Source of the DNA: an uncultured Croceitalea sp.
Lineage (GTDB): Bacteria; Bacteroidota; Bacteroidia; Flavobacteriales; Flavobacteriaceae
Length of the DNA: 64,000 nucleotides
Direction of reading: 5' to 3'
NCBI GenBank assembly: GCA_947495075.1
Contig: CANLXH010000002.1
Location: forward strand, 124,001-188,000
Both the position numbers and the translations under genes were made by a program. Below the pieces are notes generated by a model that was given only the letters and a program-made list of their open reading frames with translations, was not told the origin of the DNA and did not search any database. Of the stretch, positions 1 to 64,000 are shown in pieces; position 1 is the first letter of the stretch; each line of letters starts with the position of its first letter.

Positions 1-1881
1 TTTAATAACTGCATGTCTGTGCGAAAAAGTACCACGTTCCACATCTTGACCCGTCATACGAACGTCATATCCTTCTTCCATAAGTGAACCGTAAGCAAGT
101 AACTCACCCATTGCCCAGTCTAGCTTATTATCCTCAAAATACATCTTATGGCGTCCTTGAACCAAACGTTCTAATTTGCGCAAAAATTTCTTGTCTTCGG
201 GTAGTTTGGTAATACTAGTTGCTATTTTTTCAAGCTTCTTAATATCGTATGAAGTATCAATAGGCTCAAGCATGGCATCTTCCGTCATACAGCTAAAACC
301 TTCCCATTCGTCTTGCATAAAAGGGGTGATTCTAGTTTTCTCAACCTTACGAGAATCCATTAAATCTTCTTCAAGATTCTTTTTATACTCCTGTTCTAAT
401 TGCTTAACGTAACTCTCATCAATAATACCTTCAGCTAGTAATTTAGCTGCGTAAATATCTCTTGGGTTTTTATGTTTTGAAATTGATTTATATAACAGGG
501 GCTGGGTGAATTTAGGCTCGTCACCCTCATTGTGACCGTACTTTCTGTAACCTAATAAGTCTAAAAATATATCCCTTTTAAAACGCATCCTATATTCAAG
601 CGCAAATGTTGCTGCATGTACTACAGCTTCAGCATCATCTGCATTTACATGTAATACAGGTGAAAGTGTAACTTTCCCAACATCTGTACAATATGTTGAT
701 GATCTTGCATCCAAATAATTGGTAGTAAAACCTATTTGGTTATTAACTATTATATGTATTGTACCCCCAGTCTGATACCCGTCTAAACGTGCCATTTGTA
801 TAGTCTCGTAAACTACTCCTTGACCTGCAAAAGCTGCATCACCATGAACTAAGATTGGTAATACTTCTGAATTATTTTCTTGATGGGAACTATCTTGTTT
901 TGCTCTTGTGATACCTTCCACGATACCATTTACTGTTTCTAAATGAGAAGGGTTGGGAGCAATATTCATGTTCATTATCTTACCAGAATCTGTTTCTCGC
1001 CTAGATGTCCATCCCAAATGATATTTTACATCACCATCAAATATAGTTTCTTCATAATCTTTACCATCGAACTCGCTAAAGATATCTTTAGGCGATTTAC
1101 CAAAAATATTGGTTAGCACACTTAAGCGCCCTCGGTGAGCCATACCCATAACCATCTGCTTTACTCCGGCATCAGCAGCTTTTTCAATTATCATATCTAA
1201 AGCAGGAATCAAAGACTCACCACCTTCTAAAGAAAAACGTTTTTGCCCTACATATTTAGTATGCAAAAAACTTTCAAAAGAAACTGCCTCATTTAACTTT
1301 CTTAAGATATTCTTCTTTTCGTCAGCAGAATAATTAGGATGATTATCATTAACATTTAACCAATCTTGAATCCATTGAATACGGTCTGGAGTCCTTATGT
1401 ACATGTACTCTACTCCAATAGCATCACAATAGATACTTTCTAGATGTTTAATGATATCTCTTAAGCTACTGGCTCCAATACCAATGATACTTCCCGCATC
1501 AAATACGGTATCCATATCTTCTTGAGTAAGGTTGAAGTTAGTTACATCAAGATTAGGTTCATATTTACGTCTTTCACGAACGGGATTCGTCTTAGTAAAA
1601 AGGTGCCCGCGAGAACGATAACCATCAATCAAACGGATTACGTTAAACTCTTTTTGAAGCGACTGTGGAATTTCAACTTTCTGCCCATTAACCATTGCCA
1701 CCTCTCCTCCATCAGTCGAAGTGATATCCAATTCATCTAACGAGCTTTCCAAACCAAAATCGAAACCTTGGAAAAAAGCACGCCAACTTGGCTCTAGACT
1801 ATCTGGACTTTTAGTGTATTTATCGTAAAGCTCCGCTAAAAAAGATGTATGCGCAGCATTTAAAAAAGAATATTTATCCAT
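1..1881 (-). CDS. sucA: 2-oxoglutarate dehydrogenase E1 component, 3' end outside window
   Basis: Thiamine-diphosphate E1 subunit of the 2-oxoglutarate dehydrogenase complex (TCA cycle, cytoplasm), which decarboxylates 2-oxoglutarate and passes succinyl to the E2 lipoyl domain. The reading frame is open from ATG at 1881 to the window edge, giving the first 627 residues of a family usually about 900-940 long. It begins MDKYSFLNAAHTSFLAELYD, the short N-terminal segment typical of this family. Visible motifs are MAHRGRLSVL near residue 247, HGDAAFAGQG near 345 and NNQIGFTT near 378; the last two form the ThDP/Mg site. The truncation is only the window edge. A divergent neighbour is absent, so its promoter should lie in 1882-2007. 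Confidence 0.96.
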   Translation of the reverse strand, partial: MDKYSFLNAAHTSFLAELYDKYTKSPDSLEPSWRAFFQGFDFGLESSLDELDITSTDGGEVAMVNGQKVEIPQSLQKEFNVIRLIDGYRSRGHLFTKTNPVRERRKYEPNLDVTNFNLTQEDMDTVFDAGSIIGIGASSLRDIIKHLESIYCDAIGVEYMYIRTPDRIQWIQDWLNVNDNHPNYSADEKKNILRKLNEAVSFESFLHTKYVGQKRFSLEGGESLIPALDMIIEKAADAGVKQMVMGMAHRGRLSVLTNIFGKSPKDIFSEFDGKDYEETIFDGDVKYHLGWTSRRETDSGKIMNMNIAPNPSHLETVNGIVEGITRAKQDSSHQENNSEVLPILVHGDAAFAGQGVVYETIQMARLDGYQTGGTIHIIVNNQIGFTTNYLDARSSTYCTDVGKVTLSPVLHVNADDAEAVVHAATFALEYRMRFKRDIFLDLLGYRKYGHNEGDEPKFTQPLLYKSISKHKNPRDIYAAKLLAEGIIDESYVKQLEQEYKKNLEEDLMDSRKVEKTRITPFMQDEWEGFSCMTEDAMLEPIDTSYDIKKLEKIATSITKLPEDKKFLRKLERLVQGRHKMYFEDNKLDWAMGELLAYGSLMEEGYDVRMTGQDVERGTFSHRHAVIK

Positions 1882-1916
1882 AAATTCTTTATCGAAAGAT
1901 TTCGAGAATTATTATA

Positions 1917-1924
1917 CAAAAATA
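1917..1924 (-). promoter_or_regulatory. possible Bacteroidetes -7 element for sucA
   Basis: On the minus strand the octamer TATTTTTG matches the Bacteroidetes -7 consensus TAnnTTTG. It lies 36 bases ahead of the sucA ATG. No convincing -33 TTTG box is seen at the usual spacing, so this is only a candidate. Confidence 0.3.
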
Positions 1925-2007
1925 CAATAAAACACAGACCTATTTTCCTTGCACAGCTTGTAAATGTGAAAATTAATAGAATCGTGTAAAAGTAAAATGA
2001 TGATGTG

Positions 2008-2361
2008 TTATGAATATTGTTTTTTATACCACACCTTCTTAAACTCTCTTTGAAGAACTAAAAAACTTACCTTTTTTGAAATATCTACGATATCTGATGA
2101 GTCAAGAGATTTAAAATCGTTTTCTGGAATATCAATTATATACATTAGACTTAAGTAGGTATCAAATTTTTCAAGCAGTAAAACATAGATTTTTTCCTGA
2201 ATCAAAGAAGTCAATTCCTTTGGATTAATGGATTTAGTTACCATTAAATCTACATTCGCAAGTTCAAAATCCTTACTTATTTGCTTTATCAAACTAGAAT
2301 ATAAATCCTCTTCTTTTACATAATTAAGAAATTCAATGCCATCTTTAAACCTTAAGTTCAT
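2008..2361 (-). CDS. hypothetical protein, 117 aa
   Basis: Small soluble protein with no signal peptide or membrane segment; acidic and rich in Leu, Ile and Lys, so probably mostly helical. It starts with ATG three bases after the stop of the upstream amidohydrolase gene, so the two are almost certainly cotranscribed. I do not recognise a family. It could be a conserved flavobacterial protein of unknown function; tight linkage is the only clue to its role. Confidence 0.75.
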   Translation of the reverse strand: MNLRFKDGIEFLNYVKEEDLYSSLIKQISKDFELANVDLMVTKSINPKELTSLIQEKIYVLLLEKFDTYLSLMYIIDIPENDFKSLDSSDIVDISKKVSFLVLQREFKKVWYKKQYS

Positions 2362-2364
2362 GAC

Positions 2365-3636
2365 TTATTCTTTATAAATTTTTCCATCCTTCATTACAAA
2401 AACAACATTTTCTAAAGTTTTTACATTTTCAATTGGATTCTCTTCAACAGCAATAATATCTGCCAAAAAACCTTTCTTAAGCTGCCCTAAATTATCCATT
2501 CCCAAAAGTTCTGCATTTGTAATCGTTGCTGCTTTTAAGGATTCTTTTATAGGAATTCCTGCTTCTAGCAAGTATCCAAACTCAATAGCATTTCTCCCAT
2601 GCGGAAAAACACCTGCATCTGTACCAAAACCCATAGGCACTCCCTTTTTGTAAGCTTCTGCCATTGTGTTTTGATGAATAGGTCCAATTTCCAAAGCTTT
2701 CTTTGCTACAACAGGAGGGAAAAATCCAGGTTGTTTCGCTTTTTCAGCTACTTGTTTTCCAGCACTTATAGTTGGTATTAAATAACAATTGTATTTTATC
2801 ATTAACGCCATAGTTTCTTCACTCATAAAAGACCCATGTTCTATAGTCTGCACACCTCCTTTTATAGCAAGCTTCATACCTTCATCACCATGCGCATGTG
2901 CCGCAACAGACATCCCATAATTTTTTGCCGTATTTGTTATGGCTTGTATTTCTTCTAAAGTAAATTGTGGATTATGCCCACTCTTCGCTACACTAAGAAC
3001 ACCACCCGTAGCTGTAATCTTAATAACATCTGCTCCATTTTTATAACGTTGCCTAACCGCTTTTTTTCCATCTTCTGGTGAGTTAACAACACCTTCTTTT
3101 GGACCTGGGTCTCCCATTAAATCACTTTTCATACCATTTGTAGGGTCTGCATGACCTCCAGTAGTCGCCAAGGCTTTCCCCGAAGTAAAAATTCTTGGAC
3201 CATCTATCAAACCTTTGTTAATCGCATTACGCAAGGATATGTTTACTCCGGAACCTCCTAAATCTCTAACTGTAGTAAAACCAGCTAATAAGGTTTTTTT
3301 AGCATTAACGGCAGATTCAAAAGCAACGTCTGCCTCATTATTTGTAAATCTTTTTATATACACTTGCGGATTAAACTCCGACTCCATATGCACATGCATA
3401 TCAATAAACCCAGGAAGAACAGTTTTAGATTTTAAATCTACTATATTATCATTTTCACCACCTCGCAAATATCCATTTTCAACAGATTCAATACTATTAT
3501 TTGAAATTATGATAGTTTTTTCTGAGAGTGTTTTTCCCGAAGCTACATCTACAATAGTTCCACATTGTAAATATGTTTTTTGAGCCGATGTAAACAAACA
3601 AGAAATAAGTGAAAGAAGTAGTAAAGTGTGTTTCAT
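2365..3636 (-). CDS. secreted metal-dependent amidohydrolase
   Basis: Amidohydrolase-superfamily enzyme related to imidazolonepropionase-like and Xaa-Pro-type dipeptidases. Residues 1-19 form a signal peptide ending in TSAQ, so it is exported. The metal-site residues are all visible: HVH at 81-83, the bridging lysine candidate K206 in VIKITATGG, H247/H249 in AAHAHG, H267 in IEHG and D340 in GFGTDAG. Length (423 aa) is normal for the family. The substrate cannot be told; a hydantoin, cyclic amide or dipeptide bond is typical. A terminator for galE lies just upstream, so the gene probably has its own promoter, and it is followed closely by the 117-aa gene. Confidence 0.9.
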   Translation of the reverse strand: MKHTLLLLSLISCLFTSAQKTYLQCGTIVDVASGKTLSEKTIIISNNSIESVENGYLRGGENDNIVDLKSKTVLPGFIDMHVHMESEFNPQVYIKRFTNNEADVAFESAVNAKKTLLAGFTTVRDLGGSGVNISLRNAINKGLIDGPRIFTSGKALATTGGHADPTNGMKSDLMGDPGPKEGVVNSPEDGKKAVRQRYKNGADVIKITATGGVLSVAKSGHNPQFTLEEIQAITNTAKNYGMSVAAHAHGDEGMKLAIKGGVQTIEHGSFMSEETMALMIKYNCYLIPTISAGKQVAEKAKQPGFFPPVVAKKALEIGPIHQNTMAEAYKKGVPMGFGTDAGVFPHGRNAIEFGYLLEAGIPIKESLKAATITNAELLGMDNLGQLKKGFLADIIAVEENPIENVKTLENVVFVMKDGKIYKE

Positions 3637-3671
3637 TTTAAGTTGGCCTTTTTATTCATTTAAAAGTACTA

Positions 3672-3703
3672 AATAAAAAAAGCCCAACATTATTGTTGGG
3701 CTT
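3672..3703 (-). terminator. rho-independent terminator after galE
   Basis: A perfect 10-bp stem (AAGCCCAACA / TGTTGGGCTT) with a TTAT loop. On the minus strand it is followed by a run of seven T. It sits about 20 bases after the galE stop codon. Confidence 0.88.
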
Positions 3704-3723
3704 AAATACTCAATTCTAGTATA

Positions 3724-4740
3724 TCAACTTCTAACTTTTTGCTCCCAATCCCATGCAGATTTCATAGCATCATCAAGTGTAGATTCTGCACTCCAACCTA
3801 ATACATCATTTGCTTTTTTTGTATCAGCATATGCCTCAACAACATCCCCTGCTCTTCTAGCTACAATTTTATAGTTTAATTTTTTACCTGAAACGTTTTC
3901 AAAACTCTTAATTACATCAAGAACCGAGCTCCCCGTCCCTGTACCAAGATTAAACACTTCGTAATTATCTTTATTTTCATCATTAACCAATCTTTGTAAT
4001 GCAGCTACATGAGCTTTAGCTAAATCAACCACATGAATATAGTCACGAATACAAGTTCCATCAGATGTAGGGTAATCATCTCCGTAAACAGATAGTTGTT
4101 CTCTCATCCCAATACCTGTTTGCGTAATATAAGGAACTAAGTTCTGGGGAACACCTATAGGCAATTCTCCAATTTCTACGCTTGGATGGGCTCCTATTGG
4201 GTTAAAATACCGTAATGCAATAGCAGCTAAATGAGGAGTTACTTTACAAATATCTCTTATAATTTCTTCTCCTACTTGCTTTGTATTGCCATAAGGTGAT
4301 TCTGCAGGTTTCACCGGAGCATCTTCAGTAATAGGCATAGTATCCGCCTGCCCATATACTGTACAAGAAGAGCTAAAAATAAATCTAGAATTTCCTTTTT
4401 TCGATAATTCTTGAAGAATGTATGTTAAAACTCCAATATTATTTTCATAATAAAGTAGTGGTTTTTCAACACTCTCACCAACCGCTTTTGAGGCAGCAAA
4501 ATGAATAACGCCTTCAATATCTCTATGTCTAGAGAAAAAATCTTCTACTTTGGATTTATCTCTTAAATCAAACTCTTCAAAAATTGGTTTTTTACCAGTG
4601 ATAGCAAAAATTCCATCCAAAACTCTCTTAGAAGAATTGGAAAGATTATCTATGATTACGACTTCAAAGCCTTTATTCTGGAGCTCAACTACAGTGTGAG
4701 AGCCTATAAAACCAAGACCTCCCGTAACAAGTATTTTCAT
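3724..4740 (-). CDS. galE: UDP-glucose 4-epimerase
   Basis: Extended short-chain dehydrogenase that interconverts UDP-glucose and UDP-galactose with bound NAD, supplying sugar nucleotides for LPS and capsule. It has the Rossmann motif GGLGFIGSH at residues 7-15, the SSSCTVYG serine/threonine region at 123-130 and the catalytic pair Y150-x3-K154 in ESPYGNTK. At 338 aa it has the normal GalE length. It lies 38 bases downstream of the DegT-type aminotransferase gene and is likely in the same transcript, with kdtA diverging from them. This places it in a surface-sugar neighbourhood. Sequence alone cannot exclude activity on UDP-GlcNAc. Confidence 0.94.
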   Translation of the reverse strand: MKILVTGGLGFIGSHTVVELQNKGFEVVIIDNLSNSSKRVLDGIFAITGKKPIFEEFDLRDKSKVEDFFSRHRDIEGVIHFAASKAVGESVEKPLLYYENNIGVLTYILQELSKKGNSRFIFSSSCTVYGQADTMPITEDAPVKPAESPYGNTKQVGEEIIRDICKVTPHLAAIALRYFNPIGAHPSVEIGELPIGVPQNLVPYITQTGIGMREQLSVYGDDYPTSDGTCIRDYIHVVDLAKAHVAALQRLVNDENKDNYEVFNLGTGTGSSVLDVIKSFENVSGKKLNYKIVARRAGDVVEAYADTKKANDVLGWSAESTLDDAMKSAWDWEQKVRS

Positions 4741-4778
4741 AATTTTAATTAAGAGTTCGAAATTAACATGAAAATATT

Positions 4779-5933
4779 CTATTTATTAATAAAATCGATA
4801 ATCATAGATGTAATGTAGTCTATCTGTTCATCATCTAATTCTGTGTGCATTGGAAGAGAAATAACTTCTTTAACCAACTCATTAGTTACAGGAAAATCTG
4901 CTTCGTTATATCTTTCATCCAAATACGCTTTTTGATTGTGCAATGGGATTGGATAATACACCCCACACGGCACTCCATTGTCATTTAAATGTTGAACCAA
5001 AGCATCTCTTTTACCATTTGTAATTTTCAAGGTATATTGATGAAAAACATGGCAATCGCAAGTATCACAAATACCTTCACATCCATTTACAGTCTTAGGT
5101 ATTGTAATATGTTCTTGACCCTCAAACGCTTTTGAATATTTTTGGGCTGCTTCTCGTCTTTTAGTATTGTATTTATCCAAATTGGGCAGTTTAGCCCTTA
5201 AAACAGCTGCCTGGATTGAATCGAGTCTGGAGTTTACCCCAACTACATCGTGATGATATCTTTTGTACATCCCATGATTTACAATACCGCGAATAGTATG
5301 TGCCAAATCATCATCATTTGTAAAAATGGCACCACCATCCCCATAACAACCTAAATTTTTAGATGGAAAAAATGAAGTGGAAGCTACATGACCAATAGTT
5401 CCAGACATCTTTTTTGTTCCATCATTAAATGTATATTTCGCACCTATGCCTTGAGCATTATCTTCAATTACATATAAATCATACTTGTGCGCCAAATCCA
5501 TAATCGCATCCATATTAGCACACTGACCAAATAGGTGTACTGGAACAATAGCCCTTGTTTTGGGAGTAATTGCCTTTTCTATAGCCTTAATATCAATATT
5601 AAAAGTATCTGGTTCTACGTCTACAAGAACTGGTGTTAATTGGAGTAAACCTATAACTTCAACTGTAGCGGCAAAAGTAAAATCTGCCGTAATTACCTCA
5701 TCGCCAGGTTTTAAATCTAACCCCATCATACATATTTGTAAAGCATCTGTCCCATTTGCACAGGGAATAACATGTTTAATATCTAGATATTCTTCTAATT
5801 CTTTTTGAAAAGCATGGACTTCTGGACCATTAATAAATGTCGATGATTCTAAAATATTTGAAATTGATGAATTTACTTGGTCTTTTATGCCTTGATACTG
5901 ACCTCCAAGGTCAACCATTTGAATTTTTTTCAT
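4779..5933 (-). CDS. DegT/DnrJ/EryC1 family sugar aminotransferase
   Basis: PLP-dependent aminotransferase that converts a nucleotide-linked 3- or 4-ketosugar to the aminosugar. Family landmarks are the cofactor-binding CANGTDAL near residue 58-65, D158 in VIEDNAQGIGA and the Schiff-base lysine K192 in SFFPSKNLGCYGDGG. A cysteine cluster at C285, C289, C292 and C294 sits before the HVFHQYT segment. Length is 384 aa. It is the first gene of a pair with galE and is divergent from kdtA, so a role in LPS or exopolysaccharide sugar supply is likely. The exact sugar is unknown. Confidence 0.92.
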   Translation of the reverse strand: MKKIQMVDLGGQYQGIKDQVNSSISNILESSTFINGPEVHAFQKELEEYLDIKHVIPCANGTDALQICMMGLDLKPGDEVITADFTFAATVEVIGLLQLTPVLVDVEPDTFNIDIKAIEKAITPKTRAIVPVHLFGQCANMDAIMDLAHKYDLYVIEDNAQGIGAKYTFNDGTKKMSGTIGHVASTSFFPSKNLGCYGDGGAIFTNDDDLAHTIRGIVNHGMYKRYHHDVVGVNSRLDSIQAAVLRAKLPNLDKYNTKRREAAQKYSKAFEGQEHITIPKTVNGCEGICDTCDCHVFHQYTLKITNGKRDALVQHLNDNGVPCGVYYPIPLHNQKAYLDERYNEADFPVTNELVKEVISLPMHTELDDEQIDYITSMIIDFINK

Positions 5934-6016
5934 CTACTTGAATTAGATTACAAAATTAAGAAATTAAGCAGCTGTAAATCTTCATTCGTTTAAGAAATGT
6001 ATTTTAGCGTAAACTT

Positions 6017-7258
6017 ATGTTTGTGCACGCCATATATTCTTTTTTGGTACATCTTGTCTGGTTTCTTTTGAAATTGATAGCATTTTTTAACCCAAAAATT
6101 AAACTTTTTGTGAACGGTCGAAAAAATGTACTATCAACTTTAAAAAAATCTCTTTCTAAGACCGATAAGGTAATTTGGATGCATGTAGCCTCTTTAGGAG
6201 AATATGAACAAGGACTTCCTATTCTAGAAAAACTTAGAGAAAATCATCCTAAACATAAAATTCTACTTACTTTCTTTTCACCCTCCGGCTTTGAAGTAAA
6301 AAAGAATTCCAAAGCTGCAGATATAATCACCTATTTACCTTTAGACACTATTTCTAATGCTTCTAAATTTATAGCTTTAGTAAAACCAGAAATGGCACTT
6401 TTTATTAAATATGAAATTTGGCCAAATTATTTAAATATCCTTAAGAAAGAAGAAATACCAACGTTTCTTATATCTGCGCTTTTCTCCAAAAAACAGATTT
6501 ATTTTAAATGGTATGGAGGATTTATGCGAAAGAATTTAATGGTATTTAATCACTTCTTTCTACAAGACGAGAATTCTAAACAACTTTTAAAATCAATAGG
6601 AATACCTAACACATCCGTAACTGGTGATACTAGATTTGATAGAGTTTCAGAAATTTTATCACAAGACAACACACTTGATTTCATGGATAGTTTTAAGGAA
6701 AATGCCTTGTGTTTTGTTGTTGGGAGTAGTTGGCCAGAAGATGAAGAACTCATTATTGACTTTATTAATAGTTCTAACGAGAATTTAAAATATGTAATAG
6801 CACCGCATAATATAAAGCACGAACATATTAGTCGTTTAAAAGTATCCTGTACTAAAAAAACATTACTTTATTCCGAGATAACAAACCAAAATCTTGCCGA
6901 TTACAAAGTTCTCATTATAGATACCATTGGTCTACTAACCAAAATCTATAGCTATGCAGATATCGCCTATGTTGGTGGAGGATTTAAAACTGGGTTACAT
7001 AATACTCTAGAGCCTGCAGTTTTTGGAATTCCAATTATGACTGGTCCAAATTATCAAGGTTTTAAGGAAGCAGAAGATTTGGTATGTGAAAAAGGTATAT
7101 TAATATCAAATAACAAGGAAGTATTTAATAGTACATTTAAAAAATTAGTAAAAAACAAAAGTTTTCGAGAATCAACCGGAACTATTACTAAAAATTATGT
7201 TAGCTCAAATACTGGAGCTACCATCCAAATAATGAGATATCTGCAAGATGTAATATAA
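6017..7258 (+). CDS. waaA: 3-deoxy-D-manno-octulosonic acid transferase
   Basis: GT-B glycosyltransferase (KdtA/WaaA) that adds Kdo from CMP-Kdo to lipid IVA at the inner membrane, the step that starts the LPS core. The N-terminus has a hydrophobic anchor (residues about 5-25), the proposed catalytic base E62 lies in HVASLGEYEQG, and the C-terminal CMP-binding part contains VGGGFKTGLHNTLEPAVFG. Length (413 aa) is normal. The ATG at 6017 is the first in frame and places E62 close to its usual position near 60. It is followed 29 bases later by the sugar transporter gene. Confidence 0.94.
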   Translation: MFVHAIYSFLVHLVWFLLKLIAFFNPKIKLFVNGRKNVLSTLKKSLSKTDKVIWMHVASLGEYEQGLPILEKLRENHPKHKILLTFFSPSGFEVKKNSKAADIITYLPLDTISNASKFIALVKPEMALFIKYEIWPNYLNILKKEEIPTFLISALFSKKQIYFKWYGGFMRKNLMVFNHFFLQDENSKQLLKSIGIPNTSVTGDTRFDRVSEILSQDNTLDFMDSFKENALCFVVGSSWPEDEELIIDFINSSNENLKYVIAPHNIKHEHISRLKVSCTKKTLLYSEITNQNLADYKVLIIDTIGLLTKIYSYADIAYVGGGFKTGLHNTLEPAVFGIPIMTGPNYQGFKEAEDLVCEKGILISNNKEVFNSTFKKLVKNKSFRESTGTITKNYVSSNTGATIQIMRYLQDVI

Positions 7259-7287
7259 CTTTTTATAGCTTTAAAAAACTAACAAGT

Positions 7288-8673
7288 ATGGATAAACGTA
7301 TTCTAAGAATTTCATTAACTGCGGCACTTGCAGGTTTTTTATTCGGATTTGATACTGTTGTAATTAGCGGTGCAAACCAACCTATAAAAGAGTTGTGGGG
7401 TACTAATTGGTTTCTTGGAGATACACTGTTTACTTTCCACGGAATTTTTATTATGTCTATGGCACTATGGGGAACCGTTTTGGGTTCTCTTTTTGGAGGT
7501 ATTCCTTGTAACAAATTTGGTCGTAAAAAAACATTATTATGGATAGGCGTCCTTTACTTTTTATCCGCTCTTGGTTCAGCAATAGCAAATGAACCTTATA
7601 CTTTCTCCTTTTTTAGATTCATAGGAGGTATTGGTGTTGGCGCATCTTCTGTGGCTGCACCTATTTATATTTCTGAAATTTCCAAAGCCAGTAATCGTGG
7701 TAGGTTAACAGCAATGTATCAATTCAATATTGTATTTGGTATATTAATAGCCTTTATTTCTAATTATGTAATTGGGTTACTTTTCACATCATCATCAGCT
7801 TGGCGTTGGATGCTAGGCATAGAAGCTTTACCAGCTTTAATCTACACGATAATGGTTCTTAAAATTCCTAATAGTCCACGATGGTTACTGTTAAATGGCA
7901 ATGACGAATCCAAAACCTTAAATGCATTAAATACGTTAGGATTAAAAAAAGATGAATCACTTAACCGATTAGCAGAATTAAAAAACGCTATTAACACCTC
8001 TGTTTCCCAACAAAAAGAGAAACTGTTTTCGGGAAAATACAATAAGCCTCTATTACTGGCATTTTTGCTAGCATTTTTTAATCAACTATCTGGAATAAAT
8101 TTTGTCCTCTATTACGCCCCAGAAATTCTAGAACGTGCTGGCTTAGCTTCGGGCGAGTCTTTATTTAGTTCTATTTCAATAGGCGTTATAAATCTAGTTT
8201 TTACGTTTGTAGGGATAGCATTGATTGATAGACTTGGTAGAAAACAACTTATGTATATAGGTTCTATTGGCTATATCTTAAGTTTAGCTATGGTTGGATG
8301 GTGTTTCTACAGCGGGGCAAGTTCAGTGTTTCTTTTAATATTCATTCTGGTGTTTATAGCATCTCATGCTGTTGGACAAGGGGCAATTATCTGGGTATTT
8401 ATCTCGGAAATTTTTCCTAATAGAGTTAGAGCATATGGGCAATCTTGGGGTACTGGTACACATTGGGTTTTTGCCGCACTTATTACCTTAATAACCCCTA
8501 CCTTTTTAGATAGCGAAATAGGGATTTTTAAGGAAAATCCTTGGCCAATATTTATTTTCTTTGCTGTAATGATGATATTGCAATTACTATTTGTGATTTT
8601 CTTAATGCCAGAAACCAAAGGTGTTTCATTAGAAGATTTAGCTAAGAAATTGAGTAGTAATAAAAGTAACTAA
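7288..8673 (+). CDS. sugar porter MFS transporter
   Basis: Twelve-helix inner-membrane carrier of the sugar porter branch of the major facilitator superfamily (the XylE/GalP/GLUT type), probably a proton symporter. The signature motifs are FGFDTVVISGA in TM1, NKFGRKK in the loop after TM2, PNSPRWLLLNG at about 194-204 before the central loop, QLSGINFVLYYAPEI in TM7, DRLGRKQL in the second half and PETKGVSLEDL at the C-terminus. Length (461 aa) is typical. It follows waaA by 29 bases, but no sugar catabolic gene is next to it, so the substrate cannot be assigned. Confidence 0.93.
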   Translation: MDKRILRISLTAALAGFLFGFDTVVISGANQPIKELWGTNWFLGDTLFTFHGIFIMSMALWGTVLGSLFGGIPCNKFGRKKTLLWIGVLYFLSALGSAIANEPYTFSFFRFIGGIGVGASSVAAPIYISEISKASNRGRLTAMYQFNIVFGILIAFISNYVIGLLFTSSSAWRWMLGIEALPALIYTIMVLKIPNSPRWLLLNGNDESKTLNALNTLGLKKDESLNRLAELKNAINTSVSQQKEKLFSGKYNKPLLLAFLLAFFNQLSGINFVLYYAPEILERAGLASGESLFSSISIGVINLVFTFVGIALIDRLGRKQLMYIGSIGYILSLAMVGWCFYSGASSVFLLIFILVFIASHAVGQGAIIWVFISEIFPNRVRAYGQSWGTGTHWVFAALITLITPTFLDSEIGIFKENPWPIFIFFAVMMILQLLFVIFLMPETKGVSLEDLAKKLSSNKSN

Positions 8674-8761
8674 TTTTATACCAAATACTTACCTAACATA
8701 TATAAAACCTGGCTTTTTATCGAATAAGTACAGTTAGTTTAATCCTAGATGATGATTAATT

Positions 8762-8917
8762 ATGTACATTGAAGCAAACTATATGATTATGGCAGAGAAA
8801 GTATCCGCCGGAAATAGTCTTTTAGATGGCTTTTTGCGAATCATGATTTTCGCATTGGTAGTTATTTTGGTGGCAATACCTGTGTGTATCGCCCTTGGGT
8901 TATTAGGAATTCTTTAG
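8762..8917 (+). CDS. membrane microprotein, 51 aa
   Basis: Short open frame beginning ATG TAC ATT GAA, with alternative in-frame ATGs 21 and 27 bases further on. The product has a polar N-terminus followed by one strong hydrophobic helix (LRIMIFALVVILVAIPVCIA) and ends at LLGIL. There is no close upstream gene on the same strand apart from the transporter 90 bases away. I do not recognise a family. Support is the coding-like composition and the similar size and design of the next small frame at 9065. Confidence 0.5.
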   Translation: MYIEANYMIMAEKVSAGNSLLDGFLRIMIFALVVILVAIPVCIALGLLGIL

Positions 8918-9064
8918 TCCATTAGAATTTTAACTCTTAAACCTTATTAACTACACAATCTAAGACTTTTACCACAATTTTGTAGGATTTTGCAACAAGT
9001 TTAATCCTTTCGGCAATAATAAAGCCTAACTTGATTACGAATCATAATTTAAGTAGGTTTTATT

Positions 9065-9187
9065 ATGGAACATTTATCATTTAAAAATGGAGTAGATTCA
9101 TATCTATCTCTTTTAATTATTGGGCTTAATGGTGTTTTAGCCATTACAGCTATTGGAACTTTACTAGCCTTAGTTGGCTTGATATGA
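9065..9187 (+). CDS. membrane microprotein, 40 aa
   Basis: Open frame from ATG to TGA encoding a 40-residue peptide that starts MEHLSFKNGVDSY and continues as a single hydrophobic helix with the segment AITAIGTLLALVGLI at its end. It is followed 45 bases later by a strong terminator, which suggests it lies in a real transcript. It may pair with the 51-aa microprotein upstream. No family is recognised. Confidence 0.5.
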   Translation: MEHLSFKNGVDSYLSLLIIGLNGVLAITAIGTLLALVGLI

Positions 9188-9231
9188 TGACTTAATTAAC
9201 CAAAAAAGTTTAAGTTATTACGTGTTTAGTG

Positions 9232-9265
9232 AAAAGCCTCGCAGAAATTCTGCGAGGCTTTTTTA
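9232..9265 (+). terminator. rho-independent terminator
   Basis: Perfect 9-bp stem GCCTCGCAG / CTGCGAGGC with an AAATT loop, flanked by A and T runs. It closes the transcript that contains the 40-aa microprotein. No gene ends on the opposite strand nearby. Confidence 0.88.
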
Positions 9266-9344
9266 TTTGTTATAAGAGACTCTCGTATGAACTACTTTAT
9301 ATTAACTTCTCTCCTTACTTATTTTTTAAATAATATCTACATAT

Positions 9345-9372
9345 TAAAAAAGCTCCTTGTTTCCAAGAAGCT
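9345..9372 (-). terminator. terminator of the tRNA-Leu gene
   Basis: On the minus strand AGCTTCTTG and CAAGGAGCT pair across a GAAA tetraloop (one G-U pair) and are followed by a T run. The stem begins about ten bases after the 3' end of the tRNA. Confidence 0.85.
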
Positions 9373-9381
9373 TTCAATATG

Positions 9382-9463
9382 TGCGGGCGGAGAGACTCGA
9401 ACTCTCACACCTCGCGGCACTAGATCCTAAGTCTAGCGTGTCTACCAATTCCACCACGCCCGC
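9382..9463 (-). tRNA. tRNA-Leu (anticodon TAG)
   Basis: An 82-base gene with a 7-bp acceptor stem (GCGGGCG / CGCCCGC), a D-arm containing GGTAGACACG, an anticodon arm CTAGA-CTTAGGA-TCTAG that places TAG at 9427-9429, the long variable arm of class II tRNAs, and a T-arm with GTTCGAGTC. CCA is not encoded. TAG reads CUN leucine codons. Confidence 0.96.
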
Positions 9464-9556
9464 AAAAGGAATGCAAATATAAATCAATTTTCCAATTGTG
9501 AAATAGCAATATTTAAAAACTTCTTTTCGTAATTTTAACTTCCTTTAAAAAATTAC

Positions 9557-10945
9557 ATGATTCAGATAAAAAATTACATCTCCGAGCACAAAGAAAGATT
9601 TTTAAATGAAATAGTAGAACTCTTAAAAATTCCTTCTATAAGTGCAGATTCCGCTTATTCTAAAGATGTTATCGCTGCGGCAGAGTTTGTTGAAAATTCC
9701 TTAAAAGAAGCAGGGTGTGATACCACAGAAATTTGCGAGACCAAAGGGTATCCCGTTGTCTATGGTGAAAAAATTATAGATAAAAGCCTACCTACAGTAC
9801 TAGTTTATGGTCATTACGATGTGCAACCACCAGACCCAGTAGAACTCTGGGACTCTCCCCCTTTTGAACCCGTTATAAAAGCCACCGAATTACATCCGGA
9901 AGGTGCTATTTTCGCACGCGGTTCCTGTGATGATAAAGGTCAAATGTATATGCATGTGAAAGCCGCAGAATTCATGATGAAGAATAATGAGCTTCCTTGC
10001 AACATTAAATTTATGATTGAAGGTGAGGAAGAAGTAGGAAGCGATAGCCTTGCAGATTTCTTAAAAGATAACAAAGAGCGTCTTTCCAATGATATTATTC
10101 TTATTTCTGACACTGGCATGATTGCCAATGATGTCCCATCTATAGCAACTGGACTTCGTGGCTTAAGTTATGTAGAAGTTGAAGTAACAGGTCCTAATCG
10201 AGACCTACATTCAGGAATCTACGGAGGTGCCGTTCCCAATCCTATCAATGTTTTAAGTAAAATGATCGCTTCATTACATGATGAAAATAATCATATCACA
10301 ATTAAAAATTTCTATGATAAAGTCGTAGAAGTTTCAGCTGAGGAACGAGCAGAAATGGCAAAAGCTCCTTTTAATTTAGAAGATTATAAGAAAGCTTTAG
10401 ATATTAATGATGTTAGAGGTGAAACTGGCTATACTACGACAGAGCGATTCTCTATTCGTCCAACACTTGATGTTAATGGAATTTGGGGCGGATATACTGG
10501 TGAAGGAGCAAAAACAGTTATTGCGAGTAAAGCCTATGCTAAAATCTCTATGCGATTAGTTCCACACCAAGACCCAGACGAAATAACTGAGTTGTTTACT
10601 AAACATTTTGAGGCTATAGCTCCAAAGGACATTAAAGTAAAAGTAACTCCACATCATGGAGGCTTACCTTATGTTACAGATATAGACAGTACTGGCTATA
10701 GAGCTGCAGCAAAAGCCTATGAAACTACTTTTGGAAGAACACCAATTCCTCAACGTGGCGGAGGCAGTATTCCTATTGTCCCACTTTTTGAGCAAGTACT
10801 GGATAGCAAGTCTATCTTAATGGGTTTTGGTTTAGATAGTGATGCTATTCACTCTCCAAACGAGCATTTTGGAGTTTGGAATTATTTAAAAGGCATTGAA
10901 ACTATTCCTTATTTCTATAAATATTTTACTGAGATGAGTTCATAA
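9557..10945 (+). CDS. M20 family dipeptidase
   Basis: Zinc metallopeptidase of the M20/M28 group, close to the carnosinase and PepV-like dipeptidases that cut dipeptides in the cytoplasm. Metal ligands and the catalytic residue are visible: H86 and the following D88 in VYGHYDVQPP, the bridging aspartate at about 125 in RGSCDDKGQ, and the paired glutamates near 157 in IEGEEEVGS. The dimerisation domain carries the H in DLHSGIYGG, and the C-terminal metal histidine is in DSDAIHSPNEHFG. Length 462 aa is normal and no signal peptide is present. It is monocistronic, ending in its own terminator. Confidence 0.93.
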   Translation: MIQIKNYISEHKERFLNEIVELLKIPSISADSAYSKDVIAAAEFVENSLKEAGCDTTEICETKGYPVVYGEKIIDKSLPTVLVYGHYDVQPPDPVELWDSPPFEPVIKATELHPEGAIFARGSCDDKGQMYMHVKAAEFMMKNNELPCNIKFMIEGEEEVGSDSLADFLKDNKERLSNDIILISDTGMIANDVPSIATGLRGLSYVEVEVTGPNRDLHSGIYGGAVPNPINVLSKMIASLHDENNHITIKNFYDKVVEVSAEERAEMAKAPFNLEDYKKALDINDVRGETGYTTTERFSIRPTLDVNGIWGGYTGEGAKTVIASKAYAKISMRLVPHQDPDEITELFTKHFEAIAPKDIKVKVTPHHGGLPYVTDIDSTGYRAAAKAYETTFGRTPIPQRGGGSIPIVPLFEQVLDSKSILMGFGLDSDAIHSPNEHFGVWNYLKGIETIPYFYKYFTEMSS

Positions 10946-10961
10946 ACTTCAAAAAAAATCT

Positions 10962-11005
10962 AATCCCAAATTCTAATACTTTCTTTTAGAATTTGAGTTT
11001 TTTTA
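10962..11005 (+). terminator. terminator between dipeptidase and PhnA gene, possibly bidirectional
   Basis: Stem CAAATTCTA / TAGAATTTG with a 11-base loop followed by a run of T on the plus strand. A run of A ahead of the stem means it could also stop the convergent PhnA-like transcript. Confidence 0.75.
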
Positions 11006-11023
11006 TTGGAGCTTAAAGTTGTT

Positions 11024-11602
11024 TCAGGTTTTCTTTACATACTTCGTAATAATCACAATTTGTTGCGCACCGACTTTACCCTCAATATATTCTGCATTTT
11101 CTCTATCTAATGAAATACGACGTACAGCAGTTCCTTGTTTTGCAACCAAACTAGAACCTTTAACTTTAAGGTCTTTAATCAAAACGACATTATCGCCATT
11201 TTCTAAAATAACACCATTTACATCTCTATGGATTACTTTCTCACTTTCCAACAGCCCTTCCCCGGTTGCTTTTGCCCAAGTTAAAGTCTCATCTTCTAGA
11301 TACATCATATCCAATAAATCTTGAGACCAACCTTCCGCTTTAAGACGTGACAACATTCGCCAAGCAACAACTTTTACTGGATTGTGCTCACTCCACATAC
11401 TATCGTTTAAGCAGCGCCAATGATTGGCATCCATAGCTTCGGGGTCTTCGATTTGATTTTTGCAAGTATCACAAGCCAAGAGACTACCATCTACGCCACC
11501 AGTAGATACAGGTGGCACCTCGTAAATTGATAAATTAGCCGTGGTTCCGCATAACTCACAGCCACTACCACTCCTATTTATTAGGTCTTCTAACAATCCC
11601 AT
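11024..11602 (-). CDS. PhnA-domain protein
   Basis: Member of the PhnA (YjdM-like) family. The N-terminal part has two CxxC pairs, C15-x2-C18 and C44-x2-C47, forming a zinc ribbon; the C-terminal part (about 135-190) is the PhnA domain with the segment VVLIKDLKVKGSS. At 192 aa it is longer than E. coli YjdM (about 110 aa) because of the middle segment, a common layout in Bacteroidetes. Despite the name, the family is not shown to act on phosphonates. It is divergent from the first blaI gene. Confidence 0.85.
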   Translation of the reverse strand: MGLLEDLINRSGSGCELCGTTANLSIYEVPPVSTGGVDGSLLACDTCKNQIEDPEAMDANHWRCLNDSMWSEHNPVKVVAWRMLSRLKAEGWSQDLLDMMYLEDETLTWAKATGEGLLESEKVIHRDVNGVILENGDNVVLIKDLKVKGSSLVAKQGTAVRRISLDRENAEYIEGKVGAQQIVIITKYVKKT

Positions 11603-11650
11603 ATAGACTTATTTTATGGGTGCAAACTTAACCCATTTGGAAAAACACTC

Positions 11651-11716
11651 ACTCTACACTTGTAGAATTAAAATTTTTACTCTATGTTTGTAGAGTTAAT
11701 TCTAATCTTGTAGAGA
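11651..11716 (+). promoter_or_regulatory. three palindromic BlaI-type operators
   Basis: Three 18-bp imperfect palindromes with TGTAGA half sites lie at 11651-11668, 11679-11696 and 11699-11716, the last touching the blaI start codon. Their form is ACTCTACA-N2-TGTAGAnT with small deviations. BlaI/MecI dimers bind TACA-N2-TGTA operators, so these are likely autoregulatory sites for the blaI-M56 operon, and perhaps for the divergent PhnA gene. Confidence 0.78.
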
Positions 11717-12082
11717 ATGCAATTGTCAAAAACCGAGGAAGAACTTATGAATATTTTATGGAAGCATAAAAAGGCTTTTATGAAAGATTTACTAGAAGCA
11801 TATGAAGAACCAAAACCAGCCACAACAACAGTGGCGACATTATTAAAACGTATGTCTGACAAAGGTTTTGTCGCATACAAAAGTTTTGGGCGTTCTAGAG
11901 AATACTATCCTTTGGTTAAAAAGAAAGATTATTTTTCCAAACATGTAAACGGACTCATTAAAAACTTTTTTAATGATAGTCCAAGTCAATTTGCGTCGTT
12001 CTTTACGCAATCAACAGACTTGAGCAAGGAGGAATTGGAAGCTTTAAAAAAATTGATAGACCAAGAAATTAAAAGAAAATAG
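11717..12082 (+). CDS. BlaI/MecI family repressor (system 1)
   Basis: Winged-helix DNA-binding repressor of 121 aa. The N-terminal helix-turn-helix starts at LSKTEEELMNILWKH and continues through ATTTVATLLKRMSDKGFVAY; the C-terminal half carries the dimerisation helices. Family members are cut by a partner M56 metallopeptidase when the sensor is triggered. The stop codon is one base before the M56 start, so the two genes are translationally linked. The three palindromes just upstream indicate autorepression. The inducing signal is unknown; a link to beta-lactams should not be assumed. Confidence 0.92.
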   Translation: MQLSKTEEELMNILWKHKKAFMKDLLEAYEEPKPATTTVATLLKRMSDKGFVAYKSFGRSREYYPLVKKKDYFSKHVNGLIKNFFNDSPSQFASFFTQSTDLSKEELEALKKLIDQEIKRK

Positions 12083-12083
12083 C

Positions 12084-14849
12084 ATGCTCATTTATCTCTT
12101 AAAATCTGCGGCTTGCATGGCCATATTTTTACTCTTTTATAAACTTCTTCTGGAGAAAGAAAACATGCATATATTCAAAAGATTCTATCTAATGTTGGCA
12201 TTGGTTGCTTCTTTTGTAATTCCAAATTTGGTATTTATCGAGTATGTAGAACCTGTACTAACCACTAACAGCAATACTAACACGTTTATACAAACTTCAA
12301 CTCTAACTGTCACCGAAACTCCAGCAAGGGATATAGACGTTATAAATTGGTCTTTAATCGCTTGGTCCATTTACAGTATAGGTTTTGTAATTTTTGGAAT
12401 TCGCTTTTTAAAGAACCTTTTTCAAATCTTGAATAGAATTCGAAGAAATACAAAAGTAAAGCAGGGGTTTAACATTAGAGTGTTGCTGTTAGAGCAGCTT
12501 CCCCCACATACATTTTTCAAATATATTTTTTTAAACAAAGAAAAATTTGAAACTAATACTATTCCAAAAGAAGTACTACTGCATGAAGAAGTCCATGCCA
12601 AACAACGGCACAGTTTAGATGTGGTTTTCATAGAATTATTACAGGTAATTTTATGGTTTAACCCACTACTCTACTTCTTTAAAAAATGTATTAAACTAAA
12701 TCATGAATTTTTAGCAGATAGTGCTGTTATAAAGAAAACTATTTCTCCCAGTAACTATCAAAATACACTATTATCTTACTTATCACAGGATAGCTTAGAG
12801 AAATATCAGTCAGTTAAAATGGCAAATGCCATTAATTATTCATCAATCAAAAAACGATTTAAAGTCATGAAAACACAAACGTCAAAAAAAGCAATTCTAT
12901 TAAGAACTCTATTAATCCTGCCATTGTTAGCAGCAATGTTATATGGGTTTAGTGAGACTGAGACTAAAGTTGTGGAAAAAGTAAACCTTAAAGAAGAACT
13001 AGGGAAAATTAATCCACTACAGATAAATTATCCCGAAGGGGCAACAGAAAAAATGATGTTCGAATACAAATCATTTATCGAGGAGTATCAGGAAACCAAT
13101 AACATTAAATATGACAAATACCAACGTGCTATCGCTATCTATGGCATTATGACCAAGGTTCAAAAAAAATCTGTAAAAAAATATCCTGAATTCCCGTTCT
13201 TCAACAAAGTCCCTGAAATCACAACGCTGGACAATTCTAAATTAGAAGCATATAAGGATAAGCAAAAGTTTGCTATATGGGTCGATGGCAAAGTGATAGA
13301 TAACAAACTCTTAAATGACTATACTGTTTCTGACTTTGTTTATCATTCAGAGAGTTTTGTGTACAATAATGCTAGAAGCAAAAGATTTCCTCAGGAATAT
13401 CAGGTTAGTTTATACACAAAAAGAGGATTTGAAAATACCTTCAATAAAAAAGAAGCTAGCCACAAAGAACTAGCAAGATATAATGTGTTAGCAGAGAAAT
13501 ACAATGCTATTCCTATTGAAAAAAGAATTATCCCTTTAAAAGACTTAAAAGCTTTGGAAATCATTTACAAAAAGATGACTTCCGCTCAAAGAGAAAATGC
13601 ACAGCAATTTCCAGAATGCTTACCTAAAAAAAATGAGAAAAGAGAATTTATCTTACTGATAGACCAAAGTACGATTTACTTGAATGGAAAAAAAGTACCG
13701 TTACGTTCCTTCACTAAAGAAGTTGATGAGTTGACCAAGAATTGGGAAGAAACGGATTATACTTCTATTCCTACTCAAGCTAATTTTAGTAGCACACCTC
13801 TAGCTTTTTTAGAAAAAGTTGAAAAAGAATTTAAGAAAACTCATTTTTCTAAATCCAATGAGGGAATGAAAATTTTTCCTCACAGCTACAAGGAAAAACT
13901 ATCTCAAAAAGGGGCTTCCCGAACACAAATGAAAACATACAATGTTTTGGCAAAAAAGTACAATGAAATGCCACTCGACAATATGCGGATTTCAATACAG
14001 GATGTTGAGCAGTTAAAATATATCTATAGCATAATGTCCGATAAGCAAAAGGAAGACGCTGAACCTTTTCCAGATTTTCCTGAGCCGCCTTCAGTACCAA
14101 ATTATCTAAATACTCCATCACCAACAAATAGTATCAAAGCGTTAAAAGGAGGAGCCAGTACAATTCCAAAACCACCGAACCCTAAAGTTGGTAATGATAA
14201 AGTAAGCAGCATTCCGACTCCACCACTACCGCCGGAGCCGATTGAGCCATTAGACCATATAATTGCAATGGCCAAAGAAGGTGCTGTTTTCTTTTTTGAA
14301 GGAGAGGAAATCTCTTCGGACAAAGCCATTGAACTTTTTAAGAATAGTAACAACTTAAACATTTCAACCTCAAAAAGTAGCTCAAAAAAGCCACAGGTAA
14401 GAATTACAAAACAACCTGTAAAAACAGGTAGGATTAGGGAGAGAAAACTACCTTTAAACAATGACACAATAAAAAAATCAAACACAATTAACGGAGTGCT
14501 AGTAAACCAAAAATCTTATACCAACTTTGATAATCCCCTAGTTAAAAATACATTCGTTAAAAATTCCAATACGTCGCATTATATAAGCACAGAAAATAAA
14601 GTTAAAAAGATAGAACTTGCCTTTCCTGAAAAGTCGAAATACAAAAAGCCAACTAGTATAGCCAAATCACATAATCTGCTATCCTATACCAAAGAACTAG
14701 CCAATAAAAATGCTTTGTTCTATTACGATAATGTATTAGTTACTGCTGACACAGGACTATCTATTTTAGCATCTAAAAAATATGCTTCTGTAGAAACTTC
14801 ACCATACACTTCAAAAAGATCTGAAGTTAGAATTTATACAAACAAGTAA
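12084..14849 (+). CDS. M56 (BlaR1-like) membrane peptidase with repeat-rich C-terminus
   Basis: Membrane sensor-peptidase that would cleave the partner BlaI. Hydrophobic segments lie at about 1-20, 33-52 and 88-110; the zinc motif is HEEVH at 167-171, followed by the NHEFLADSAV segment near 210; a further helix lies at about 270-290. The remaining 630 residues should be periplasmic. They hold three related units starting near 318, 458 and 611, each with a YN/YK-x-LxxxY core and the ending (Q/K)-x7-(Y/F)P-x-FP-like. A Pro-rich stretch follows near 670-720. At 921 aa it is much longer than BlaR1 (about 600) and lacks a penicillin-binding domain. Confidence 0.88.
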   Translation: MLIYLLKSAACMAIFLLFYKLLLEKENMHIFKRFYLMLALVASFVIPNLVFIEYVEPVLTTNSNTNTFIQTSTLTVTETPARDIDVINWSLIAWSIYSIGFVIFGIRFLKNLFQILNRIRRNTKVKQGFNIRVLLLEQLPPHTFFKYIFLNKEKFETNTIPKEVLLHEEVHAKQRHSLDVVFIELLQVILWFNPLLYFFKKCIKLNHEFLADSAVIKKTISPSNYQNTLLSYLSQDSLEKYQSVKMANAINYSSIKKRFKVMKTQTSKKAILLRTLLILPLLAAMLYGFSETETKVVEKVNLKEELGKINPLQINYPEGATEKMMFEYKSFIEEYQETNNIKYDKYQRAIAIYGIMTKVQKKSVKKYPEFPFFNKVPEITTLDNSKLEAYKDKQKFAIWVDGKVIDNKLLNDYTVSDFVYHSESFVYNNARSKRFPQEYQVSLYTKRGFENTFNKKEASHKELARYNVLAEKYNAIPIEKRIIPLKDLKALEIIYKKMTSAQRENAQQFPECLPKKNEKREFILLIDQSTIYLNGKKVPLRSFTKEVDELTKNWEETDYTSIPTQANFSSTPLAFLEKVEKEFKKTHFSKSNEGMKIFPHSYKEKLSQKGASRTQMKTYNVLAKKYNEMPLDNMRISIQDVEQLKYIYSIMSDKQKEDAEPFPDFPEPPSVPNYLNTPSPTNSIKALKGGASTIPKPPNPKVGNDKVSSIPTPPLPPEPIEPLDHIIAMAKEGAVFFFEGEEISSDKAIELFKNSNNLNISTSKSSSKKPQVRITKQPVKTGRIRERKLPLNNDTIKKSNTINGVLVNQKSYTNFDNPLVKNTFVKNSNTSHYISTENKVKKIELAFPEKSKYKKPTSIAKSHNLLSYTKELANKNALFYYDNVLVTADTGLSILASKKYASVETSPYTSKRSEVRIYTNK

Positions 14850-14876
14850 TTCTACATCAAAATCATAAATCACTGT

Positions 14877-14903
14877 TAAAGCCTTCATTTAGAAGGTTTT
14901 TTG
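14877..14903 (+). terminator. terminator after M56 gene
   Basis: Stem AAGCCTTC / GAAGGTTT (one G-U pair) with an ATTTA loop followed by T residues, about 28 bases after the stop codon of the M56 gene. Confidence 0.8.
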
Positions 14904-14962
14904 TGTAACAAAACCATAATCCTTGCGTTCTAATAATCTATCAAACCAAAACGAACACTATC

Positions 14963-16063
14963 ATGTTACAACGATTCTTTATCTTCTGTTCTGGAGCTGA
15001 CACAGATATTCTTGAAACTTGTTCCAACGGCGAACGCAACAAATACGCAGGTATAGGAGCCACTGTTTTTTTTACTGCAGTAATGGCCTTTATAGCCAGT
15101 GGTTATGCGCTTTATACTGTTTTCGATAATATTTACACCTCTATTTTCTTTGGCCTTATATGGGGTTTGCTCATCTTTAATTTAGACAGATATATAGTTT
15201 CCACCATTAAAAAAAGGGATAGTTTTAAAAGTGAACTGCTCCAAGCTGCTCCAAGGATTATCCTCGCTATTATTATTGCTATAGTCATCTCTAAACCTTT
15301 GGAAATGAAAATTTTTGAAAAGGAAATCAACCAAGTTTTACTCGAAGAAAAAAACGCAATGACCCTTGAGAATAAAGAGCAGTTGGCATTGCAGTATACA
15401 CCAACTATCGAAAGTTTAAATCAGGATATTACCAACTTAAAAAATGAAGTAGCTCAAAAAGAGGCAGAAACCAATGCACTTTACGACACTTACATTGCAG
15501 AAGCAGAGGGTACTGCTGGAACAAAATTATTAGGCAAAGGTCCTGTCTATGCAGAAAAACGAGAGAAACATGATGCTTACTTGGTAGAACTCCAGCAGTT
15601 AAAACAGACCAATGGTGAAAAGATAGCCGTTATTGAAAATCAAATAGCCACACTTAATTCAGATTACGATGCAGCAGTCACTACTTCTCAACCAGTAATA
15701 GATGGTTTTGACGGTCTTATGGCACGTATTAATGCTTTAAATAAATTACCATGGTTGCCTTCTTTCTTTATATTCCTATTATTCCTTGCTATTGAAACAG
15801 CTCCAATTATTGCTAAACTTTTAGCTCCAAAAGGCGAATACGATTACAAATTTGAAGAACAAGAAAGTGTTGTGGCCACATGGGTGACTCAAAAAGTAGC
15901 ACAACGTAAATTATTGATGTCTACAGATGCGACAATGAACCAAGAAATTTATGAGGATATTAAATCCGAAGAAGAACTATATCGTTACAAAAAGGAAAAA
16001 GCAGAAGAATTAATTCGATTACAGGCTAACTCTTTTCACAATACTCAGGTAAAAGGTTTGTAG
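14963..16063 (+). CDS. DUF4407 membrane protein
   Basis: DUF4407-type protein of 366 aa. It begins with the typical MLQRFFIFCSGADTDIL segment, then three hydrophobic helices at about 30-50, 57-77 and 93-112. A long charged coiled coil runs from about 115 to 240, and a fourth membrane helix lies near 262-282. The C-terminal tail is cytoplasmic and charged. No enzymatic motif is visible and the function of the family is unknown. It stands alone between a terminator and a convergent gene whose stop is ten bases away. Confidence 0.9.
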   Translation: MLQRFFIFCSGADTDILETCSNGERNKYAGIGATVFFTAVMAFIASGYALYTVFDNIYTSIFFGLIWGLLIFNLDRYIVSTIKKRDSFKSELLQAAPRIILAIIIAIVISKPLEMKIFEKEINQVLLEEKNAMTLENKEQLALQYTPTIESLNQDITNLKNEVAQKEAETNALYDTYIAEAEGTAGTKLLGKGPVYAEKREKHDAYLVELQQLKQTNGEKIAVIENQIATLNSDYDAAVTTSQPVIDGFDGLMARINALNKLPWLPSFFIFLLFLAIETAPIIAKLLAPKGEYDYKFEEQESVVATWVTQKVAQRKLLMSTDATMNQEIYEDIKSEEELYRYKKEKAEELIRLQANSFHNTQVKGL

Positions 16064-16073
16064 TATATATACA

Positions 16074-16430
16074 TTAGAGACTTTTTAATTCCTCCTTTAG
16101 CTTCTTGGTTAAACCTTGTACCACAAGTTCATAAGAATGTTCTATTTGGTCCACAACAAATTTTGAAGGTAAATTGTCCAGATAGATAGTATTCCAGTGT
16201 TTTTTGCTCATGTGATATCCTGGAATAACAACACCATCATATGCTTCTCTCAATTCAATTGCCTTCTCTGGGTCGCACTTTAAGTTTGCTTGGGATGGTA
16301 ATCTTTCTAATGGTACCAAAGCAAACATTTTACCCATAACCTTAAAAACCAAGGTATGTTCATCAAAAGGAAATTCTTCGGTTACTCCTTTTTTTGAAAG
16401 GCAATAAATCCTGAATTCTTCAACGTTCAT
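16074..16430 (-). CDS. MmcQ/YjbR family protein
   Basis: 118-aa protein of the MmcQ/YjbR fold (double-wing, CyaY-like). It starts MNVEEFRIYCLSKKGVTEEF and has the family pattern DEHTLVFKVMGKMFALV and the late W in KKHWNTIYLD. The family is often called DNA-binding, but its role is not proved. It overlaps the upstream GNAT gene by 11 bases, so the two form one transcript. Confidence 0.9.
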   Translation of the reverse strand: MNVEEFRIYCLSKKGVTEEFPFDEHTLVFKVMGKMFALVPLERLPSQANLKCDPEKAIELREAYDGVVIPGYHMSKKHWNTIYLDNLPSKFVVDQIEHSYELVVQGLTKKLKEELKSL

Positions 16431-16974
16431 GTCTTTTTAGTTTTTGGTTAATTCGCGATTGTAATACTCCTAGATTACTCCAGACATAACGCATTTTAAT
16501 AAAAATGACATCCCCAATATCGTTAGCCTCTTCTTTATCTAAAAGCATGCCCCCTAAGTTGTTGTAAAAATGTATTGCAGATGCATTGTTATCTATAACC
16601 CATAAGTACAACCCATGGAAGTTACGGCTAATGATAGCCTCAGACAATTGCAACATCAATTTAGAACCTATGCCTTTTCCTTTAGCTTTTGAACTTACAT
16701 GAAGATTATCTAAATAAGTTCCATAGGTGGCATGTTCATTAAAATAGGCACATGAAAATCCTAAAAGCTCCTCACCTTCTTCCGCCAATATGATATGCTG
16801 ATTATTCGGTGGTTTTGTAAGACGCCTTTTCCAAACTGCTAATCTATCCGAGATTACTTCTGTATCTAAATAAGTGTCACTAAAAACACCTCTATAGTTT
16901 TCTTGCCAGTTTTTCGCATGTAATTTAGCAATGACCGAAACATCGGAGAGTTTTGCTTCCCTAAAAGTTATCAT
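16420..16974 (-). CDS. GNAT family N-acetyltransferase
   Basis: Acetyl-CoA-dependent acetyltransferase of 184 aa. The fold begins with ITFREAKLSDVSVIAKLHAK, and the acetyl-CoA binding motif A is SSKAKGKGIGSKLM at about 93-106, followed by LWVIDNNASAIHFYNNLGG near 125-143. The final 30 residues are basic and outside the usual domain. The substrate is unknown; small molecules or protein N-termini are both possible. It is translationally coupled to the MmcQ gene downstream and is six bases downstream of the Dabb lipoprotein gene. Confidence 0.9.
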   Translation of the reverse strand: MITFREAKLSDVSVIAKLHAKNWQENYRGVFSDTYLDTEVISDRLAVWKRRLTKPPNNQHIILAEEGEELLGFSCAYFNEHATYGTYLDNLHVSSKAKGKGIGSKLMLQLSEAIISRNFHGLYLWVIDNNASAIHFYNNLGGMLLDKEEANDIGDVIFIKMRYVWSNLGVLQSRINQKLKRHER

Positions 16975-16980
16975 TACGCA

Positions 16981-17373
16981 TTAAATACTTTTAGAGTCAT
17001 AAACTATCACTTTTGTCCAAAGCTTACTAGATTCCTCTATAAACAATTTATGAGGAGCCTCATCTTGATAATTTTGCTGGGCTTCTTCAGATTCAAAAGT
17101 TACAATTAGTGAATACGTGAAAGAACCATCTACTACATCCCTACTAGCTTTTGGTGGTTTTCCTATAAATTTAGTCTTTGCATAGGCAGAGTTATCCAAG
17201 AATTTTTGAAGCGATGTTTCAAAAGCTTCGCGGTCTTCCTGACTATCCGGATTCTCCAACCAAAAATAAACGGTATGTGCAAATGCTGGGTCAAAATTCT
17301 TCATAGTATTATTTTGATTACAAGAAGTAATTAGAATTATTGCCAATAAAAGAATATGTACTGTTTTTTTCAT
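16981..17373 (-). CDS. Dabb-domain (stress-responsive A/B barrel) lipoprotein
   Basis: 130-aa exported protein. Residues 1-18 form a lipoprotein signal with the lipobox LITSC, so it is probably anchored to a membrane by C18. The rest is a ferredoxin-like alpha/beta barrel with the N-terminal strand FAHTVYFWLENP and a later SLIVTFESEEAQ. Dabb proteins are usually homodimers; function in this setting is unknown. It lies between DUF4230 (three bases upstream) and GNAT (six bases downstream) in a compact minus-strand operon. Confidence 0.86.
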   Translation of the reverse strand: MKKTVHILLLAIILITSCNQNNTMKNFDPAFAHTVYFWLENPDSQEDREAFETSLQKFLDNSAYAKTKFIGKPPKASRDVVDGSFTYSLIVTFESEEAQQNYQDEAPHKLFIEESSKLWTKVIVYDSKSI

Positions 17374-17376
17374 TTC

Positions 17377-18000
17377 TTATTTTTCTAAAAATGTTTGTTC
17401 TTTAGCATCTATTTCTAAAGCTGAATAATCCAATTTCCAACCTATGGTTTCTACTATTTTTTCAATTAAAAGCACGGCCTGTAAAGCTTCTTTCCTTGCG
17501 GTATTAATCAATCCGCTTTCTGGAATTTTCTCACGAATATGTTCTTTTGCATTTTGGTTTAGCTTAGTTAAATCATCCGGTGAAAAGGAATTAAAAAGTC
17601 CATTCTTTACATCATAAAACTGAATATCTGGCTCAATAGATAAAATCTCGGGTTCAGGGAATTCTTCGAGAACTATTTTTTTACGGTCATTATCAGCAGT
17701 CATTCGTAATTTTTTAAGGTCGTATCCTATTTGAGCTTTTGCATTTATCACTACAAGTGCCTTCTTTTTGCTACTGAGAATACTCATAAAACCGTCTTTG
17801 ATATTCTCATAACGGTATATTTCCGCAAAATCACCTTCCACCGAAACCAATTTGCAAACACTTTTAATTCTATCTAGTATAACCGTAGATTGGTGCTCCG
17901 TTAACTCTCTACGTTTCTTCTTAGTAAACATAGAATATAACCAATACATCAAAATTGCTCCGAGAACCAATCCTAATAAAGCTTCAACAATACTATCCAT
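17377..18000 (-). CDS. DUF4230 membrane-anchored protein
   Basis: 207-aa protein with one N-terminal membrane helix (about 6-24) and a soluble DUF4230 region after it. Visible segments are STVILDRIKSVCKLVSVEGDF, shown here only in part, KKALVVINAKAQIGYDLKK and IEPDIQFYDVKNGLFNSF. The family is widespread in Firmicutes and Bacteroidetes and has no known function. Its start overlaps the DUF4260 gene by eight bases, indicating coupling. Confidence 0.87.
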   Translation of the reverse strand: MDSIVEALLGLVLGAILMYWLYSMFTKKKRRELTEHQSTVILDRIKSVCKLVSVEGDFAEIYRYENIKDGFMSILSSKKKALVVINAKAQIGYDLKKLRMTADNDRKKIVLEEFPEPEILSIEPDIQFYDVKNGLFNSFSPDDLTKLNQNAKEHIREKIPESGLINTARKEALQAVLLIEKIVETIGWKLDYSALEIDAKEQTFLEK

Positions 18001-18295
18001 TGTTTTTTCCTATTTCACCCAAATGGGTAAATTTAAAACCTTTATCATACTTTAAACCGTAACCAAAAAATCTATCCATAGCCGCATGTGAAAAAATAAT
18101 AATTCCAACTAGTTCTAATGCTGGTAAATTCAAATAGCTCCTTCCAATCAAATAAAGGGCAACAGCTAATCCTCTATGATGAAACAAATTATAAGAATAA
18201 GCACCTATTTTGTTTCCAGCTAAATATCCTAACATTCCAATATCCGGGGTTAACAGTAAGGCAAAAAACCACCACCAAGGTAAATCCATTAACAT
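17993..18295 (-). CDS. DUF4260 membrane protein
   Basis: 100-aa hydrophobic protein with about three membrane helices. The typical DUF4260 pattern is visible: WWWFFALLLTPDIGMLGY, then YSYNLFHHRGLAVALYLIG and a C-terminal SHAAMDRFFGYGLKY. It is the first gene of the minus-strand operon that continues with DUF4230, Dabb, GNAT and MmcQ. The function is unknown; the His pairs suggest metal binding, which is only an inference. A second ATG two codons in could be the real start. Confidence 0.87.
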   Translation of the reverse strand: MLMDLPWWWFFALLLTPDIGMLGYLAGNKIGAYSYNLFHHRGLAVALYLIGRSYLNLPALELVGIIIFSHAAMDRFFGYGLKYDKGFKFTHLGEIGKNNG

Positions 18296-18401
18296 AAAAA
18301 GATAAAAGTAGAAGCATAAACTCTTCTAATTTGATTAAAATCCTCATTACTAAATATTATACATGTTACTTTTACATTGATTCACAATCTAATGAAAAAA
18401 T

Positions 18402-19007
18402 ATGAGTTGGATACACACCATTCCGTATAGCAAAGCAACTGGGCAATTAAAAAAAATATATAATCGCATAAAAGGACCTAAGGATACTATAGATAATGTG
18501 CTTACTATACATAGTCTTAGACCGCACACCTTAACGGCACATATGAGTCTTTATAAAAGTGTCTTGCATCATTCGGGAAATTCACTACCAAAATGGTATT
18601 TGGAAGCACTAGGAGTTTATACCAGTTATTTAAATAAATGTGATTACTGTTTCGAACATCATTTTGCAGGCTTTTCTAGATTATTGGGTAGCGATACTGA
18701 GGCCAAAAAATATAAAAACGCAGTATTAAACGATGCCTTAGAAGATTTTTTAGATTCTAAATGGCTTGTTGGAGCTTATTATACTAAAAGACTAACTCTA
18801 GAGGCTCATAAGACCACCCAAGAACATATAGAAGCACTTAGAAAAGCAGGCTTTTCCGATGGGGAAATATTGGAAATAAACCAAGTAGTAAGCTATTTTA
18901 ACTATGTAAATCGCTCTGTAGTTGGTTTGGGGGTTAATACCAAAGGTGATATTCTAGGCCTTTCACCAAATGATAATGATGACCCAGATAATTGGAGTCA
19001 TAATTAA
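18402..19007 (+). CDS. AhpD-like / carboxymuconolactone decarboxylase family protein
   Basis: 201-aa all-helical protein of the peroxidase-related AhpD-like group. The active-site motif C80-x2-C83-x2-H is visible in NKCDYCFEHH. Such proteins form multimers and the cysteine pair supports thiol-based peroxide reduction or a protective role. No signal peptide. It is convergent with the cyclase-family gene, with three bases between the stops. No partner reductase is near. Confidence 0.88.
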   Translation: MSWIHTIPYSKATGQLKKIYNRIKGPKDTIDNVLTIHSLRPHTLTAHMSLYKSVLHHSGNSLPKWYLEALGVYTSYLNKCDYCFEHHFAGFSRLLGSDTEAKKYKNAVLNDALEDFLDSKWLVGAYYTKRLTLEAHKTTQEHIEALRKAGFSDGEILEINQVVSYFNYVNRSVVGLGVNTKGDILGLSPNDNDDPDNWSHN

Positions 19008-19010
19008 ATT

Positions 19011-19757
19011 CTAGAGTATTTTATACAATATGGGGCGGCTTGGACTGGCATCATTCTCAAATGGAGCTACTTGAAGGTTTAAAAAATATTTTCCATCCTC
19101 AATTGTGTTTTCTACAAAGATAAACTCAGTAATTGTTGCTCCAGTTCTAATATTGCCTTGTGTATCCCAAAAAGCATTATGTGAAGCTAAAACCCCGTCA
19201 TCCTTTTCTTTATCTACAGATGGAAGGTCTATTAGCAAATGATCTATTCCTTTATCTCTTAAATAAACTGTGGCCTCTTCGACCAAATAAGATGGATTAG
19301 TATGCGAGTATTGCGTACTTTTTTTATTCGCTAAATTAGGGAGTGTTCTAATAATTAGTGCTTCTCTTTTTTTATTACCCAATGCATATTGCAACTGTTT
19401 TTTGGAAATCACAAAATCTTCCTTATGCTTTTCGGGAGCTACGGTGATTAATTCTGCTAGAAAAAAGAACTGATTTAAATTCTGATTTACAGAATAAAAT
19501 TCTTCGGTAATATGACCCACACATTCTGTGTGTGTTATATGTGAATGCGGATTAAACCAGATATTATTGAAATTTACACATGCTCCTTCTGATACTTTAC
19601 CTACAAAACCATCTTCTTGATGTGGTTGAATTTTAGGTGCGTCCAGATACCATGCATTAACATCAGATGCATCTCCTCTTAACGAAATAGAAATATCCAA
19701 AGGATTGGTTAAATCTATTTTATAACTAACTGACTTGTATTTTATAGTAGCAATCAA
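19011..19757 (-). CDS. cyclase family protein (kynurenine formamidase-like)
   Basis: 248-aa metal-dependent hydrolase of the cyclase family, which includes bacterial kynurenine formamidase. The metal motif is NPHSHITHTECVGH at about 69-82, matching the family pattern HxxTHxDxPxH with a C/V variant in place of the usual DxPxH. The frame has only a TTG start at 19757 (an in-frame stop lies upstream and there is no ATG near), and the N-terminus fits family members, so TTG is chosen. No kynurenine-pathway gene is adjacent; the substrate is open. Confidence 0.85.
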   Translation of the reverse strand: MIATIKYKSVSYKIDLTNPLDISISLRGDASDVNAWYLDAPKIQPHQEDGFVGKVSEGACVNFNNIWFNPHSHITHTECVGHITEEFYSVNQNLNQFFFLAELITVAPEKHKEDFVISKKQLQYALGNKKREALIIRTLPNLANKKSTQYSHTNPSYLVEEATVYLRDKGIDHLLIDLPSVDKEKDDGVLASHNAFWDTQGNIRTGATITEFIFVENTIEDGKYFLNLQVAPFENDASPSRPILYKIL

Positions 19758-19770
19758 AATTAATTTATTT

Positions 19771-19887
19771 TGTCATTCCAAATATAAATAGGAATGTATT
19801 ATAGTTAAGATTCCAACCCTTAATAACATCTATGGCACTTCGACAAGCTTAGTGTCACATAACTGAGTAAAAAATACAGGAATGACA
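19771..19887. repeat. intergenic repeat element with 9-bp inverted ends
   Basis: The 117-base segment is bounded by TGTCATTCC and GGAATGACA. It contains CACTTCGACAAGCTTAGTG at 19836-19854, which resembles a composite intergenic repeat that I associate with Flavobacteria. A weaker relative of the inner motif is at 25182-25206. No coding sequence is inside. Confidence 0.55.
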
Positions 19888-19892
19888 ATTTA

Positions 19893-21026
19893 CTACTTTA
19901 AATTCAGCATAAATAAATCAGAAGCGATTCCATCTGCCAAAAACTTGCCTTTTTTTGTTGCTAGTAAAGTATCGTTATCTAAATACAATAAGTGCTGTTC
20001 GATATATTTAGCTGCCTGTTGCAAAAGATAATCTTTGTATTTATTACCGTACTCTGTATCGATTTTAGATAAAGAAACGCCCCAAATTGTTCTTAGGCCA
20101 GTCATAATATATTCGTTGTATTTATCTGTTTTTGATAAGACTTCTACCTCCATAGGAAGCTCACTATTCTCAATCGCTTTCAGATATTTTGGATTATTAT
20201 TAATATTCCAACCTCTTCTTATACCATCAAAAGAATGTGCAGAAGGTCCAATACCGATATACTTTTTTTGCTTCCAGTATGCAGAATTATTCTTAGAAAA
20301 ATAGTTAGGCTTTGCAAAGTTCGAAATCTCATAGCAATTATAGCCAGCATTGGTTAATGTATCATTCAAAACAGTAAAATGGGCTTGGGCAACCTCATCT
20401 TCAACTGGTTTTACTAATCCCTTTTTTACAAAATTGGCCAATGCTGTTTTTGGTTCTACAGTTAAAGCATAACTGGAAATATGGGGGATCTGGAATGAAA
20501 TTGCTTTGTCAATATTTTGCTTCCAACGCTCGTTTGTCATACCAGGCATTCCGTAAATTAAATCAATAGAGATATTTTTAAAGTGTTTTTTTGCCTGTTG
20601 TATGCATCGTTGAGCTTCGCTTGCATTGTGTGCCCTATTCATTAATTTTAAGTCTTCTTCAAAAAAAGACTGTATGCCAATGCTTAATCTATTAATTGGA
20701 CTATTGGAAAATTCTTCTATTTTAGATTTAGATAGATCATCTGGGTTTGCTTCTAAAGTTATTTCAGGCTTACTACTAACCTTGTAGGCTTTATAAACTG
20801 AATCTATGAGTAATTCAATCTCAGAAACATTCAATACAGAAGGTGTGCCACCTCCAAAATAAATTGTTTCTACTACCTCATTTTTAAATTCATTTTTTCG
20901 AAGTGCAATTTCTTTTGAAAGGGCTCTTACCATAGCTTCTTTTTTACCCATTTGAGTAGAAAAGTGAAAATCGCAATAATGACAAGCTTGCTTGCAAAAA
21001 GGGATGTGAATATAAATACCGGTCAT
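19893..21026 (-). CDS. hemW: radical SAM heme chaperone HemW
   Basis: Radical SAM protein, formerly labelled oxygen-independent coproporphyrinogen oxidase-like, that binds heme and delivers it to target proteins. With the ATG at 21026 the 4Fe-4S motif C11-x3-C15-x2-C18 falls in IHIPFCKQACHYCDF, followed by YFGGGTPSVL. The longer frame from TTG at 21038 adds four residues, but the ATG matches the usual N-terminus. HemW has the CxxxCxxC form without the fourth cysteine of true HemN. Length about 377 aa is right. The four-helix-bundle gene is just upstream. Confidence 0.93.
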   Translation of the reverse strand: MTGIYIHIPFCKQACHYCDFHFSTQMGKKEAMVRALSKEIALRKNEFKNEVVETIYFGGGTPSVLNVSEIELLIDSVYKAYKVSSKPEITLEANPDDLSKSKIEEFSNSPINRLSIGIQSFFEEDLKLMNRAHNASEAQRCIQQAKKHFKNISIDLIYGMPGMTNERWKQNIDKAISFQIPHISSYALTVEPKTALANFVKKGLVKPVEDEVAQAHFTVLNDTLTNAGYNCYEISNFAKPNYFSKNNSAYWKQKKYIGIGPSAHSFDGIRRGWNINNNPKYLKAIENSELPMEVEVLSKTDKYNEYIMTGLRTIWGVSLSKIDTEYGNKYKDYLLQQAAKYIEQHLLYLDNDTLLATKKGKFLADGIASDLFMLNLK

Positions 21027-21035
21027 AACAATATT

Positions 21036-21055
21036 CAATTAACAGTTAGCAATAA
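21036..21055 (+). repeat. left copy of inverted repeat around four-helix-bundle gene
   Basis: 20-base sequence CAATTAACAGTTAGCAATAA. Its inverted partner is at 21417-21436 with 17 of 20 positions matching. The pair encloses the 117-aa four-helix-bundle gene. Confidence 0.7.
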
Positions 21056-21059
21056 TCAA

Positions 21060-21413
21060 TTACTTTGATATTCTGGTAGTTTTCAAAATTGAAAACATAA
21101 TCTTCGGTAATTCATCTGCGTCTCTAATCAATATATTCGCTTTCTCTTCTTGTAAATATTCTGAATCTTTCAGTAATGATAACCAATACTTAGTTTCCAG
21201 ACTTTCTTTATATGCAATAAAAATCTTAGAAGAGAAATCAGCTTTTGAAATAGCTCCATTAGCTTCTGCAATATTGGCCCCAATAGAAGTACCTGAGCGA
21301 AGCAACTGTTTTGACAAAACATATTCTTTTTTCTTTGAAGCTAAATCTTTATACAGTCTAACAATCTTTAAAACAAAATCATAAGACTTATCAGCAAGAG
21401 GGTTTTTCTTCAT
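21060..21413 (-). CDS. four-helix-bundle protein (23S rRNA IVP / bAvd-like)
   Basis: 117-aa helical protein of the S23/IVP superfamily. It has the conserved start NPLADKSYDFVLKIVRLYK and the motif LLRSGTSIGANIAEANGA, followed by FSSKIFIAYKESLETKYWL. Relatives are encoded inside 23S rRNA intervening sequences or act as accessory proteins of diversity-generating retroelements; this copy is at neither place. It is enclosed by an imperfect 20-bp inverted repeat and sits between ruvC and hemW, two genes that are ordinarily unrelated to it. This suggests insertion as a small unit. Confidence 0.9.
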   Translation of the reverse strand: MKKNPLADKSYDFVLKIVRLYKDLASKKKEYVLSKQLLRSGTSIGANIAEANGAISKADFSSKIFIAYKESLETKYWLSLLKDSEYLQEEKANILIRDADELPKIMFSILKTTRISK

Positions 21414-21416
21414 TGT

Positions 21417-21436
21417 TAACTGCTAATTGTTAATTG
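21417..21436 (-). repeat. right copy of inverted repeat around four-helix-bundle gene
   Basis: Forward TAACTGCTAATTGTTAATTG; the reverse complement pairs with 21036-21055 at 17 of 20 positions. Confidence 0.7.
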
Positions 21437-21441
21437 AGTAC

Positions 21442-21993
21442 TCATCTAACTTTCTTAGGATTATCCTTAATGTATGCAGTCCAACCTGTGTACGACTTAC
21501 CAACCTTAATACGCCCTTCATTATAAAAATGACAAACGGCAGCTGCCAAGCCATCTGTGCTATCCAAATTCTTAGGTAGTGTTTTTAAACCCAACATCCC
21601 CTGTAACATTTTGGCAACTTGCTCCTTACTGGCATTCCCATTGCCCGTAATTGCCATTTTTATCTTTTTGGGAAGATACTCGGTGATAGGTATTTGTCGT
21701 GATAAACCCGCGGCCATAGCTACCCCTTGAGCACGACCCAACTTTAGCATGGATTGTACATTTTTACCAAAAAAAGGTGCCTCTATCGCAATTTCATCCG
21801 GGTGATAGGTGTCTATTAACTCAATAGTACGCTCAAAAATGAGCTTAAGCTTGGTATAGGGGTCATCATACTTTTTAAGAAGGAGCTCGTTCATCTGCAT
21901 AAATTCCATCTTCTTATTTACCACTTTAATGATGCCAAAACCCATAATGGTTGTTCCTGGGTCTATACCTAATATGATTTTTTCGTTGGTCAA
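21442..21993 (-). CDS. ruvC: Holliday junction resolvase RuvC
   Basis: Endonuclease that cuts Holliday junctions together with RuvAB. The four acidic catalytic residues can be placed: D11 in GIDPGT, E71 in IEAPFFGKN, and D144 and D147 in LDSTDGLAAAVCH. Length 183 aa is normal. The only usable start is TTG at 21993, since an in-frame stop lies just upstream and no ATG precedes D11. It starts two bases after the stop of the upstream lipoprotein gene, so translation may be coupled. Confidence 0.95.
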   Translation of the reverse strand: MTNEKIILGIDPGTTIMGFGIIKVVNKKMEFMQMNELLLKKYDDPYTKLKLIFERTIELIDTYHPDEIAIEAPFFGKNVQSMLKLGRAQGVAMAAGLSRQIPITEYLPKKIKMAITGNGNASKEQVAKMLQGMLGLKTLPKNLDSTDGLAAAVCHFYNEGRIKVGKSYTGWTAYIKDNPKKVR

Positions 21994-21994
21994 G

Positions 21995-22474
21995 TTAGTC
22001 TGTCGTATTTAGTACAATTGGTAATCTAAACTTAATACTAACTGGCGTGCCCCTCTTTAATGCCGGTGCTACCGTTGTTAAATTATTTAGTCTCTGGGAT
22101 AGTTCTTGCGTTAATTCTGGCACTACTTTTTTAAGATTGTCTTTTTCCTGAATTTCTAACACTGTCATAAAACCATGTTCATCAATTAAAAAATCAATAT
22201 AAAGAGTGTCGTTAATATCTTTTTCAACTTCAAATTCCATATCTCCAAAAGCAGAATAAAAGTAATTCAGCATCGTTTCTTGAAAACATTCTTTCTGTGC
22301 TTGTTTTGTTACGCTTTCATCGCAATTCTCAAAAAGTGGATAGGTATCAACATCGTTCCAATCAATTGCTAACAATTTGTCGTTAATCAATTGATTGGTC
22401 TGTTTTTCTTGTGACTGAAAATAGTTACAAGAAGTTAAAAACCAAAGAAGATATAAGTACCAAAACTTACGCAT
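21995..22474 (-). CDS. lipoprotein with TonB-C-like domain
   Basis: 159-aa exported protein. The N-terminus has a lipobox-like FLTSC near residue 16. The C-terminal half (about 70-159) resembles the TonB/energy-transducer C-terminal fold, with segment FPLFENCDE, a YIDFLIDEHGFMTVLEI strand pair and a closing VSIKFRLPIVL. Without a membrane helix and ExbBD partner it is not a classical TonB. It lies directly upstream of ruvC and 44 bases after the frameshifted TPR gene on the same strand. Function unknown. Confidence 0.75.
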   Translation of the reverse strand: MRKFWYLYLLWFLTSCNYFQSQEKQTNQLINDKLLAIDWNDVDTYPLFENCDESVTKQAQKECFQETMLNYFYSAFGDMEFEVEKDINDTLYIDFLIDEHGFMTVLEIQEKDNLKKVVPELTQELSQRLNNLTTVAPALKRGTPVSIKFRLPIVLNTTD

Positions 22475-22518
22475 GAGAGGCCTTAGAATTTGGCTAAAAC
22501 TACGATTTTTTAGCTAAT

Positions 22519-23543
22519 TCATTCGGAGTTAAAGTGGATTTCCTCTTTCAGTTCTTTAACTCGTTTTTGAGCTCTCTCTTTCAAGAAAAGATATACATTA
22601 TCAAACGCCGTTAAAAATTTTTCGTAATGCCTAAGTTTGATTTTAGGGTCTTTATAATACTCATCTGCCAATACACAAATTTGCCAATAATTCAACTGAT
22701 TGGTTTTACTTTCTTCCCAAGCTTTGGTATAATACTCCAACGATTTTTTAAGCTCGCCCTTTAGTCTAGCAATCCTACCTAAATTTTGGTATTCATTATC
22801 AAAAATATATCGTCTTTCTTCAATCGATTTTAAAAAATAGGTTTCAGCACTATCCAACTTTTTTTCCAAAAGATACACTTGAGCCAAGCCCTTGTAGGCA
22901 TCTGCTTCTTGGTTCTGTATTTCTTCTAACTTTCTGTATGTGTTTTTAGCATTTTTAAATTCAATAGAGCGACATCATTTGGAGCAGTTTTTAGACCTAA
23001 ATCTATAATTTCTAATGCATTTGCTGGCTCTTCTACTCCTACATAATACTTACCTAATAAATAGATACCTCTAAGGTGGGTACTATCTAATTGGATAGCT
23101 TTTTTTAATGCCTCATTGCCTGTATCATAATCTAAATTTGATTGCGATACTTTACCTAAGTAATAATAAAATTCTGGGTTTTTAATATTGGGTGTAGTTA
23201 GTTGCTGAAATAAGTTTATTGCTTCTTCATATTTTTTGGTTTTGTCATAGAGTTTACCCAATTCAAACTTTGCTAAAACATTTTCATTGTCTTTTAAGAG
23301 TATATTTTGGTATTGTAGGATCGCTTTTTCTTTATCACCAATGGCAGTATAAGCTCTGGCAATTTGGAGATTGGAACTCTCACCACGTATCTCTGCATAG
23401 GAATTAATGGCAGCGGTATAATTTCCTAAAAGATACAAACTGTCGGCAATTGAGGGAGTCGAACCAGCCCTACTTTCTGGCAGGGACTGCGCTTCGGCTT
23501 TAAAAATCATTATTGTAAATAATAAATAAATGTATTTATTCAA
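22519..23543 (-). pseudogene. TPR-repeat protein split by a frameshift
   Basis: Secreted tetratricopeptide protein read in two frames: 23543-22926 (205 aa, signal peptide ending EAQ, TTG start) and 22887-22519 (122 aa, no start of its own). Reading the A5 run at 22952-22956 (or 22942-22946) as A6 joins them: LLNLK continues as NAKNTYRKLEEIQNQEADA and then YKGLAQVYLLEKKLDSAE. The restored protein of about 341 aa has roughly seven TPR units. It follows the second M56 gene closely (stop and start nearly touch), as part of the same operon. The single missing base is a real mutation or a sequencing error; it cannot be told here. Confidence 0.82.
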
Positions 23544-23544
23544 A

Positions 23545-24804
23545 TTAGTTGAGCTTAAAAGTTATTGGAATAGCAAAAGGTACATCTACTGCTTTCCCGT
23601 CTTGCCTTCCAGGTTGCATTTGAGGTAGTCTTTCAATAATACGTACTGCTTCATTTTCTAAAAACTCATGCGGTCCTCTCTTTCTAATATTTTTTATAGT
23701 ACCATTACTTGAAACAGTAAATAATATACTTACACGACCTTGGATTCCCAATTCTTGTGCTTCTTTCGGAAAATTAAAATGTTTTCTAATATGGTTTTCT
23801 ATACTTTCTTTAAAGCATGCTTTTTTATCAGAAGCAGATTCGCAGCCGGGAAAGATTGGAGCTTCTTGTACAATTGCAAAAGGGATGGGTTCCTCATCAA
23901 TACTATTGACCAATTCAATATTATTTATTTCATCTTTTGTTTCATTTTTTACTTCACAAGATGTATACACCAACATTCCTATTAACAAAGGCACTAACAA
24001 CAAATACTTAAACTGATAAACTTTTTTAGATTCTTCTTTACTTAACATGATAATTCGTTTTTTGATTAATGATGATTTACAAAATTGATTTACAAAACTG
24101 ATGTTCTGGGTCTGGAAAACTTCTGCTAAAAGTGTTTGGTATTGCTCCTTTTTATTATCTTTTGCCACTATACTATCTGCTATAAATTCGTGTAGTTCGG
24201 ATACTCTGTTTTGATAAACATAAACTAGAGGATTAAACCAAAATAGAATACGCATCACCTCAAAAAAGAGTAAATCTAGGGTGTGCCATTGTTTTATATG
24301 CACCAATTCATGAGCAATAATATTCGCTTCATTTTCTTTTTTGATAAACTCCCCTAAAAAAATGTGTTTAAAAAAAGAGAAGACCAACTCACTCTTTTTA
24401 ACCACTACTTTAGTAAAACCATTATAATATCTAATACTTCCTTTTTCTTTTAGCCAATAAATCTGAAGTAATTTATACAGCAATAAAAGTGTAGCCAACA
24501 TTGTACCTATTCCAAAAACTATGTATTCTGTTGACAGTGATGCCAGCCAATTGGTTTCTTTCACCGCTAGTGTTACTGCAATGCCATCCAATTGCCAAAA
24601 TAACACGGGATAGCCTACAAATTCTTGGGTAACCATTGTTTTAAAAGCTTCAATCTTAATCCATGGCAACACTAAAGACAGTACAAAAGTGCCTATTAGG
24701 TAAAAACGGTTCCATTGAAAAAAGGTTTCCTGTTTTAGAAAAAGGTCATACACTACTAAAAAGAGCAGTTGAAAAGCTATAATTTCTAAGATATATTGTA
24801 TCAT
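23545..24804 (-). CDS. M56 peptidase with C-terminal TonB domain (system 2)
   Basis: BlaR1-like membrane metallopeptidase of 419 aa. Helices lie at about 3-20, 33-50, 88-115 and 268-285; the zinc motif is HELVH at 165-169 in NIIAHELVHIKQWH, followed by SELHEFIADSIV near 205. The periplasmic C-terminus (about 310-419) is a TonB-C-like domain with APIFPGCES, GIQGRVSILFTVSSNG and VPFAIPITFKLN. This M56-TonB fusion is common in Bacteroidetes. Its start overlaps the blaI stop by four bases (ATGA), and the TPR gene follows. It likely senses an envelope signal and cleaves BlaI. Confidence 0.92.
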   Translation of the reverse strand: MIQYILEIIAFQLLFLVVYDLFLKQETFFQWNRFYLIGTFVLSLVLPWIKIEAFKTMVTQEFVGYPVLFWQLDGIAVTLAVKETNWLASLSTEYIVFGIGTMLATLLLLYKLLQIYWLKEKGSIRYYNGFTKVVVKKSELVFSFFKHIFLGEFIKKENEANIIAHELVHIKQWHTLDLLFFEVMRILFWFNPLVYVYQNRVSELHEFIADSIVAKDNKKEQYQTLLAEVFQTQNISFVNQFCKSSLIKKRIIMLSKEESKKVYQFKYLLLVPLLIGMLVYTSCEVKNETKDEINNIELVNSIDEEPIPFAIVQEAPIFPGCESASDKKACFKESIENHIRKHFNFPKEAQELGIQGRVSILFTVSSNGTIKNIRKRGPHEFLENEAVRIIERLPQMQPGRQDGKAVDVPFAIPITFKLN

Positions 24805-25163
24805 TCTTCCTCTTCTTTAATTTGACTCATAATACTCTCCAACTCCGAAAGGCTGATATCGTTCTTTTTCATAAAAAAAGAAACCATACTCTTAAAAGAC
24901 CCTTGAAAATAACCATCCACTAATTTGTTTATGGATTGATTACTGTATTCTGATTTTTTAACTAGCGGATAGTAAAAATGCCCTTTACCAACCTTTTCGT
25001 GGTTTACAAAACCTTTATCCTCAAGAATACGTATAATCGTAGATACCGTATTGTAGGCCGGTTTTGGTTCTGGCAATTCTTTAATTAAGGCAGCAACGTT
25101 GGCTTTCTCTAACTGCCACAATAATTGCATTACCTCTTCTTCTGCCTTTGTGAGTTGTTTCAT
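24801..25163 (-). CDS. BlaI/MecI family repressor (system 2)
   Basis: 120-aa winged-helix repressor with LTKAEEEVMQLLWQLEKAN at the N-terminus, the recognition region KPAYNTVSTIIRILEDKGF and C-terminal dimerisation helices. It is the first gene of an operon with the M56-TonB gene (ATGA overlap), the TPR gene, a lipoprotein and perhaps ruvC. Its operators, at 25215-25282, differ completely from those of the other BlaI in the window, so the two repressors should not cross-regulate. Confidence 0.93.
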   Translation of the reverse strand: MKQLTKAEEEVMQLLWQLEKANVAALIKELPEPKPAYNTVSTIIRILEDKGFVNHEKVGKGHFYYPLVKKSEYSNQSINKLVDGYFQGSFKSMVSFFMKKNDISLSELESIMSQIKEEEE

Positions 25164-25181
25164 ATCAAATTATGATTTATA

Positions 25182-25206
25182 CGCTTTGATAAGCTCAGTG
25201 TGACTT
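25182..25206. repeat. degenerate intergenic repeat fragment
   Basis: CGCTTTGATAAGCTCAGTG and the bases after it resemble the inner part of the element at 19836-19860, with several differences. It lies between the blaI start and its operators. Confidence 0.4.
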
Positions 25207-25214
25207 ATTTTTTT

Positions 25215-25282
25215 AACTAAGTTTTTAGTTTAACAATAAAACAAATATAACTAAATATTTAGTTTAAACTAATATTTTAGTT
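25215..25282 (-). promoter_or_regulatory. three AACTAA-N4-TTAGTT operators upstream of blaI system 2
   Basis: Three 16-bp palindromes, all with exact AACTAA and TTAGTT arms and different 4-bp centres, at 25215-25230, 25249-25264 and 25267-25282. They lie in the gap between blaI and the TonB receptor gene. BlaI proteins bind short palindromes of this size, so autorepression is the natural reading. Confidence 0.8.
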
Positions 25283-25318
25283 AAAAAATAGTTCCCTGAT
25301 GGAGAATTATAAAAGCTA

Positions 25319-27544
25319 TCAAAACTTAACTGAAACTTTTCCTCTTAGATAAAAAGGAGTTCCTGGGGTAAAATGAATCTCTTCTACAGGTTCCATTTCG
25401 TCAAAAAGACGGCTTTCTGTAGCAAACTGTGTTTCGTTCCACTCCGTATCAAAGAGGTTTTCCACGATAAGTGAAAAAGTCCAGTTTTTATAACTGTAGT
25501 TGATATTCATATCTGTTACAAAATATCCGTCCGCAACGATAGTATTATCCTCATTAGCTGGGCGGTCATCTATATACCTGTAGTTGAACCCACCGGAAAA
25601 TCCTTTCTTAGTTTCTATGCTAAATCCTCCAACAGCCGTAAAATCTGGTGCTAAGGGTATATAATCTTCACCCTTTGGAGCTTCTGTGCTTCTTCCATAG
25701 GTATAATTGGCATCTGAGTATAGGTACAACCCATTACTCACTTGGTAACGTGCACCAAGTTCTATCCCCAACCTTCTTGTCTCGCCACTAGGCTCAACTA
25801 TACCTGCGTCACCTACATATACAAATTCTTGATCCAGCCAAAGTCCCCAGAATGTAGTGTTCAACACTAATTTTTCCATAGGTTTAAAAATACCTCCAAA
25901 ATCTAAACCATAGGCAACAGGAAGAATATCTTCACCATTATTGGCTACCACCACCCTAGCATCATTAGAGTGAAAACCTATACCAGTTTTTAAAAAAAAC
26001 TGAGTGTTGATATTTGGAGAAAATATAGTGTTTTTTTTAGGGCTAAAAGCCAGCTTTGATTCATTTTTATTATCGTAAAAATCAGTCAACCCATTTACAT
26101 AACCGAACTTAAAATAATCGACACGCAAAGCGGGATTAAACGTAAAATCACCAAATTTAAATTCGGCAGCAGTAAAAGCATAGGTATTTACTTCATCTAC
26201 ATTCCCAAAAGACTTTTGATTTAAGGTAATATCTCTGTTTAAAGTACTGGAAAGCTCATTGTCATCAACATTATCATACCTAAAACCAACACCCAAACTA
26301 TATTCAAAGTCCTTTTTCCCCATACTTGCACCTAAATCTTTGAACACAGTTTCTCCGCCAATAAGAACTCTTTGTTCCTGCTGACGAATTTGGTCTCCGT
26401 TTACAGGGTCTTCCAAGAAAAAAGTAAAATTGGAATACAGCTCAAAATCATAGGAAGATATAAAAGCTTTTGATTGCAACGTTTGGTTATCACTTAAAGC
26501 AGTGCTATGGTTTATCAAAAAATTAGTTCTACTGGTTTCCCCACCTTCTGTATCATCGATAGCTCCAAAACGACTTATTAATCCTTGATCCACTGCTCGT
26601 TGGGGTATCTGCCCAGAAGCATCCCATTTGCTCTGAAAGTGGGACGCCGTCAATAATAGTTCTTGACCGTCTGCCAAATAATACCGATATCTTCCCATAA
26701 TATTTACCCGGTTAAAGTTCTGAGAAGATTCAACCGGTCCATCAGTCAGATAAAGTTCTGTAGCCAAATATGCATTACTGTTAACTTTGTCCGATACACT
26801 AAACATACTTACTAAACGCTGGGTGTTAAATTGGCCCAACTCTACGGAAATCTTATTTTCGTCCAAACTCTTACGCAACCCTAAATCCACATAACCAGCC
26901 GTATTAAAATTCCCTTGATTTGCATAATAAGGACCTTTACCAAAATTGATGTTCTCAATAGTTTCTGGAATTACAAAATGTAGATCTGCATAACCTTGTC
27001 CATGTGCGTGTGAAACCATGTTCACAGGTAAGCCATCAACACTCAAGGCTACATCAGTACCATGGTCTACATCAAATCCACGCAAGAAAATTTGTTCTGC
27101 CTTACCTCCACCTGCATGTTGACCAATAATGAGTCCAGGTACTTTTCTAAGAACTTCTTGCGATGATTTTACTGGGTTTGTTTTAACATCAATATCCACT
27201 AAATAGCTCAATACATCTATTTTAGAAACTAAAACTACTTGGTCTAAAGAAATAGCAGCTTGTTTAAGCATTATGGTAAGGGGATTTTGTATATCTTTTT
27301 CTTTTACCTGTAAAAGTTTAGTACCGTACCCCAGTCTTGAAAAGGACACTGAATCATTCAAAGCTGTTTTTTCTAAGCTAAAGTATCCGTAACCGTTTGA
27401 ATGGGTATGCTGCCCACTTGTTTGGTTAAAAATTCCAACATCCTCTAAGGGCAAACCTTTCTCATCTAATATCGTTCCTGTAATTTTTTGGGCATTGATA
27501 GAAAAAGTTAGCAGTATAAGTGCGAGCTTTAAAAGTTTTTTCAT
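25319..27544 (-). CDS. TonB-dependent outer-membrane receptor
   Basis: Outer-membrane active transporter of 741 aa. A signal peptide (1-18, ending INA) is followed by a carboxypeptidase-regulatory-like beta domain (about 20-105, KITGTILDEKGLPLEDVG), a plug domain beginning near 120 with SSQEVLRKVPGLIIG and QIFLRGFDVDHGTDVAL, and a 22-strand barrel ending FYLRGKVSVKF with a terminal Phe. No SusD partner is present, so it is not a standard polysaccharide system; metal or siderophore uptake is possible. The operators of blaI system 2 lie just beyond its 3' end. The DUF456 gene diverges from it. Confidence 0.92.
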   Translation of the reverse strand: MKKLLKLALILLTFSINAQKITGTILDEKGLPLEDVGIFNQTSGQHTHSNGYGYFSLEKTALNDSVSFSRLGYGTKLLQVKEKDIQNPLTIMLKQAAISLDQVVLVSKIDVLSYLVDIDVKTNPVKSSQEVLRKVPGLIIGQHAGGGKAEQIFLRGFDVDHGTDVALSVDGLPVNMVSHAHGQGYADLHFVIPETIENINFGKGPYYANQGNFNTAGYVDLGLRKSLDENKISVELGQFNTQRLVSMFSVSDKVNSNAYLATELYLTDGPVESSQNFNRVNIMGRYRYYLADGQELLLTASHFQSKWDASGQIPQRAVDQGLISRFGAIDDTEGGETSRTNFLINHSTALSDNQTLQSKAFISSYDFELYSNFTFFLEDPVNGDQIRQQEQRVLIGGETVFKDLGASMGKKDFEYSLGVGFRYDNVDDNELSSTLNRDITLNQKSFGNVDEVNTYAFTAAEFKFGDFTFNPALRVDYFKFGYVNGLTDFYDNKNESKLAFSPKKNTIFSPNINTQFFLKTGIGFHSNDARVVVANNGEDILPVAYGLDFGGIFKPMEKLVLNTTFWGLWLDQEFVYVGDAGIVEPSGETRRLGIELGARYQVSNGLYLYSDANYTYGRSTEAPKGEDYIPLAPDFTAVGGFSIETKKGFSGGFNYRYIDDRPANEDNTIVADGYFVTDMNINYSYKNWTFSLIVENLFDTEWNETQFATESRLFDEMEPVEEIHFTPGTPFYLRGKVSVKF

Positions 27545-27669
27545 GACAAGACAATAGTTGTTTTTAGCTGTATCTTACCTACGATATTTTTAAAAATATG
27601 GTTTTGTCATTATCAAAACTCCTTCTTAAAATGAAGTGTAGCTTTTAATTCTTTGTAACAAAACCGATG

Positions 27670-27677
27670 TAAATTTG
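27670..27677 (+). promoter_or_regulatory. candidate -7 promoter element for DUF456 gene
   Basis: TAAATTTG matches TAnnTTTG and lies 23 bases before the start codon. A TTTG at 27652 is too close (14 bases) for a standard -33 box, so only the -7 is suggested. Confidence 0.35.
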
Positions 27678-27699
27678 TCTAATAGACAGAAATCGTACT

Positions 27700-28212
27700 A
27701 TGGATATTGTTCTACTTGTTATTGGGTTCCTTCTAATGCTCGTTGGTATTTTAGGGAGTTTTTTACCAGTACTCCCTGGCCCACCTATTAGTTGGGTAGG
27801 GCTCCTTTTACTTTATTTGACCAAAGCCATACCAGATGATTGGTGGTTACTAGGTATAACTCTTGTTATAGCAATCGTTGTTTTTATTTTAGATTATATA
27901 ATCCCTGCTGTCGGTACTAAAAAGTTTGGCGGTAGTAAAGCAGGAATGTTTGGTACAATTATAGGGTTATTAGTCGCTATATTTTTTCCGGTTTTAGGTC
28001 CTTTTGGAATCATTATTTGGCCTTTTATCGGTGCTTTAGTTGGTGAATTATCTAACAAAGCAGATCAAAAAACCGCATTAAAAGCTGCGTTTGGTTCCTT
28101 TTTGGGGTTTTTGACCGGGACTTTTATGAAGTTTGTAATCGCCATAATCTACCTTGGTATTTTTATTTGGAAAGCAATAGAATACGGTCCTGAATTATTT
28201 ACATTTAGTTAA
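27700..28212 (+). CDS. DUF456 membrane protein
   Basis: 170-aa inner-membrane protein with four to five hydrophobic segments and Gly/Pro-rich turns. The DUF456 hallmarks are FLPVLPGPPISWVGLLLLY near the N-terminus, VFILDYIIPAVGTKKFGGSK in the middle, and the GPFGIIIWPFIGALVGEL region. No function is known for the family. Its last four bases overlap the end of the convergent nitroreductase gene. Confidence 0.92.
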   Translation: MDIVLLVIGFLLMLVGILGSFLPVLPGPPISWVGLLLLYLTKAIPDDWWLLGITLVIAIVVFILDYIIPAVGTKKFGGSKAGMFGTIIGLLVAIFFPVLGPFGIIIWPFIGALVGELSNKADQKTALKAAFGSFLGFLTGTFMKFVIAIIYLGIFIWKAIEYGPELFTFS

Positions 28213-28763
28213 TCGAGCCAGACTGTCTTCTCAGCTATTGATTGTCGTATACCTTCATTCCATTCTTCATCAAAATATCCTAAATAGAAGAAACCTAAGC
28301 ATCTTTCCCCTCCATTTAAATCAAAAAACTCGTCCATGTATTTTATGAGTCCGGGTGAACTCCAATAACTACCAATACCCAATTCTGTTGCAGCCAACCA
28401 CATATTTTGTACTGCCATTGCAGTTGCAGCAACTTCCTCCCATTCCGGCAAGCTTTCATTTAGATCTCGTTGCATACAAATAGCAATAATAGCCGCGGCT
28501 TTCTTAGGGTTTTCGATAAGTTTCTTAATTTTTATCTGCTTGGGTTTCGCATCAGTCTCTCGGTATTTTTTTGCCAAAAACAGTCCTAGTTTTTCTTTGG
28601 AATCCCCCATCATAATCTTAAAGCGCCATGGCTCTGTTTTCTTATGATTAGGTGCCCAATTCGCCGCTTCAAGCAATTTTTCTATAGTTTTTTTGGCAAT
28701 TGGTTCGTTGTTATACTGAACAGGAAAAACACTTCTTCTTTTTTTGACAAGTTCAAAAATCAT
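28209..28763 (-). CDS. nitroreductase family protein
   Basis: FMN-dependent NAD(P)H oxidoreductase of 184 aa, of the YdjA/NfnB-type group. FMN-binding RRS at the N-terminus (KKRRSVFP) and the AANWAPNHKKTEPWRF segment are visible, along with the late ELGIGSYWSSPG motif. The protein acts as a dimer; natural substrate unknown. It starts seven bases after the stop of the LysR gene on the same strand and may be cotranscribed with it. Confidence 0.9.
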   Translation of the reverse strand: MIFELVKKRRSVFPVQYNNEPIAKKTIEKLLEAANWAPNHKKTEPWRFKIMMGDSKEKLGLFLAKKYRETDAKPKQIKIKKLIENPKKAAAIIAICMQRDLNESLPEWEEVAATAMAVQNMWLAATELGIGSYWSSPGLIKYMDEFFDLNGGERCLGFFYLGYFDEEWNEGIRQSIAEKTVWLD

Positions 28764-28770
28764 AGCTCTT

Positions 28771-29655
28771 TTAATTTAATAACAAATTTAAGCATTGGCG
28801 CAATACTGGATTTCGATTATCATCTTTCCATGCCACTGAAAGTATCGCCTTTTGTTTGATTTTTTTTAACTCAATAAATTTTACGTTCATTTTAAAACCA
28901 TACTGCAAAGCAGTAGGAACAATTGATATCCCCAATCTATTCTCTACCAACTTAAAAATAGTAAGGGCATGAACCGACTTATGTGAAACTTTTGGTGTAA
29001 AACCGGCATCTTCACATATACCCATTACTGTATTATAGTACAATGAGCTATAATCTTGGGAAAATAGAATAAAATCTTCCTTGGCCATTTGGTGTATTCC
29101 CTTAAAATTTGATTGGTCGATATGAAAATCTATGGGTACTACCAATGAAAAAGTATCTTCAAAAACAGGTTTAATCTGCAAGCCTTTTGGCACCCTTGCC
29201 AAACGTACAAAACCAATATCTAACTTATCTTTTAACAAAGCATTTATTTGCGCATGATTAGAAAGCTCTTCTAAACTTGTATGTACTTCTGGAGATTTAT
29301 CCTTTAAGTTCAATAAAAGATTTGGTATTACTTTCTGCATCGCTGAACCTAAAAAACCAATACGAATTTCCCCTAGATGCCCTTCGTCAATAAGTTTTAA
29401 ATGCCTTTTGGTTTGATTTAAATGGTTCATAATAAATTCTACCTCTCCTTTAAGAAAGGTACCCGCCGCGGTAAGGCTTACTTTCTTCTTATCTCTTTCG
29501 AACAATTTTGCACCCAATATTGCTTCCATTTGTTTAATCTGCGTACTTAAACCGGGCTGAGAAATAAATAGTTTTTCCGCTGCTTTTCTATAGTGTAATT
29601 CTTCTGCAACGGCTAAAAAGTAACTAAAGTGTCTTAGTTCAATCTGATAACTCAT
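28771..29655 (-). CDS. LysR-type regulator, candidate hut regulator
   Basis: 294-aa LysR-family activator. The N-terminal winged helix-turn-helix (ELRHFSYFLAVAEELHYRKA, then LFISQPGLSTQIKQME) is followed by the periplasmic-binding-like effector domain. It is transcribed away from hutH across an 89-base gap, which is the usual arrangement of a LysR regulator and its target. This makes it a candidate controller of histidine degradation with histidine or urocanate as effector. That is inferred from position; most hut operons elsewhere use GntR-type HutC or HutP. Confidence 0.88.
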   Translation of the reverse strand: MSYQIELRHFSYFLAVAEELHYRKAAEKLFISQPGLSTQIKQMEAILGAKLFERDKKKVSLTAAGTFLKGEVEFIMNHLNQTKRHLKLIDEGHLGEIRIGFLGSAMQKVIPNLLLNLKDKSPEVHTSLEELSNHAQINALLKDKLDIGFVRLARVPKGLQIKPVFEDTFSLVVPIDFHIDQSNFKGIHQMAKEDFILFSQDYSSLYYNTVMGICEDAGFTPKVSHKSVHALTIFKLVENRLGISIVPTALQYGFKMNVKFIELKKIKQKAILSVAWKDDNRNPVLRQCLNLLLN

Positions 29656-29682
29656 ACTTATCGAATAGTATTAAAAATAGTA

Positions 29683-29696
29683 TTGGTAATTATCAA
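29683..29696. promoter_or_regulatory. candidate LysR-type operator between regulator and hutH
   Basis: TTGGTAATTATCAA is palindromic except at one position pair and lies midway in the divergent gap. A direct repeat ATAGTATT (29665-29672, 29678-29685) is next to it. LysR proteins bind interrupted palindromes of this kind. Confidence 0.38.
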
Positions 29697-29744
29697 ATAT
29701 AGCTTTTACTTTTATGTAAAAACAAAAGCAGCCTTAAATCAATA

Positions 29745-31322
29745 ATGAAGCAATTGAAAAAATTTCAATTTGGTAAAGAAAAATTAGTGGTAAGTACGGT
29801 ACTTGCTATTGTCAGAAACCAAACCAAAGGCATTCTATCAACAGAAACAAAAGTAAAGGTTCAAAAAAGTGCTCAAATTGTAGCTGACATTGTAGAAAAG
29901 AATGAACCTGTTTATGGTATAAATACTGGTTTTGGCCCTCTCTGTACCACTAAAATTTCTAAAGAAGAAACAAAAATTCTACAAACAAATATTTTAAAAA
30001 GCCATAGTGTAGGTGTGGGCGAACCTATTACCAAAGAGTTGGCTAAAATCATGCTGATATTAAAAATGCATGCTCTTGCAAAAGGATATTCTGGCATACA
30101 GTTAAAAACCTTGGAGCGAATTTTATGGCATATAGACAATGATGCAATTCCTGTAGTGCCTTCTCAAGGTTCGGTTGGTGCTTCAGGCGATTTAGCGCCA
30201 TTATCACACTTGTTTTTACCACTTATTGGTTTAGGTAAAGTTTATTTTAAAGGAAAAGAAATAGAAACTTCTGAGCTTTTTACCAAAACTGGTCTTAAAT
30301 CGATAGAACTTGGACCTAAAGAAGGCTTGGCTCTTATTAATGGAACGCAGTTTATACTTGCTCACGGCGTTTTAGTTGTTGAAAAGTTAAACTCGTGTCT
30401 ACGACAAGCAGATATCATTGGGGCCATGATGATAGAGGGTTTGCAAGGCTCTATGAAGCCCTTTTTTAAGGAGTTACATGAACTAAGACCTTTTAAGGGC
30501 AATCAACATGTTGCCGGAAGAATACGAACTTTACTTAAAAGTTCCGAGATTTTAGAAGATCATATTGACTGTGAACGTGTTCAAGACCCCTACTCGCTCC
30601 GTTGTATTCCGCAAGTACATGGTGCCTCCAGAAATACCTGGTTACACCTTAAGGAACTAATAGAAACCGAATTAAATTCTGTAACAGATAACCCAGTTAT
30701 TATCAATAATGAATTAACTATAAGTGGAGGTAATTTTCACGGACAACCCATAGCCATGGTTTTAGATTATGCCACACTTGCCGCTTCAGAATTAGGAAAT
30801 ATTTCCGATAGAAGAATATATTTGGCTCTTGAGGGAAATAGTCCAGGAGTTCCAAAATTGTTAATGAATGATACGGGTATTAATTCTGGATACATGATAC
30901 TACAATACACAACAGCAGCATTGGCAAGCGAAAATAAGAGTTTATGTTTTCCGGCAAGTGCAGATAGCATTCCTACATCATTGGGTCAAGAAGATCATGT
31001 GAGCATGGGATCTATCAGCGGTCGAAAAGCTTTGCAGGTATTAGAAAATGTTGAGAAAATATTGGCTATTGAACTATTGACGGCCGCTCAGGCATTCGAA
31101 TTTAGAAAACCATTAAAATCAGGTATCTTATTGGATAAAATTCATCAATTTGTAAGGCAGAACGTAAGTTTCGCCGAAAAAGACCGTGTATTTTCTGATG
31201 ATATTGAAATAGCCATTGAAATTATCAAAAACGAACACATAACCCAACTGGTTGAGAATACCATGTCTAAAAATAATTTGAATTGGGATACCGAACACCA
31301 CGAAGAATTTGAAACTTTCTGA
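29745..31322 (+). CDS. hutH: histidine ammonia-lyase
   Basis: Converts L-histidine to trans-urocanate and ammonia, the first step of histidine breakdown. The self-formed MIO prosthetic group comes from A146-S147-G148 in GSVGASGDLAPLSH. Other family blocks are YGINTGFGPLCTT near 50 and NPVIINNELTISGGNFHGQP near 310. Length 525 aa fits. It is the first gene of the hutH-hutI-hutU-hutG operon; hutI begins with ATG two bases after the stop. Confidence 0.96.
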   Translation: MKQLKKFQFGKEKLVVSTVLAIVRNQTKGILSTETKVKVQKSAQIVADIVEKNEPVYGINTGFGPLCTTKISKEETKILQTNILKSHSVGVGEPITKELAKIMLILKMHALAKGYSGIQLKTLERILWHIDNDAIPVVPSQGSVGASGDLAPLSHLFLPLIGLGKVYFKGKEIETSELFTKTGLKSIELGPKEGLALINGTQFILAHGVLVVEKLNSCLRQADIIGAMMIEGLQGSMKPFFKELHELRPFKGNQHVAGRIRTLLKSSEILEDHIDCERVQDPYSLRCIPQVHGASRNTWLHLKELIETELNSVTDNPVIINNELTISGGNFHGQPIAMVLDYATLAASELGNISDRRIYLALEGNSPGVPKLLMNDTGINSGYMILQYTTAALASENKSLCFPASADSIPTSLGQEDHVSMGSISGRKALQVLENVEKILAIELLTAAQAFEFRKPLKSGILLDKIHQFVRQNVSFAEKDRVFSDDIEIAIEIIKNEHITQLVENTMSKNNLNWDTEHHEEFETF

Positions 31323-31323
31323 T

Positions 31324-32550
31324 ATGAAGAAAACCGTAATAGGTCCATTTTCGCAGTTACTAACCATGGCCAATATTCCTGTAAAAGGAGCATTGAAAGA
31401 TGAGCAATTAGAGGTTATTGAAAATGCTGGCATAGTAATCGTTGAAGGAAAAATTGAAGCAGTTGGAAAGTTTACTGATTTAAAATCTGATGATATTGGA
31501 ATAGAACTTGTTCAAGGTAAAACGGTTTGTTTGCCAGGATGGATAGATGCCCATACCCATATTTGCTTTGCTGGCTCAAGAGCCAAAGATTATGCCTTAC
31601 GAAATTCGGGCAAGTCATACTTAGAAATTGCAAAAGCTGGTGGCGGAATTTGGGACACTGTCACTAAAACACGCGAAGCAACTAAAGAAGAATTGGTTGC
31701 TGGAATTATTAAACGTGCTAATCATCATTTAAAATCTGGAATCACTACTATCGAAGTTAAAAGTGGATATGGCCTTACCGTAGACGAAGAATTAAAAATG
31801 CTCACAGCCATTAAAGAGGCTAATACTAAAATACAAACCGATTTAATTCCCACCTGCTTAGCGGCCCATATGAAACCTAAAGATTGGGAAGGTTCTGCAT
31901 TAGCATATCTAGAAGAAATCAGTTCAAAACTATTCCCTGTTCTAAAATCTGAAAACCTTAGCAATAGAATTGATGCTTTTATAGAAGAAAGTGCCTTTTC
32001 TCCTTTAGAAATAGCACCTTACTTTAAAAAAGCAAGAGCTATGGGTTTTAGTATAACTGTGCATGCCGATCAGTTTTCTACTGGAGGAAGTGAGACAGCG
32101 GTGCACCATAATGCCGTAAGTGCAGATCATTTAGAAGCAAGCACCCAAAAAGAGATTCAATTATTGGCAAAGAGTAATACCATCTCTGTAGCGTTGCCTG
32201 GGGCATCTTTAGGCTTAGGTTGTGATTTTACTCCTGCTCGTAAAATTTTAGATGCTGGCGGGGCATTGGCTATTGCCAGCGACCATAATCCTGGTTCGGC
32301 ACCTATGGGAAGTCTATTGACTCAGGCAAGTGTTCTTGGAACATTTGAAAAACTTTCAAATGCTGAGGTTTTAGCAGGAATTACCTATAGAGCGGCGGCA
32401 GCCTTAGAATTAGATGATCGAGGAACTTTAGAAAAAGGAAAGGTTGCCGATTTTATAAGCTTCCCTACTGATAATTATCAAGAAATAACCTACCACCAAG
32501 GGCAACTCAGGCCCAATGGGGTTTGGAAAAACGGAATTAAAAGCACCTAA
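31324..32550 (+). CDS. hutI: imidazolonepropionase
   Basis: Amidohydrolase that opens 4-imidazolone-5-propionate to N-formimidoyl-L-glutamate, the third step of the pathway. Metal ligands sit in WIDAHTHICFAGSR near residue 76 (HxH), in VHADQF near 250 and in ASDHNPGSAP near 320. The frame could extend upstream to TTG at 31309 overlapping hutH, but ATG at 31324 is chosen because it gives the standard 408-aa length. The stop lies one base before the hutU ATG. Confidence 0.95.
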   Translation: MKKTVIGPFSQLLTMANIPVKGALKDEQLEVIENAGIVIVEGKIEAVGKFTDLKSDDIGIELVQGKTVCLPGWIDAHTHICFAGSRAKDYALRNSGKSYLEIAKAGGGIWDTVTKTREATKEELVAGIIKRANHHLKSGITTIEVKSGYGLTVDEELKMLTAIKEANTKIQTDLIPTCLAAHMKPKDWEGSALAYLEEISSKLFPVLKSENLSNRIDAFIEESAFSPLEIAPYFKKARAMGFSITVHADQFSTGGSETAVHHNAVSADHLEASTQKEIQLLAKSNTISVALPGASLGLGCDFTPARKILDAGGALAIASDHNPGSAPMGSLLTQASVLGTFEKLSNAEVLAGITYRAAAALELDDRGTLEKGKVADFISFPTDNYQEITYHQGQLRPNGVWKNGIKST

Positions 32551-32551
32551 A

Positions 32552-34570
32552 ATGGAAACAGTCTTAGCCCAAGATTTTAAAAGTCAAATTTTACAAGGAA
32601 TTCCTGAACAACTTCCAGAAAAAAAAGTATATCCTAAAAATGGAAATCCAGCTCCGAAACGAAAAGAGATTTTGTCGATAGAAGAAAAAAAACTGGCCAT
32701 TAAAAATGCGCTACGTTATTTCCCAAAAGCTTGGCATAAAGAATTAGCAGAAGAATTTGCAAAAGAATTAAAAGCGTATGGCAGAATTTACATGCATAGA
32801 TTCAAACCTGACTACAAAATATATGCAAGGCCAATAAATGAATACCCCTATAAAACAGAATCTGCCGGTGCAATCATGCTCATGATTCAAAACAATTTGG
32901 ATCCTGCTGTGGCGCAGCACCCTGAAGAGTTGATTACTTACGGCGGAAATGGTGGTGTATTTCAAAATTGGGCTCAATATCTTTTGACTATGAAATATCT
33001 AGCAGAGATGACCAATGAACAAACATTGCATATGTATTCTGGACATCCAATGGGTCTTTTTCCCTCTTCAAAAGAAGCTCCAAGAGTCGTTGTTACCAAT
33101 GGCATGATGATTCCTAATTATTCCAAGCCTGATGATTGGGAAAAATACAATGCGCTGGGCGTTACACAATACGGTCAGATGACTGCAGGCTCGTATATGT
33201 ATATAGGGCCACAAGGTATCGTTCACGGTACCGCAATTACCGTAATGAACGCTTTTAGAAAAGTCTTGGATCAGGAAGATTCCCCTAATGGAAAGGTTTT
33301 CTTGACTGCAGGGCTGGGAGGTATGAGTGGTGCGCAACCTAAAGCTGGGAATATTGCAGGCTGCATTACCGTTTGTGCAGAAGTAAATACAAACGCCGCA
33401 AGAAAAAGACATAAACAAGGCTGGGTAGATGTGCTGATTAGTGATATTGATGAACTTGTCCTTCGAACAAGAGAGGCTATTCATAACAATGAAGTAATTT
33501 CAATAGCCTACATTGGAAATGTAGTTGATGTTTGGGAAAAATTTTATGAAGAGGATATTTATGTTCATTTAGGATCTGACCAAACCTCACTGCACAATCC
33601 ATGGGCAGGTGGTTATTATCCCGTCGGACTGTCTTTTGAAGAAGCTAACCAAATGATGGTAGAAGATCCAGAAGTTTATAAAGAAAAAGTACAAGCTTCT
33701 CTAAGAAGACAAGTAGATGCTATTAATAAGCATAGTGAAAAAGGCACGTACTTTTTTGATTACGGCAATGCTTTTCTTTTAGAATCTTCCAGAGCTGGTG
33801 GTGCTATTATGGCAGAAAATAATATCGATTTCAAATATCCATCATACGTACAAGATATTTTAGGCCCCATGTGTTTTGACTATGGTTTTGGCCCTTTCCG
33901 TTGGGTTTGTACCTCGGGTAATTCTATAGATCTCCAAAAAACTGATGTAATAGCCCTTAAGGTAATGGAGAATATAAAAGCAACCGCACCCAGAGAAATT
34001 CAGCAACAGATGCAAGATAATATTACTTGGATTAAGGAAGCAGAACAGAATAATTTAGTTGTGGGTTCACAAGCACGCATTTTATACGCAGATACCGAAG
34101 GTAGAATGAAAATAGCTGAGGCATTTAACCAAGCTATTGAAAATGGTGAGATTTCTGCACCTATTGTTTTAGGTCGTGACCACCACGATGTTAGTGGAAC
34201 GGATTCCCCTTTTAGAGAAACCAGTAATATTTACGATGGCAGTAAGTTCACCGCAGATATGGCCATACATAATGTAATTGGTGATAGTTTTAGAGGTGCC
34301 ACTTGGGTGTCTATTCACAACGGTGGTGGCGTAGGTTGGGGCGAGGTAATCAACGGCGGATTTGGTATGTTATTAGATGGCTCAATAGAGGCCAGTAAAC
34401 GATTAAAGAATATGCTTTTCTATGATGTGAACAATGGAATTTCCCGCAGAAGTTGGGCTCGTAATAAAGAAGCACTATTTGCTATAAAGCGTGAAATGGA
34501 ACGTACCCCAGAACTAAAAGTTACTTTACCTAATCTAGTAAATGAGGATTTACTAGAGAACCTTTTTTAA
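32552..34570 (+). CDS. hutU: urocanate hydratase
   Basis: NAD-dependent enzyme converting urocanate to 4-imidazolone-5-propionate, the second step. Conserved blocks include GLGGMSGAQPKAGNIAGC near 260, LGSDQTSLHNPWAGGYYP near 340 and FRWVCTSGN near 450. The frame is open from an ATG at 32516 inside hutI, but the ATG at 32552 starts METVLAQDFKSQILQGIP, a natural N-terminus, and needs no overlap. The resulting protein is 672 aa, longer than the 555-aa proteobacterial HutU, as is usual for the Bacteroidetes form. Confidence 0.95.
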   Translation: METVLAQDFKSQILQGIPEQLPEKKVYPKNGNPAPKRKEILSIEEKKLAIKNALRYFPKAWHKELAEEFAKELKAYGRIYMHRFKPDYKIYARPINEYPYKTESAGAIMLMIQNNLDPAVAQHPEELITYGGNGGVFQNWAQYLLTMKYLAEMTNEQTLHMYSGHPMGLFPSSKEAPRVVVTNGMMIPNYSKPDDWEKYNALGVTQYGQMTAGSYMYIGPQGIVHGTAITVMNAFRKVLDQEDSPNGKVFLTAGLGGMSGAQPKAGNIAGCITVCAEVNTNAARKRHKQGWVDVLISDIDELVLRTREAIHNNEVISIAYIGNVVDVWEKFYEEDIYVHLGSDQTSLHNPWAGGYYPVGLSFEEANQMMVEDPEVYKEKVQASLRRQVDAINKHSEKGTYFFDYGNAFLLESSRAGGAIMAENNIDFKYPSYVQDILGPMCFDYGFGPFRWVCTSGNSIDLQKTDVIALKVMENIKATAPREIQQQMQDNITWIKEAEQNNLVVGSQARILYADTEGRMKIAEAFNQAIENGEISAPIVLGRDHHDVSGTDSPFRETSNIYDGSKFTADMAIHNVIGDSFRGATWVSIHNGGGVGWGEVINGGFGMLLDGSIEASKRLKNMLFYDVNNGISRRSWARNKEALFAIKREMERTPELKVTLPNLVNEDLLENLF

Positions 34571-34574
34571 AGCT

Positions 34575-35525
34575 ATGGCATATCAAAATCCACAACTGGA
34601 AAATTGGACCGGTAGAGTTTCAAACAAGGAACTTTATCTGCATGAGAAAGTAATGTTGCGTCCTATCTCAGCACTCCAAAAAACAAAAAAGAATACAGTT
34701 GCAGTATTAGGCTATGTTTGTGATGAAGGCGTAAAAAGAAATCAAGGAAGAGTTGGTGCAAAAGAGGGTCCAAATGCAATTCGAAAAGTTTTAGGTAAAA
34801 TGCCCAATCATTTACCAAGCTCAACACATATTCTCGATGTAGGAGATATTCTTTGTTTGCACAATGATATGGAAAGTGCTCAAGAACTTCTCTCTGAAAA
34901 GGTTCTTGAATTACTACAAAAAAACACTTTCCCAATTGTATTGGGTGGCGGTCATGATATCGCTTATGGCCATTTTAAGGGTATTAAAAAATATCTAGTT
35001 TCAAAAAATGAAACCCATACCATAGGAATCATAAATTTTGATGCACATTTTGATTTACGCTCCAATGAAATAGGAAATAATTCTGGTACGCCCTTTTATC
35101 AAATCGCAAAAGAGAATACTACATTCAAATACCTTTGTTTAGGAATCAGGAAAGATGCTAACGATGTCCAACTTTTTAAGACTGCTAAAGCATTCAATGT
35201 TGATTATATGCTCAGAGACCAGTTCTCATTATTCAATTTAAGCGCTATTATAAAACAGCTACATATTTTTATTAAAGCTGTTGACAAAATTTATGTCACT
35301 ATTGACATGGACGGATTTTCTTCAGCTTATGCCCCGGGTGTAAGTGCAGCATCGCCCATGGGTTTTGATCCGGAAATTGTAATAGCGTGTCTTCAAAAAA
35401 TTCTAGCTTCAAAAAAAGTAATCAGTATGGATATCGCAGAAATGAATCCAAATTATGACCGCGATAACCAAACCGCAAAACTTGCCGCTTCACTAATTCA
35501 TCGGGTAATCCATACGATATTCTAG
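34575..35525 (+). CDS. hutG: formimidoylglutamase
   Basis: Manganese hydrolase of the arginase/agmatinase family that converts N-formimidoylglutamate to glutamate and formamide. Metal motifs GGGHDIAYGH near 116, NFDAHFDLR near 153 and TIDMDGFSSAYAPG near 241 are visible; the DxD motif is DMD. Length 316 aa is normal. It is the last gene of the four-gene hut operon, four bases after hutU, so the whole route from histidine to glutamate is encoded here. Confidence 0.94.
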   Translation: MAYQNPQLENWTGRVSNKELYLHEKVMLRPISALQKTKKNTVAVLGYVCDEGVKRNQGRVGAKEGPNAIRKVLGKMPNHLPSSTHILDVGDILCLHNDMESAQELLSEKVLELLQKNTFPIVLGGGHDIAYGHFKGIKKYLVSKNETHTIGIINFDAHFDLRSNEIGNNSGTPFYQIAKENTTFKYLCLGIRKDANDVQLFKTAKAFNVDYMLRDQFSLFNLSAIIKQLHIFIKAVDKIYVTIDMDGFSSAYAPGVSAASPMGFDPEIVIACLQKILASKKVISMDIAEMNPNYDRDNQTAKLAASLIHRVIHTIF

Positions 35526-35527
35526 GC

Positions 35528-35557
35528 ACAAAAAAAGCCTCCCAAAAGGAAAGCCTT
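35528..35557 (-). terminator. terminator after umuD
   Basis: On the minus strand AGGCTTTCC pairs with GGGAGGCT (three G-U pairs) around TTTT and is followed by a seven-T run. It may also weakly stop the convergent hut transcript. Confidence 0.62.
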
Positions 35558-35587
35558 TCATTGGTTTGCATCTACATGCAATACCTT

Positions 35588-35615
35588 GTTTCAATTCCGT
35601 ATGTCGAATTGAAAC
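35588..35615. repeat. perfect 10-bp inverted repeat, 8-bp loop
   Basis: GTTTCAATTC and GAATTGAAAC with centre CGTATGTC, located in the convergent gap between hutG and umuD. It has no T tract of its own. It could be a stable 3'-UTR hairpin or a protein site. Confidence 0.6.
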
Positions 35616-35653
35616 ACAACACAACGGCACAAAGATAGCAAAGGTTTTAGTAT

Positions 35654-36100
35654 TCACAAGGCTTTAATAACGTAGGTAACCACCCCCCATACCAATAAAT
35701 CATTGGCTTCTGTAATTTCAATAGGTTTATAAGTTTCATTTTCTGGCATTAGAAACAGTCTTTCTTTTTCTTTTTTTAAGCGTTTCACTGTAAATTCTCC
35801 ATCAACAAAACAGACTACTATTTTTCCATTTTCTGGCTCTAGGCTTCTATCTACAACTAATAAATCGCCATCATCCAAACCGGCATTTATCATAGATTTT
35901 CCACTAACACGTGCGTAAAAAGTAGCTTCTTCATTTTTAACAAGCGTTTTGTCCAAACTTATACGTGTTTCTTTAAAATCATCGGCAGGTGAAGGAAATC
36001 CTGCTGAAATATTATTATTGGAAATTGGAATGGATGAAGCATTGGAACAATCTAAACTAAAAAACTGTAGTTTATTACTATTTATCTTTTTCGATTTCAT
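35654..36100 (-). CDS. umuD: UmuD-like S24 autoprotease, Pol V subunit
   Basis: S24-family protein of 148 aa that is self-cleaved with RecA filament help and then binds UmuC for translesion synthesis. The cleavage site candidate is A33-G34 in SAGFPSP; the catalytic serine is S69 in VSGKSM and the lysine is K106 in FTVKRL. It overlaps the stop of umuC by four bases (ATGA), so translation is coupled. Unusually, it is the second gene of the pair; in E. coli umuD comes first. Confidence 0.93.
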   Translation of the reverse strand: MKSKKINSNKLQFFSLDCSNASSIPISNNNISAGFPSPADDFKETRISLDKTLVKNEEATFYARVSGKSMINAGLDDGDLLVVDRSLEPENGKIVVCFVDGEFTVKRLKKEKERLFLMPENETYKPIEITEANDLLVWGVVTYVIKAL

Positions 36101-37356
36101 TTTACTTTAATAATATCATTGATATCCGTTGTATATTTAGGAGACAAATGTTCTTGACGCATCTTCCATGTACGTTCCAAGTCTTGATTTCCAACTTTAA
36201 TTTTATAATCTCCCCATTTAGTGTTAACCCTATCCAGTGCCTTCATGAGTGCATTATGTTTTGGATTTTCTCTTTGAAATAAGTCTAATTGATTTGCATC
36301 TGTAGGAACTAAACCACTAACGATAACACCTGCTCTTTTATATTTTATTCCTGACTTGTAAATAGCATTTACAGCTTCTACAGCATAATTTGAAATGGTA
36401 AGTGTAGAATCTGTAGCAAAAGGAAGTGTCACTAACGTACTACTTCTATCTTGAGGACTATTCTTTTTATGCCTATCGCTCCTTAAAAAAACCATCACGA
36501 TATTGCAACTACTGTTTTGAGTTCTTAATTTCTCAGCGCAGCTACTAGCAAAAGTTGAAACGCGTTCTTTAATATTTTCAATATCAGAAAATGTGCGTTC
36601 AAAACTACGTGTAGTAGCAATTGCCTTTTTATCACGAGTGTCATCATCTAAACCAAGCGAAGGTATACCCTCTAAGTCTTTTTTAAGCTTTAAGCCTGTT
36701 ATTGCCAACTGTTTTTTAACCCATTCATCTGAAAGCTGTGTAAAGTCAAAAGCTGTTTTCACATTTTTTGTTTGCAGTCGCTTTAAATTTCCATGACCTA
36801 TCCCCCAAACACTTTCTATTTTTGTCCATTTTAAAGCTTTTATCCTTCCTTCTTCAGAGTTTATGACAAAAACACCGTTGGTTTTATCCCTTAATTTTTT
36901 AGAAATCTTATTCGCAACCTTGGCCAAAGCTTTTGTAGGTGCAATACCTATACTAACAGGAATTCCTGTACATTTTTGAACCTTATACTGTATTTTTCTG
37001 CCGTAAGTATCTAAATCATAATTTTTAAACCCTTCAAACTTCAGGAAAGCTTCATCTATACTATACACCTCCATATCTGGAGTAAATTCCCCTAAGATAT
37101 TCATTACCCTAGTACTCATATCTCCATATAACGGGTAATTTGAAGAGAAGATCTTAATTTTATTTTTTTTGCAGAACTCCCAATATTTAAAAGCAGGTGC
37201 AGCCATAGGCAATCCTAGTTTTTTTGTCTCATCACTTCTAGATATAAAACAACCATCGTTATTAGAAAGAATAGCAACAGGCGTATTGTTATATTGTGGT
37301 TGAAAAGCCCGCTCACATGAGGCATAAAAGTTATTACAATCAACTAAGGCAAACAT
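36097..37356 (-). CDS. umuC: UmuC-like Y-family DNA polymerase
   Basis: Error-prone Y-family polymerase, catalytic subunit of Pol V, 419 aa. The N-terminal DCNNFYASCERAF holds the first metal aspartate (D7) and YSIDEAFL the second acidic pair near 101-104; VSIGIAPTKALAKVANK lies in the palm, and little-finger sequence follows. It is the first gene of the umuC-umuD transcript, with an AT-rich promoter region beyond 37357. No LexA-type box was recognised there. Confidence 0.94.
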   Translation of the reverse strand: MFALVDCNNFYASCERAFQPQYNNTPVAILSNNDGCFISRSDETKKLGLPMAAPAFKYWEFCKKNKIKIFSSNYPLYGDMSTRVMNILGEFTPDMEVYSIDEAFLKFEGFKNYDLDTYGRKIQYKVQKCTGIPVSIGIAPTKALAKVANKISKKLRDKTNGVFVINSEEGRIKALKWTKIESVWGIGHGNLKRLQTKNVKTAFDFTQLSDEWVKKQLAITGLKLKKDLEGIPSLGLDDDTRDKKAIATTRSFERTFSDIENIKERVSTFASSCAEKLRTQNSSCNIVMVFLRSDRHKKNSPQDRSSTLVTLPFATDSTLTISNYAVEAVNAIYKSGIKYKRAGVIVSGLVPTDANQLDLFQRENPKHNALMKALDRVNTKWGDYKIKVGNQDLERTWKMRQEHLSPKYTTDINDIIKVK

Positions 37357-37414
37357 GCTCTAAAATTACTCTTTAATATGAAAAGTAAATATTACTTCTA
37401 CTTAATATAAAAAC

Positions 37415-37449
37415 TAAAAAAGCTTTCAATAATTATTGAAGGCTTTTTG
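37415..37449. terminator. bidirectional terminator-like hairpin
   Basis: AAGCTTTCAATAA pairs with TTATTGAAGGCTT (one G-U) without a loop gap, flanked by A and T runs on both sides. It is about 130 bases after the last gene of the pilus-like operon. Confidence 0.75.
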
Positions 37450-37472
37450 TGGTCTAGGACGGAATTCAAACT
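37449..37472 (-). pseudogene. possible remnant of a tRNA 3' end
   Basis: The forward string GTGGTCTAGGACGGAATTC, followed by AAACTT, resembles a T-arm plus acceptor 3' half of a tRNA such as tRNA-Asp (ggtctggacgggactcgaac type) with several changes. No D- or anticodon arm follows. Low confidence; it could be chance. Confidence 0.3.
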
Positions 37473-37577
37473 TTTCTTGAAAACGCCCTATACATAAAGC
37501 TTATCAAGAAACTATTTTTGGACTTGTTTTTTAATGAAGTAAATCTGTTTGTTACGTCTTGAATAAAAGCAGAATTT

Positions 37578-38090
37578 TCATTGAATATTTTGAATCAAAA
37601 CTTTTGCTGTTAAAAATTTTCTTCGAGTTCTAAAATTAGTTTCCCTATTAAAATCAGCATGAATAATTTCACCAAAAGTGCTATTTTTTTCGATGTTATA
37701 GAGTACCTTAAGTAGGGCCGTATAATTTCCATCTAAAGTAAAATTGTACACGATATATTCGGAGTCATTTTTTGAAAAGATATGGGGAGCTTCAAAGTTT
37801 TTAAGCTTTACTTCTTCTTTTTCTGCCAGAGTATTTAATGTTTTTAAAAGATTATTTTCTAAAGAAGTATCTGCAAGGTTCATGGACTGTAAAATAGAGT
37901 CATAATACACTTCTTTTTTTGAAAAAACTTTCAATTGTTTAGATATATCTCCATAAAGCAAACTCTGTTTTTTTATAGAGGTATATTCTTTTTTTACTCC
38001 TACTGTTTTGGAAATAGCTAAAAAATAAGAGAGAAGCAAAAGAAGAATTGCTCCAAAAACAAGACTTAAAAACTTAGCTTTACTCGTCAT
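37578..38090 (-). CDS. PilO/GspM-like inner-membrane protein
   Basis: 170-aa protein with one N-terminal membrane helix (about 8-27), a short coiled region and a compact C-terminal alpha/beta domain (about 95-168), with FTLDGNYTALLKVLYNIE characteristic of PilO/GspM-like ferredoxin folds. It would support the assembly platform of a type II secretion or type IV pilus machine. It is the last gene of the six-gene minus-strand operon and overlaps the PilN-like gene by 11 bases. The identification rests on topology and position more than on residue identity. Confidence 0.68.
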   Translation of the reverse strand: MTSKAKFLSLVFGAILLLLLSYFLAISKTVGVKKEYTSIKKQSLLYGDISKQLKVFSKKEVYYDSILQSMNLADTSLENNLLKTLNTLAEKEEVKLKNFEAPHIFSKNDSEYIVYNFTLDGNYTALLKVLYNIEKNSTFGEIIHADFNRETNFRTRRKFLTAKVLIQNIQ

Positions 38091-39288
38091 CTATTGAAAC
38101 TTTTAGTTCAAAGAAAGCACTTTTGGCATTTTCATGTCCAAAACCCAAGGTTTTTACTTGTACAACCCAAGTTAGTCGCTCTAAAGTTGTAATCCAATTA
38201 GAAAAATCATCGTCATTAATGGTCTCTCCAGATATAACTATTGTATTGAATTCTTGTTCAATGCTTTTTCCTTGTTGTAAAGGCTTAGCCAAAGGTTGGT
38301 AAGTTATACTTTTTAGAATAATAGTAGTAGGAACTGTTTTGCCAATATCATCAAGGTAAAGTGTGCTCATGGAGTTTTTACTTGAAAAAATAGCATCAAC
38401 ATGCTTTTCTTTTGTCGTTACACTTTCTTTTAGCTCTAATAGCTTTTCTTTTTTAAAACTATTGGAGTTCAACTCTAGCTCAAGGTTATGCTTTTTTTCA
38501 TAATACTGATTAAAAACAAGAAAATTACCTAACAATAGTATTAGGAAAAAACCGATTACGGGCCATATCAACATTTGAAATCGTCTTAAAAACTGAAACT
38601 CCTTTTTTAGAAACGATTCTTTTTCTTCATAGTTTGTATGAACTTTTGAAACACTTAAAAACTGTTGCAGGACATTACCAAAACCAATTAGCGATTTATT
38701 ACTAATATTTAAACCATTTATAAGATATTGCATTTCTGTTTTCCGTCCGCTAGATGCCTTGATGCCATATTCACCTTCCGAAAAAGAAATTTCTTTAATA
38801 TTGGTGATTATAGATTCTTCTTTTAAGTGAGGTAAAAGAACCGATAAAACAGAAGACCCTAGATGAAAACACAATACTGAAACACCTGCAATCTTAAACT
38901 TTTCAAGTAATTCTAAAACCCATTTTCGTTCTGCAATCGCTATATAGCTGAGGTTTTTAAACTCAGAAACATTGTAAAAGAATCTATTAAAATCGAGTCC
39001 TGGAAATTCTTGGTCAACTAGTTCTCTTACGTCGTTTTGAATTTTTTTTTGAGTAAGCTTTTCAAGTATACCATTCGAATTAATAGTTAAACAAATTGGA
39101 ATCTTTTTATCTAAAACCTCTAAGAGTTTTATCCATTCAGAAAAACGCCATTCATCTACAATGACTAATTCTCCCTTTGATTTTCGAAGTAGAATAAGAT
39201 GAAATAGTGCTTCTTTTTGTTCACTAAAAATTTCTAAGCCATACAGACTACTTCCTAAATCAAAATAAGAAATCAATTTTTTAAGCAC
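38080..39288 (-). CDS. PilN/GspL-like assembly protein
   Basis: 402-aa protein. Residues 1-230 look like a degenerate actin-like (PilM/GspL cytoplasmic) part; a membrane helix follows near 237-257 (WPVIGFFLILLLGNFLVFN); a coiled coil and a PilN-like ferredoxin domain make up the rest, with LDDIGKTVPTTIILKSITYQ. So PilM and PilN functions appear fused as in GspL. Start is GTG at 39288, sharing one base with the secretin stop (TAGTG). It is probably the cytoplasmic link to the ATPase. Confidence 0.72.
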   Translation of the reverse strand: MLKKLISYFDLGSSLYGLEIFSEQKEALFHLILLRKSKGELVIVDEWRFSEWIKLLEVLDKKIPICLTINSNGILEKLTQKKIQNDVRELVDQEFPGLDFNRFFYNVSEFKNLSYIAIAERKWVLELLEKFKIAGVSVLCFHLGSSVLSVLLPHLKEESIITNIKEISFSEGEYGIKASSGRKTEMQYLINGLNISNKSLIGFGNVLQQFLSVSKVHTNYEEKESFLKKEFQFLRRFQMLIWPVIGFFLILLLGNFLVFNQYYEKKHNLELELNSNSFKKEKLLELKESVTTKEKHVDAIFSSKNSMSTLYLDDIGKTVPTTIILKSITYQPLAKPLQQGKSIEQEFNTIVISGETINDDDFSNWITTLERLTWVVQVKTLGFGHENAKSAFFELKVSIDDE

Positions 39289-41507
39289 TAGTAGATAACT
39301 GTTGGTTTAATTAGGATAGTAAGTTTTTGTTTGGTATCCTCTCTTTTTCTTTTACTGAAAAGCCATTTAATCACAGGAATTCTCGCCAAAAAGGGAACTC
39401 CGCTTCCAGAATCGTTCTTAACCTTTTCTTCTAACCCTCCAAGAATGGCCAAATCTTGGTTTTGCATTCTAATAATTGAGCTAAATTCCCTTGAGGTTAA
39501 CCCCGGTGGTGCATCATCATCAATACGTTCACCACTAAAATCGGATTGGATTACATTAATATCTAAAGTCACTTGCCCATTTCCAGAAACTAAGGGTTTA
39601 ATACTGACTGCCAGTTCGGCATCAATAGGCTGAAAATTTCTTATTTCGGAAGACGTAGGAATTTGAGATCCAAAAAAGTTCTGACTTGTTACTACATAAT
39701 ACGTTGTTTCACCAATAGATAAATTGGCTCGATGCCCGTTCAAAGTAGACAATTTCGGAGTAGACCTAATCTTAAGATTACCATTTTGTTCCATGGCCTT
39801 TATCGTAGCGAAAAACTCTGGAACTACCTTGCCGATATTAAAAGACCCAAAACCATCAAACCCGCCAATAATTTTATTGACCGTTTTTGATCCCAACGTT
39901 AAATCAGTTTCAGGAAAAACACCTCCCCTGGTCTGTACTTCATTATCTCCAATCCCCCAGCTAATTCCAGTCTCTACGGTTGCAGATTTTCTTACTTCTA
40001 TCAGCATTACTTCAATTAGCACAACCGGAACAGGTTTATCTATTTGTTTGATAAAATTTTTAAAGCGATTGATTTTCGCAGCGGGACCACTGACCAAAAA
40101 ACTATTTAGTTCAAAGTCTACTTTGATATCTAGATCTGCCGTAACCTCATCCGGTAGAATATTTACTATAGCTTCAGCATTTGATTGATAGTTGTTTCCA
40201 AACTGGGAAGACTGGGTATTAATGCTTCTAGCGTTATTAAAATTATTTTGACCAAAACCACTTTGATTGTTTCCAAAACCATTGTTATTTTGAAAACCTC
40301 CGCCTAAGTAATTTACATTCCCGCTTATTGTTCGTCCCGCAGTACGCCTCTGATTATTATTTTGCATGGGGTCTCCTAAAAGTTCAACAGATCTATGCAT
40401 CATTTGAACTACTTCTAGTTTACGAACGCTCAATTGATCTTCGGTACCAAAAAAATAGATATTATTCTCTTTTTTAAAAGTGAATGCTTTTGAGGATGAA
40501 GAAATAGGTGTATTGGTATTTTGATTTGACAACCGTCCTTGATTCTGATTAGAGCCATTATTAAGGACCGGTGCCTTTTGAACGTAAGAAGATTGGCTTT
40601 CAAACATTTTGGTAAGTAGTTCATCAAAATAAATTTGTTTGGCCTTAAAGCTTACGCTACCTGCTTCGGTAAGCGATGTGGCAGTATAAATATCTAAATC
40701 AAGATCTAAGCTTATTTGATTAATTAGTTCTGAAACGGGAACATTCACAAAATCAACATTCAAAATTCTATTTACAGTGTCGAGAACGGTATAGTTTAAA
40801 CTGTTTCCAAATCTTCTTCTATTGGGACCATTTCCATCTTTAGTGTCAAATTCAAATCGGTCAAACAAGAAAAAACCATCTCGTGATTTAGTAAATGTGA
40901 GATTGCTGCTTTTCGCCAATTTTTCTAATGCTAAATCTAGGGGCACATTTTTTACATAAAAAGTTAGCGGTATGTTTTCCATCCCACTACTAAAAAGAAG
41001 ATTCTGACCAGAGATATCAATTATTTTTCTAAAAGCTTTTTCCAATGGGTCATTTTTCAAATCCATCGAAATCAGATTTTGAATTGGCTCAAAAACAATG
41101 TCAACTTCTTTTTCTGGTATTTCAACTGGAGGTGGAGTATACTTTTTTATGGATAGTATGTTTCCACTAAAATCAATACCCAGCTCATATTCCTTACATA
41201 AAAAAAGCAGTAAATCGGCCACTGTAACATTTGAAAAATTATTTACAATGCTTAAGGTTTGAAGGCTCGGATTAACATTTAAATTCAATTTATGCACATC
41301 GGCGACCGCTAACAAAAAATTCGATAATGGCACACTACTAACATTGATATCCAGTTTAAGATTTTCTGAAAGACCTGAATTATCGACTGCCAAGACCTCT
41401 AATTGGTTCTGTATCTTAAGTATTCTACTAGCCTCCTCAGCTTCTGGGTTTTGGGCAAGGCAAAAGGTACAGCTTAACAATAAAATTAGTAGTAGGTTTT
41501 TATGCAT
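39288..41507 (-). CDS. secretin (GspD/PilQ-type)
   Basis: Outer-membrane secretin of 739 aa that forms the exit pore. Signal peptide ends FCLAQ. Several N-type domains follow (about 60-300); a low-complexity Asn/Gly/Gln stretch lies near 350-430; the secretin barrel domain runs from about 490 to 735 and carries VPVVLIEVMLIEVRKSATVE, the LKIRSTPKLSTLNGHRA segment and the closing signature GVPFLARIPVIKWLFSKRKR. The Asn-rich linker is unusual. It lies between the GspE gene (three bases upstream) and the PilN-like gene. Confidence 0.9.
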   Translation of the reverse strand: MHKNLLLILLLSCTFCLAQNPEAEEASRILKIQNQLEVLAVDNSGLSENLKLDINVSSVPLSNFLLAVADVHKLNLNVNPSLQTLSIVNNFSNVTVADLLLFLCKEYELGIDFSGNILSIKKYTPPPVEIPEKEVDIVFEPIQNLISMDLKNDPLEKAFRKIIDISGQNLLFSSGMENIPLTFYVKNVPLDLALEKLAKSSNLTFTKSRDGFFLFDRFEFDTKDGNGPNRRRFGNSLNYTVLDTVNRILNVDFVNVPVSELINQISLDLDLDIYTATSLTEAGSVSFKAKQIYFDELLTKMFESQSSYVQKAPVLNNGSNQNQGRLSNQNTNTPISSSSKAFTFKKENNIYFFGTEDQLSVRKLEVVQMMHRSVELLGDPMQNNNQRRTAGRTISGNVNYLGGGFQNNNGFGNNQSGFGQNNFNNARSINTQSSQFGNNYQSNAEAIVNILPDEVTADLDIKVDFELNSFLVSGPAAKINRFKNFIKQIDKPVPVVLIEVMLIEVRKSATVETGISWGIGDNEVQTRGGVFPETDLTLGSKTVNKIIGGFDGFGSFNIGKVVPEFFATIKAMEQNGNLKIRSTPKLSTLNGHRANLSIGETTYYVVTSQNFFGSQIPTSSEIRNFQPIDAELAVSIKPLVSGNGQVTLDINVIQSDFSGERIDDDAPPGLTSREFSSIIRMQNQDLAILGGLEEKVKNDSGSGVPFLARIPVIKWLFSKRKREDTKQKLTILIKPTVIY

Positions 41508-41510
41508 AAA

Positions 41511-42920
41511 TTAATTGGTTAATAAAGAATAAACCTCATCAATGGAAGTAGAACCCTCTTTCACCATTGCCAAGGCATTTTCGTGTAAGGTAGCAATTTT
41601 ATTGTCTTTTAAATAATGATTAATACTAAGGACATTATTTTTTATTTCTGAACTAAGTTCTTGGGTTATGGGCACTATTTCGTAAATCGCTTTTCTACCT
41701 TGATATCCTGTATGATAGCATTTTGGACATCCTATGGCTTTATGATGCGTTGTAATTTCTTTGACAAACTTATTCCCTTCCGGTAACACATCATCATTGA
41801 TGCGCTCTTCTTTTTTGCAATGGGGGCAGAGTTTACGAACCAAGCGTTGTGCTACGCTAATATTCAAAGTACTCGCTATTAAAAAAGGTGGCACACCCAT
41901 ATCGATAAGTCGAGATATGGTGCCCCAAGCAGAATTGGTATGTATCGTTGAAAGTACTAAGTGCCCAGTTAGTGCTGCCCTAATGGCCATATTGGCTGTT
42001 TTTACATCCCTAATTTCACCAACCATTATAATATCTGGGTCTTGCCTTAAAAAAGTGCGTAATGATGAGGCAAAATCTAAACCAATATTTTCTTTTAGCT
42101 GTACCTGATTTACACCGTCTAGAGTATATTCTATAGGATCTTCAATAGTTAAGATATTATTTGACGCATTGTTTAACAATTTCAAGGTAGCATATAATGT
42201 TGTGGTCTTTCCTGAGCCAGTGGGGCCAGAAATCAAGACAATACCATTTGGCTTTTTGATACCTGCTTTATACCATGCAAGCTCAGTTTTGTTAAAACCA
42301 AGCTTATCCAAGCTTATTTTTTCGGTATCTCGGTTCAGAATTCTAAGTACAATCTTTTCACCAAAAAGTGTTGGTAAAGTAGAAACCCGAATATCAAAAT
42401 CGTCTCCCATTGTTTTCACGCTGATACGCCCATCTTGTGGCAATCTTTTTTCGGCGATATCCAACTCAGCTTTTATCTTAATTTTATTGATAATGGTTGG
42501 ATATTCACTTTTAGCAATGGTATATTGTTCCATTAATTTCCCATCTAAACGAAAACGCACCCTACACTCATTTTCATAAGGTTCAAAATGGATGTCACTA
42601 CTGCCTATATCTTTGGCGTTAACCAAAATCTTATCCAGAAAATCTGCCGAGTAATTTAAGGTGCTTTTGGTAGTTTTAGAGGCTATACGGTAGTTAGAGG
42701 TAAGATAGTCTTGTAATTCATCCGTACTTACCAGCTTAAGATGAACAGGAAGGTCCATAACAATATTAAGCTCTGACAGTAGGCTTTCAATATTTTTCGA
42801 GTCTGTTATAAATGTTAGCACTTCACCATTCAGTTCTTTAGGTACAATACGATAATGAAAAGCCTGTTCGGCAGATATACGCTGAATAAGACTATTGTTT
42901 ATTTTAAAGGATTCTTTCAA
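41511..42920 (-). CDS. GspE/PilB-type secretion ATPase
   Basis: Hexameric traffic ATPase of 469 aa that drives pseudopilus assembly. An N-terminal MshEN/GspE-N domain is followed by the ATPase core with Walker A SGPTGSGKTTTLY near 228-240, the Asp box, Walker B-like IIMVGEIRD, and the tetracysteine zinc element C-x2-C ... C-x2-C near 365-395 (LCPHC and GCPKC). All functional motifs are present. The start is TTG at 42920; no ATG is nearby. The stop of the prepilin peptidase gene lies three bases upstream. Confidence 0.93.
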   Translation of the reverse strand: MKESFKINNSLIQRISAEQAFHYRIVPKELNGEVLTFITDSKNIESLLSELNIVMDLPVHLKLVSTDELQDYLTSNYRIASKTTKSTLNYSADFLDKILVNAKDIGSSDIHFEPYENECRVRFRLDGKLMEQYTIAKSEYPTIINKIKIKAELDIAEKRLPQDGRISVKTMGDDFDIRVSTLPTLFGEKIVLRILNRDTEKISLDKLGFNKTELAWYKAGIKKPNGIVLISGPTGSGKTTTLYATLKLLNNASNNILTIEDPIEYTLDGVNQVQLKENIGLDFASSLRTFLRQDPDIIMVGEIRDVKTANMAIRAALTGHLVLSTIHTNSAWGTISRLIDMGVPPFLIASTLNISVAQRLVRKLCPHCKKEERINDDVLPEGNKFVKEITTHHKAIGCPKCYHTGYQGRKAIYEIVPITQELSSEIKNNVLSINHYLKDNKIATLHENALAMVKEGSTSIDEVYSLLTN

Positions 42921-42922
42921 TT

Positions 42923-43411
42923 TTAATAAGTATAAAGAGACGGCTCTTGAATAAAAATGCTAATACTTAAAACTAAGAAAAGAAAAATTGACATCAATCC
43001 TGCTAATGGAACTGTTTTAATTTTTTGATATTTTTTCAGCACTAAAAAAACGATAAAAGCAAAAAGTAGGGCATTTGCAAAAAGAACTATGAAAGTTATT
43101 GTCGGAAACCCTAAGGCCATGGCATAAAAGAACAATAAATCACCAAGACCAAAACTATAATCTAAAAATGGCTTTTTAAAAAGTATTTTAGTGACCAAGA
43201 AAATTGAAAGTAGTACTAAAGAAATTATTAAAGAATTCAAAAGAATGTTTAGCCAGAAAATTTCGACTACCGGAACGGTACTAAAATAAAGTACACTTAA
43301 ATTTAGACCCAGTGATGGAAATAAAAACCAATATACTTTTCGTTCTTTAAAGTCTTGAAAAGCAATACAAAAAAGGATAAGTAAGGCACTTAAAGTAAGA
43401 ACAAGTATCAA
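42923..43411 (-). CDS. A24-family prepilin peptidase-like protein
   Basis: 162-aa polytopic protein of the type IV prepilin peptidase/preflagellin peptidase family. Both catalytic aspartates are seen: one in AFQDFKERKVYW near residue 19 and one in the GxGD motif SFGLGDLLFF near 91. It lacks the N-terminal methylase domain and zinc cysteines of full-length PilD, so it may cleave without methylating. The start is TTG at 43411 overlapping the pseudopilin stop (TTGA). It presumably processes the pseudopilin encoded just upstream. Confidence 0.85.
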   Translation of the reverse strand: MILVLTLSALLILFCIAFQDFKERKVYWFLFPSLGLNLSVLYFSTVPVVEIFWLNILLNSLIISLVLLSIFLVTKILFKKPFLDYSFGLGDLLFFYAMALGFPTITFIVLFANALLFAFIVFLVLKKYQKIKTVPLAGLMSIFLFLVLSISIFIQEPSLYTY

Positions 43412-43830
43412 TCCTTAACAATTTGTTTTGGATTCCCATTTTCATCAATCTCCCAAACGTTAAAAACACCGTCACCATCAAAATCGGTTATAGCCTCGGC
43501 CCTTGCTTTAAATGTAGCGTTATCAGCGCTACTAATTTGATAAATATAGTTAGCTGTACCATTTTCCTTTACGGTTTTAGGGGCTTCAAAGTCCAGTTCA
43601 TTAATATCATTAGTGTATTTGCTATACATATAGCGATGAGTGGTTTGCGCGTTATATATCGCTTTCAGTTGTACTTGTGCCTCAACACTTTTTGCTTTTG
43701 CAATCAAAGGCATAAGATTAGGTAGTGCCAATAAAAGTAGAATACCAATTATGGCTAGCACAATCAATGTTTCTTGCAGGTTAATAGCTAATATTTTAGT
43801 CCTTAAACGTATGGTTTTTAATTTTAACAT
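43408..43830 (-). CDS. pseudopilin (GspG-like)
   Basis: 140-aa class III prepilin-like protein and first gene of the operon. A basic leader of about 15 residues precedes A-INLQETLIVLAIIGILLLL, which shows the conserved Glu at mature position 5 and the long hydrophobic helix. Position -1 is Ala rather than the usual Gly. The globular part ends with DFDGDGVFNVWEID, an acidic loop that fits the calcium-binding loop of GspG. It would form the pseudopilus for secretion or a surface filament. Confidence 0.88.
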   Translation of the reverse strand: MLKLKTIRLRTKILAINLQETLIVLAIIGILLLLALPNLMPLIAKAKSVEAQVQLKAIYNAQTTHRYMYSKYTNDINELDFEAPKTVKENGTANYIYQISSADNATFKARAEAITDFDGDGVFNVWEIDENGNPKQIVKD

Positions 43831-44203
43831 AGCGTGTCAATTTTACATTAACAACTTTGAATATATATTTTTTAGATAACATTTCTCCGTATAAACAATA
43901 ATTTTTTTTAGGAAAAAACTTATCGTAAGGTAAAGATTACAAAAAGAAAATTATTCATTATAGTTTGTGTTAACAAATCGTTAAATAATTTAATATTTGC
44001 TAATGATTTTCCTTTATAATTTCATATTCAACACATTGAAAATGAATATTTAACATTTTTTTACAAAATTAACAATACAAAAACCATGGAAATTCTATGG
44101 TTTTTCCGCAATGGCACTTTGGGATTAATTTATAATTTAAGAGACAACAACCAGATTTCTTGTATTTAATCTAATTATTGAGCAAAACATTTTAAACAAA
44201 AAA
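43831..44203. other. AT-rich intergenic region with one hairpin
   Basis: This 373-base gap separates the pilus-like operon from the secreted-protein island. It is very AT-rich with no credible coding frame. It contains the hairpin AAAAACCAT / ATGGTTTTT at 44079-44105, which looks like a terminator or phase boundary. Promoters for both neighbours should be here, but no clear TAnnTTTG with a paired -33 was found. Confidence 0.6.
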
Positions 44204-44398
44204 TACATTCAAGAAAAAGGACATCTGCCCAATATCCCATCTGCTAAAGAAGTTGCGGTCAATGGTATTGAGCTTGGTAAAATGAACAAATTGCTTTTAG
44301 AAAAAATTGAAGAGCTGACACTATATGTATTGGAGTTAAAAACAGAAAACCAACAACAACAAATAGAAATAGAAATAGAAAAATTAAATCAAAAATAA
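44204..44398 (+). pseudogene. C-terminal scrap of a tail-domain protein
   Basis: A 65-codon open stretch, without a start, encodes the end of the same domain found at the C-terminus of the next two genes (KEKGHLPNIPSAKEV-type core, then GIELGKMNKLLLEKIEELTL) and finishes in a QQQIEIEIEIEKL coil. About 80% of bases in the shared part match 45844-46000 by eye. The stop overlaps the ATG of the next gene by one base. The missing N-terminus suggests loss by recombination between tandem paralogues. Confidence 0.78.
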
Positions 44399-46014
44399 TG
44401 AGATATTTAGCACTTATACCTTTTTTGCTATGCAGCATAAACATAGCTTCACAAGAATTGTACAATCAAAATAATGCGACAAATACTATTAACGAAACAA
44501 ATAGCGATTTAGGTTGGGAGGAGTATGGATTGTCTACTGCTACAGTTGTGTCTGATACAGATGGTAGCAGTAACTATTCAATTAGAATAAACGCTGGAGA
44601 TGGAACTGGGTTTCATGCCGCGATTACTTCATTATCCAATCTGGAAGCCAATACTCAATATAATGTCATAATAAGAGCAAGAAATGATGTTAATAACACT
44701 GGAAACGGTCGTTTCTTTGCTTGGAGCGGTATTCAAGAAAGTATTGACGTGTCAGTAATTTCTGCTACTTATCAAGATTATATAATACCTATTACATCAG
44801 ATGGTGGAGATTTATACATGACTGTTTATGGAAGTTTGGATGGTGATTCCTCTAATAAGGTTTATATAAGTAGTATCTCAGTTAAGATTGCTAACACTGA
44901 AAACACAAATCAATGCCCAAATGAATTAAGCAATCAAGATTCTACAATTGTATTTTCTCAACAAACCCTTGGTTTAGGTGGAGATTCTGCTACAGGTGAA
45001 TCTGTTGATTCCAGTTGTGGTCTTCGCATAGAAAATAATGATACTGGAGAAGCTTGGGCAAATTACCAAGTTTTGGTGGATTTAATTAGCAACAATCTGG
45101 TATCAGGCGATCAATTAAGTCTCCATGTAGAAATGGACATACAAAATTCAGCTGGAGGGTTTTTCTTAAATTCTGTTGAAGATCAAAGTTATTTGACATC
45201 TAACGTTTTTCAATCTTCAGGAGTGTTTGATACTGTGATTAGTATTCCTAGTAATACTACAGCACTAAAACTTATATTCTTTTGTAATTATGCCCAATGG
45301 AATCAAACAGGTTCTGTACTGGTAAAAAATGTAACTGTCTCAAAAGTAAGTGAAGATGTTCCAGTAACAGGCATCTCAATAGCACCTTCAAGTATAAATC
45401 TAAATATAGGTGAAACATACGAAGTTATAGAAAGTATTATTCCCAGTAATGCTACTAATAAAAGTATTAGTTGGTCATCATCAGATACTGCTATAGCAAC
45501 AGTTGATACTAATGGTTTAGTTAATGGAATTTCATTGGGTACAGTATCTATTACAGCAACAACAAGTGATGGTGGTTTTATTGGAACTTCTTCTATTTCT
45601 GTGATTGATTCTCAACCTTCTTCAGGTTCTGGTGATGGGTTCTTGACAAAATCAGGTTCCACATTGTCCTTAAGCGATACCGATGATAATCTGGCTTTGG
45701 GCAGGTCAACGGTTCCCAGCGGATACAAACTAGCAGTAGAAGGAAAAATTAGAACACGCGAGGTACGCGTAGACCAAGATACTTGGCCAGATTATGTATT
45801 TACAAAAGATTATGATTTGTCTTCTTTAGAAGAAGTGCAAAGACACATAAAAGAAAAAGGGCATTTACCCAACATTCCATCAGCTAAAGAAGTTGCGGTT
45901 AATGGTATTGAGCTTGGTGAAATGAATAAGTTGCTTCTAGAAAAAATAGAGGAGTTAACGTTACATCTAATACAAATTAGAAAAGAAATAGAAAAGTTAA
46001 AAAAAGAGCGATAA
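44398..46014 (+). CDS. secreted BIG2/tail-domain surface protein
   Basis: 538-aa exported protein. Signal peptide 1-18 (IASQ end). Two carbohydrate-binding-like jelly-roll regions follow (about 20-160 and 175-320), then a BIG2-type Ig domain (about 322-405) with VTGISIAPSSINLNIGETYE. From about 425 the tail domain begins with LALGRSTVPSGYKLAVEGKI, continues with RTREVRVDQDTWPDYVF and the GHLPNIPSAKEV core, and ends in a charged coiled coil. I read this tail as a structural or oligomerising module shared with the next gene. No T9SS sorting sequence is evident. Confidence 0.8.
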   Translation: MRYLALIPFLLCSINIASQELYNQNNATNTINETNSDLGWEEYGLSTATVVSDTDGSSNYSIRINAGDGTGFHAAITSLSNLEANTQYNVIIRARNDVNNTGNGRFFAWSGIQESIDVSVISATYQDYIIPITSDGGDLYMTVYGSLDGDSSNKVYISSISVKIANTENTNQCPNELSNQDSTIVFSQQTLGLGGDSATGESVDSSCGLRIENNDTGEAWANYQVLVDLISNNLVSGDQLSLHVEMDIQNSAGGFFLNSVEDQSYLTSNVFQSSGVFDTVISIPSNTTALKLIFFCNYAQWNQTGSVLVKNVTVSKVSEDVPVTGISIAPSSINLNIGETYEVIESIIPSNATNKSISWSSSDTAIATVDTNGLVNGISLGTVSITATTSDGGFIGTSSISVIDSQPSSGSGDGFLTKSGSTLSLSDTDDNLALGRSTVPSGYKLAVEGKIRTREVRVDQDTWPDYVFTKDYDLSSLEEVQRHIKEKGHLPNIPSAKEVAVNGIELGEMNKLLLEKIEELTLHLIQIRKEIEKLKKER

Positions 46015-46024
46015 ATACTATATC

Positions 46025-47534
46025 ATGTGGGAAATTAAAAAAAAATTAGTTGGTATTACAATTTTAGTTTCTATGACTGTTAACTCGCAGACTTGTCCAA
46101 CAACTAATATTTTTTTGAGTGGAGATGGAGGTGGAGTTCACACCTTCAATTATTCTGCTTTAGAAAATTTGATAATAGACTTGGATTACATTGACAATTC
46201 ATGTGCAATAGAAATTAATGGAATAAGAATACATCCGAGAGTTATGCAAATGGAAAGTGCATATTCTAGTTCTGATGTTGTGATGATGGTTTTTGAAAAC
46301 GGTCAAGAAATAGAAAGTCCTTGGTTAGCGAATGAGAATGGCCTCCCTAGAATGAAGTTAGAAATTAACAATTTAGGAAATGTTCTTATTAGTGGTTCAA
46401 GATATATAAATTCAGTTTCCTTAGAACCAATGATGACAGGTGATGGCAGTTCTTATAACGTAGTACAAGTCTTATTAGATACTAACACAATCACAATAAT
46501 TAACCCCGACGATGGGGGTATTGATGGCATATCTGGTAGTATTTTAACAAATGAAATTTGTAATACCGACACCCAATCTCCTTCATCTCCAAATGTAACA
46601 AGTACTGATAAAACAGATACCACAGCAGACCTTTCATGGTCAGGAGCCACAGATAATGCGGCCGTAACTGGCTATAAGGTATATACTTATGGTACATTGA
46701 CCGCAACTCTTGGCAACGTGACTAATTACAAAGTAATAGGTTTATCACCTAGTACCTCGTATGCATTTTCCGTGAGAGCAGTCGATGCTGCAGGTAATGA
46801 AAGTGTAGATAGTAATTCTGTTCCGGTTACTACTGATACTAATTCTGGAAGTGACAGTCAAGCACCAACCACTCCAACTTTGACCGAAAATGGAAAAACG
46901 GATACAACCATAGATTTAACCTGGAATGGTGCAAGTGATAATGTAGGTGTCACTAACTATCGTGTGTACAGCAATAATAGTTTAATAGAAACTCTAGGTA
47001 ATGTTAGTTTATATCAAGCAACGGGGCTCAACCGCAGCTACCGCGTATAGTTTTAAGGTAAGGGCTTTGGATGCTGCAGGTAACGAAAGTGCGGATAGCA
47101 ATACGCTAACACTGACAACGAATGCTACATCTGGAAGTGGAGGTTCTACAGAAGGGGATATTCTATCAAAATCGGGTGATAATGTTTCTTTGATTTCAAA
47201 CTCTGATAACTTGGCCGTGGGTAGGTCCACAGTGCCAAACGGCTACAAACTTGCTGTTGAGGGTAATATCCGGACTAGGGAAATACGGGTGGACCAAGAC
47301 ACTTGGCCAGATTATGTATTTGATGAAGATTACATACTTCCAAGTTTAGAAGAAATCCAAAAACACATTAAAGAAAAAGGACACTTACCAAATATACCTT
47401 CTGCTAAGGAAGTTAAGGCTACTGGAATTGAATTGGGTAAAATGAACAAACTGCTTTTAGAAAAGATAGAGGAGTTGACGCTTTACATCTTACAACAAGA
47501 GGGAAGAATTAAAGAATTAGAAAGAAGAAATTAA
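46025..47534 (+). pseudogene. secreted FN3/tail-domain protein with a frameshift
   Basis: Paralogue of the previous gene, read in two frames. The first (46025-47050) holds a signal peptide, an N-terminal domain (about 20-180) and two fibronectin-III units; the second (47001-47534) completes FN3 and carries the tail domain to its coil. Dropping one A at 47030-47031 (CTCAACCGC to CTCACCGC) restores GLTAATAYSFKVRALDAAGN, matching the first FN3 (SPSTSYAFSVRAVDAAGN). So the gene was a protein of about 500 aa. It is either a genuine frameshift or an assembly error. Spacing to the SpvB-like gene is 14 bases. Confidence 0.82.
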
Positions 47535-47548
47535 TTTATAACAACATC

Positions 47549-50500
47549 ATGAAGCTTAAAATACTAGTCTTTATTAGTCTATTAACCTATTGCTTAGCGC
47601 TTGGACAGCAAACTCCAGATGGGTTTATGTTTAGTGACGGAGCTGAACAACCAATTATAGTACCGCAATCACCAGAAGCGGGAACTCTTGGTAGGTACGG
47701 AAACATTCCCATTACTTCATCAACAGGTCAAATGAGTTACCAAGTGCCACTACATGTGATTAATGTTGATGGTCAAAACTGGCCAATAAGCCTAAACTAT
47801 AATTATGGAGGATTAATACTTGAAGGTAAACCATCATTAGTTGGGCTAGGCTGGAGTTTAGGAGGAGAAGCTGGCGTAACTCGAGAAGTCAGAGGGTTGC
47901 CAGATGAATCAGAATATGGTTATTACAGTACAATACCAGCGAAAGATGGCTCTGGTAGAACCGTAAAAAACCTAATTGATGAATATTTAAGTTTGGAAAA
48001 TGATGGAAATATTAATACTAAGGGATGGGATACGTGGAACATTTTAACACTCGAAAATTTTACTAATGGGATATATGATGCTGAAGTAGATAAATACACC
48101 GTAAACGTTGGAGGTTTAAATTTTTCCTTTAAACTTTCAAACTATGTTTATGACCAAGACGGTAACGTAATTTCGGCTGAGCCTTATTTTTTGTCAAAAC
48201 ATGCAAACAAAGTGGCTATAGAATGGGGAAATAGTGATAATGACTCTCCTGATAATTCTTTTATTAGATCATTCACCATAACTGATACTAATGGTATTGT
48301 CTACAAGTTTGAAGATATAGAAAAATCTGTACCGCAGGGAAGGAATGCTGAATTTCAAAGCAGGCCAATAACAGCATGGAAAATTACTGAAATAACATAT
48401 TTGAACAATCAAAAAATAGCATTCCAATATAACACTAATATTATTGATGATTATAACTATCGTTATTCAGGTTCTGCCCAAAAGATAAATATTGGAGGAA
48501 TATCTCCTGGTGGAAATGGCTATCTGGTAGGACCTTATGACCCTGCTACACAGGTTTATACAAATCCTCGCTATACAGAAGATATAACTTACGGTCAAAT
48601 TGAAAGAAAAATCTTGAAAAGGATAAATTTTCAAGAAGGTTATATTGATTTTATTTATTCTTTAAATAATGAATCAAGAATTTTATATAACGAAATAGGG
48701 TTGTACAATTTTGATTCGCAACTTATCAAGCGTTTTGAATTATCACAATCTGGAGCAAGGGATTATTTAGACAACATAACTATAAATAATGAGCAATCAT
48801 ACCAGTTTGAATATTATGATGAAATAGCCATACCACCTTTCATCCAAAATATAACAGATTTACAGCTAGCAAGAAAGCAGGATGATTGGAAATTCTATAA
48901 CGGGGCAAACAATGATTTTTCTCTTAATATACCAAACAGCCCGGCTACTGGAGTAAATAAAGAACCTAGTTTACTTCATTCTCGTTTAGGGGCTCTAAAA
49001 AGAATTATATATCCTACCAAGGGAAGCACGTATTTGTATTATCAGCAGAATGAAATACAAACTGAATTTATAGCTGATTCTCAATATTATGAATCTTTAC
49101 CTTATTCTACAACTTTTAAATTTTTGTTTGACCCTTCAAAGCATGATGCTGAAGGTAATACATTAGAGATTATTAAAGAATTTACATTTACCGAACCAAC
49201 AGTAGCTATAATTAATTCTTCTATAACAGGGGAACGTTGTGATAATCACATTCAACTGTCTATGTATAGAAAGGATGGCTTGTATAATTATCCTGTGACT
49301 TTTGAAGGAGAAACTATTCCTCCATTTCCAGGTGCAAATGATTTTTATTATGATGTTGCGCCATACCTAAGAGATAAAATTCTGGAATACGGATTTCCAT
49401 ATTCAATTCCTCCCATGTATCCTCAATATGCTGAAGAGTATGGCCCAGATGATGGTCCTTGTGGATATAATAGTATTCTGCATAACAGCTCAAATAAGAT
49501 ATTAATTATGCCTGGAACCTATGTTTTTAAAGGTTTTAGTGCGCAACCAGCATTAACTACAGCAGTTGGAGAGATTAAGCTTGATATTTTTGGCGAATTA
49601 AATGCGCCTTTACCTGAAAGCGTTAACAAAAAGGTTGGTGGAATTCGGTTAGATTACATGAAGGATTGTCCGGATAGTTCTGGGGGAAATTGTATAATAA
49701 CAGATTATGATTATAATGATGAAACGGGTTATTCTACCGGAGTTTTATATGTGAATCCTCAAATAAAAACAGTGCATCAATATGGTTATCTTTTAGATAA
49801 TACTACAACTATTATAGATATAGTAACGTATTTAGCGGAGCCTTATACAGTATCAAATCCTGGGATAGGAACTCCTGTTTTTTATCAGCAAATCAAAAAA
49901 ATTAATAAAGATTTTTCAAGTACTAGTGAAAATAAAATTGGTTTCACACAAACAACTTATTCTACACCTTTCGAAAATATTTCAGATTTATATCCAAGAA
50001 GACCTACAGGAGTAGATTTGGATAAATCCATGCCAATGGAAGTGAAAGTTTTTGAAAATGGGGTAGAGAATTATATTTCAAGAAAAGAATCTCTATATAC
50101 ACCAATTAGAAAGTTACTTGATTTTAATACACAGCAAGACAAAAACAACGATCATCCTCAGAGCTTAAAAGTGTTTTTAAAACAGAATAGGTATGTTGAT
50201 TTTGATGCGACAAATTTTTCTAATTACCCTCAACACGCTATAGGTTCTGAGGCGGATATTGCTATAAAACAATTACATGGTGTGTTACCCTATAGAGAAC
50301 TAGACATTTGGGATCGTTTATCCTCAACAACTAACAAATTGGATAGTATTTCTACAACTATGTTCTACAAATACAATGGTAACCAAAAGGTTATAGAAGA
50401 AAGAACAATTGACAGTAGAAATAACGAAACAATAAAAACAATAAAATACGCCAATGACTTCCCGGAGTTAAGTGATATGGAAGTACGAAATCAGTTGGGA

Positions 50501-53008
50501 AGTTCAATAGAATCTGAGACCAGTTACAACGGCATCGTTTTAGGACGTTCTAAAACAGATTTTACATTGGTTGCCAACGGATACAAACCATCTAAGACAT
50601 ATGAAGCCAAAGGCGATGGTTTATTAGAGGCAAAAATGAAAATTAACTATGATAATACCGGAAAAGTAATTCAGGTAGACCAGCTTTTAGACTCTCCTAA
50701 TCGTTATTTAGGTAATACTCAAGAAAAAGTATTAAAGAGTACATCTTATCTATGGGGTTACAATAATTCATATCCAGTAGTTAAAGCTGAGAATACTACT
50801 CTTTCTCAGTTAACATCCGCAGGAGCTAATCTTTCTAACTTAAGAAGCTCTTCGGTTTCATTAGATGTAAAAAAGGATGAATTATTGGCATTAAGAACCT
50901 CTTTACCTAATACATATATCACAGGTTATGCATATAACCCACTTATAGGCATTACTAATATGATAGATTCCAGAGGTTATAGTACATCCTATGGATATGA
51001 TAATTTAAACCGTTTGATAAGTGTAAAAGATGAGAATCAAAAAATGCTACAAGAATATCAATACGCATTTAGATCAGGAAATTATAGCAACCCAGATGAT
51101 GTGGGTCAATATCCAGATCTAGGTGGTTCAATTTTAGGATTTGATAGCGTCGTTTATAATACTTCTGCTAATTATACGGTTACTCCAAGTGGAGGATCAG
51201 GAGATTTTGGATATATATGGAGTCTTAATGGTAATTTCTTGGCGAGTAGCACAACTTCTTTAGACATTCTTTTTAATAGTGGTAGTAGTGCTACTATAGC
51301 TGTTGACATAATAGATAATGTAACTGGCTTAAGCACAACGCTTACAAAAACTATTACCATCTCTTCTAATTTAGAAGCTATCCAATTGAGTGCAAACCCA
51401 AATCCATCTTATGCAGGAGAAATAGTAACATTTAGCGCTTCTGAAGTTACAGGAGGTTCTAGTAATTATTCTTATGAGTGGTTTGTTAATGACAATATTC
51501 AAACATTTTCAGGAGCAACTGGTTTTCAAACTTCTTTTGCCTCTGCTGCAAGCTATGTTGTAAAGCTTGTAGCTACAGATAATGAAACCTCAAGTACAAT
51601 TGAAGGTATAGTGCCCATTCAAATATTTGATGAATTAACTACCCCTTCTTTAACCACTACTTTAACTAATGGTATTGTAGGACAGAACTTTAGGTTTACT
51701 CCAAGTAATGTTTCTGGTGGTGCAGAAACCACAATTCAGTGGTTTATAAATAATGTGCCACAAGGGTTTAACCAAAATGCCTCATTTACAACTTCGTTTG
51801 CCAATCCAGGTGATTATGAAGTTAGGTTCCGTATTACGGATACAACCTTTGGAGAGTTTAAAGAAGCAGCAGTTAATGTGAGGGTATTTAATAATTTAAA
51901 TATTACTGCTATTACAGCGAACCTAGAGCATATATTGGTCGGTTCTAGTGTAATCTTTAGCCCTCCTACTAGTGTTTTTGGAGGAAGTGAGAACTTAAGG
52001 CACGAATGGTTAGTAGATAATAGTCTACAATTAATATCATCAGGAAGTTTCACCTACAACCAGTTTAATACCGCGAAAGATTACACGGTAACCTATAGAG
52101 TTACAGATGAAATCCTTAATATAAGCAAGGAATCAAGTGTGGTAGTAAGTGCTTACAATCCTTTTAACACCCCAATCATTTCTCCATCTACATCAACTTT
52201 AAAACTCAATGATTTTGAAAGTTTTGTAGCTACTAATCCCGGAGGTGGATCTGGCTCGCGAATATATAGTTGGTACATTAAGTTTAATTCGGGTGGTTTT
52301 ACTCAAATACCTAATCAAAATACAAATTTCCTAAACTACTCTGGTTTTGATACGGCAGGTACTTACACTATTAAATTTAGGATTACTGATACAAAAATAA
52401 GTTCTCATTTTAGTGAGGTATCAGCAATTGTGAATGTATACCCAGCAGTTCAAGGTATAATAACGACACCATCCCCTATAACGCTTAACAGTAACGCAAA
52501 TTTTGATATTGATGTTACTGGAGGAAGTGGGCAGTTTACCTATGATTGGTCATACAGGGGGTATTCATCAACTTCAAAGTCTTTTAATCTACTTTTAGGT
52601 TATCAGTATTATGGCTCTTATTATGCAAATTGTGTTATAACAGATATTGTTACAGGAGAAACAACATCTGCATCTAAGGTTATAACAGTGAATGATGCGC
52701 CTAACTTAACTGCAAAACAAAAAGTTATACAGGTTTTTAACAATAACGATATCGAATACAATGCAAAAATTGGAATTAATAACCTTAATGGATCAGGAGA
52801 TTATAATTACCAATGGACTGTTGATGGGCAATCACAAGGTTCTTTTGAAGATGTAAATATCTATTTAACCTGCAGTGATACAGCTGATACGGTTAGATGT
52901 GTTATTACCGATAATGTTACTGGAAATGAAGTTACAGTAACCAAAATCTACTCTTTTAATGGTAACTGTGGCGGTGGAGACCCTAAGGATAATGAGAACC
53001 CTCAATAA
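47549..53008 (+). CDS. giant SpvB/RHS-like protein with PKD-type repeats
   Basis: 1819-aa secreted protein. Signal peptide about 1-20 (ALGQQ). From about 35 to 1150 it resembles SpvB/TcaC-like and RHS-type beta-rich shells; typical segments are SYQVPLHVINVDGQNWPISL, GLGWSLGGEAGVTRE and, near 1140, the YD-repeat-like TSYGYDNLNRLISVKDENQK. From about 1200 to the end are seven Ig/PKD-like units with W/F-x-N/D cores. It ends in a short Gly/Asp/Asn-rich tail (GGGDPKDNENPQ), with no RHS core and no toxin-like domain. It sits 14 bases before the true RHS gene; a role as carrier or partner is inferred. Confidence 0.84.
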   Translation: MKLKILVFISLLTYCLALGQQTPDGFMFSDGAEQPIIVPQSPEAGTLGRYGNIPITSSTGQMSYQVPLHVINVDGQNWPISLNYNYGGLILEGKPSLVGLGWSLGGEAGVTREVRGLPDESEYGYYSTIPAKDGSGRTVKNLIDEYLSLENDGNINTKGWDTWNILTLENFTNGIYDAEVDKYTVNVGGLNFSFKLSNYVYDQDGNVISAEPYFLSKHANKVAIEWGNSDNDSPDNSFIRSFTITDTNGIVYKFEDIEKSVPQGRNAEFQSRPITAWKITEITYLNNQKIAFQYNTNIIDDYNYRYSGSAQKINIGGISPGGNGYLVGPYDPATQVYTNPRYTEDITYGQIERKILKRINFQEGYIDFIYSLNNESRILYNEIGLYNFDSQLIKRFELSQSGARDYLDNITINNEQSYQFEYYDEIAIPPFIQNITDLQLARKQDDWKFYNGANNDFSLNIPNSPATGVNKEPSLLHSRLGALKRIIYPTKGSTYLYYQQNEIQTEFIADSQYYESLPYSTTFKFLFDPSKHDAEGNTLEIIKEFTFTEPTVAIINSSITGERCDNHIQLSMYRKDGLYNYPVTFEGETIPPFPGANDFYYDVAPYLRDKILEYGFPYSIPPMYPQYAEEYGPDDGPCGYNSILHNSSNKILIMPGTYVFKGFSAQPALTTAVGEIKLDIFGELNAPLPESVNKKVGGIRLDYMKDCPDSSGGNCIITDYDYNDETGYSTGVLYVNPQIKTVHQYGYLLDNTTTIIDIVTYLAEPYTVSNPGIGTPVFYQQIKKINKDFSSTSENKIGFTQTTYSTPFENISDLYPRRPTGVDLDKSMPMEVKVFENGVENYISRKESLYTPIRKLLDFNTQQDKNNDHPQSLKVFLKQNRYVDFDATNFSNYPQHAIGSEADIAIKQLHGVLPYRELDIWDRLSSTTNKLDSISTTMFYKYNGNQKVIEERTIDSRNNETIKTIKYANDFPELSDMEVRNQLGSSIESETSYNGIVLGRSKTDFTLVANGYKPSKTYEAKGDGLLEAKMKINYDNTGKVIQVDQLLDSPNRYLGNTQEKVLKSTSYLWGYNNSYPVVKAENTTLSQLTSAGANLSNLRSSSVSLDVKKDELLALRTSLPNTYITGYAYNPLIGITNMIDSRGYSTSYGYDNLNRLISVKDENQKMLQEYQYAFRSGNYSNPDDVGQYPDLGGSILGFDSVVYNTSANYTVTPSGGSGDFGYIWSLNGNFLASSTTSLDILFNSGSSATIAVDIIDNVTGLSTTLTKTITISSNLEAIQLSANPNPSYAGEIVTFSASEVTGGSSNYSYEWFVNDNIQTFSGATGFQTSFASAASYVVKLVATDNETSSTIEGIVPIQIFDELTTPSLTTTLTNGIVGQNFRFTPSNVSGGAETTIQWFINNVPQGFNQNASFTTSFANPGDYEVRFRITDTTFGEFKEAAVNVRVFNNLNITAITANLEHILVGSSVIFSPPTSVFGGSENLRHEWLVDNSLQLISSGSFTYNQFNTAKDYTVTYRVTDEILNISKESSVVVSAYNPFNTPIISPSTSTLKLNDFESFVATNPGGGSGSRIYSWYIKFNSGGFTQIPNQNTNFLNYSGFDTAGTYTIKFRITDTKISSHFSEVSAIVNVYPAVQGIITTPSPITLNSNANFDIDVTGGSGQFTYDWSYRGYSSTSKSFNLLLGYQYYGSYYANCVITDIVTGETTSASKVITVNDAPNLTAKQKVIQVFNNNDIEYNAKIGINNLNGSGDYNYQWTVDGQSQGSFEDVNIYLTCSDTADTVRCVITDNVTGNEVTVTKIYSFNGNCGGGDPKDNENPQ

Positions 53009-53022
53009 TTAAAAAAGAAAAA

Positions 53023-56000
53023 ATGAGATTATATACTACAATACAAATTTTAGTTTTAATGTTAGTTTTGGTTTCTGTTAATGCTCAACAAGCGTATCAG
53101 GCACCAGTTCCTAGCGATGTTAACTATGTACTGTCCCGAACATACCAAGTGCCAAAGAATAGCAATGCTGAGATTTCTCTAAACAACGATGTTATAGAAG
53201 CTATCCAGTATTTTGATGGTCTTGGCCGCGAGCAACAGACCATTAATATTGGGCAATCACCTCTTGGTGCCGATATGGCAACCCCTTTTCAGTATGATGA
53301 ATATGGGCGTATGGTTAGGGAGTGGCTCCCATTTCCTGCAGCAAATGATGGGGTTAAAGGCAATTACCAAACAGGTTCACAATTGAATACACAACAGTTC
53401 TACCAAAACAAATATGCAAACGATTTCCAAGAATTGGAAATAACGGCCGTTAATCCCTATTCAGAAAAAATGCTAGAGTCTTCGCCGCTAAGTAGGGTAA
53501 ACAAACAAGCTGCTCCAGGTAAAGATTGGGGTATTAATGGTGAAGATGATATGGACCATACCATTGGTTTTATATATGGGACCAATACCCATGACCCTGA
53601 AAATACAAATAACGTTGATAACGATAATGTAAGGTTGTTTACAGTGAGTTTACCGCTAAGTAATAGCGAAAACCCATCGCTTTCTAATGATGGTTACTAT
53701 GAAGCCAAGGCACTCTCTAAAACCATAACAAAGGATGAGAACCATGACAGCGGTAAGGACCATACCACTGAAGAATTTACGGATAAGAATGGCAGAGTGG
53801 TACTTAAGCGTACCTATAACAATAGTGAAGAACACGATACGTATTACGTGTATGACGATTTTGGAAACCTTACTTATGTAGTGCCACCTTTGGTAGACAC
53901 TACAGACGGTATCTCCACAGGCGAGCTTGCAGAACTGTGTTACCAATACGTGTATGATTACCGCAATCGTCTGGTAGAAAAGAAGCTGCCTGGAAAAGGA
54001 TGGGAATATATTGTGTATAATAATTTAAACCAGCCGGTAATGACTCAGGATGCTAACCAACGTAGTAGCAATGAGTGGCTCTTTACCAAATATGATATAT
54101 ATGGCCGTGTGGCTTATACAGGTAAGGCAACCGTAACAACCAATAGACCTAATCTACAAGATACCGTAACGGAACTTCCTGATAGCTATGAGCTATGGAC
54201 AAGCAGAATAGGAACAGCTGCTACTGTTAGTAACACCGATGACAAAGCCATTAATTATAATATAAATGGCTATCCAAACGCTTCGGATATTACAGAACTA
54301 CTTACTGTAAACTATTATGATGATTACAATATAGCAAGTGCGGATTTAGGAGGCGCACCAACTACGGTAACCCTCTTGGATTCACCTAATGGAGCAACCA
54401 ACGACCTTAGAACCAAGGGTATGCCAACGGTAAGCTTGGTACGTGTATTAACTACAGATAGCTGGATAAGTACTGTTACGCTTTATGATGCTAAAGCACG
54501 TCCGGTGTATACTCGTAGTAATAACCCTTATCTACAGACCGTAGATGTGATGGAGAGCCAATTGGATTTTATAGGCAGACCAAAAAAAATAAAGAGTAGC
54601 CATACAAGAAACGGCAATACTATAGTTACGATGGATAATTTTACTTATGACCATATAGGGCGTTTGTTAAGCCAAACACAATGTATTGGGGATGAAAACC
54701 TTGGTGATAGTTGCGAAGCCAGTGGCAGTACCACTGCTAACATTAGCCTTTCTAATGAAGCGGTAACTACCAACCAAGTGGCTTCCAATAGTATTATAAT
54801 AAGCCCAACAACAACAATTAGCGGTACGGTTATCCTAAGCATAGCCAGTGGTAGTGGCGGTGAAGAGGAACTTATTGTCTTTAACCAGTATGATGAGTTA
54901 GGGCAACTAGAATCTAAAAAAGTGGGAGGTACGCCAAACAGTAGTTTTAGTAGTACGCAAGGATTACAAACAGTTGATTATGGATACAACGTACGAGGAT
55001 GGTTGAAGAATATAAATGATGTAATCAACCTTAGCGGAGACCTTTTTGCTTTTGGTATAAACTACAACGAAGGTACCAATGCGCTTTATAACGGTAACAT
55101 TTCCTCAACGCAATGGAGAACTAACAATAATGACCAAAATTTTAAAAGCTACAATTACCAATACGATGCCTTAAACCGAATCACTGATGCTGTAGATGAT
55201 ATGGGTGGTAACTATGCGGTAAGCAATATTAGCTATGATAAAAACGGTAATATAAAAACCCTAAACAGACAAGGACCAACTGTTGACTTACCTACACTGG
55301 GACAAGCTAGTGACTTTGGAAACATGGACCAGTTATCTTATGAATACTTTGATGGTACCAACCAATTAAAGAGCGTAAGCGATGGTAGTAATGCCAACTA
55401 TGGTTTTAAAGATGGCAATACTTCTGGAGATGATTATGTCTATGATGACAACGGCAACATGCTGTCTGATGCCAACAAGGGGGTACAAGGAAACGCTGCA
55501 TCAGAAGATGGCATCGAATACAACCATTTAAACCTACCTACCTTAGTTCGTGTAAATAGTAATACACAATCAGGAACAATTATGTATATTTATGATGCTA
55601 CTGGGGTAAAACTTCAGAAGAACGTTCTTACTAATGGGAATACCACGGCAACGGACTATGCAGGTAACTATATTTATGAAAAACCTCAAGGAGGTACAGC
55701 AACATTACAGTTCTTTAGTACCCCTGAAGGGTATGTAGAACCAAAGAATGCGAACAATCTAAATCAAGGCTACAATTACATTTATCAGCACAAAGACCAC
55801 TTGGGTAATGTAAGATTAAGTTATACTGATAATGACAACGATGGTCAAATCACAGCCGCTACTGAAATACTTCTCGAAAACAACTACTATCCATTTGGGC
55901 TAAAGCATAAAGGGTATAACGGAAGCGTAAGTCCATTGGGGAATTCCGCGGCGCAGAAGTGGAAGTATAATGATAAGGAGATTGATGAAGATTTAGGTTT

Positions 56001-56835
56001 GAACTTATATCATTATGGATTTAGAATGTATGATGCTGCTATTGGAAGATTCCCAAGTATTGACCCAATCTCAGATCAATTTCCACATGTTTCAACATAT
56101 AATTATGCTGAAAATAGACCTATTGATGGAATTGACTTATGGGGATTACAATATGTTAATGCCAACGAAGCAAGATTATTTGTAAATCGTGAAGGTACTA
56201 TAGAGCTTAACTTTCAAAATATGACAAGATTTACTCGTAATACTTTTAATTCTGTCAATAGCAATCCTGATAATTGGAAACCTGGAGAAATAGGTGCAAG
56301 TTTTTTGAACACATCTGTTGCAGACTTCAAATTCGAATCTGTACGGGATACAAAAGCATTGAAGCTTGGAAAACCTTCAGACTGGACAATCCGAATACAA
56401 AAACCAATAGCAAGAAGTACAAACCAAGAAGACAGAAGATTCAAGGATAGGTATATTGGAACTGGAACAGTAAATGGAAGTAAATCAGTTAAGTCGGCTA
56501 GAGCACTTCTAATGGTTGAAGGAGTAAAATTAAGTTATGATATAGTTAGTTTAATATTTGAAAAAATTGATTCTAATATTGTAGAAGATCAATTTAAATC
56601 TTTATTATATTCCGCCGTAGATTTGGAAAATGCTTTGGATAATGGGTTAATACCAGAGAGTTATCAAAACGAACAGGATCTTTCTTTGATGCTAAATGGA
56701 ATATTTAAAGGTGAAGGAGGAGATGTTAATAATAAAAGAGACCAATCTATTGTAAATTATGGCATATTGATTTATCAGTTATACAATAATCAGCAAAATA
56801 AAACTTCCAATAAACAAGGAACAAATGAAAATTAG
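53023..56835 (+). CDS. DUF6443-RHS repeat protein with variable C-terminus
   Basis: 1270-aa exported protein. Signal peptide 1-21 (SVNAQ), then the DUF6443 region with IEAIQYFDGLGREQQTINIG, many YD repeats (for instance YVYDDFGNLTYV, YDIYGRVAYTG) and the RHS-associated core with DHLGNVRLSYTD, NNYYPFGLKHKGYN, YGFRMYDAAIGRFPSIDP and NYAENRPIDGIDLWGLQ. A short insert near residues 565-610 resembles a 3-coathanger-stack-type beta unit. After residue about 1043 the sequence changes to a 228-residue domain that I cannot assign; it is AT-richer by eye. This is the classical layout of a polymorphic toxin, with the effector released from the shell. Confidence 0.88.
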   Translation: MRLYTTIQILVLMLVLVSVNAQQAYQAPVPSDVNYVLSRTYQVPKNSNAEISLNNDVIEAIQYFDGLGREQQTINIGQSPLGADMATPFQYDEYGRMVREWLPFPAANDGVKGNYQTGSQLNTQQFYQNKYANDFQELEITAVNPYSEKMLESSPLSRVNKQAAPGKDWGINGEDDMDHTIGFIYGTNTHDPENTNNVDNDNVRLFTVSLPLSNSENPSLSNDGYYEAKALSKTITKDENHDSGKDHTTEEFTDKNGRVVLKRTYNNSEEHDTYYVYDDFGNLTYVVPPLVDTTDGISTGELAELCYQYVYDYRNRLVEKKLPGKGWEYIVYNNLNQPVMTQDANQRSSNEWLFTKYDIYGRVAYTGKATVTTNRPNLQDTVTELPDSYELWTSRIGTAATVSNTDDKAINYNINGYPNASDITELLTVNYYDDYNIASADLGGAPTTVTLLDSPNGATNDLRTKGMPTVSLVRVLTTDSWISTVTLYDAKARPVYTRSNNPYLQTVDVMESQLDFIGRPKKIKSSHTRNGNTIVTMDNFTYDHIGRLLSQTQCIGDENLGDSCEASGSTTANISLSNEAVTTNQVASNSIIISPTTTISGTVILSIASGSGGEEELIVFNQYDELGQLESKKVGGTPNSSFSSTQGLQTVDYGYNVRGWLKNINDVINLSGDLFAFGINYNEGTNALYNGNISSTQWRTNNNDQNFKSYNYQYDALNRITDAVDDMGGNYAVSNISYDKNGNIKTLNRQGPTVDLPTLGQASDFGNMDQLSYEYFDGTNQLKSVSDGSNANYGFKDGNTSGDDYVYDDNGNMLSDANKGVQGNAASEDGIEYNHLNLPTLVRVNSNTQSGTIMYIYDATGVKLQKNVLTNGNTTATDYAGNYIYEKPQGGTATLQFFSTPEGYVEPKNANNLNQGYNYIYQHKDHLGNVRLSYTDNDNDGQITAATEILLENNYYPFGLKHKGYNGSVSPLGNSAAQKWKYNDKEIDEDLGLNLYHYGFRMYDAAIGRFPSIDPISDQFPHVSTYNYAENRPIDGIDLWGLQYVNANEARLFVNREGTIELNFQNMTRFTRNTFNSVNSNPDNWKPGEIGASFLNTSVADFKFESVRDTKALKLGKPSDWTIRIQKPIARSTNQEDRRFKDRYIGTGTVNGSKSVKSARALLMVEGVKLSYDIVSLIFEKIDSNIVEDQFKSLLYSAVDLENALDNGLIPESYQNEQDLSLMLNGIFKGEGGDVNNKRDQSIVNYGILIYQLYNNQQNKTSNKQGTNEN

Positions 56836-57298
56836 AAATCAAATAGTTTTTAGAAGAAAAGCTTTGAGTATTTCACTAGTAGTTCTTTTCTTCTTTTCAC
56901 TAATTTCCTGTGCAGAAAACCCCTCTAATCTATTTGTTGGTATTTGGACAATTGACAGTGTTTATTATCAGGATAGAGATATCAGCAATGAAATATCACT
57001 AAATGTAATTGCTTTTGAAGAAAACCAAAAGGTTCTATTACCCGGGATTAAAGATAAATTAATCAGTAAAAAGGATCGACAAGGAACATGGAGAGTTGAT
57101 AGTAATGGGTTCTTAATAATTTTTTCTAAAAATCAGTTCTTTGATGGTAAGGCTACTTATTGTTTTAAAAACAACGACGAAGAACTACTTAGAGTAGTGA
57201 TTCAAACGGATAGCTTGTATTTGGAAGCAACTAAATTTTTTAGCAAGTATGATTCTTTTGGTTCTCCTCCATGCAATATTAAGAATGGTAATAGATAG
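56825..57298 (+). CDS. lipoprotein, candidate immunity protein
   Basis: 157-aa protein with a basic N-terminus, a hydrophobic helix and the lipobox LISC near residue 28. The mature part resembles a small beta-barrel (lipocalin-like) with VGIWTIDSVYY and GTWRVDSNGFLIIF. It overlaps the end of the RHS gene by 11 bases and shares its AT-rich composition, the position in which immunity genes of polymorphic toxins occur. An envelope location would fit a toxin acting at the periplasm or membrane. The immunity role is inferred. Confidence 0.72.
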   Translation: MKIRNQIVFRRKALSISLVVLFFFSLISCAENPSNLFVGIWTIDSVYYQDRDISNEISLNVIAFEENQKVLLPGIKDKLISKKDRQGTWRVDSNGFLIIFSKNQFFDGKATYCFKNNDEELLRVVIQTDSLYLEATKFFSKYDSFGSPPCNIKNGNR

Positions 57299-57318
57299 AT
57301 CTTTTTATAAATAAACAT

Positions 57319-57352
57319 CAAGCCAGCTCTTTTTATTTGAGCTGGCTTTTAT
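57319..57352 (+). terminator. terminator after RHS/lipoprotein pair
   Basis: Perfect stem AAGCCAGCTC / GAGCTGGCTT with a T-rich loop and a TTTT tail, 20 bases after the lipoprotein stop. Confidence 0.85.
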
Positions 57353-57447
57353 GTCACCCTACCAAACTCCTCTCCCCTTTTAAAGCTGGTTAAGTGGAGG
57401 AACTGTTGTTTCTTTTGATAATGTATATTGTCTTTTGGCCACTCTTT

Positions 57448-57470
57448 GCAAACGAGCGCCAGCGGGGGAA
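57448..57470. repeat. REP-type half element at island breakpoint
   Basis: GAGCGCCAGCGGGGG (57454-57468) is GC-rich and nearly identical to the reverse complement of CCCCGCTAGCGCTC at 62828-62841 in the REP array. It directly precedes the orphan coding scrap. Confidence 0.5.
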
Positions 57471-57542
57471 CAGCTACAATCTTTCATTAAAGAAATAAAG
57501 CCATATTTGGATATAATAAATAGTCAAAATCAAGAGGAATGA
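57467..57542 (+). pseudogene. orphan coding scrap, 24 codons
   Basis: Open stretch that reads EQLQSFIKEIKPYLDIINS and QNQEE before TGA at 57540-57542; its stop overlaps the ATG of the next small gene (ATGA). It has no start and is preceded by a REP-like sequence. It looks like the last codons of a lost gene, for example another effector C-terminus followed by its partner. Confidence 0.45.
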
Positions 57543-57772
57543 AATATTTAATAATGATATCATTTTTAATAGCTGCATCAATATTGATTTACTCTGTTTT
57601 TCAAATTAATTCTTTGGCAAAGGATAATAATGCTACTAATTTTATACAACTATTCAAAATAACAGATTTAAAGGCGAAGCTTAAATTAAAAAAAATATTG
57701 GCACTAATATTTTTAGCTTTTTTACAATTCTTTTTTATGATGATTTTTATGGTAGTAAGACAAATGAATTAG
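57539..57772 (+). CDS. small membrane protein, 77 aa
   Basis: Two hydrophobic segments (about 3-20 and 53-72) separated by a basic loop; no family recognised. It starts within the stop of the orphan scrap upstream, the way immunity genes often overlap toxin genes, and its end runs into the truncated LRR-RHS frame. It could be a remaining immunity gene of a lost effector or a truncated membrane protein. Codon use is AT-rich. Confidence 0.5.
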   Translation: MKYLIMISFLIAASILIYSVFQINSLAKDNNATNFIQLFKITDLKAKLKLKKILALIFLAFLQFFFMMIFMVVRQMN

Positions 57773-60700
57773 GGAATATTACTAATCTGCGAGAACTAAG
57801 ATTAGATAATAATGACCTGCAAGGTCAAATACCTCCTAGTCTAAATCAACTAAGTGATTTAGTAATTCTAAACTTATCCTTTAATCAGCTATCTGGATCC
57901 GTACCAAATTTTATTTCTATTGCAAATTTAAATACATTGGGTCTTAGGGATAATGCATTAGTTTTTGGAGATTTTGAAAATGAACACCTAACATATTTGT
58001 CCAATATCAATTCTTATTGGTATTCCCCCCAAGCCGATATCAATGAAGAAGAAACCCATGCTGTTTGTGTAGAAGAAAGTTTAGTTCTTATCACTGATGT
58101 GGGAGGCTCTGCAAACCATTACCAATGGTTTAAAGATGGCACTCCAATTGCCGGGGCGCCAGACAGTGCTACCTACCTAATCCAAAACGCTACCTTGACA
58201 GATGCCGGTATATACCATTGTGAGGTAACTAGTGATATTGTTAGCGGGCTTACCCTTACCCGCAGACCAATAGATGTTACCATTACAACCTTACTGGAAG
58301 ACACTCATAATACGGTTACCAGCCGCTCTTACGATATTACAGGAAGTCAGATAGGTGCTGGCAAACAATTTTTTGATGGCCTAGGGCTATTAGAACAAAC
58401 CCAAACTTGGAACATAAGAACGGATGAAACATGGGCTTCTCAAGTACTACGTGATGTCTTTGATAGGACAGCCTTACAAACACTCTCTGCGCCAATTACA
58501 ACGGGCAGTGAGTTTACTTACAAAGAAGATTTTGTTATGCGAACGACCAGTGTTGCATACGCCCTCAGTGATTATCAAAATCCTTTAAACCCTTCATCGG
58601 TAGTTAGCCCAAGTAATACCTTAGGTTGGTACTATAGTGAAAACAATACCCAAAACCCATACCAAGATCAAACCGAATATCCTTTTTCAAGAACTATATA
58701 CAGCATCTTAAATCCAGGTAGGGTACTCACCGCTATTGGAGGTAATAAAATAAACCGTAATGGTACGGAAGAATGGTCAAAGACCTATAGCTTTACCATG
58801 CCTAGTGGAGGTGCACTTGCACATAGTTCTGCTTTTGGTGATACTGCTTATAACAATAATGGAAACAAACGTGTAATTAAAACCGTCACACGTGATGTAC
58901 ATGGTATAGAGACCGTAGTCTTTAGTGATAGTGATGGTCTTGTATTGGGAGCTGCTCGAAGCGGAAATGAAGAAAACCCAACACTACCGCAATACCAAAT
59001 TTCTTTAGAGGTAGGGTCACAGGGTTATGTTGACATCCATATTCCCCAAGGCTGCACAGGAATTACCCTCAGTGGAGGAGGGCCATTAGATGGTGCATCG
59101 TATCAAATATATGATTTAGTAACGGAAAATACAGTGACATCTCCAGCAACATTACCGGCAGGGTTTTACCGTGTAGCCTTTACTGTTAAAGAGCCAGAAA
59201 ACCCTTATGTGGTGAGTCACCAGGTTAATTACTATGATTATAGCCTTAATGAATATGATACTGCGCAGCGTTTGGTGGCTTCCTACCAACCTTTGGGGGC
59301 TATCAAAGTAGATAAACCAGTAACAACCTATGAGTATAATACACTAGGGCAATTAATTAAAACCAGTAGCCCAGATGAAGGTATTGCAGAGTTCAAATAC
59401 CGTGAAGATGGGCAAATACGTTACTCACGGAATAGCAAGCAATTGGCTACAGGTGAATTTTCATACACCAACTACGATCCTTTTGGCAGGCCTGTAGAAA
59501 GTGGCGTAGTCGTAAGTACAGCTTTTACTACTATAGACCCGGATGATAATGGCACTAATACACCTGCTGGCACCAAAAAAGAGCAGCAGTTTACTACATA
59601 CGATATTGCCGATAATGAGGCTATGGCTGCAGCTTTAGACAATAGGGCAAATGACTATCCTGCACAGAGTTTTGTGGCAGGTAATGTAGCTCATACCGCT
59701 AATGATATAAGCCAAACCTGGTATGCTTATGACATCTACGGTAGGGTAAAATGGTTGGTGCAAGATATTAATGGTCTAGGTGTTAAGACTATAGATTACA
59801 ACTACCATCCCGTAAATGGGCTAGTAGAAGAAGTTGTGTATCAGAAAGCCCAAGGCGATCAGTTTATACATCGGTATAGCTATGATGCGGCCTATCAATT
59901 AACCTTGGTAGAAACAGCAACCAATTCCGGTTCATTTACAGAACAAGCACGCTATAGCTATTATAACGATGGCAGCCTAAAACGTACCGAACTGGCAGAA
60001 GGAGCTCAGGGGATGGACTATGTATATAACCTTGCAGGACAGCTTAAATCTATTAACCATCCAACATTAAACCCTACTAATGACCCAGGAGGTGATACCA
60101 ACGATATGTTTGGTATGGCACTAGACTATCATAACAACGATTATTTGCGCACCAATACCCCAACACCAGTAACTACCTACCCTGGAGGTATAGACCAGTT
60201 AAATGGGAATATAAAAAGTATACGTTGGAGCAATGCCAACCCTAATACTGTAGAAAGCCAATATGCCTATACCTATGACCGTAATAATTGGTTAACTGGG
60301 GCAGATTTTGATCCTGGGAACCAAAATACTGGAGGAGGACTGCAACAAAACCTACCGCTTACTGGTACTATTACTAATAATCAAGCAGCTACAAATAGCA
60401 TAACGGTTAGCCCAGAGGCTACCATTAGCGATGGTGTTACCCTAAGTATTAATCCTAATGGGGGTAGTCCAGGCGCAGATGATTATGATGTTAGCAATAT
60501 TAGCTATGATGCTAATGGAAACATACAAAGTTTAGTGCGTAAAAAGGGAAGCCAAGATGGTAATAATGCTATGGATAATCTAGGTTATGTCTATAAGACG
60601 GATAAACCCAACCAACTGCTTAGGGTAAACGATGGTGATGGCGATGTAGCCAATGCAGACGATATAGGCAACCATACAGAAGTAGAAAACTACGTATACA

Positions 60701-62085
60701 ATAGCATAGGCCAACTTATAGAAAATAAGGAAGAAAATTTGGAGTATATTTACAATACAAGTGGTTTGGTAACAGAAGTGAAGAAAAATAGTAATAGTGC
60801 AGTAAAGTTTTATTATAATGACCGTAACCATAGGGTTCGTAAAGAAACTTTTGATGACCAAAACAACCCTCTTTCTAACACTTATTATGTACGTGATGTA
60901 GCAGGGCAGGTACTAGCTATTTATAGTGATGCTACGGGTAATGTGGTTCTGGCAGAACAACCTGTATATGGTAGCGGTCGTATTGGGGTAGCCTATAACG
61001 GTACCAACAATGCAAAGCAATATGTGTATGAACTTACCGATCATTTAGGTAATGTGCGTGCCACCTTTGCTAAGAATGGAAGTACAGCGCAAGGAGAGGG
61101 CTATACGGACTATTATCCTTTCGGTATGCCGATGCCCGGAAGACAAATGACCGGGGCGGAGCAGTATAGGTACGGCTATCAGGGGCAGGAAAAAGACCCC
61201 GAGACTGGAAAAGAGGCCTTTGAGCTAAGGTTATGGGATTCTAGGATTGGGAGGTGGTTGACGACTGACCCATATGGACAGTACAACTCCCCGTACCTCG
61301 GAATGGGGAATAACCCAATGAATGGTATCGACCCTGATGGAGGATTTTGGGAAGAATTTTTCAACTGGATTGGAGGTAATGGCTGGAACAGTAATGCAGC
61401 TTTAGAGTATCAAGCAAATGGTGGTACCTTAGGTGAATGGACTGGTAATAAATTTTCAGGTTATAGAAATGCTGCGACAACTATTGATGGAGAAACTTAT
61501 GGTACTACTTTTAATGCAGTAAATGATTTTATTAATTATGATGCATTCGGTCTTGATGGTAAAATAGCATTAGGTTTTGCAAGGGCAATAGGAGGGGATG
61601 TTATGGGTGGTCACATAGGTGGTGGTGGTGGTGGATTAAACTTATCTGTTACTTTTTTGGGTGGAAAATATGGGAATTACTGGTATGATTACTATGGATG
61701 GGAGGCAGGACAGAATTACGGTGCTGGTATTGGTTTTTCAGGTGATTATGCTCTTGAAGGTTTTATTTCTGTTTATATAGGGAATAATTCGAATCCAGAC
61801 CCTTCATCTTTTGAAGGACCATTTGGAGCATTTGAGTTAAATGGTTCAGCTGAAGCTGGTGTTGGAGGAGGTCTACAAGGTAGTGTAGCATATGGGGGTG
61901 GTTGGATTACAGTTGGTCTAGGAGCGAACGTGGGTGCTGGTGCTAAGATATCAGTTTCTGGTGAAGTAAGATATGGTGAAACATATCTTATTACCCCAAT
62001 TAAAGAGACAAATCAAAGGACAATTAAAGATTATTTAATAAATAAACTTGTTCATGTCAGTCCAGTCATACCAAGCTTTCAATAA
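57763..62085 (+). CDS. 5'-truncated LRR-Ig-RHS repeat protein
   Basis: Second RHS protein, open from a stop at 57682-57684 to 62085, with homology from about 57763. It begins inside leucine-rich repeats (NELGNITNLRELRLDNNDLQ and SLNQLSDLVILNLSFNQLSG), followed by an Ig domain (YQWFKDGTPIAGAP), YD repeats, a 3-coathanger-like insert, and the RHS core (YGYQGQEKDPETGKEAFELR, DSRIGRWLTTDPYGQ). No signal peptide or ATG precedes; the first start-like codon is TTG at 57937. The C-terminus after IDPDG is about 247 aa, Gly-rich and amphipathic, perhaps membrane-active. Probably a silent cassette or decayed gene rather than a secreted effector. Confidence 0.85.
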   Translation, partial: NELGNITNLRELRLDNNDLQGQIPPSLNQLSDLVILNLSFNQLSGSVPNFISIANLNTLGLRDNALVFGDFENEHLTYLSNINSYWYSPQADINEEETHAVCVEESLVLITDVGGSANHYQWFKDGTPIAGAPDSATYLIQNATLTDAGIYHCEVTSDIVSGLTLTRRPIDVTITTLLEDTHNTVTSRSYDITGSQIGAGKQFFDGLGLLEQTQTWNIRTDETWASQVLRDVFDRTALQTLSAPITTGSEFTYKEDFVMRTTSVAYALSDYQNPLNPSSVVSPSNTLGWYYSENNTQNPYQDQTEYPFSRTIYSILNPGRVLTAIGGNKINRNGTEEWSKTYSFTMPSGGALAHSSAFGDTAYNNNGNKRVIKTVTRDVHGIETVVFSDSDGLVLGAARSGNEENPTLPQYQISLEVGSQGYVDIHIPQGCTGITLSGGGPLDGASYQIYDLVTENTVTSPATLPAGFYRVAFTVKEPENPYVVSHQVNYYDYSLNEYDTAQRLVASYQPLGAIKVDKPVTTYEYNTLGQLIKTSSPDEGIAEFKYREDGQIRYSRNSKQLATGEFSYTNYDPFGRPVESGVVVSTAFTTIDPDDNGTNTPAGTKKEQQFTTYDIADNEAMAAALDNRANDYPAQSFVAGNVAHTANDISQTWYAYDIYGRVKWLVQDINGLGVKTIDYNYHPVNGLVEEVVYQKAQGDQFIHRYSYDAAYQLTLVETATNSGSFTEQARYSYYNDGSLKRTELAEGAQGMDYVYNLAGQLKSINHPTLNPTNDPGGDTNDMFGMALDYHNNDYLRTNTPTPVTTYPGGIDQLNGNIKSIRWSNANPNTVESQYAYTYDRNNWLTGADFDPGNQNTGGGLQQNLPLTGTITNNQAATNSITVSPEATISDGVTLSINPNGGSPGADDYDVSNISYDANGNIQSLVRKKGSQDGNNAMDNLGYVYKTDKPNQLLRVNDGDGDVANADDIGNHTEVENYVYNSIGQLIENKEENLEYIYNTSGLVTEVKKNSNSAVKFYYNDRNHRVRKETFDDQNNPLSNTYYVRDVAGQVLAIYSDATGNVVLAEQPVYGSGRIGVAYNGTNNAKQYVYELTDHLGNVRATFAKNGSTAQGEGYTDYYPFGMPMPGRQMTGAEQYRYGYQGQEKDPETGKEAFELRLWDSRIGRWLTTDPYGQYNSPYLGMGNNPMNGIDPDGGFWEEFFNWIGGNGWNSNAALEYQANGGTLGEWTGNKFSGYRNAATTIDGETYGTTFNAVNDFINYDAFGLDGKIALGFARAIGGDVMGGHIGGGGGGLNLSVTFLGGKYGNYWYDYYGWEAGQNYGAGIGFSGDYALEGFISVYIGNNSNPDPSSFEGPFGAFELNGSAEAGVGGGLQGSVAYGGGWITVGLGANVGAGAKISVSGEVRYGETYLITPIKETNQRTIKDYLINKLVHVSPVIPSFQ

Positions 62086-62096
62086 AAATATGAATT

Positions 62097-62525
62097 ATGA
62101 AGCCCAAATTAATACTTGCAATACTCATAATACCTGTAATCCTGGGTTTATGCTTGTTTATAGTAATAGGTTTTATCAAACAGAGTGATAAGAAATATTT
62201 AGAAAAGAAGAATTTTCAACTTATAGGTGTTGTTGTAAATAAGAATTATATTGAAAGTGGTGTGGGTTCTGTTGTACTTAATTTGACCAAGTCTAATTAT
62301 ATGGAATATAATCCAGACAATGATAATCGAAGACGGTATTTTTGTAAGATAAGCAATGATCGAGCATATATTATAATTGAGGGGATTAATACTATAAGTA
62401 TTGGAGATACTATTAAAATAGATGAAACGCGTATTAGCTTATATAGAGACAAGGAATTAGTGAAATCATCAAATATATTTATTCCGATACCTTTCCCCTT
62501 AAGCTCTAAAATATTTGATAAATAA
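62097..62525 (+). CDS. small membrane protein, candidate immunity gene
   Basis: 142-aa protein with one N-terminal membrane helix (about 5-27) and a soluble beta-rich part. It begins 11 bases after the truncated RHS gene and is AT-rich. No family recognised. Position suggests an immunity partner for the Gly-rich C-terminus, which is inference only. The RAYT/REP array begins immediately after its stop. Confidence 0.65.
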   Translation: MKPKLILAILIIPVILGLCLFIVIGFIKQSDKKYLEKKNFQLIGVVVNKNYIESGVGSVVLNLTKSNYMEYNPDNDNRRRYFCKISNDRAYIIIEGINTISIGDTIKIDETRISLYRDKELVKSSNIFIPIPFPLSSKIFDK

Positions 62526-62587
62526 TTCATCCCCAGCTGCCGCAAGAGTGAGCGCTACCGTTAATTTGTAATTAGTGGCGGTCATGA

Positions 62588-62610
62588 GCTTGCCAGCCGC
62601 AGGCAGGTAA
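62588..62610. repeat. degenerate REP-like hairpin
   Basis: TGCCAGCCGCAGGCA at 62591-62605 forms a short TGCC/GGCA stem, with GC content far above its surroundings. It lies after the candidate immunity gene. Confidence 0.45.
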
Positions 62611-62638
62611 GATAAACAGTTATAAAATTTAGAGAAAG

Positions 62639-62664
62639 ACCACGGCGAGTGCGGTGGTTTTTTT
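62639..62664 (+). terminator. terminator-like hairpin, unit A
   Basis: ACCAC / GTGGT stem followed by seven T residues. Two related hairpins occur at 63002 and 63377. Confidence 0.6.
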
Positions 62665-62690
62665 GTTTATGCAATAGCCTTTAGCTTCCC

Positions 62691-62720
62691 CCGCTACCGG
62701 ACGATTCCAATCTTGTGGTA
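62691..62720. repeat. REP hairpin, unit A
   Basis: CCGCTACCGGACGATT and AATCTTGTGGTA pair imperfectly. The TACC/GGTA ends match the hairpin at 63251-63275. Confidence 0.6.
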
Positions 62721-62782
62721 AATAAGTAATTTTCAACTATATGTTTATACTATGATTTTAAGAAATAGTATAGTTTTACTAA

Positions 62783-62800
62783 ATGAGCAGAAATTATAAG
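62783..62800 (+). pseudogene. RAYT start fragment, unit A
   Basis: ATG plus codons for SRNYK, identical in protein to the start of the open RAYT at 63714. It is cut at 62801 by a GC-rich REP sequence. Confidence 0.72.
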
Positions 62801-62860
62801 CCCCCCGCTGCCGCGCGAATCCCTTCGCCCCGCTAGCGCTCGTCTGTGACGGGTGCCGAA
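62801..62860. repeat. REP-type sequences, unit A scar
   Basis: CCCCGCTGCCGCGCGAATCC followed by CTTCGC repeats the left arm and loop of the 63160 REP, then changes to CCCCGCTAGCGCTCGTCTG, a second REP type related to the half element at 57454. Confidence 0.65.
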
Positions 62861-62919
62861 CCAGTTAAGAATATATAGAACCACTACGAGAGCTATTGTT
62901 TTTTGTATTTTTAAATTTG

Positions 62920-62949
62920 ATGAGCAGAAAATACAAGTTTCATAATCCC
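62920..62949 (+). pseudogene. RAYT start fragment, unit B
   Basis: ATG with codons for SRKYKFHNP, the conserved RAYT N-terminus, then directly a REP hairpin. No XRE tail is kept in this unit. Confidence 0.75.
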
Positions 62950-62977
62950 CGCTCCGCAGTAGTTGTACTGCTGCGGC
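62950..62977. repeat. REP hairpin, unit B
   Basis: Stem CCGCAGTAG / CTGCTGCGG (one G-U) with a TTGTA loop at 62954-62976. Confidence 0.7.
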
Positions 62978-63001
62978 ACAACAATAAAATTTAGAAGAAA
63001 G

Positions 63002-63027
63002 CCACGGTAATAGCTGTGGTTTTTTGT
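63002..63027 (+). terminator. terminator-like hairpin, unit B/C
   Basis: CCAC / GTGG stem then six T. It lies between the unit B RAYT scar and the XRE tail stop. Confidence 0.6.
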
Positions 63028-63029
63028 TT

Positions 63030-63155
63030 TTAGAGCGCAGCGACGTTTTTGTTGAAGAAGTCTTTGAACTTCTTTTTGGTCAACATGGTATCAATGATTT
63101 TAAGTATCGTTGACCTATCTTCCTCGTCGAGTTCGTTAATGAGCTTAAACTGTTC
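63030..63155 (-). pseudogene. XRE-type regulator C-terminal fragment (unit C)
   Basis: Encodes the last 42 residues of an XRE-family regulator (FKLINELDEEDRSTILKIID, then KKKFKDFFNKNVAAL). The remainder toward the N-terminus is replaced by the GC-rich REP at 63157-63192. A longer open frame crosses the REP but is chimeric. Confidence 0.72.
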
Positions 63156-63159
63156 GCCC

Positions 63160-63243
63160 CCCCCGCTGCCGCGCGAATCCCTTCGCGTGGCATAGTCAAA
63201 CAAATTGTTTAGCTTTAACTTATGAGTAGGAATTATAAATTTC
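63160..63243 (+). repeat. 84-bp perfect direct repeat, copy 1 (REP plus RAYT start)
   Basis: Identical to 63652-63735 (offset 492). Contains the REP hairpin TGCCGCGCGAA-TCCC-TTCGCGTGGCA at 63167-63192, a 29-base leader and ATG plus the first six RAYT codons after it. Confidence 0.92.
63222..63243 (+). pseudogene. RAYT start fragment, unit C
   Basis: ATG and codons for SRNYKF, then the sequence changes at 63244 to a REP hairpin at 63251-63275. Confidence 0.75.
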
Positions 63244-63246
63244 CCC

Positions 63247-63275
63247 ACGCTGCCGCACGATTGTATCGTGTGGTA
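63247..63275. repeat. REP hairpin, unit C scar
   Basis: TGCCGCACGAT (63251-63261) pairs with ATCGTGTGGTA (63265-63275) around TGT; two mismatched or wobble positions. Confidence 0.7.
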
Positions 63276-63376
63276 AATACTAAAAAAAGAACTCCCAAGC
63301 TGTGGGCAAGCAAAAATGACCGCTAGTGCAATCATCACGCTCGTACCGTTTATGAGTAAGAGATAAAAAACCTAAG

Positions 63377-63407
63377 AACCACAGCTGTAAAAGTTGTGGT
63401 TTTTTGT
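63377..63407 (+). terminator. terminator-like hairpin, unit C/D
   Basis: ACCACAGCT / AGTTGTGGT stem followed by six T residues, between the unit C scar and the unit D XRE tail. Confidence 0.65.
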
Positions 63408-63409
63408 TT

Positions 63410-63653
63410 TTACAGTACAGCTAAATTTTTATCAAAAAAATCTTTAAATTTTTTATTGGTAAGCATCTTATCAATGATTTTAAGGACTGTATTTTTATCT
63501 TCCTCGTCCAATTGGTTAATTAGTTTAAAGCGTTCATCTTCGGTTTTATCTTCCAAAACTACAGCTTTAGGAATATCATCTTCAAGGTTAATAATTTGGT
63601 CAACAGTTAAATTAAAGAGCTGTGCCATTTTATGAAGCTCAATAACGGTTACC
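63410..63653 (-). pseudogene. XRE-type regulator C-terminal fragment (unit D)
   Basis: About 80 residues of an XRE-family regulator: VTVIELHKMAQLFNLTVDQI, a linker, then FKLINQLDEEDKNTVLKIID and FKDFFDKNLAVL. The helix-turn-helix part is missing; the frame runs on into the REP, giving an artificial N-terminus. It matches the unit C tail at about two thirds of positions. The intact ancestor would have been divergent from the RAYT. Confidence 0.75.
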
Positions 63654-63735
63654 CCCGCTGCCGCGCGAATCCCTTCGCGTGGCATAGTCAAACAAATTGT
63701 TTAGCTTTAACTTATGAGTAGGAATTATAAATTTC
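63652..63735 (+). repeat. 84-bp perfect direct repeat, copy 2
   Basis: Identical to 63160-63243. REP hairpin at 63659-63684; it forms the 5' region and first seven codons of the open RAYT. Confidence 0.92.
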
Positions 63736-64000
63736 ACAATCCTGAAGGGCTTTATTTTGTAAGTTTTGCAGTAGTAGAATGGTTAGATGTATTTACCCGT
63801 AATACATATAAAGATATACTGTTAGATAGCCTTTCTTTTTGTCAAAAGACAAAAGGAATGGAAATTGTTGCTTGGTGTATTATGACGAATCATGTTCACT
63901 TGATTTTTAGGTGTGTGGGTGTTGAAGAACCTCAACAGGTTTTAGGTGATTTTAAAAGATATACCAGTAATAAAATTGTAAAGGCAATTAAAGAAAATCC
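63714..64000 (+). CDS. REP-associated tyrosine transposase (RAYT), 5' part
   Basis: Transposase of the IS200/IS605-like TnpA-REP group, 95 residues visible before the window edge. It begins MSRNYKFHNPEGLYFVSFAV and contains the HUH-type metal motif in WCIMTNHVHLIF, followed by LGDFKRYTSNKI. The catalytic tyrosine would lie further on and cannot be checked. RAYTs cut single-stranded REP hairpins. A REP hairpin sits 30 bases upstream of the start. Confidence 0.9.
   Translation, partial: MSRNYKFHNPEGLYFVSFAVVEWLDVFTRNTYKDILLDSLSFCQKTKGMEIVAWCIMTNHVHLIFRCVGVEEPQQVLGDFKRYTSNKIVKAIKEN

Follow-up and report, generated by a model that had tools for sequence, protein, structure and literature searches.

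RAYTs have been portrayed as domesticated transposases that are single-copy and vertically inherited (PMC8049555), and the class 2 RAYTs, save subclass 2.3, as low in copy number with low identity between copies (PMC6006769). The RAYT of E. coli, like others, cleaves single-stranded REPs at a dinucleotide that lies 5' or 3' of the hairpin, and HUH enzymes retain the DNA through a 5'-phosphotyrosine; the movement of REPs is described as poorly understood (PMC8266576). REPs are concentrated near rayt genes, rayt 3' ends were found built into BIMEs in four cases (Nunvar 2010, PMC2817692), and REPINs (PMC3116915), like MITE-like derivatives, are non-autonomous, carry two inverted REPs and are believed to be mobilised in trans. 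A separate body of work concerns Rhs tip displacement (PMC2935791) and Vibrio effector-immunity displacement (PMC5361080), in which strings of truncated pieces lie behind an active gene and cassettes are exchanged successively. The available parts of these reports attribute the exchange of Rhs tips to homologous recombination, thought to involve circles (PMC2935791), and for the Vibrio arrays consider homologous recombination alone insufficient, discuss homology-facilitated illegitimate recombination, and state that there is so far no evidence of integrase help (PMC5361080). Within the accessible portion of the open-access literature we found no published link between RAYTs and Rhs genes; RAYT together with Rhs and transposase turned up only a Halobacterium genome comparison, and the matches listed for orphan Rhs cassettes included no title on Flavobacteriaceae.

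The stretch analysed here (the window; 64,000 nt, C2:124001-188000 of the 3.73 Mb genome G000) carries an Rhs gene of 1382 aa with a variable C-terminal tip (57937..62085, + strand), recognised by TIGR03696 Rhs_assc_core (47.9 bits, cut-off 32.5, residues 1059-1135) and PF05593. It is followed by a small ORF (62097..62525, +), by its position a putative immunity gene for the Rhs tip, which had no family match in profile searches. Directly behind these two genes, the last 1.5 kb of the window holds an array of hairpins and gene pieces that is best explained as debris flanking an Rhs toxin/immunity locus on its 3' side. The array resembles the displacement arrays of Rhs and Vibrio in its string of truncated pieces, but here the junctions lie at REP edges, a transposase unit is present, and no Rhs core fragment was found inside the array (C2:185344 to 188400) among the matches listed, which comprise 4 of the 5 in this genome. 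Truncated Rhs core fragments do occur downstream of an intact Rhs gene at two loci of relatives (L073 and L075). With the clusters of Nunvar (2010; PMC2817692, available part) the array shares REPs gathered near a RAYT gene and rayt pieces between REPs, except that those pieces are 3' ends, whereas here they are 5' ends accompanied by XRE fragments and, in relatives, by Rhs fragments too. In the reading that we prefer, and to which we assign a probability of about one half, a mobile RAYT unit visited an Rhs locus in which illegitimate joinings occurred repeatedly at REP edges.

An earlier sequence-only reading had recognised four RAYT starts in the array, at 62783, 62920, 63222 and 63714, all of which were confirmed. 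The fourth opens a complete RAYT gene of 187 aa (63714..64000, +) that runs past the window to G000:C2:188277 and is flanked by inverted hairpins, a REP-B copy on the + strand at 63650 and another on the - strand at its end (C2:188269-188310). Its product has a Y1_Tnp/REP-associated transposase domain, scoring 89.4 bits against NF047646 (cut-off 80) and 36.9 bits against PF01797, and its HUH histidines (H60 and H62) and single tyrosine (Y145) are invariant among 14 aligned sequences. With TnpA-REP subclass 2.6, which equals RAYT group 5, it shares a Y1 HUH transposase, NHVH and YIHxNP motifs, occurrence in Bacteroidota and inverted non-canonical hairpins (PMC6006769, available part). The motif table of that subclass gives NH[LIV]H, WQ and YIH[QN]NP (same source); set against it, the RAYT of the window, a candidate member of the subclass, has NHVH, FWR in place of WQ and YIHKNP in place of YIH[QN]NP, and several RAYTs of relatives have WQ and YIHNNP. 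A search for further complete RAYT copies in this genome left this single one; the second Pfam match, at C1:1793371, spans 39 residues (23.2 bits) in a 40-aa open frame and is not a complete RAYT. Among 118 relatives, RAYT matches fell at 59 places in 28 genomes, collapsing to 48 loci, and by hand count the pieces comprised 19 N-terminal and 9 C-terminal ones, an excess that proves little because the RAYT N-terminus is well conserved.

The array is built of + strand blocks, each opening with a hairpin or hairpin remnant whose C run lies at the outer edge; terminators, leaders and the shortest XRE tail were assigned by eye. At its left end, a complete REP of family A (62530..62593, +; 64.2 bits with model R2) is followed by a terminator-like inverted repeat with a T run (62640..62667, +) and by the final 6 codons of an antisense XRE gene (tail X0; 62668..62686, -), recognised against the ends of the two longer tails. 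A degenerate REP of family B (62686..62727, +; R1, 44.9 bits), a leader and the first RAYT start, 6 codons long (MSRNYK; 62783..62800, +), come next, and then only the first 28 nt of a REP-B (62801..62828, +), identical to 63159-63186. The middle of the array contains a REP-A variant (62829..62869, +), which has an inverted relative outside the window at C2:188339-188384, a decayed terminator, and the second RAYT start of 9-10 codons (MSRKYKFHNP; 62920..62946, +). At the edge of this start stands a third type of hairpin (62947..62977, +; z -3.48), followed by a terminator and an XRE tail of about 41 codons (X1; 63030..63157, -; tblastn 78% to residues 81-121 of an intact XRE). The segment 62622-62668, which holds the first terminator-like repeat, recurs here at 62984-63029 with 83% identity. 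Towards the right end, a REP-B (63158..63199, +; R1, 50.6 bits; z -5.85) and a leader precede the third RAYT start of 7 codons (MSRNYKF; 63222..63243, +). There follow another REP-B (63242..63282, +; R1, 57.7 bits; z -3.51), a decayed REP-A (63293..63361, +; R2, 24.5 bits), a terminator, and an XRE tail of about 79 codons (X2; 63410..63649, -), assigned from its translation and by tblastn (66% to residues 38-121 of an intact XRE, the first of these read from REP sequence). A last REP-B (63650..63691, +; R1, 50 bits; z -5.15) forms the 5' end of the complete unit, with its leader, RAYT gene and inverted REP-B.

Two internal alignments show that the resemblance among these parts is not due to chance: 63160-63243 and 63652-63735 are identical at 84 of 84 positions, and the XRE ends to the left of these blocks (63007-63155 against 63387-63535) match at 113 of 149 (76%). 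The difference between the two values indicates that the piece reaching from the REP to RAYT codon 7 was copied or homogenised recently, separately from the XRE pieces. The first three RAYT starts are indeed cut after 6, 10 and 7 codons, near 62800, 62946 and 63243, where a C run and hairpin begin. The claim of two XRE tails cut at hairpins holds for those ending near 63157 and 63650, both at REP-B copies, and had overlooked the 6-codon tail at 62668-62686. Likewise, a hairpin or remnant does edge the cuts, for which 'deletion scar' is an interpretive name, but the single REP hairpin that had been placed at every one resolves into two families plus the third hairpin at 62947, and some copies fold poorly. 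The hairpins at 62945, 63158, 63242 and 63650 fold far better than shuffled sequences (z -3.5 to -5.9), whereas those at 62687 and 63312 show no gain over shuffling (z -0.02 and -0.23) and the truncated one at 62801 only a weak one (z -1.04).

Because pattern searches with mismatches overlook copies that differ in loop length, we searched the whole genome with covariance models, R1 for the RAYT-flanking REP-B and R2 for REP-A, built from 14 copies each. The six R1 matches (five with E<=2e-5, the sixth with E 4) all lie inside 1.6 kb (C2:186686-188310). R2 recovered the three copies of the array, a pair at a second Rhs locus (C2:403832 and C2:404095), a single match at C2:368912 (E 0.003) and, at E>0.5, five others. 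Since the scan scored the best 150 of 516 first-look candidates for R1 and 150 of 679 for R2, weak copies may be missed; among the candidates scored, neither family shows the genome-wide dispersal of canonical REPs, and we rejected the idea that these hairpins form a genome-wide REP family, REP-B being confined to the array locus and REP-A to a few sites. Nor, by eye, is the canonical GT[AG]G present at the 5' foot of the hairpins, where a C run and GCT precede the stem on one strand and CTAT or TTTA on the other. The proposal that the array records the spread of REPs from their transposase gene thus fails in this genome: with all six REP-B matches local and REP-A at few sites, no dispersed REP population was seen whose spread it could record.

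Hairpin edges, as had been surmised, do recur at breakpoints, and more often than local REP density predicts. In the compiled set, the break in 8 of 17 XRE fragments falls no more than 6 nt from an outer REP edge, where local density predicts 0.17, and in none of the 17 at an inner edge; for RAYT 5' fragments the outer-edge count is 4 of 24 (0.27 expected), or 2 of 21 outside the window. These counts are to be read with two features of their making, namely that the training copies of both models include REPs at the junctions under study, and that breakpoints were entered by hand and partly by eye (those of the window and L146, one of two in L164, and one each in L051 and L117); with the five by-eye ends removed, the XRE count is 4 of 12. 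The positions of the cuts inside XRE vary from case to case. It might be held that the region is merely rich in insertions and REPs and decays neutrally, so that the coincidence with edges is incidental. The local density of REPs and the relatives' RAYT fragments, most of which break elsewhere, accord with this. Yet the excess over expectation for both genes, its confinement to the outer side and its persistence for XRE once by-eye ends are set aside make neutral decay quite improbable. Against the preferred reading itself, 20 of the 24 RAYT 5' fragments lack a model-detected REP at the break, three of them showing a hairpin there by eye (L042, L050 and 62946) and the others none, and 9 of 17 XRE tails, including two in L073, end without a detected REP edge, those of L162 and L164b lying 18 and 32 nt from one. 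A simple insertion of REPs into XRE or RAYT genes was rejected, as tblastn (E up to 0.05 for XRE) gave no N-terminal part of XRE beyond a cut; two rows in which XRE has lost its C-terminus (L095 and L096) are other genes, distant from these cuts.

REP-edge junctions occur in several genera. A congener (L084) carries, by eye, a similar series in which an XRE is cut by REP-A and followed by a terminator, a REP, a terminator, a REP, a complete RAYT and an inverted REP, and similar layouts were seen by eye in Tenacibaculum (L146) and Subsaximicrobium (L164). In G098, homology between two Rhs cassette heads covers 535 nt at 93.5% identity and begins exactly at a REP-B edge, the left flanks consisting of an XRE tail in one case and another coding end in the other. 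Among the relatives compared, no pair of strains showed the locus before and after a rearrangement.

That XRE and RAYT genes form a paired unit, as had been supposed, is contradicted by the relatives. A search with the XRE tail in the same 118 relatives found 12 places in 7 genomes, several of which sit in Rhs arrays without RAYT (L073 and L075); loci L070-L077 have XRE and no RAYT match, and the intact XRE of L059 faces, by eye, a primase-like gene rather than a RAYT. Among 20 further Rhs stretches, XRE was present in 6 (7 matches), always behind the Rhs gene and on the opposite strand. RAYT was found in 0 of the 20, a set that is RAYT-poor by construction, having been chosen among listed Rhs places not beside an already examined RAYT, so that Rhs places adjoining RAYT fall outside it. 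At 15 of the 20 neither R1 nor R2 had a match, indicating that REPs are not required for Rhs arrays. XRE, then, accompanies Rhs loci, also without RAYT, and RAYT visits them.

These observations bear on the plainest model, that of the sequence-only reading, in which tandem XRE-RAYT units, complete at first, lost sequence through REP-REP recombination or RAYT-driven excision. The model accommodates the junctions at REP edges, and its premise that the units once held full genes stands, since both complete RAYT units and intact XRE genes exist in relatives. We nevertheless find it improbable, because XRE and RAYT are no fixed pair, the L146 array holds two XREs of different type, and breakpoints at arbitrary positions inside XRE or RAYT are not expected from REP-REP recombination. 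In that same array, a REP lies 13 bp ahead of the start codon of the intact XRE.

In relatives, the complete unit, consisting of a 5' REP, the RAYT gene and an inverted REP, is IS-like and has MITE derivatives. Five loci carry 2-3 copies each at 96-100% identity, the homology spanning everything between the C-run edge of the 5' REP and the G-run edge of its inverted 3' counterpart, with unrelated flanks on either side: L040 (97.8% over 920 nt), L104 (99.6% over 718 nt, three copies), L110 (100% over 695 nt), L112 (97.0% over 709 nt) and L092 (96.3% over 731 nt). Near-identical complete copies at unrelated sites, as in IS200/IS605-like insertion sequences, are thus present at five loci of relatives. 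The boundaries of a sixth RAYT pair (L169, 79%) are not REP edges, and the pair comparison covered loci other than the RAYT-rich L124, L129, L158 and L161. Internally deleted copies that keep both REPs occur three times in G026 (220-221 nt, 99.5-100%) and three times in L117 (210-212 nt, 94 and 97%), and two copies in L093 retain both REPs with only the C-terminal part of RAYT; such derivatives preserve 21-30 N-terminal or about 50 C-terminal RAYT codons. They differ in this respect from REPINs, and the window's own pieces differ in having no second REP. For 17 units, we looked by eye for an empty site, that is, a reading frame interrupted by the complete unit, and the flanks showed no clear single interrupted gene. 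As this genome has one complete copy and multiple copies occur only in relatives, we infer the IS-like mobility of the window's own unit from theirs. The 2-3 near-identical, REP-bounded copies and their linkage to Rhs set these relatives apart from what is described for subclass 2.6, and the multi-copy units contrast with the single-copy, vertically inherited RAYTs (PMC8049555) and low-copy class 2 RAYTs (PMC6006769) of the available reports.

Partial copies of the unit are anchored at the same edge. With five units as queries, 18 of 20 non-self plus-strand matches begin within 7 nt of the left REP edge, and their right ends fall between 27 and 920 nt. Of the two that begin elsewhere, one represents the 3' portion of a copy with an internal deletion; many of the matches are barely more than a REP, and one stops at a contig end. 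A sixth query, from G026, was begun 73 nt before its REP, and 6 of its 9 non-self matches nonetheless start at the REP. Such a pattern could reflect one-ended copying, in which the RAYT would nick at the outer REP edge, and a strand whose 5' end is fixed and whose 3' end varies would be copied and inserted beside REPs already present, so that the truncated units of the array would never have been complete here. Three REP-B copies of identical sequence in the array share the same first base and extend for 27, 84 and 659 nt, and in G017 seven non-self copies start with the first base of the unit and another with the third, their ends ranging from 65 to 920 and one falling at a contig end. The XRE tails left of the identical 84-nt blocks, lying in stretches only 76% alike, further suggest that the REP block moved or was homogenised recently on its own. 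Truncated copying fits the partial copies as well as deletion does, but the erosion of complete copies by deletion to the REP edge would look alike, 84 nt could be homogenised by gene conversion, and many of the partial copies scarcely exceed a REP. One-ended transfer occurs in elements of the IS91 and Helitron types, and we know of no example among Y1 transposases. On balance we think one-ended copying unlikely, and note that deletion to an edge and copying from an edge yield the same sequence and are not separable in these data.

Under the preferred reading, that of repeated illegitimate joinings at REP edges, a Bacteroidota-type RAYT unit (5' REP, leader, RAYT, inverted 3' REP) would have been present at the locus more than once. 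The partners of a joining would usually be an outer, C-run edge of a REP and an arbitrary point in XRE, RAYT, another REP or an Rhs cassette, and each joining would yield a block reaching from the REP edge to the start of the next REP. Each joining may have been a one-sided deletion or a cassette replacement in which one end was homologous and the other illegitimate, and a nick by RAYT at the REP edge may make this edge the preferred partner. Were the DNA cut at the outer edge, the REP side would be shielded and the flank left open, which would make any loss or joining one-sided, as observed; the accessible RAYT literature contained no report of cleavage by a subclass 2.6 RAYT. The Rhs arrays lacking REPs, the L169 pair and the neighbourhood at G076:C31 also weigh against the preferred reading. 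A REP edge could in this way serve as a ready partner for the illegitimate junction in toxin-cassette exchange. A more specific proposition, by which the RAYT/REP system of Bacteroidota would help to rebuild Rhs toxin loci, RAYT nicks the outer REP edge to give a non-homologous joining point for cassette capture or one-ended, 5'-anchored copying, and the array records toxin-cassette exchanges that each used one REP edge, appears to us rather unlikely.

Linkage between RAYT and Rhs genes extends beyond this genome. Of the 48 RAYT loci, 14 have an Rhs core no more than 3 kb away, against an expected 0.29; they come from 10 genomes, and all 14 are on the same strand as the Rhs gene and 13 downstream of it. 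Observed and expected values are both lower bounds, as the count used the Rhs core places listed in RAYT-bearing genomes, at least 87, from which the weakest are missing. Among 80 named RAYT loci, taken with flanks of up to 10 kb, 11 contain a match to the core of the window's own Rhs gene, and by either count the majority of RAYT loci are not at Rhs genes. Taken together, these results point to a group of RAYTs that move like insertion sequences and often reside at Rhs loci, their REP edges acting as joining points. A group with a plainly multi-copy, sharp-ended complete unit offers a tractable system for the study of REP movement, and the co-directional link of RAYT and Rhs suggests where the illegitimate side might come from when toxin cassettes are exchanged. 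A third type of neighbourhood occurs at G076:C31, where a C-terminal RAYT fragment lies 1.5 kb upstream of the Rhs gene and another fragment 3.4 kb downstream.

Complete RAYT units, each comprising a 5′ REP, a leader, the transposase gene and an inverted 3′ REP, stand in closely spaced copies at L104 and L110: three units sharing 99.6% identity lie inside 5 kb at L104:6946-11503, and two units with 100% identity lie inside 3 kb at L110:9913-12542. The units at both loci are candidates for recently active elements.

We also recovered internally deleted RAYT derivatives. On contig C14 of the relative G026 (loci L045 and L046), three nearly identical 221-nt elements each carry two inverted REPs and retain 21 RAYT codons. 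By eye, the boundary between core and tip of an Rhs gene is occupied by one of these elements, while a second one adjoins the end of a truncated Rhs core. A pair of short elements from Flavobacterium davisii (L093:6840-7103 and 14882-15145) likewise carry inverted REPs but retain only the last ~50 codons of RAYT; these C-terminal derivatives are the mirror image of the N-terminal ones. At an Rhs locus of a further relative, G098, two cassette heads (L075:9128 and 11053) start exactly at a REP-B edge, and they are 93.5% alike across 535 nt.

Upstream of the array, the window encodes two distinct Rhs genes in tandem (53023-56835 and 57937-62085), preceded by a larger ORF (47549-53008); each Rhs gene is followed by a small ORF that, by position, would correspond to an immunity gene. 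The second Rhs locus of the source genome (C2:402447-405581, within 394000-413000; L069/L078) yielded no RAYT match. There, REP-A lies on either side of one XRE tail, with a tRNA-Asn gene close beyond. A lone REP-A-like match at C2:368912-368959 (E 0.003) lies apart from all four Rhs core places among the source-genome matches listed.
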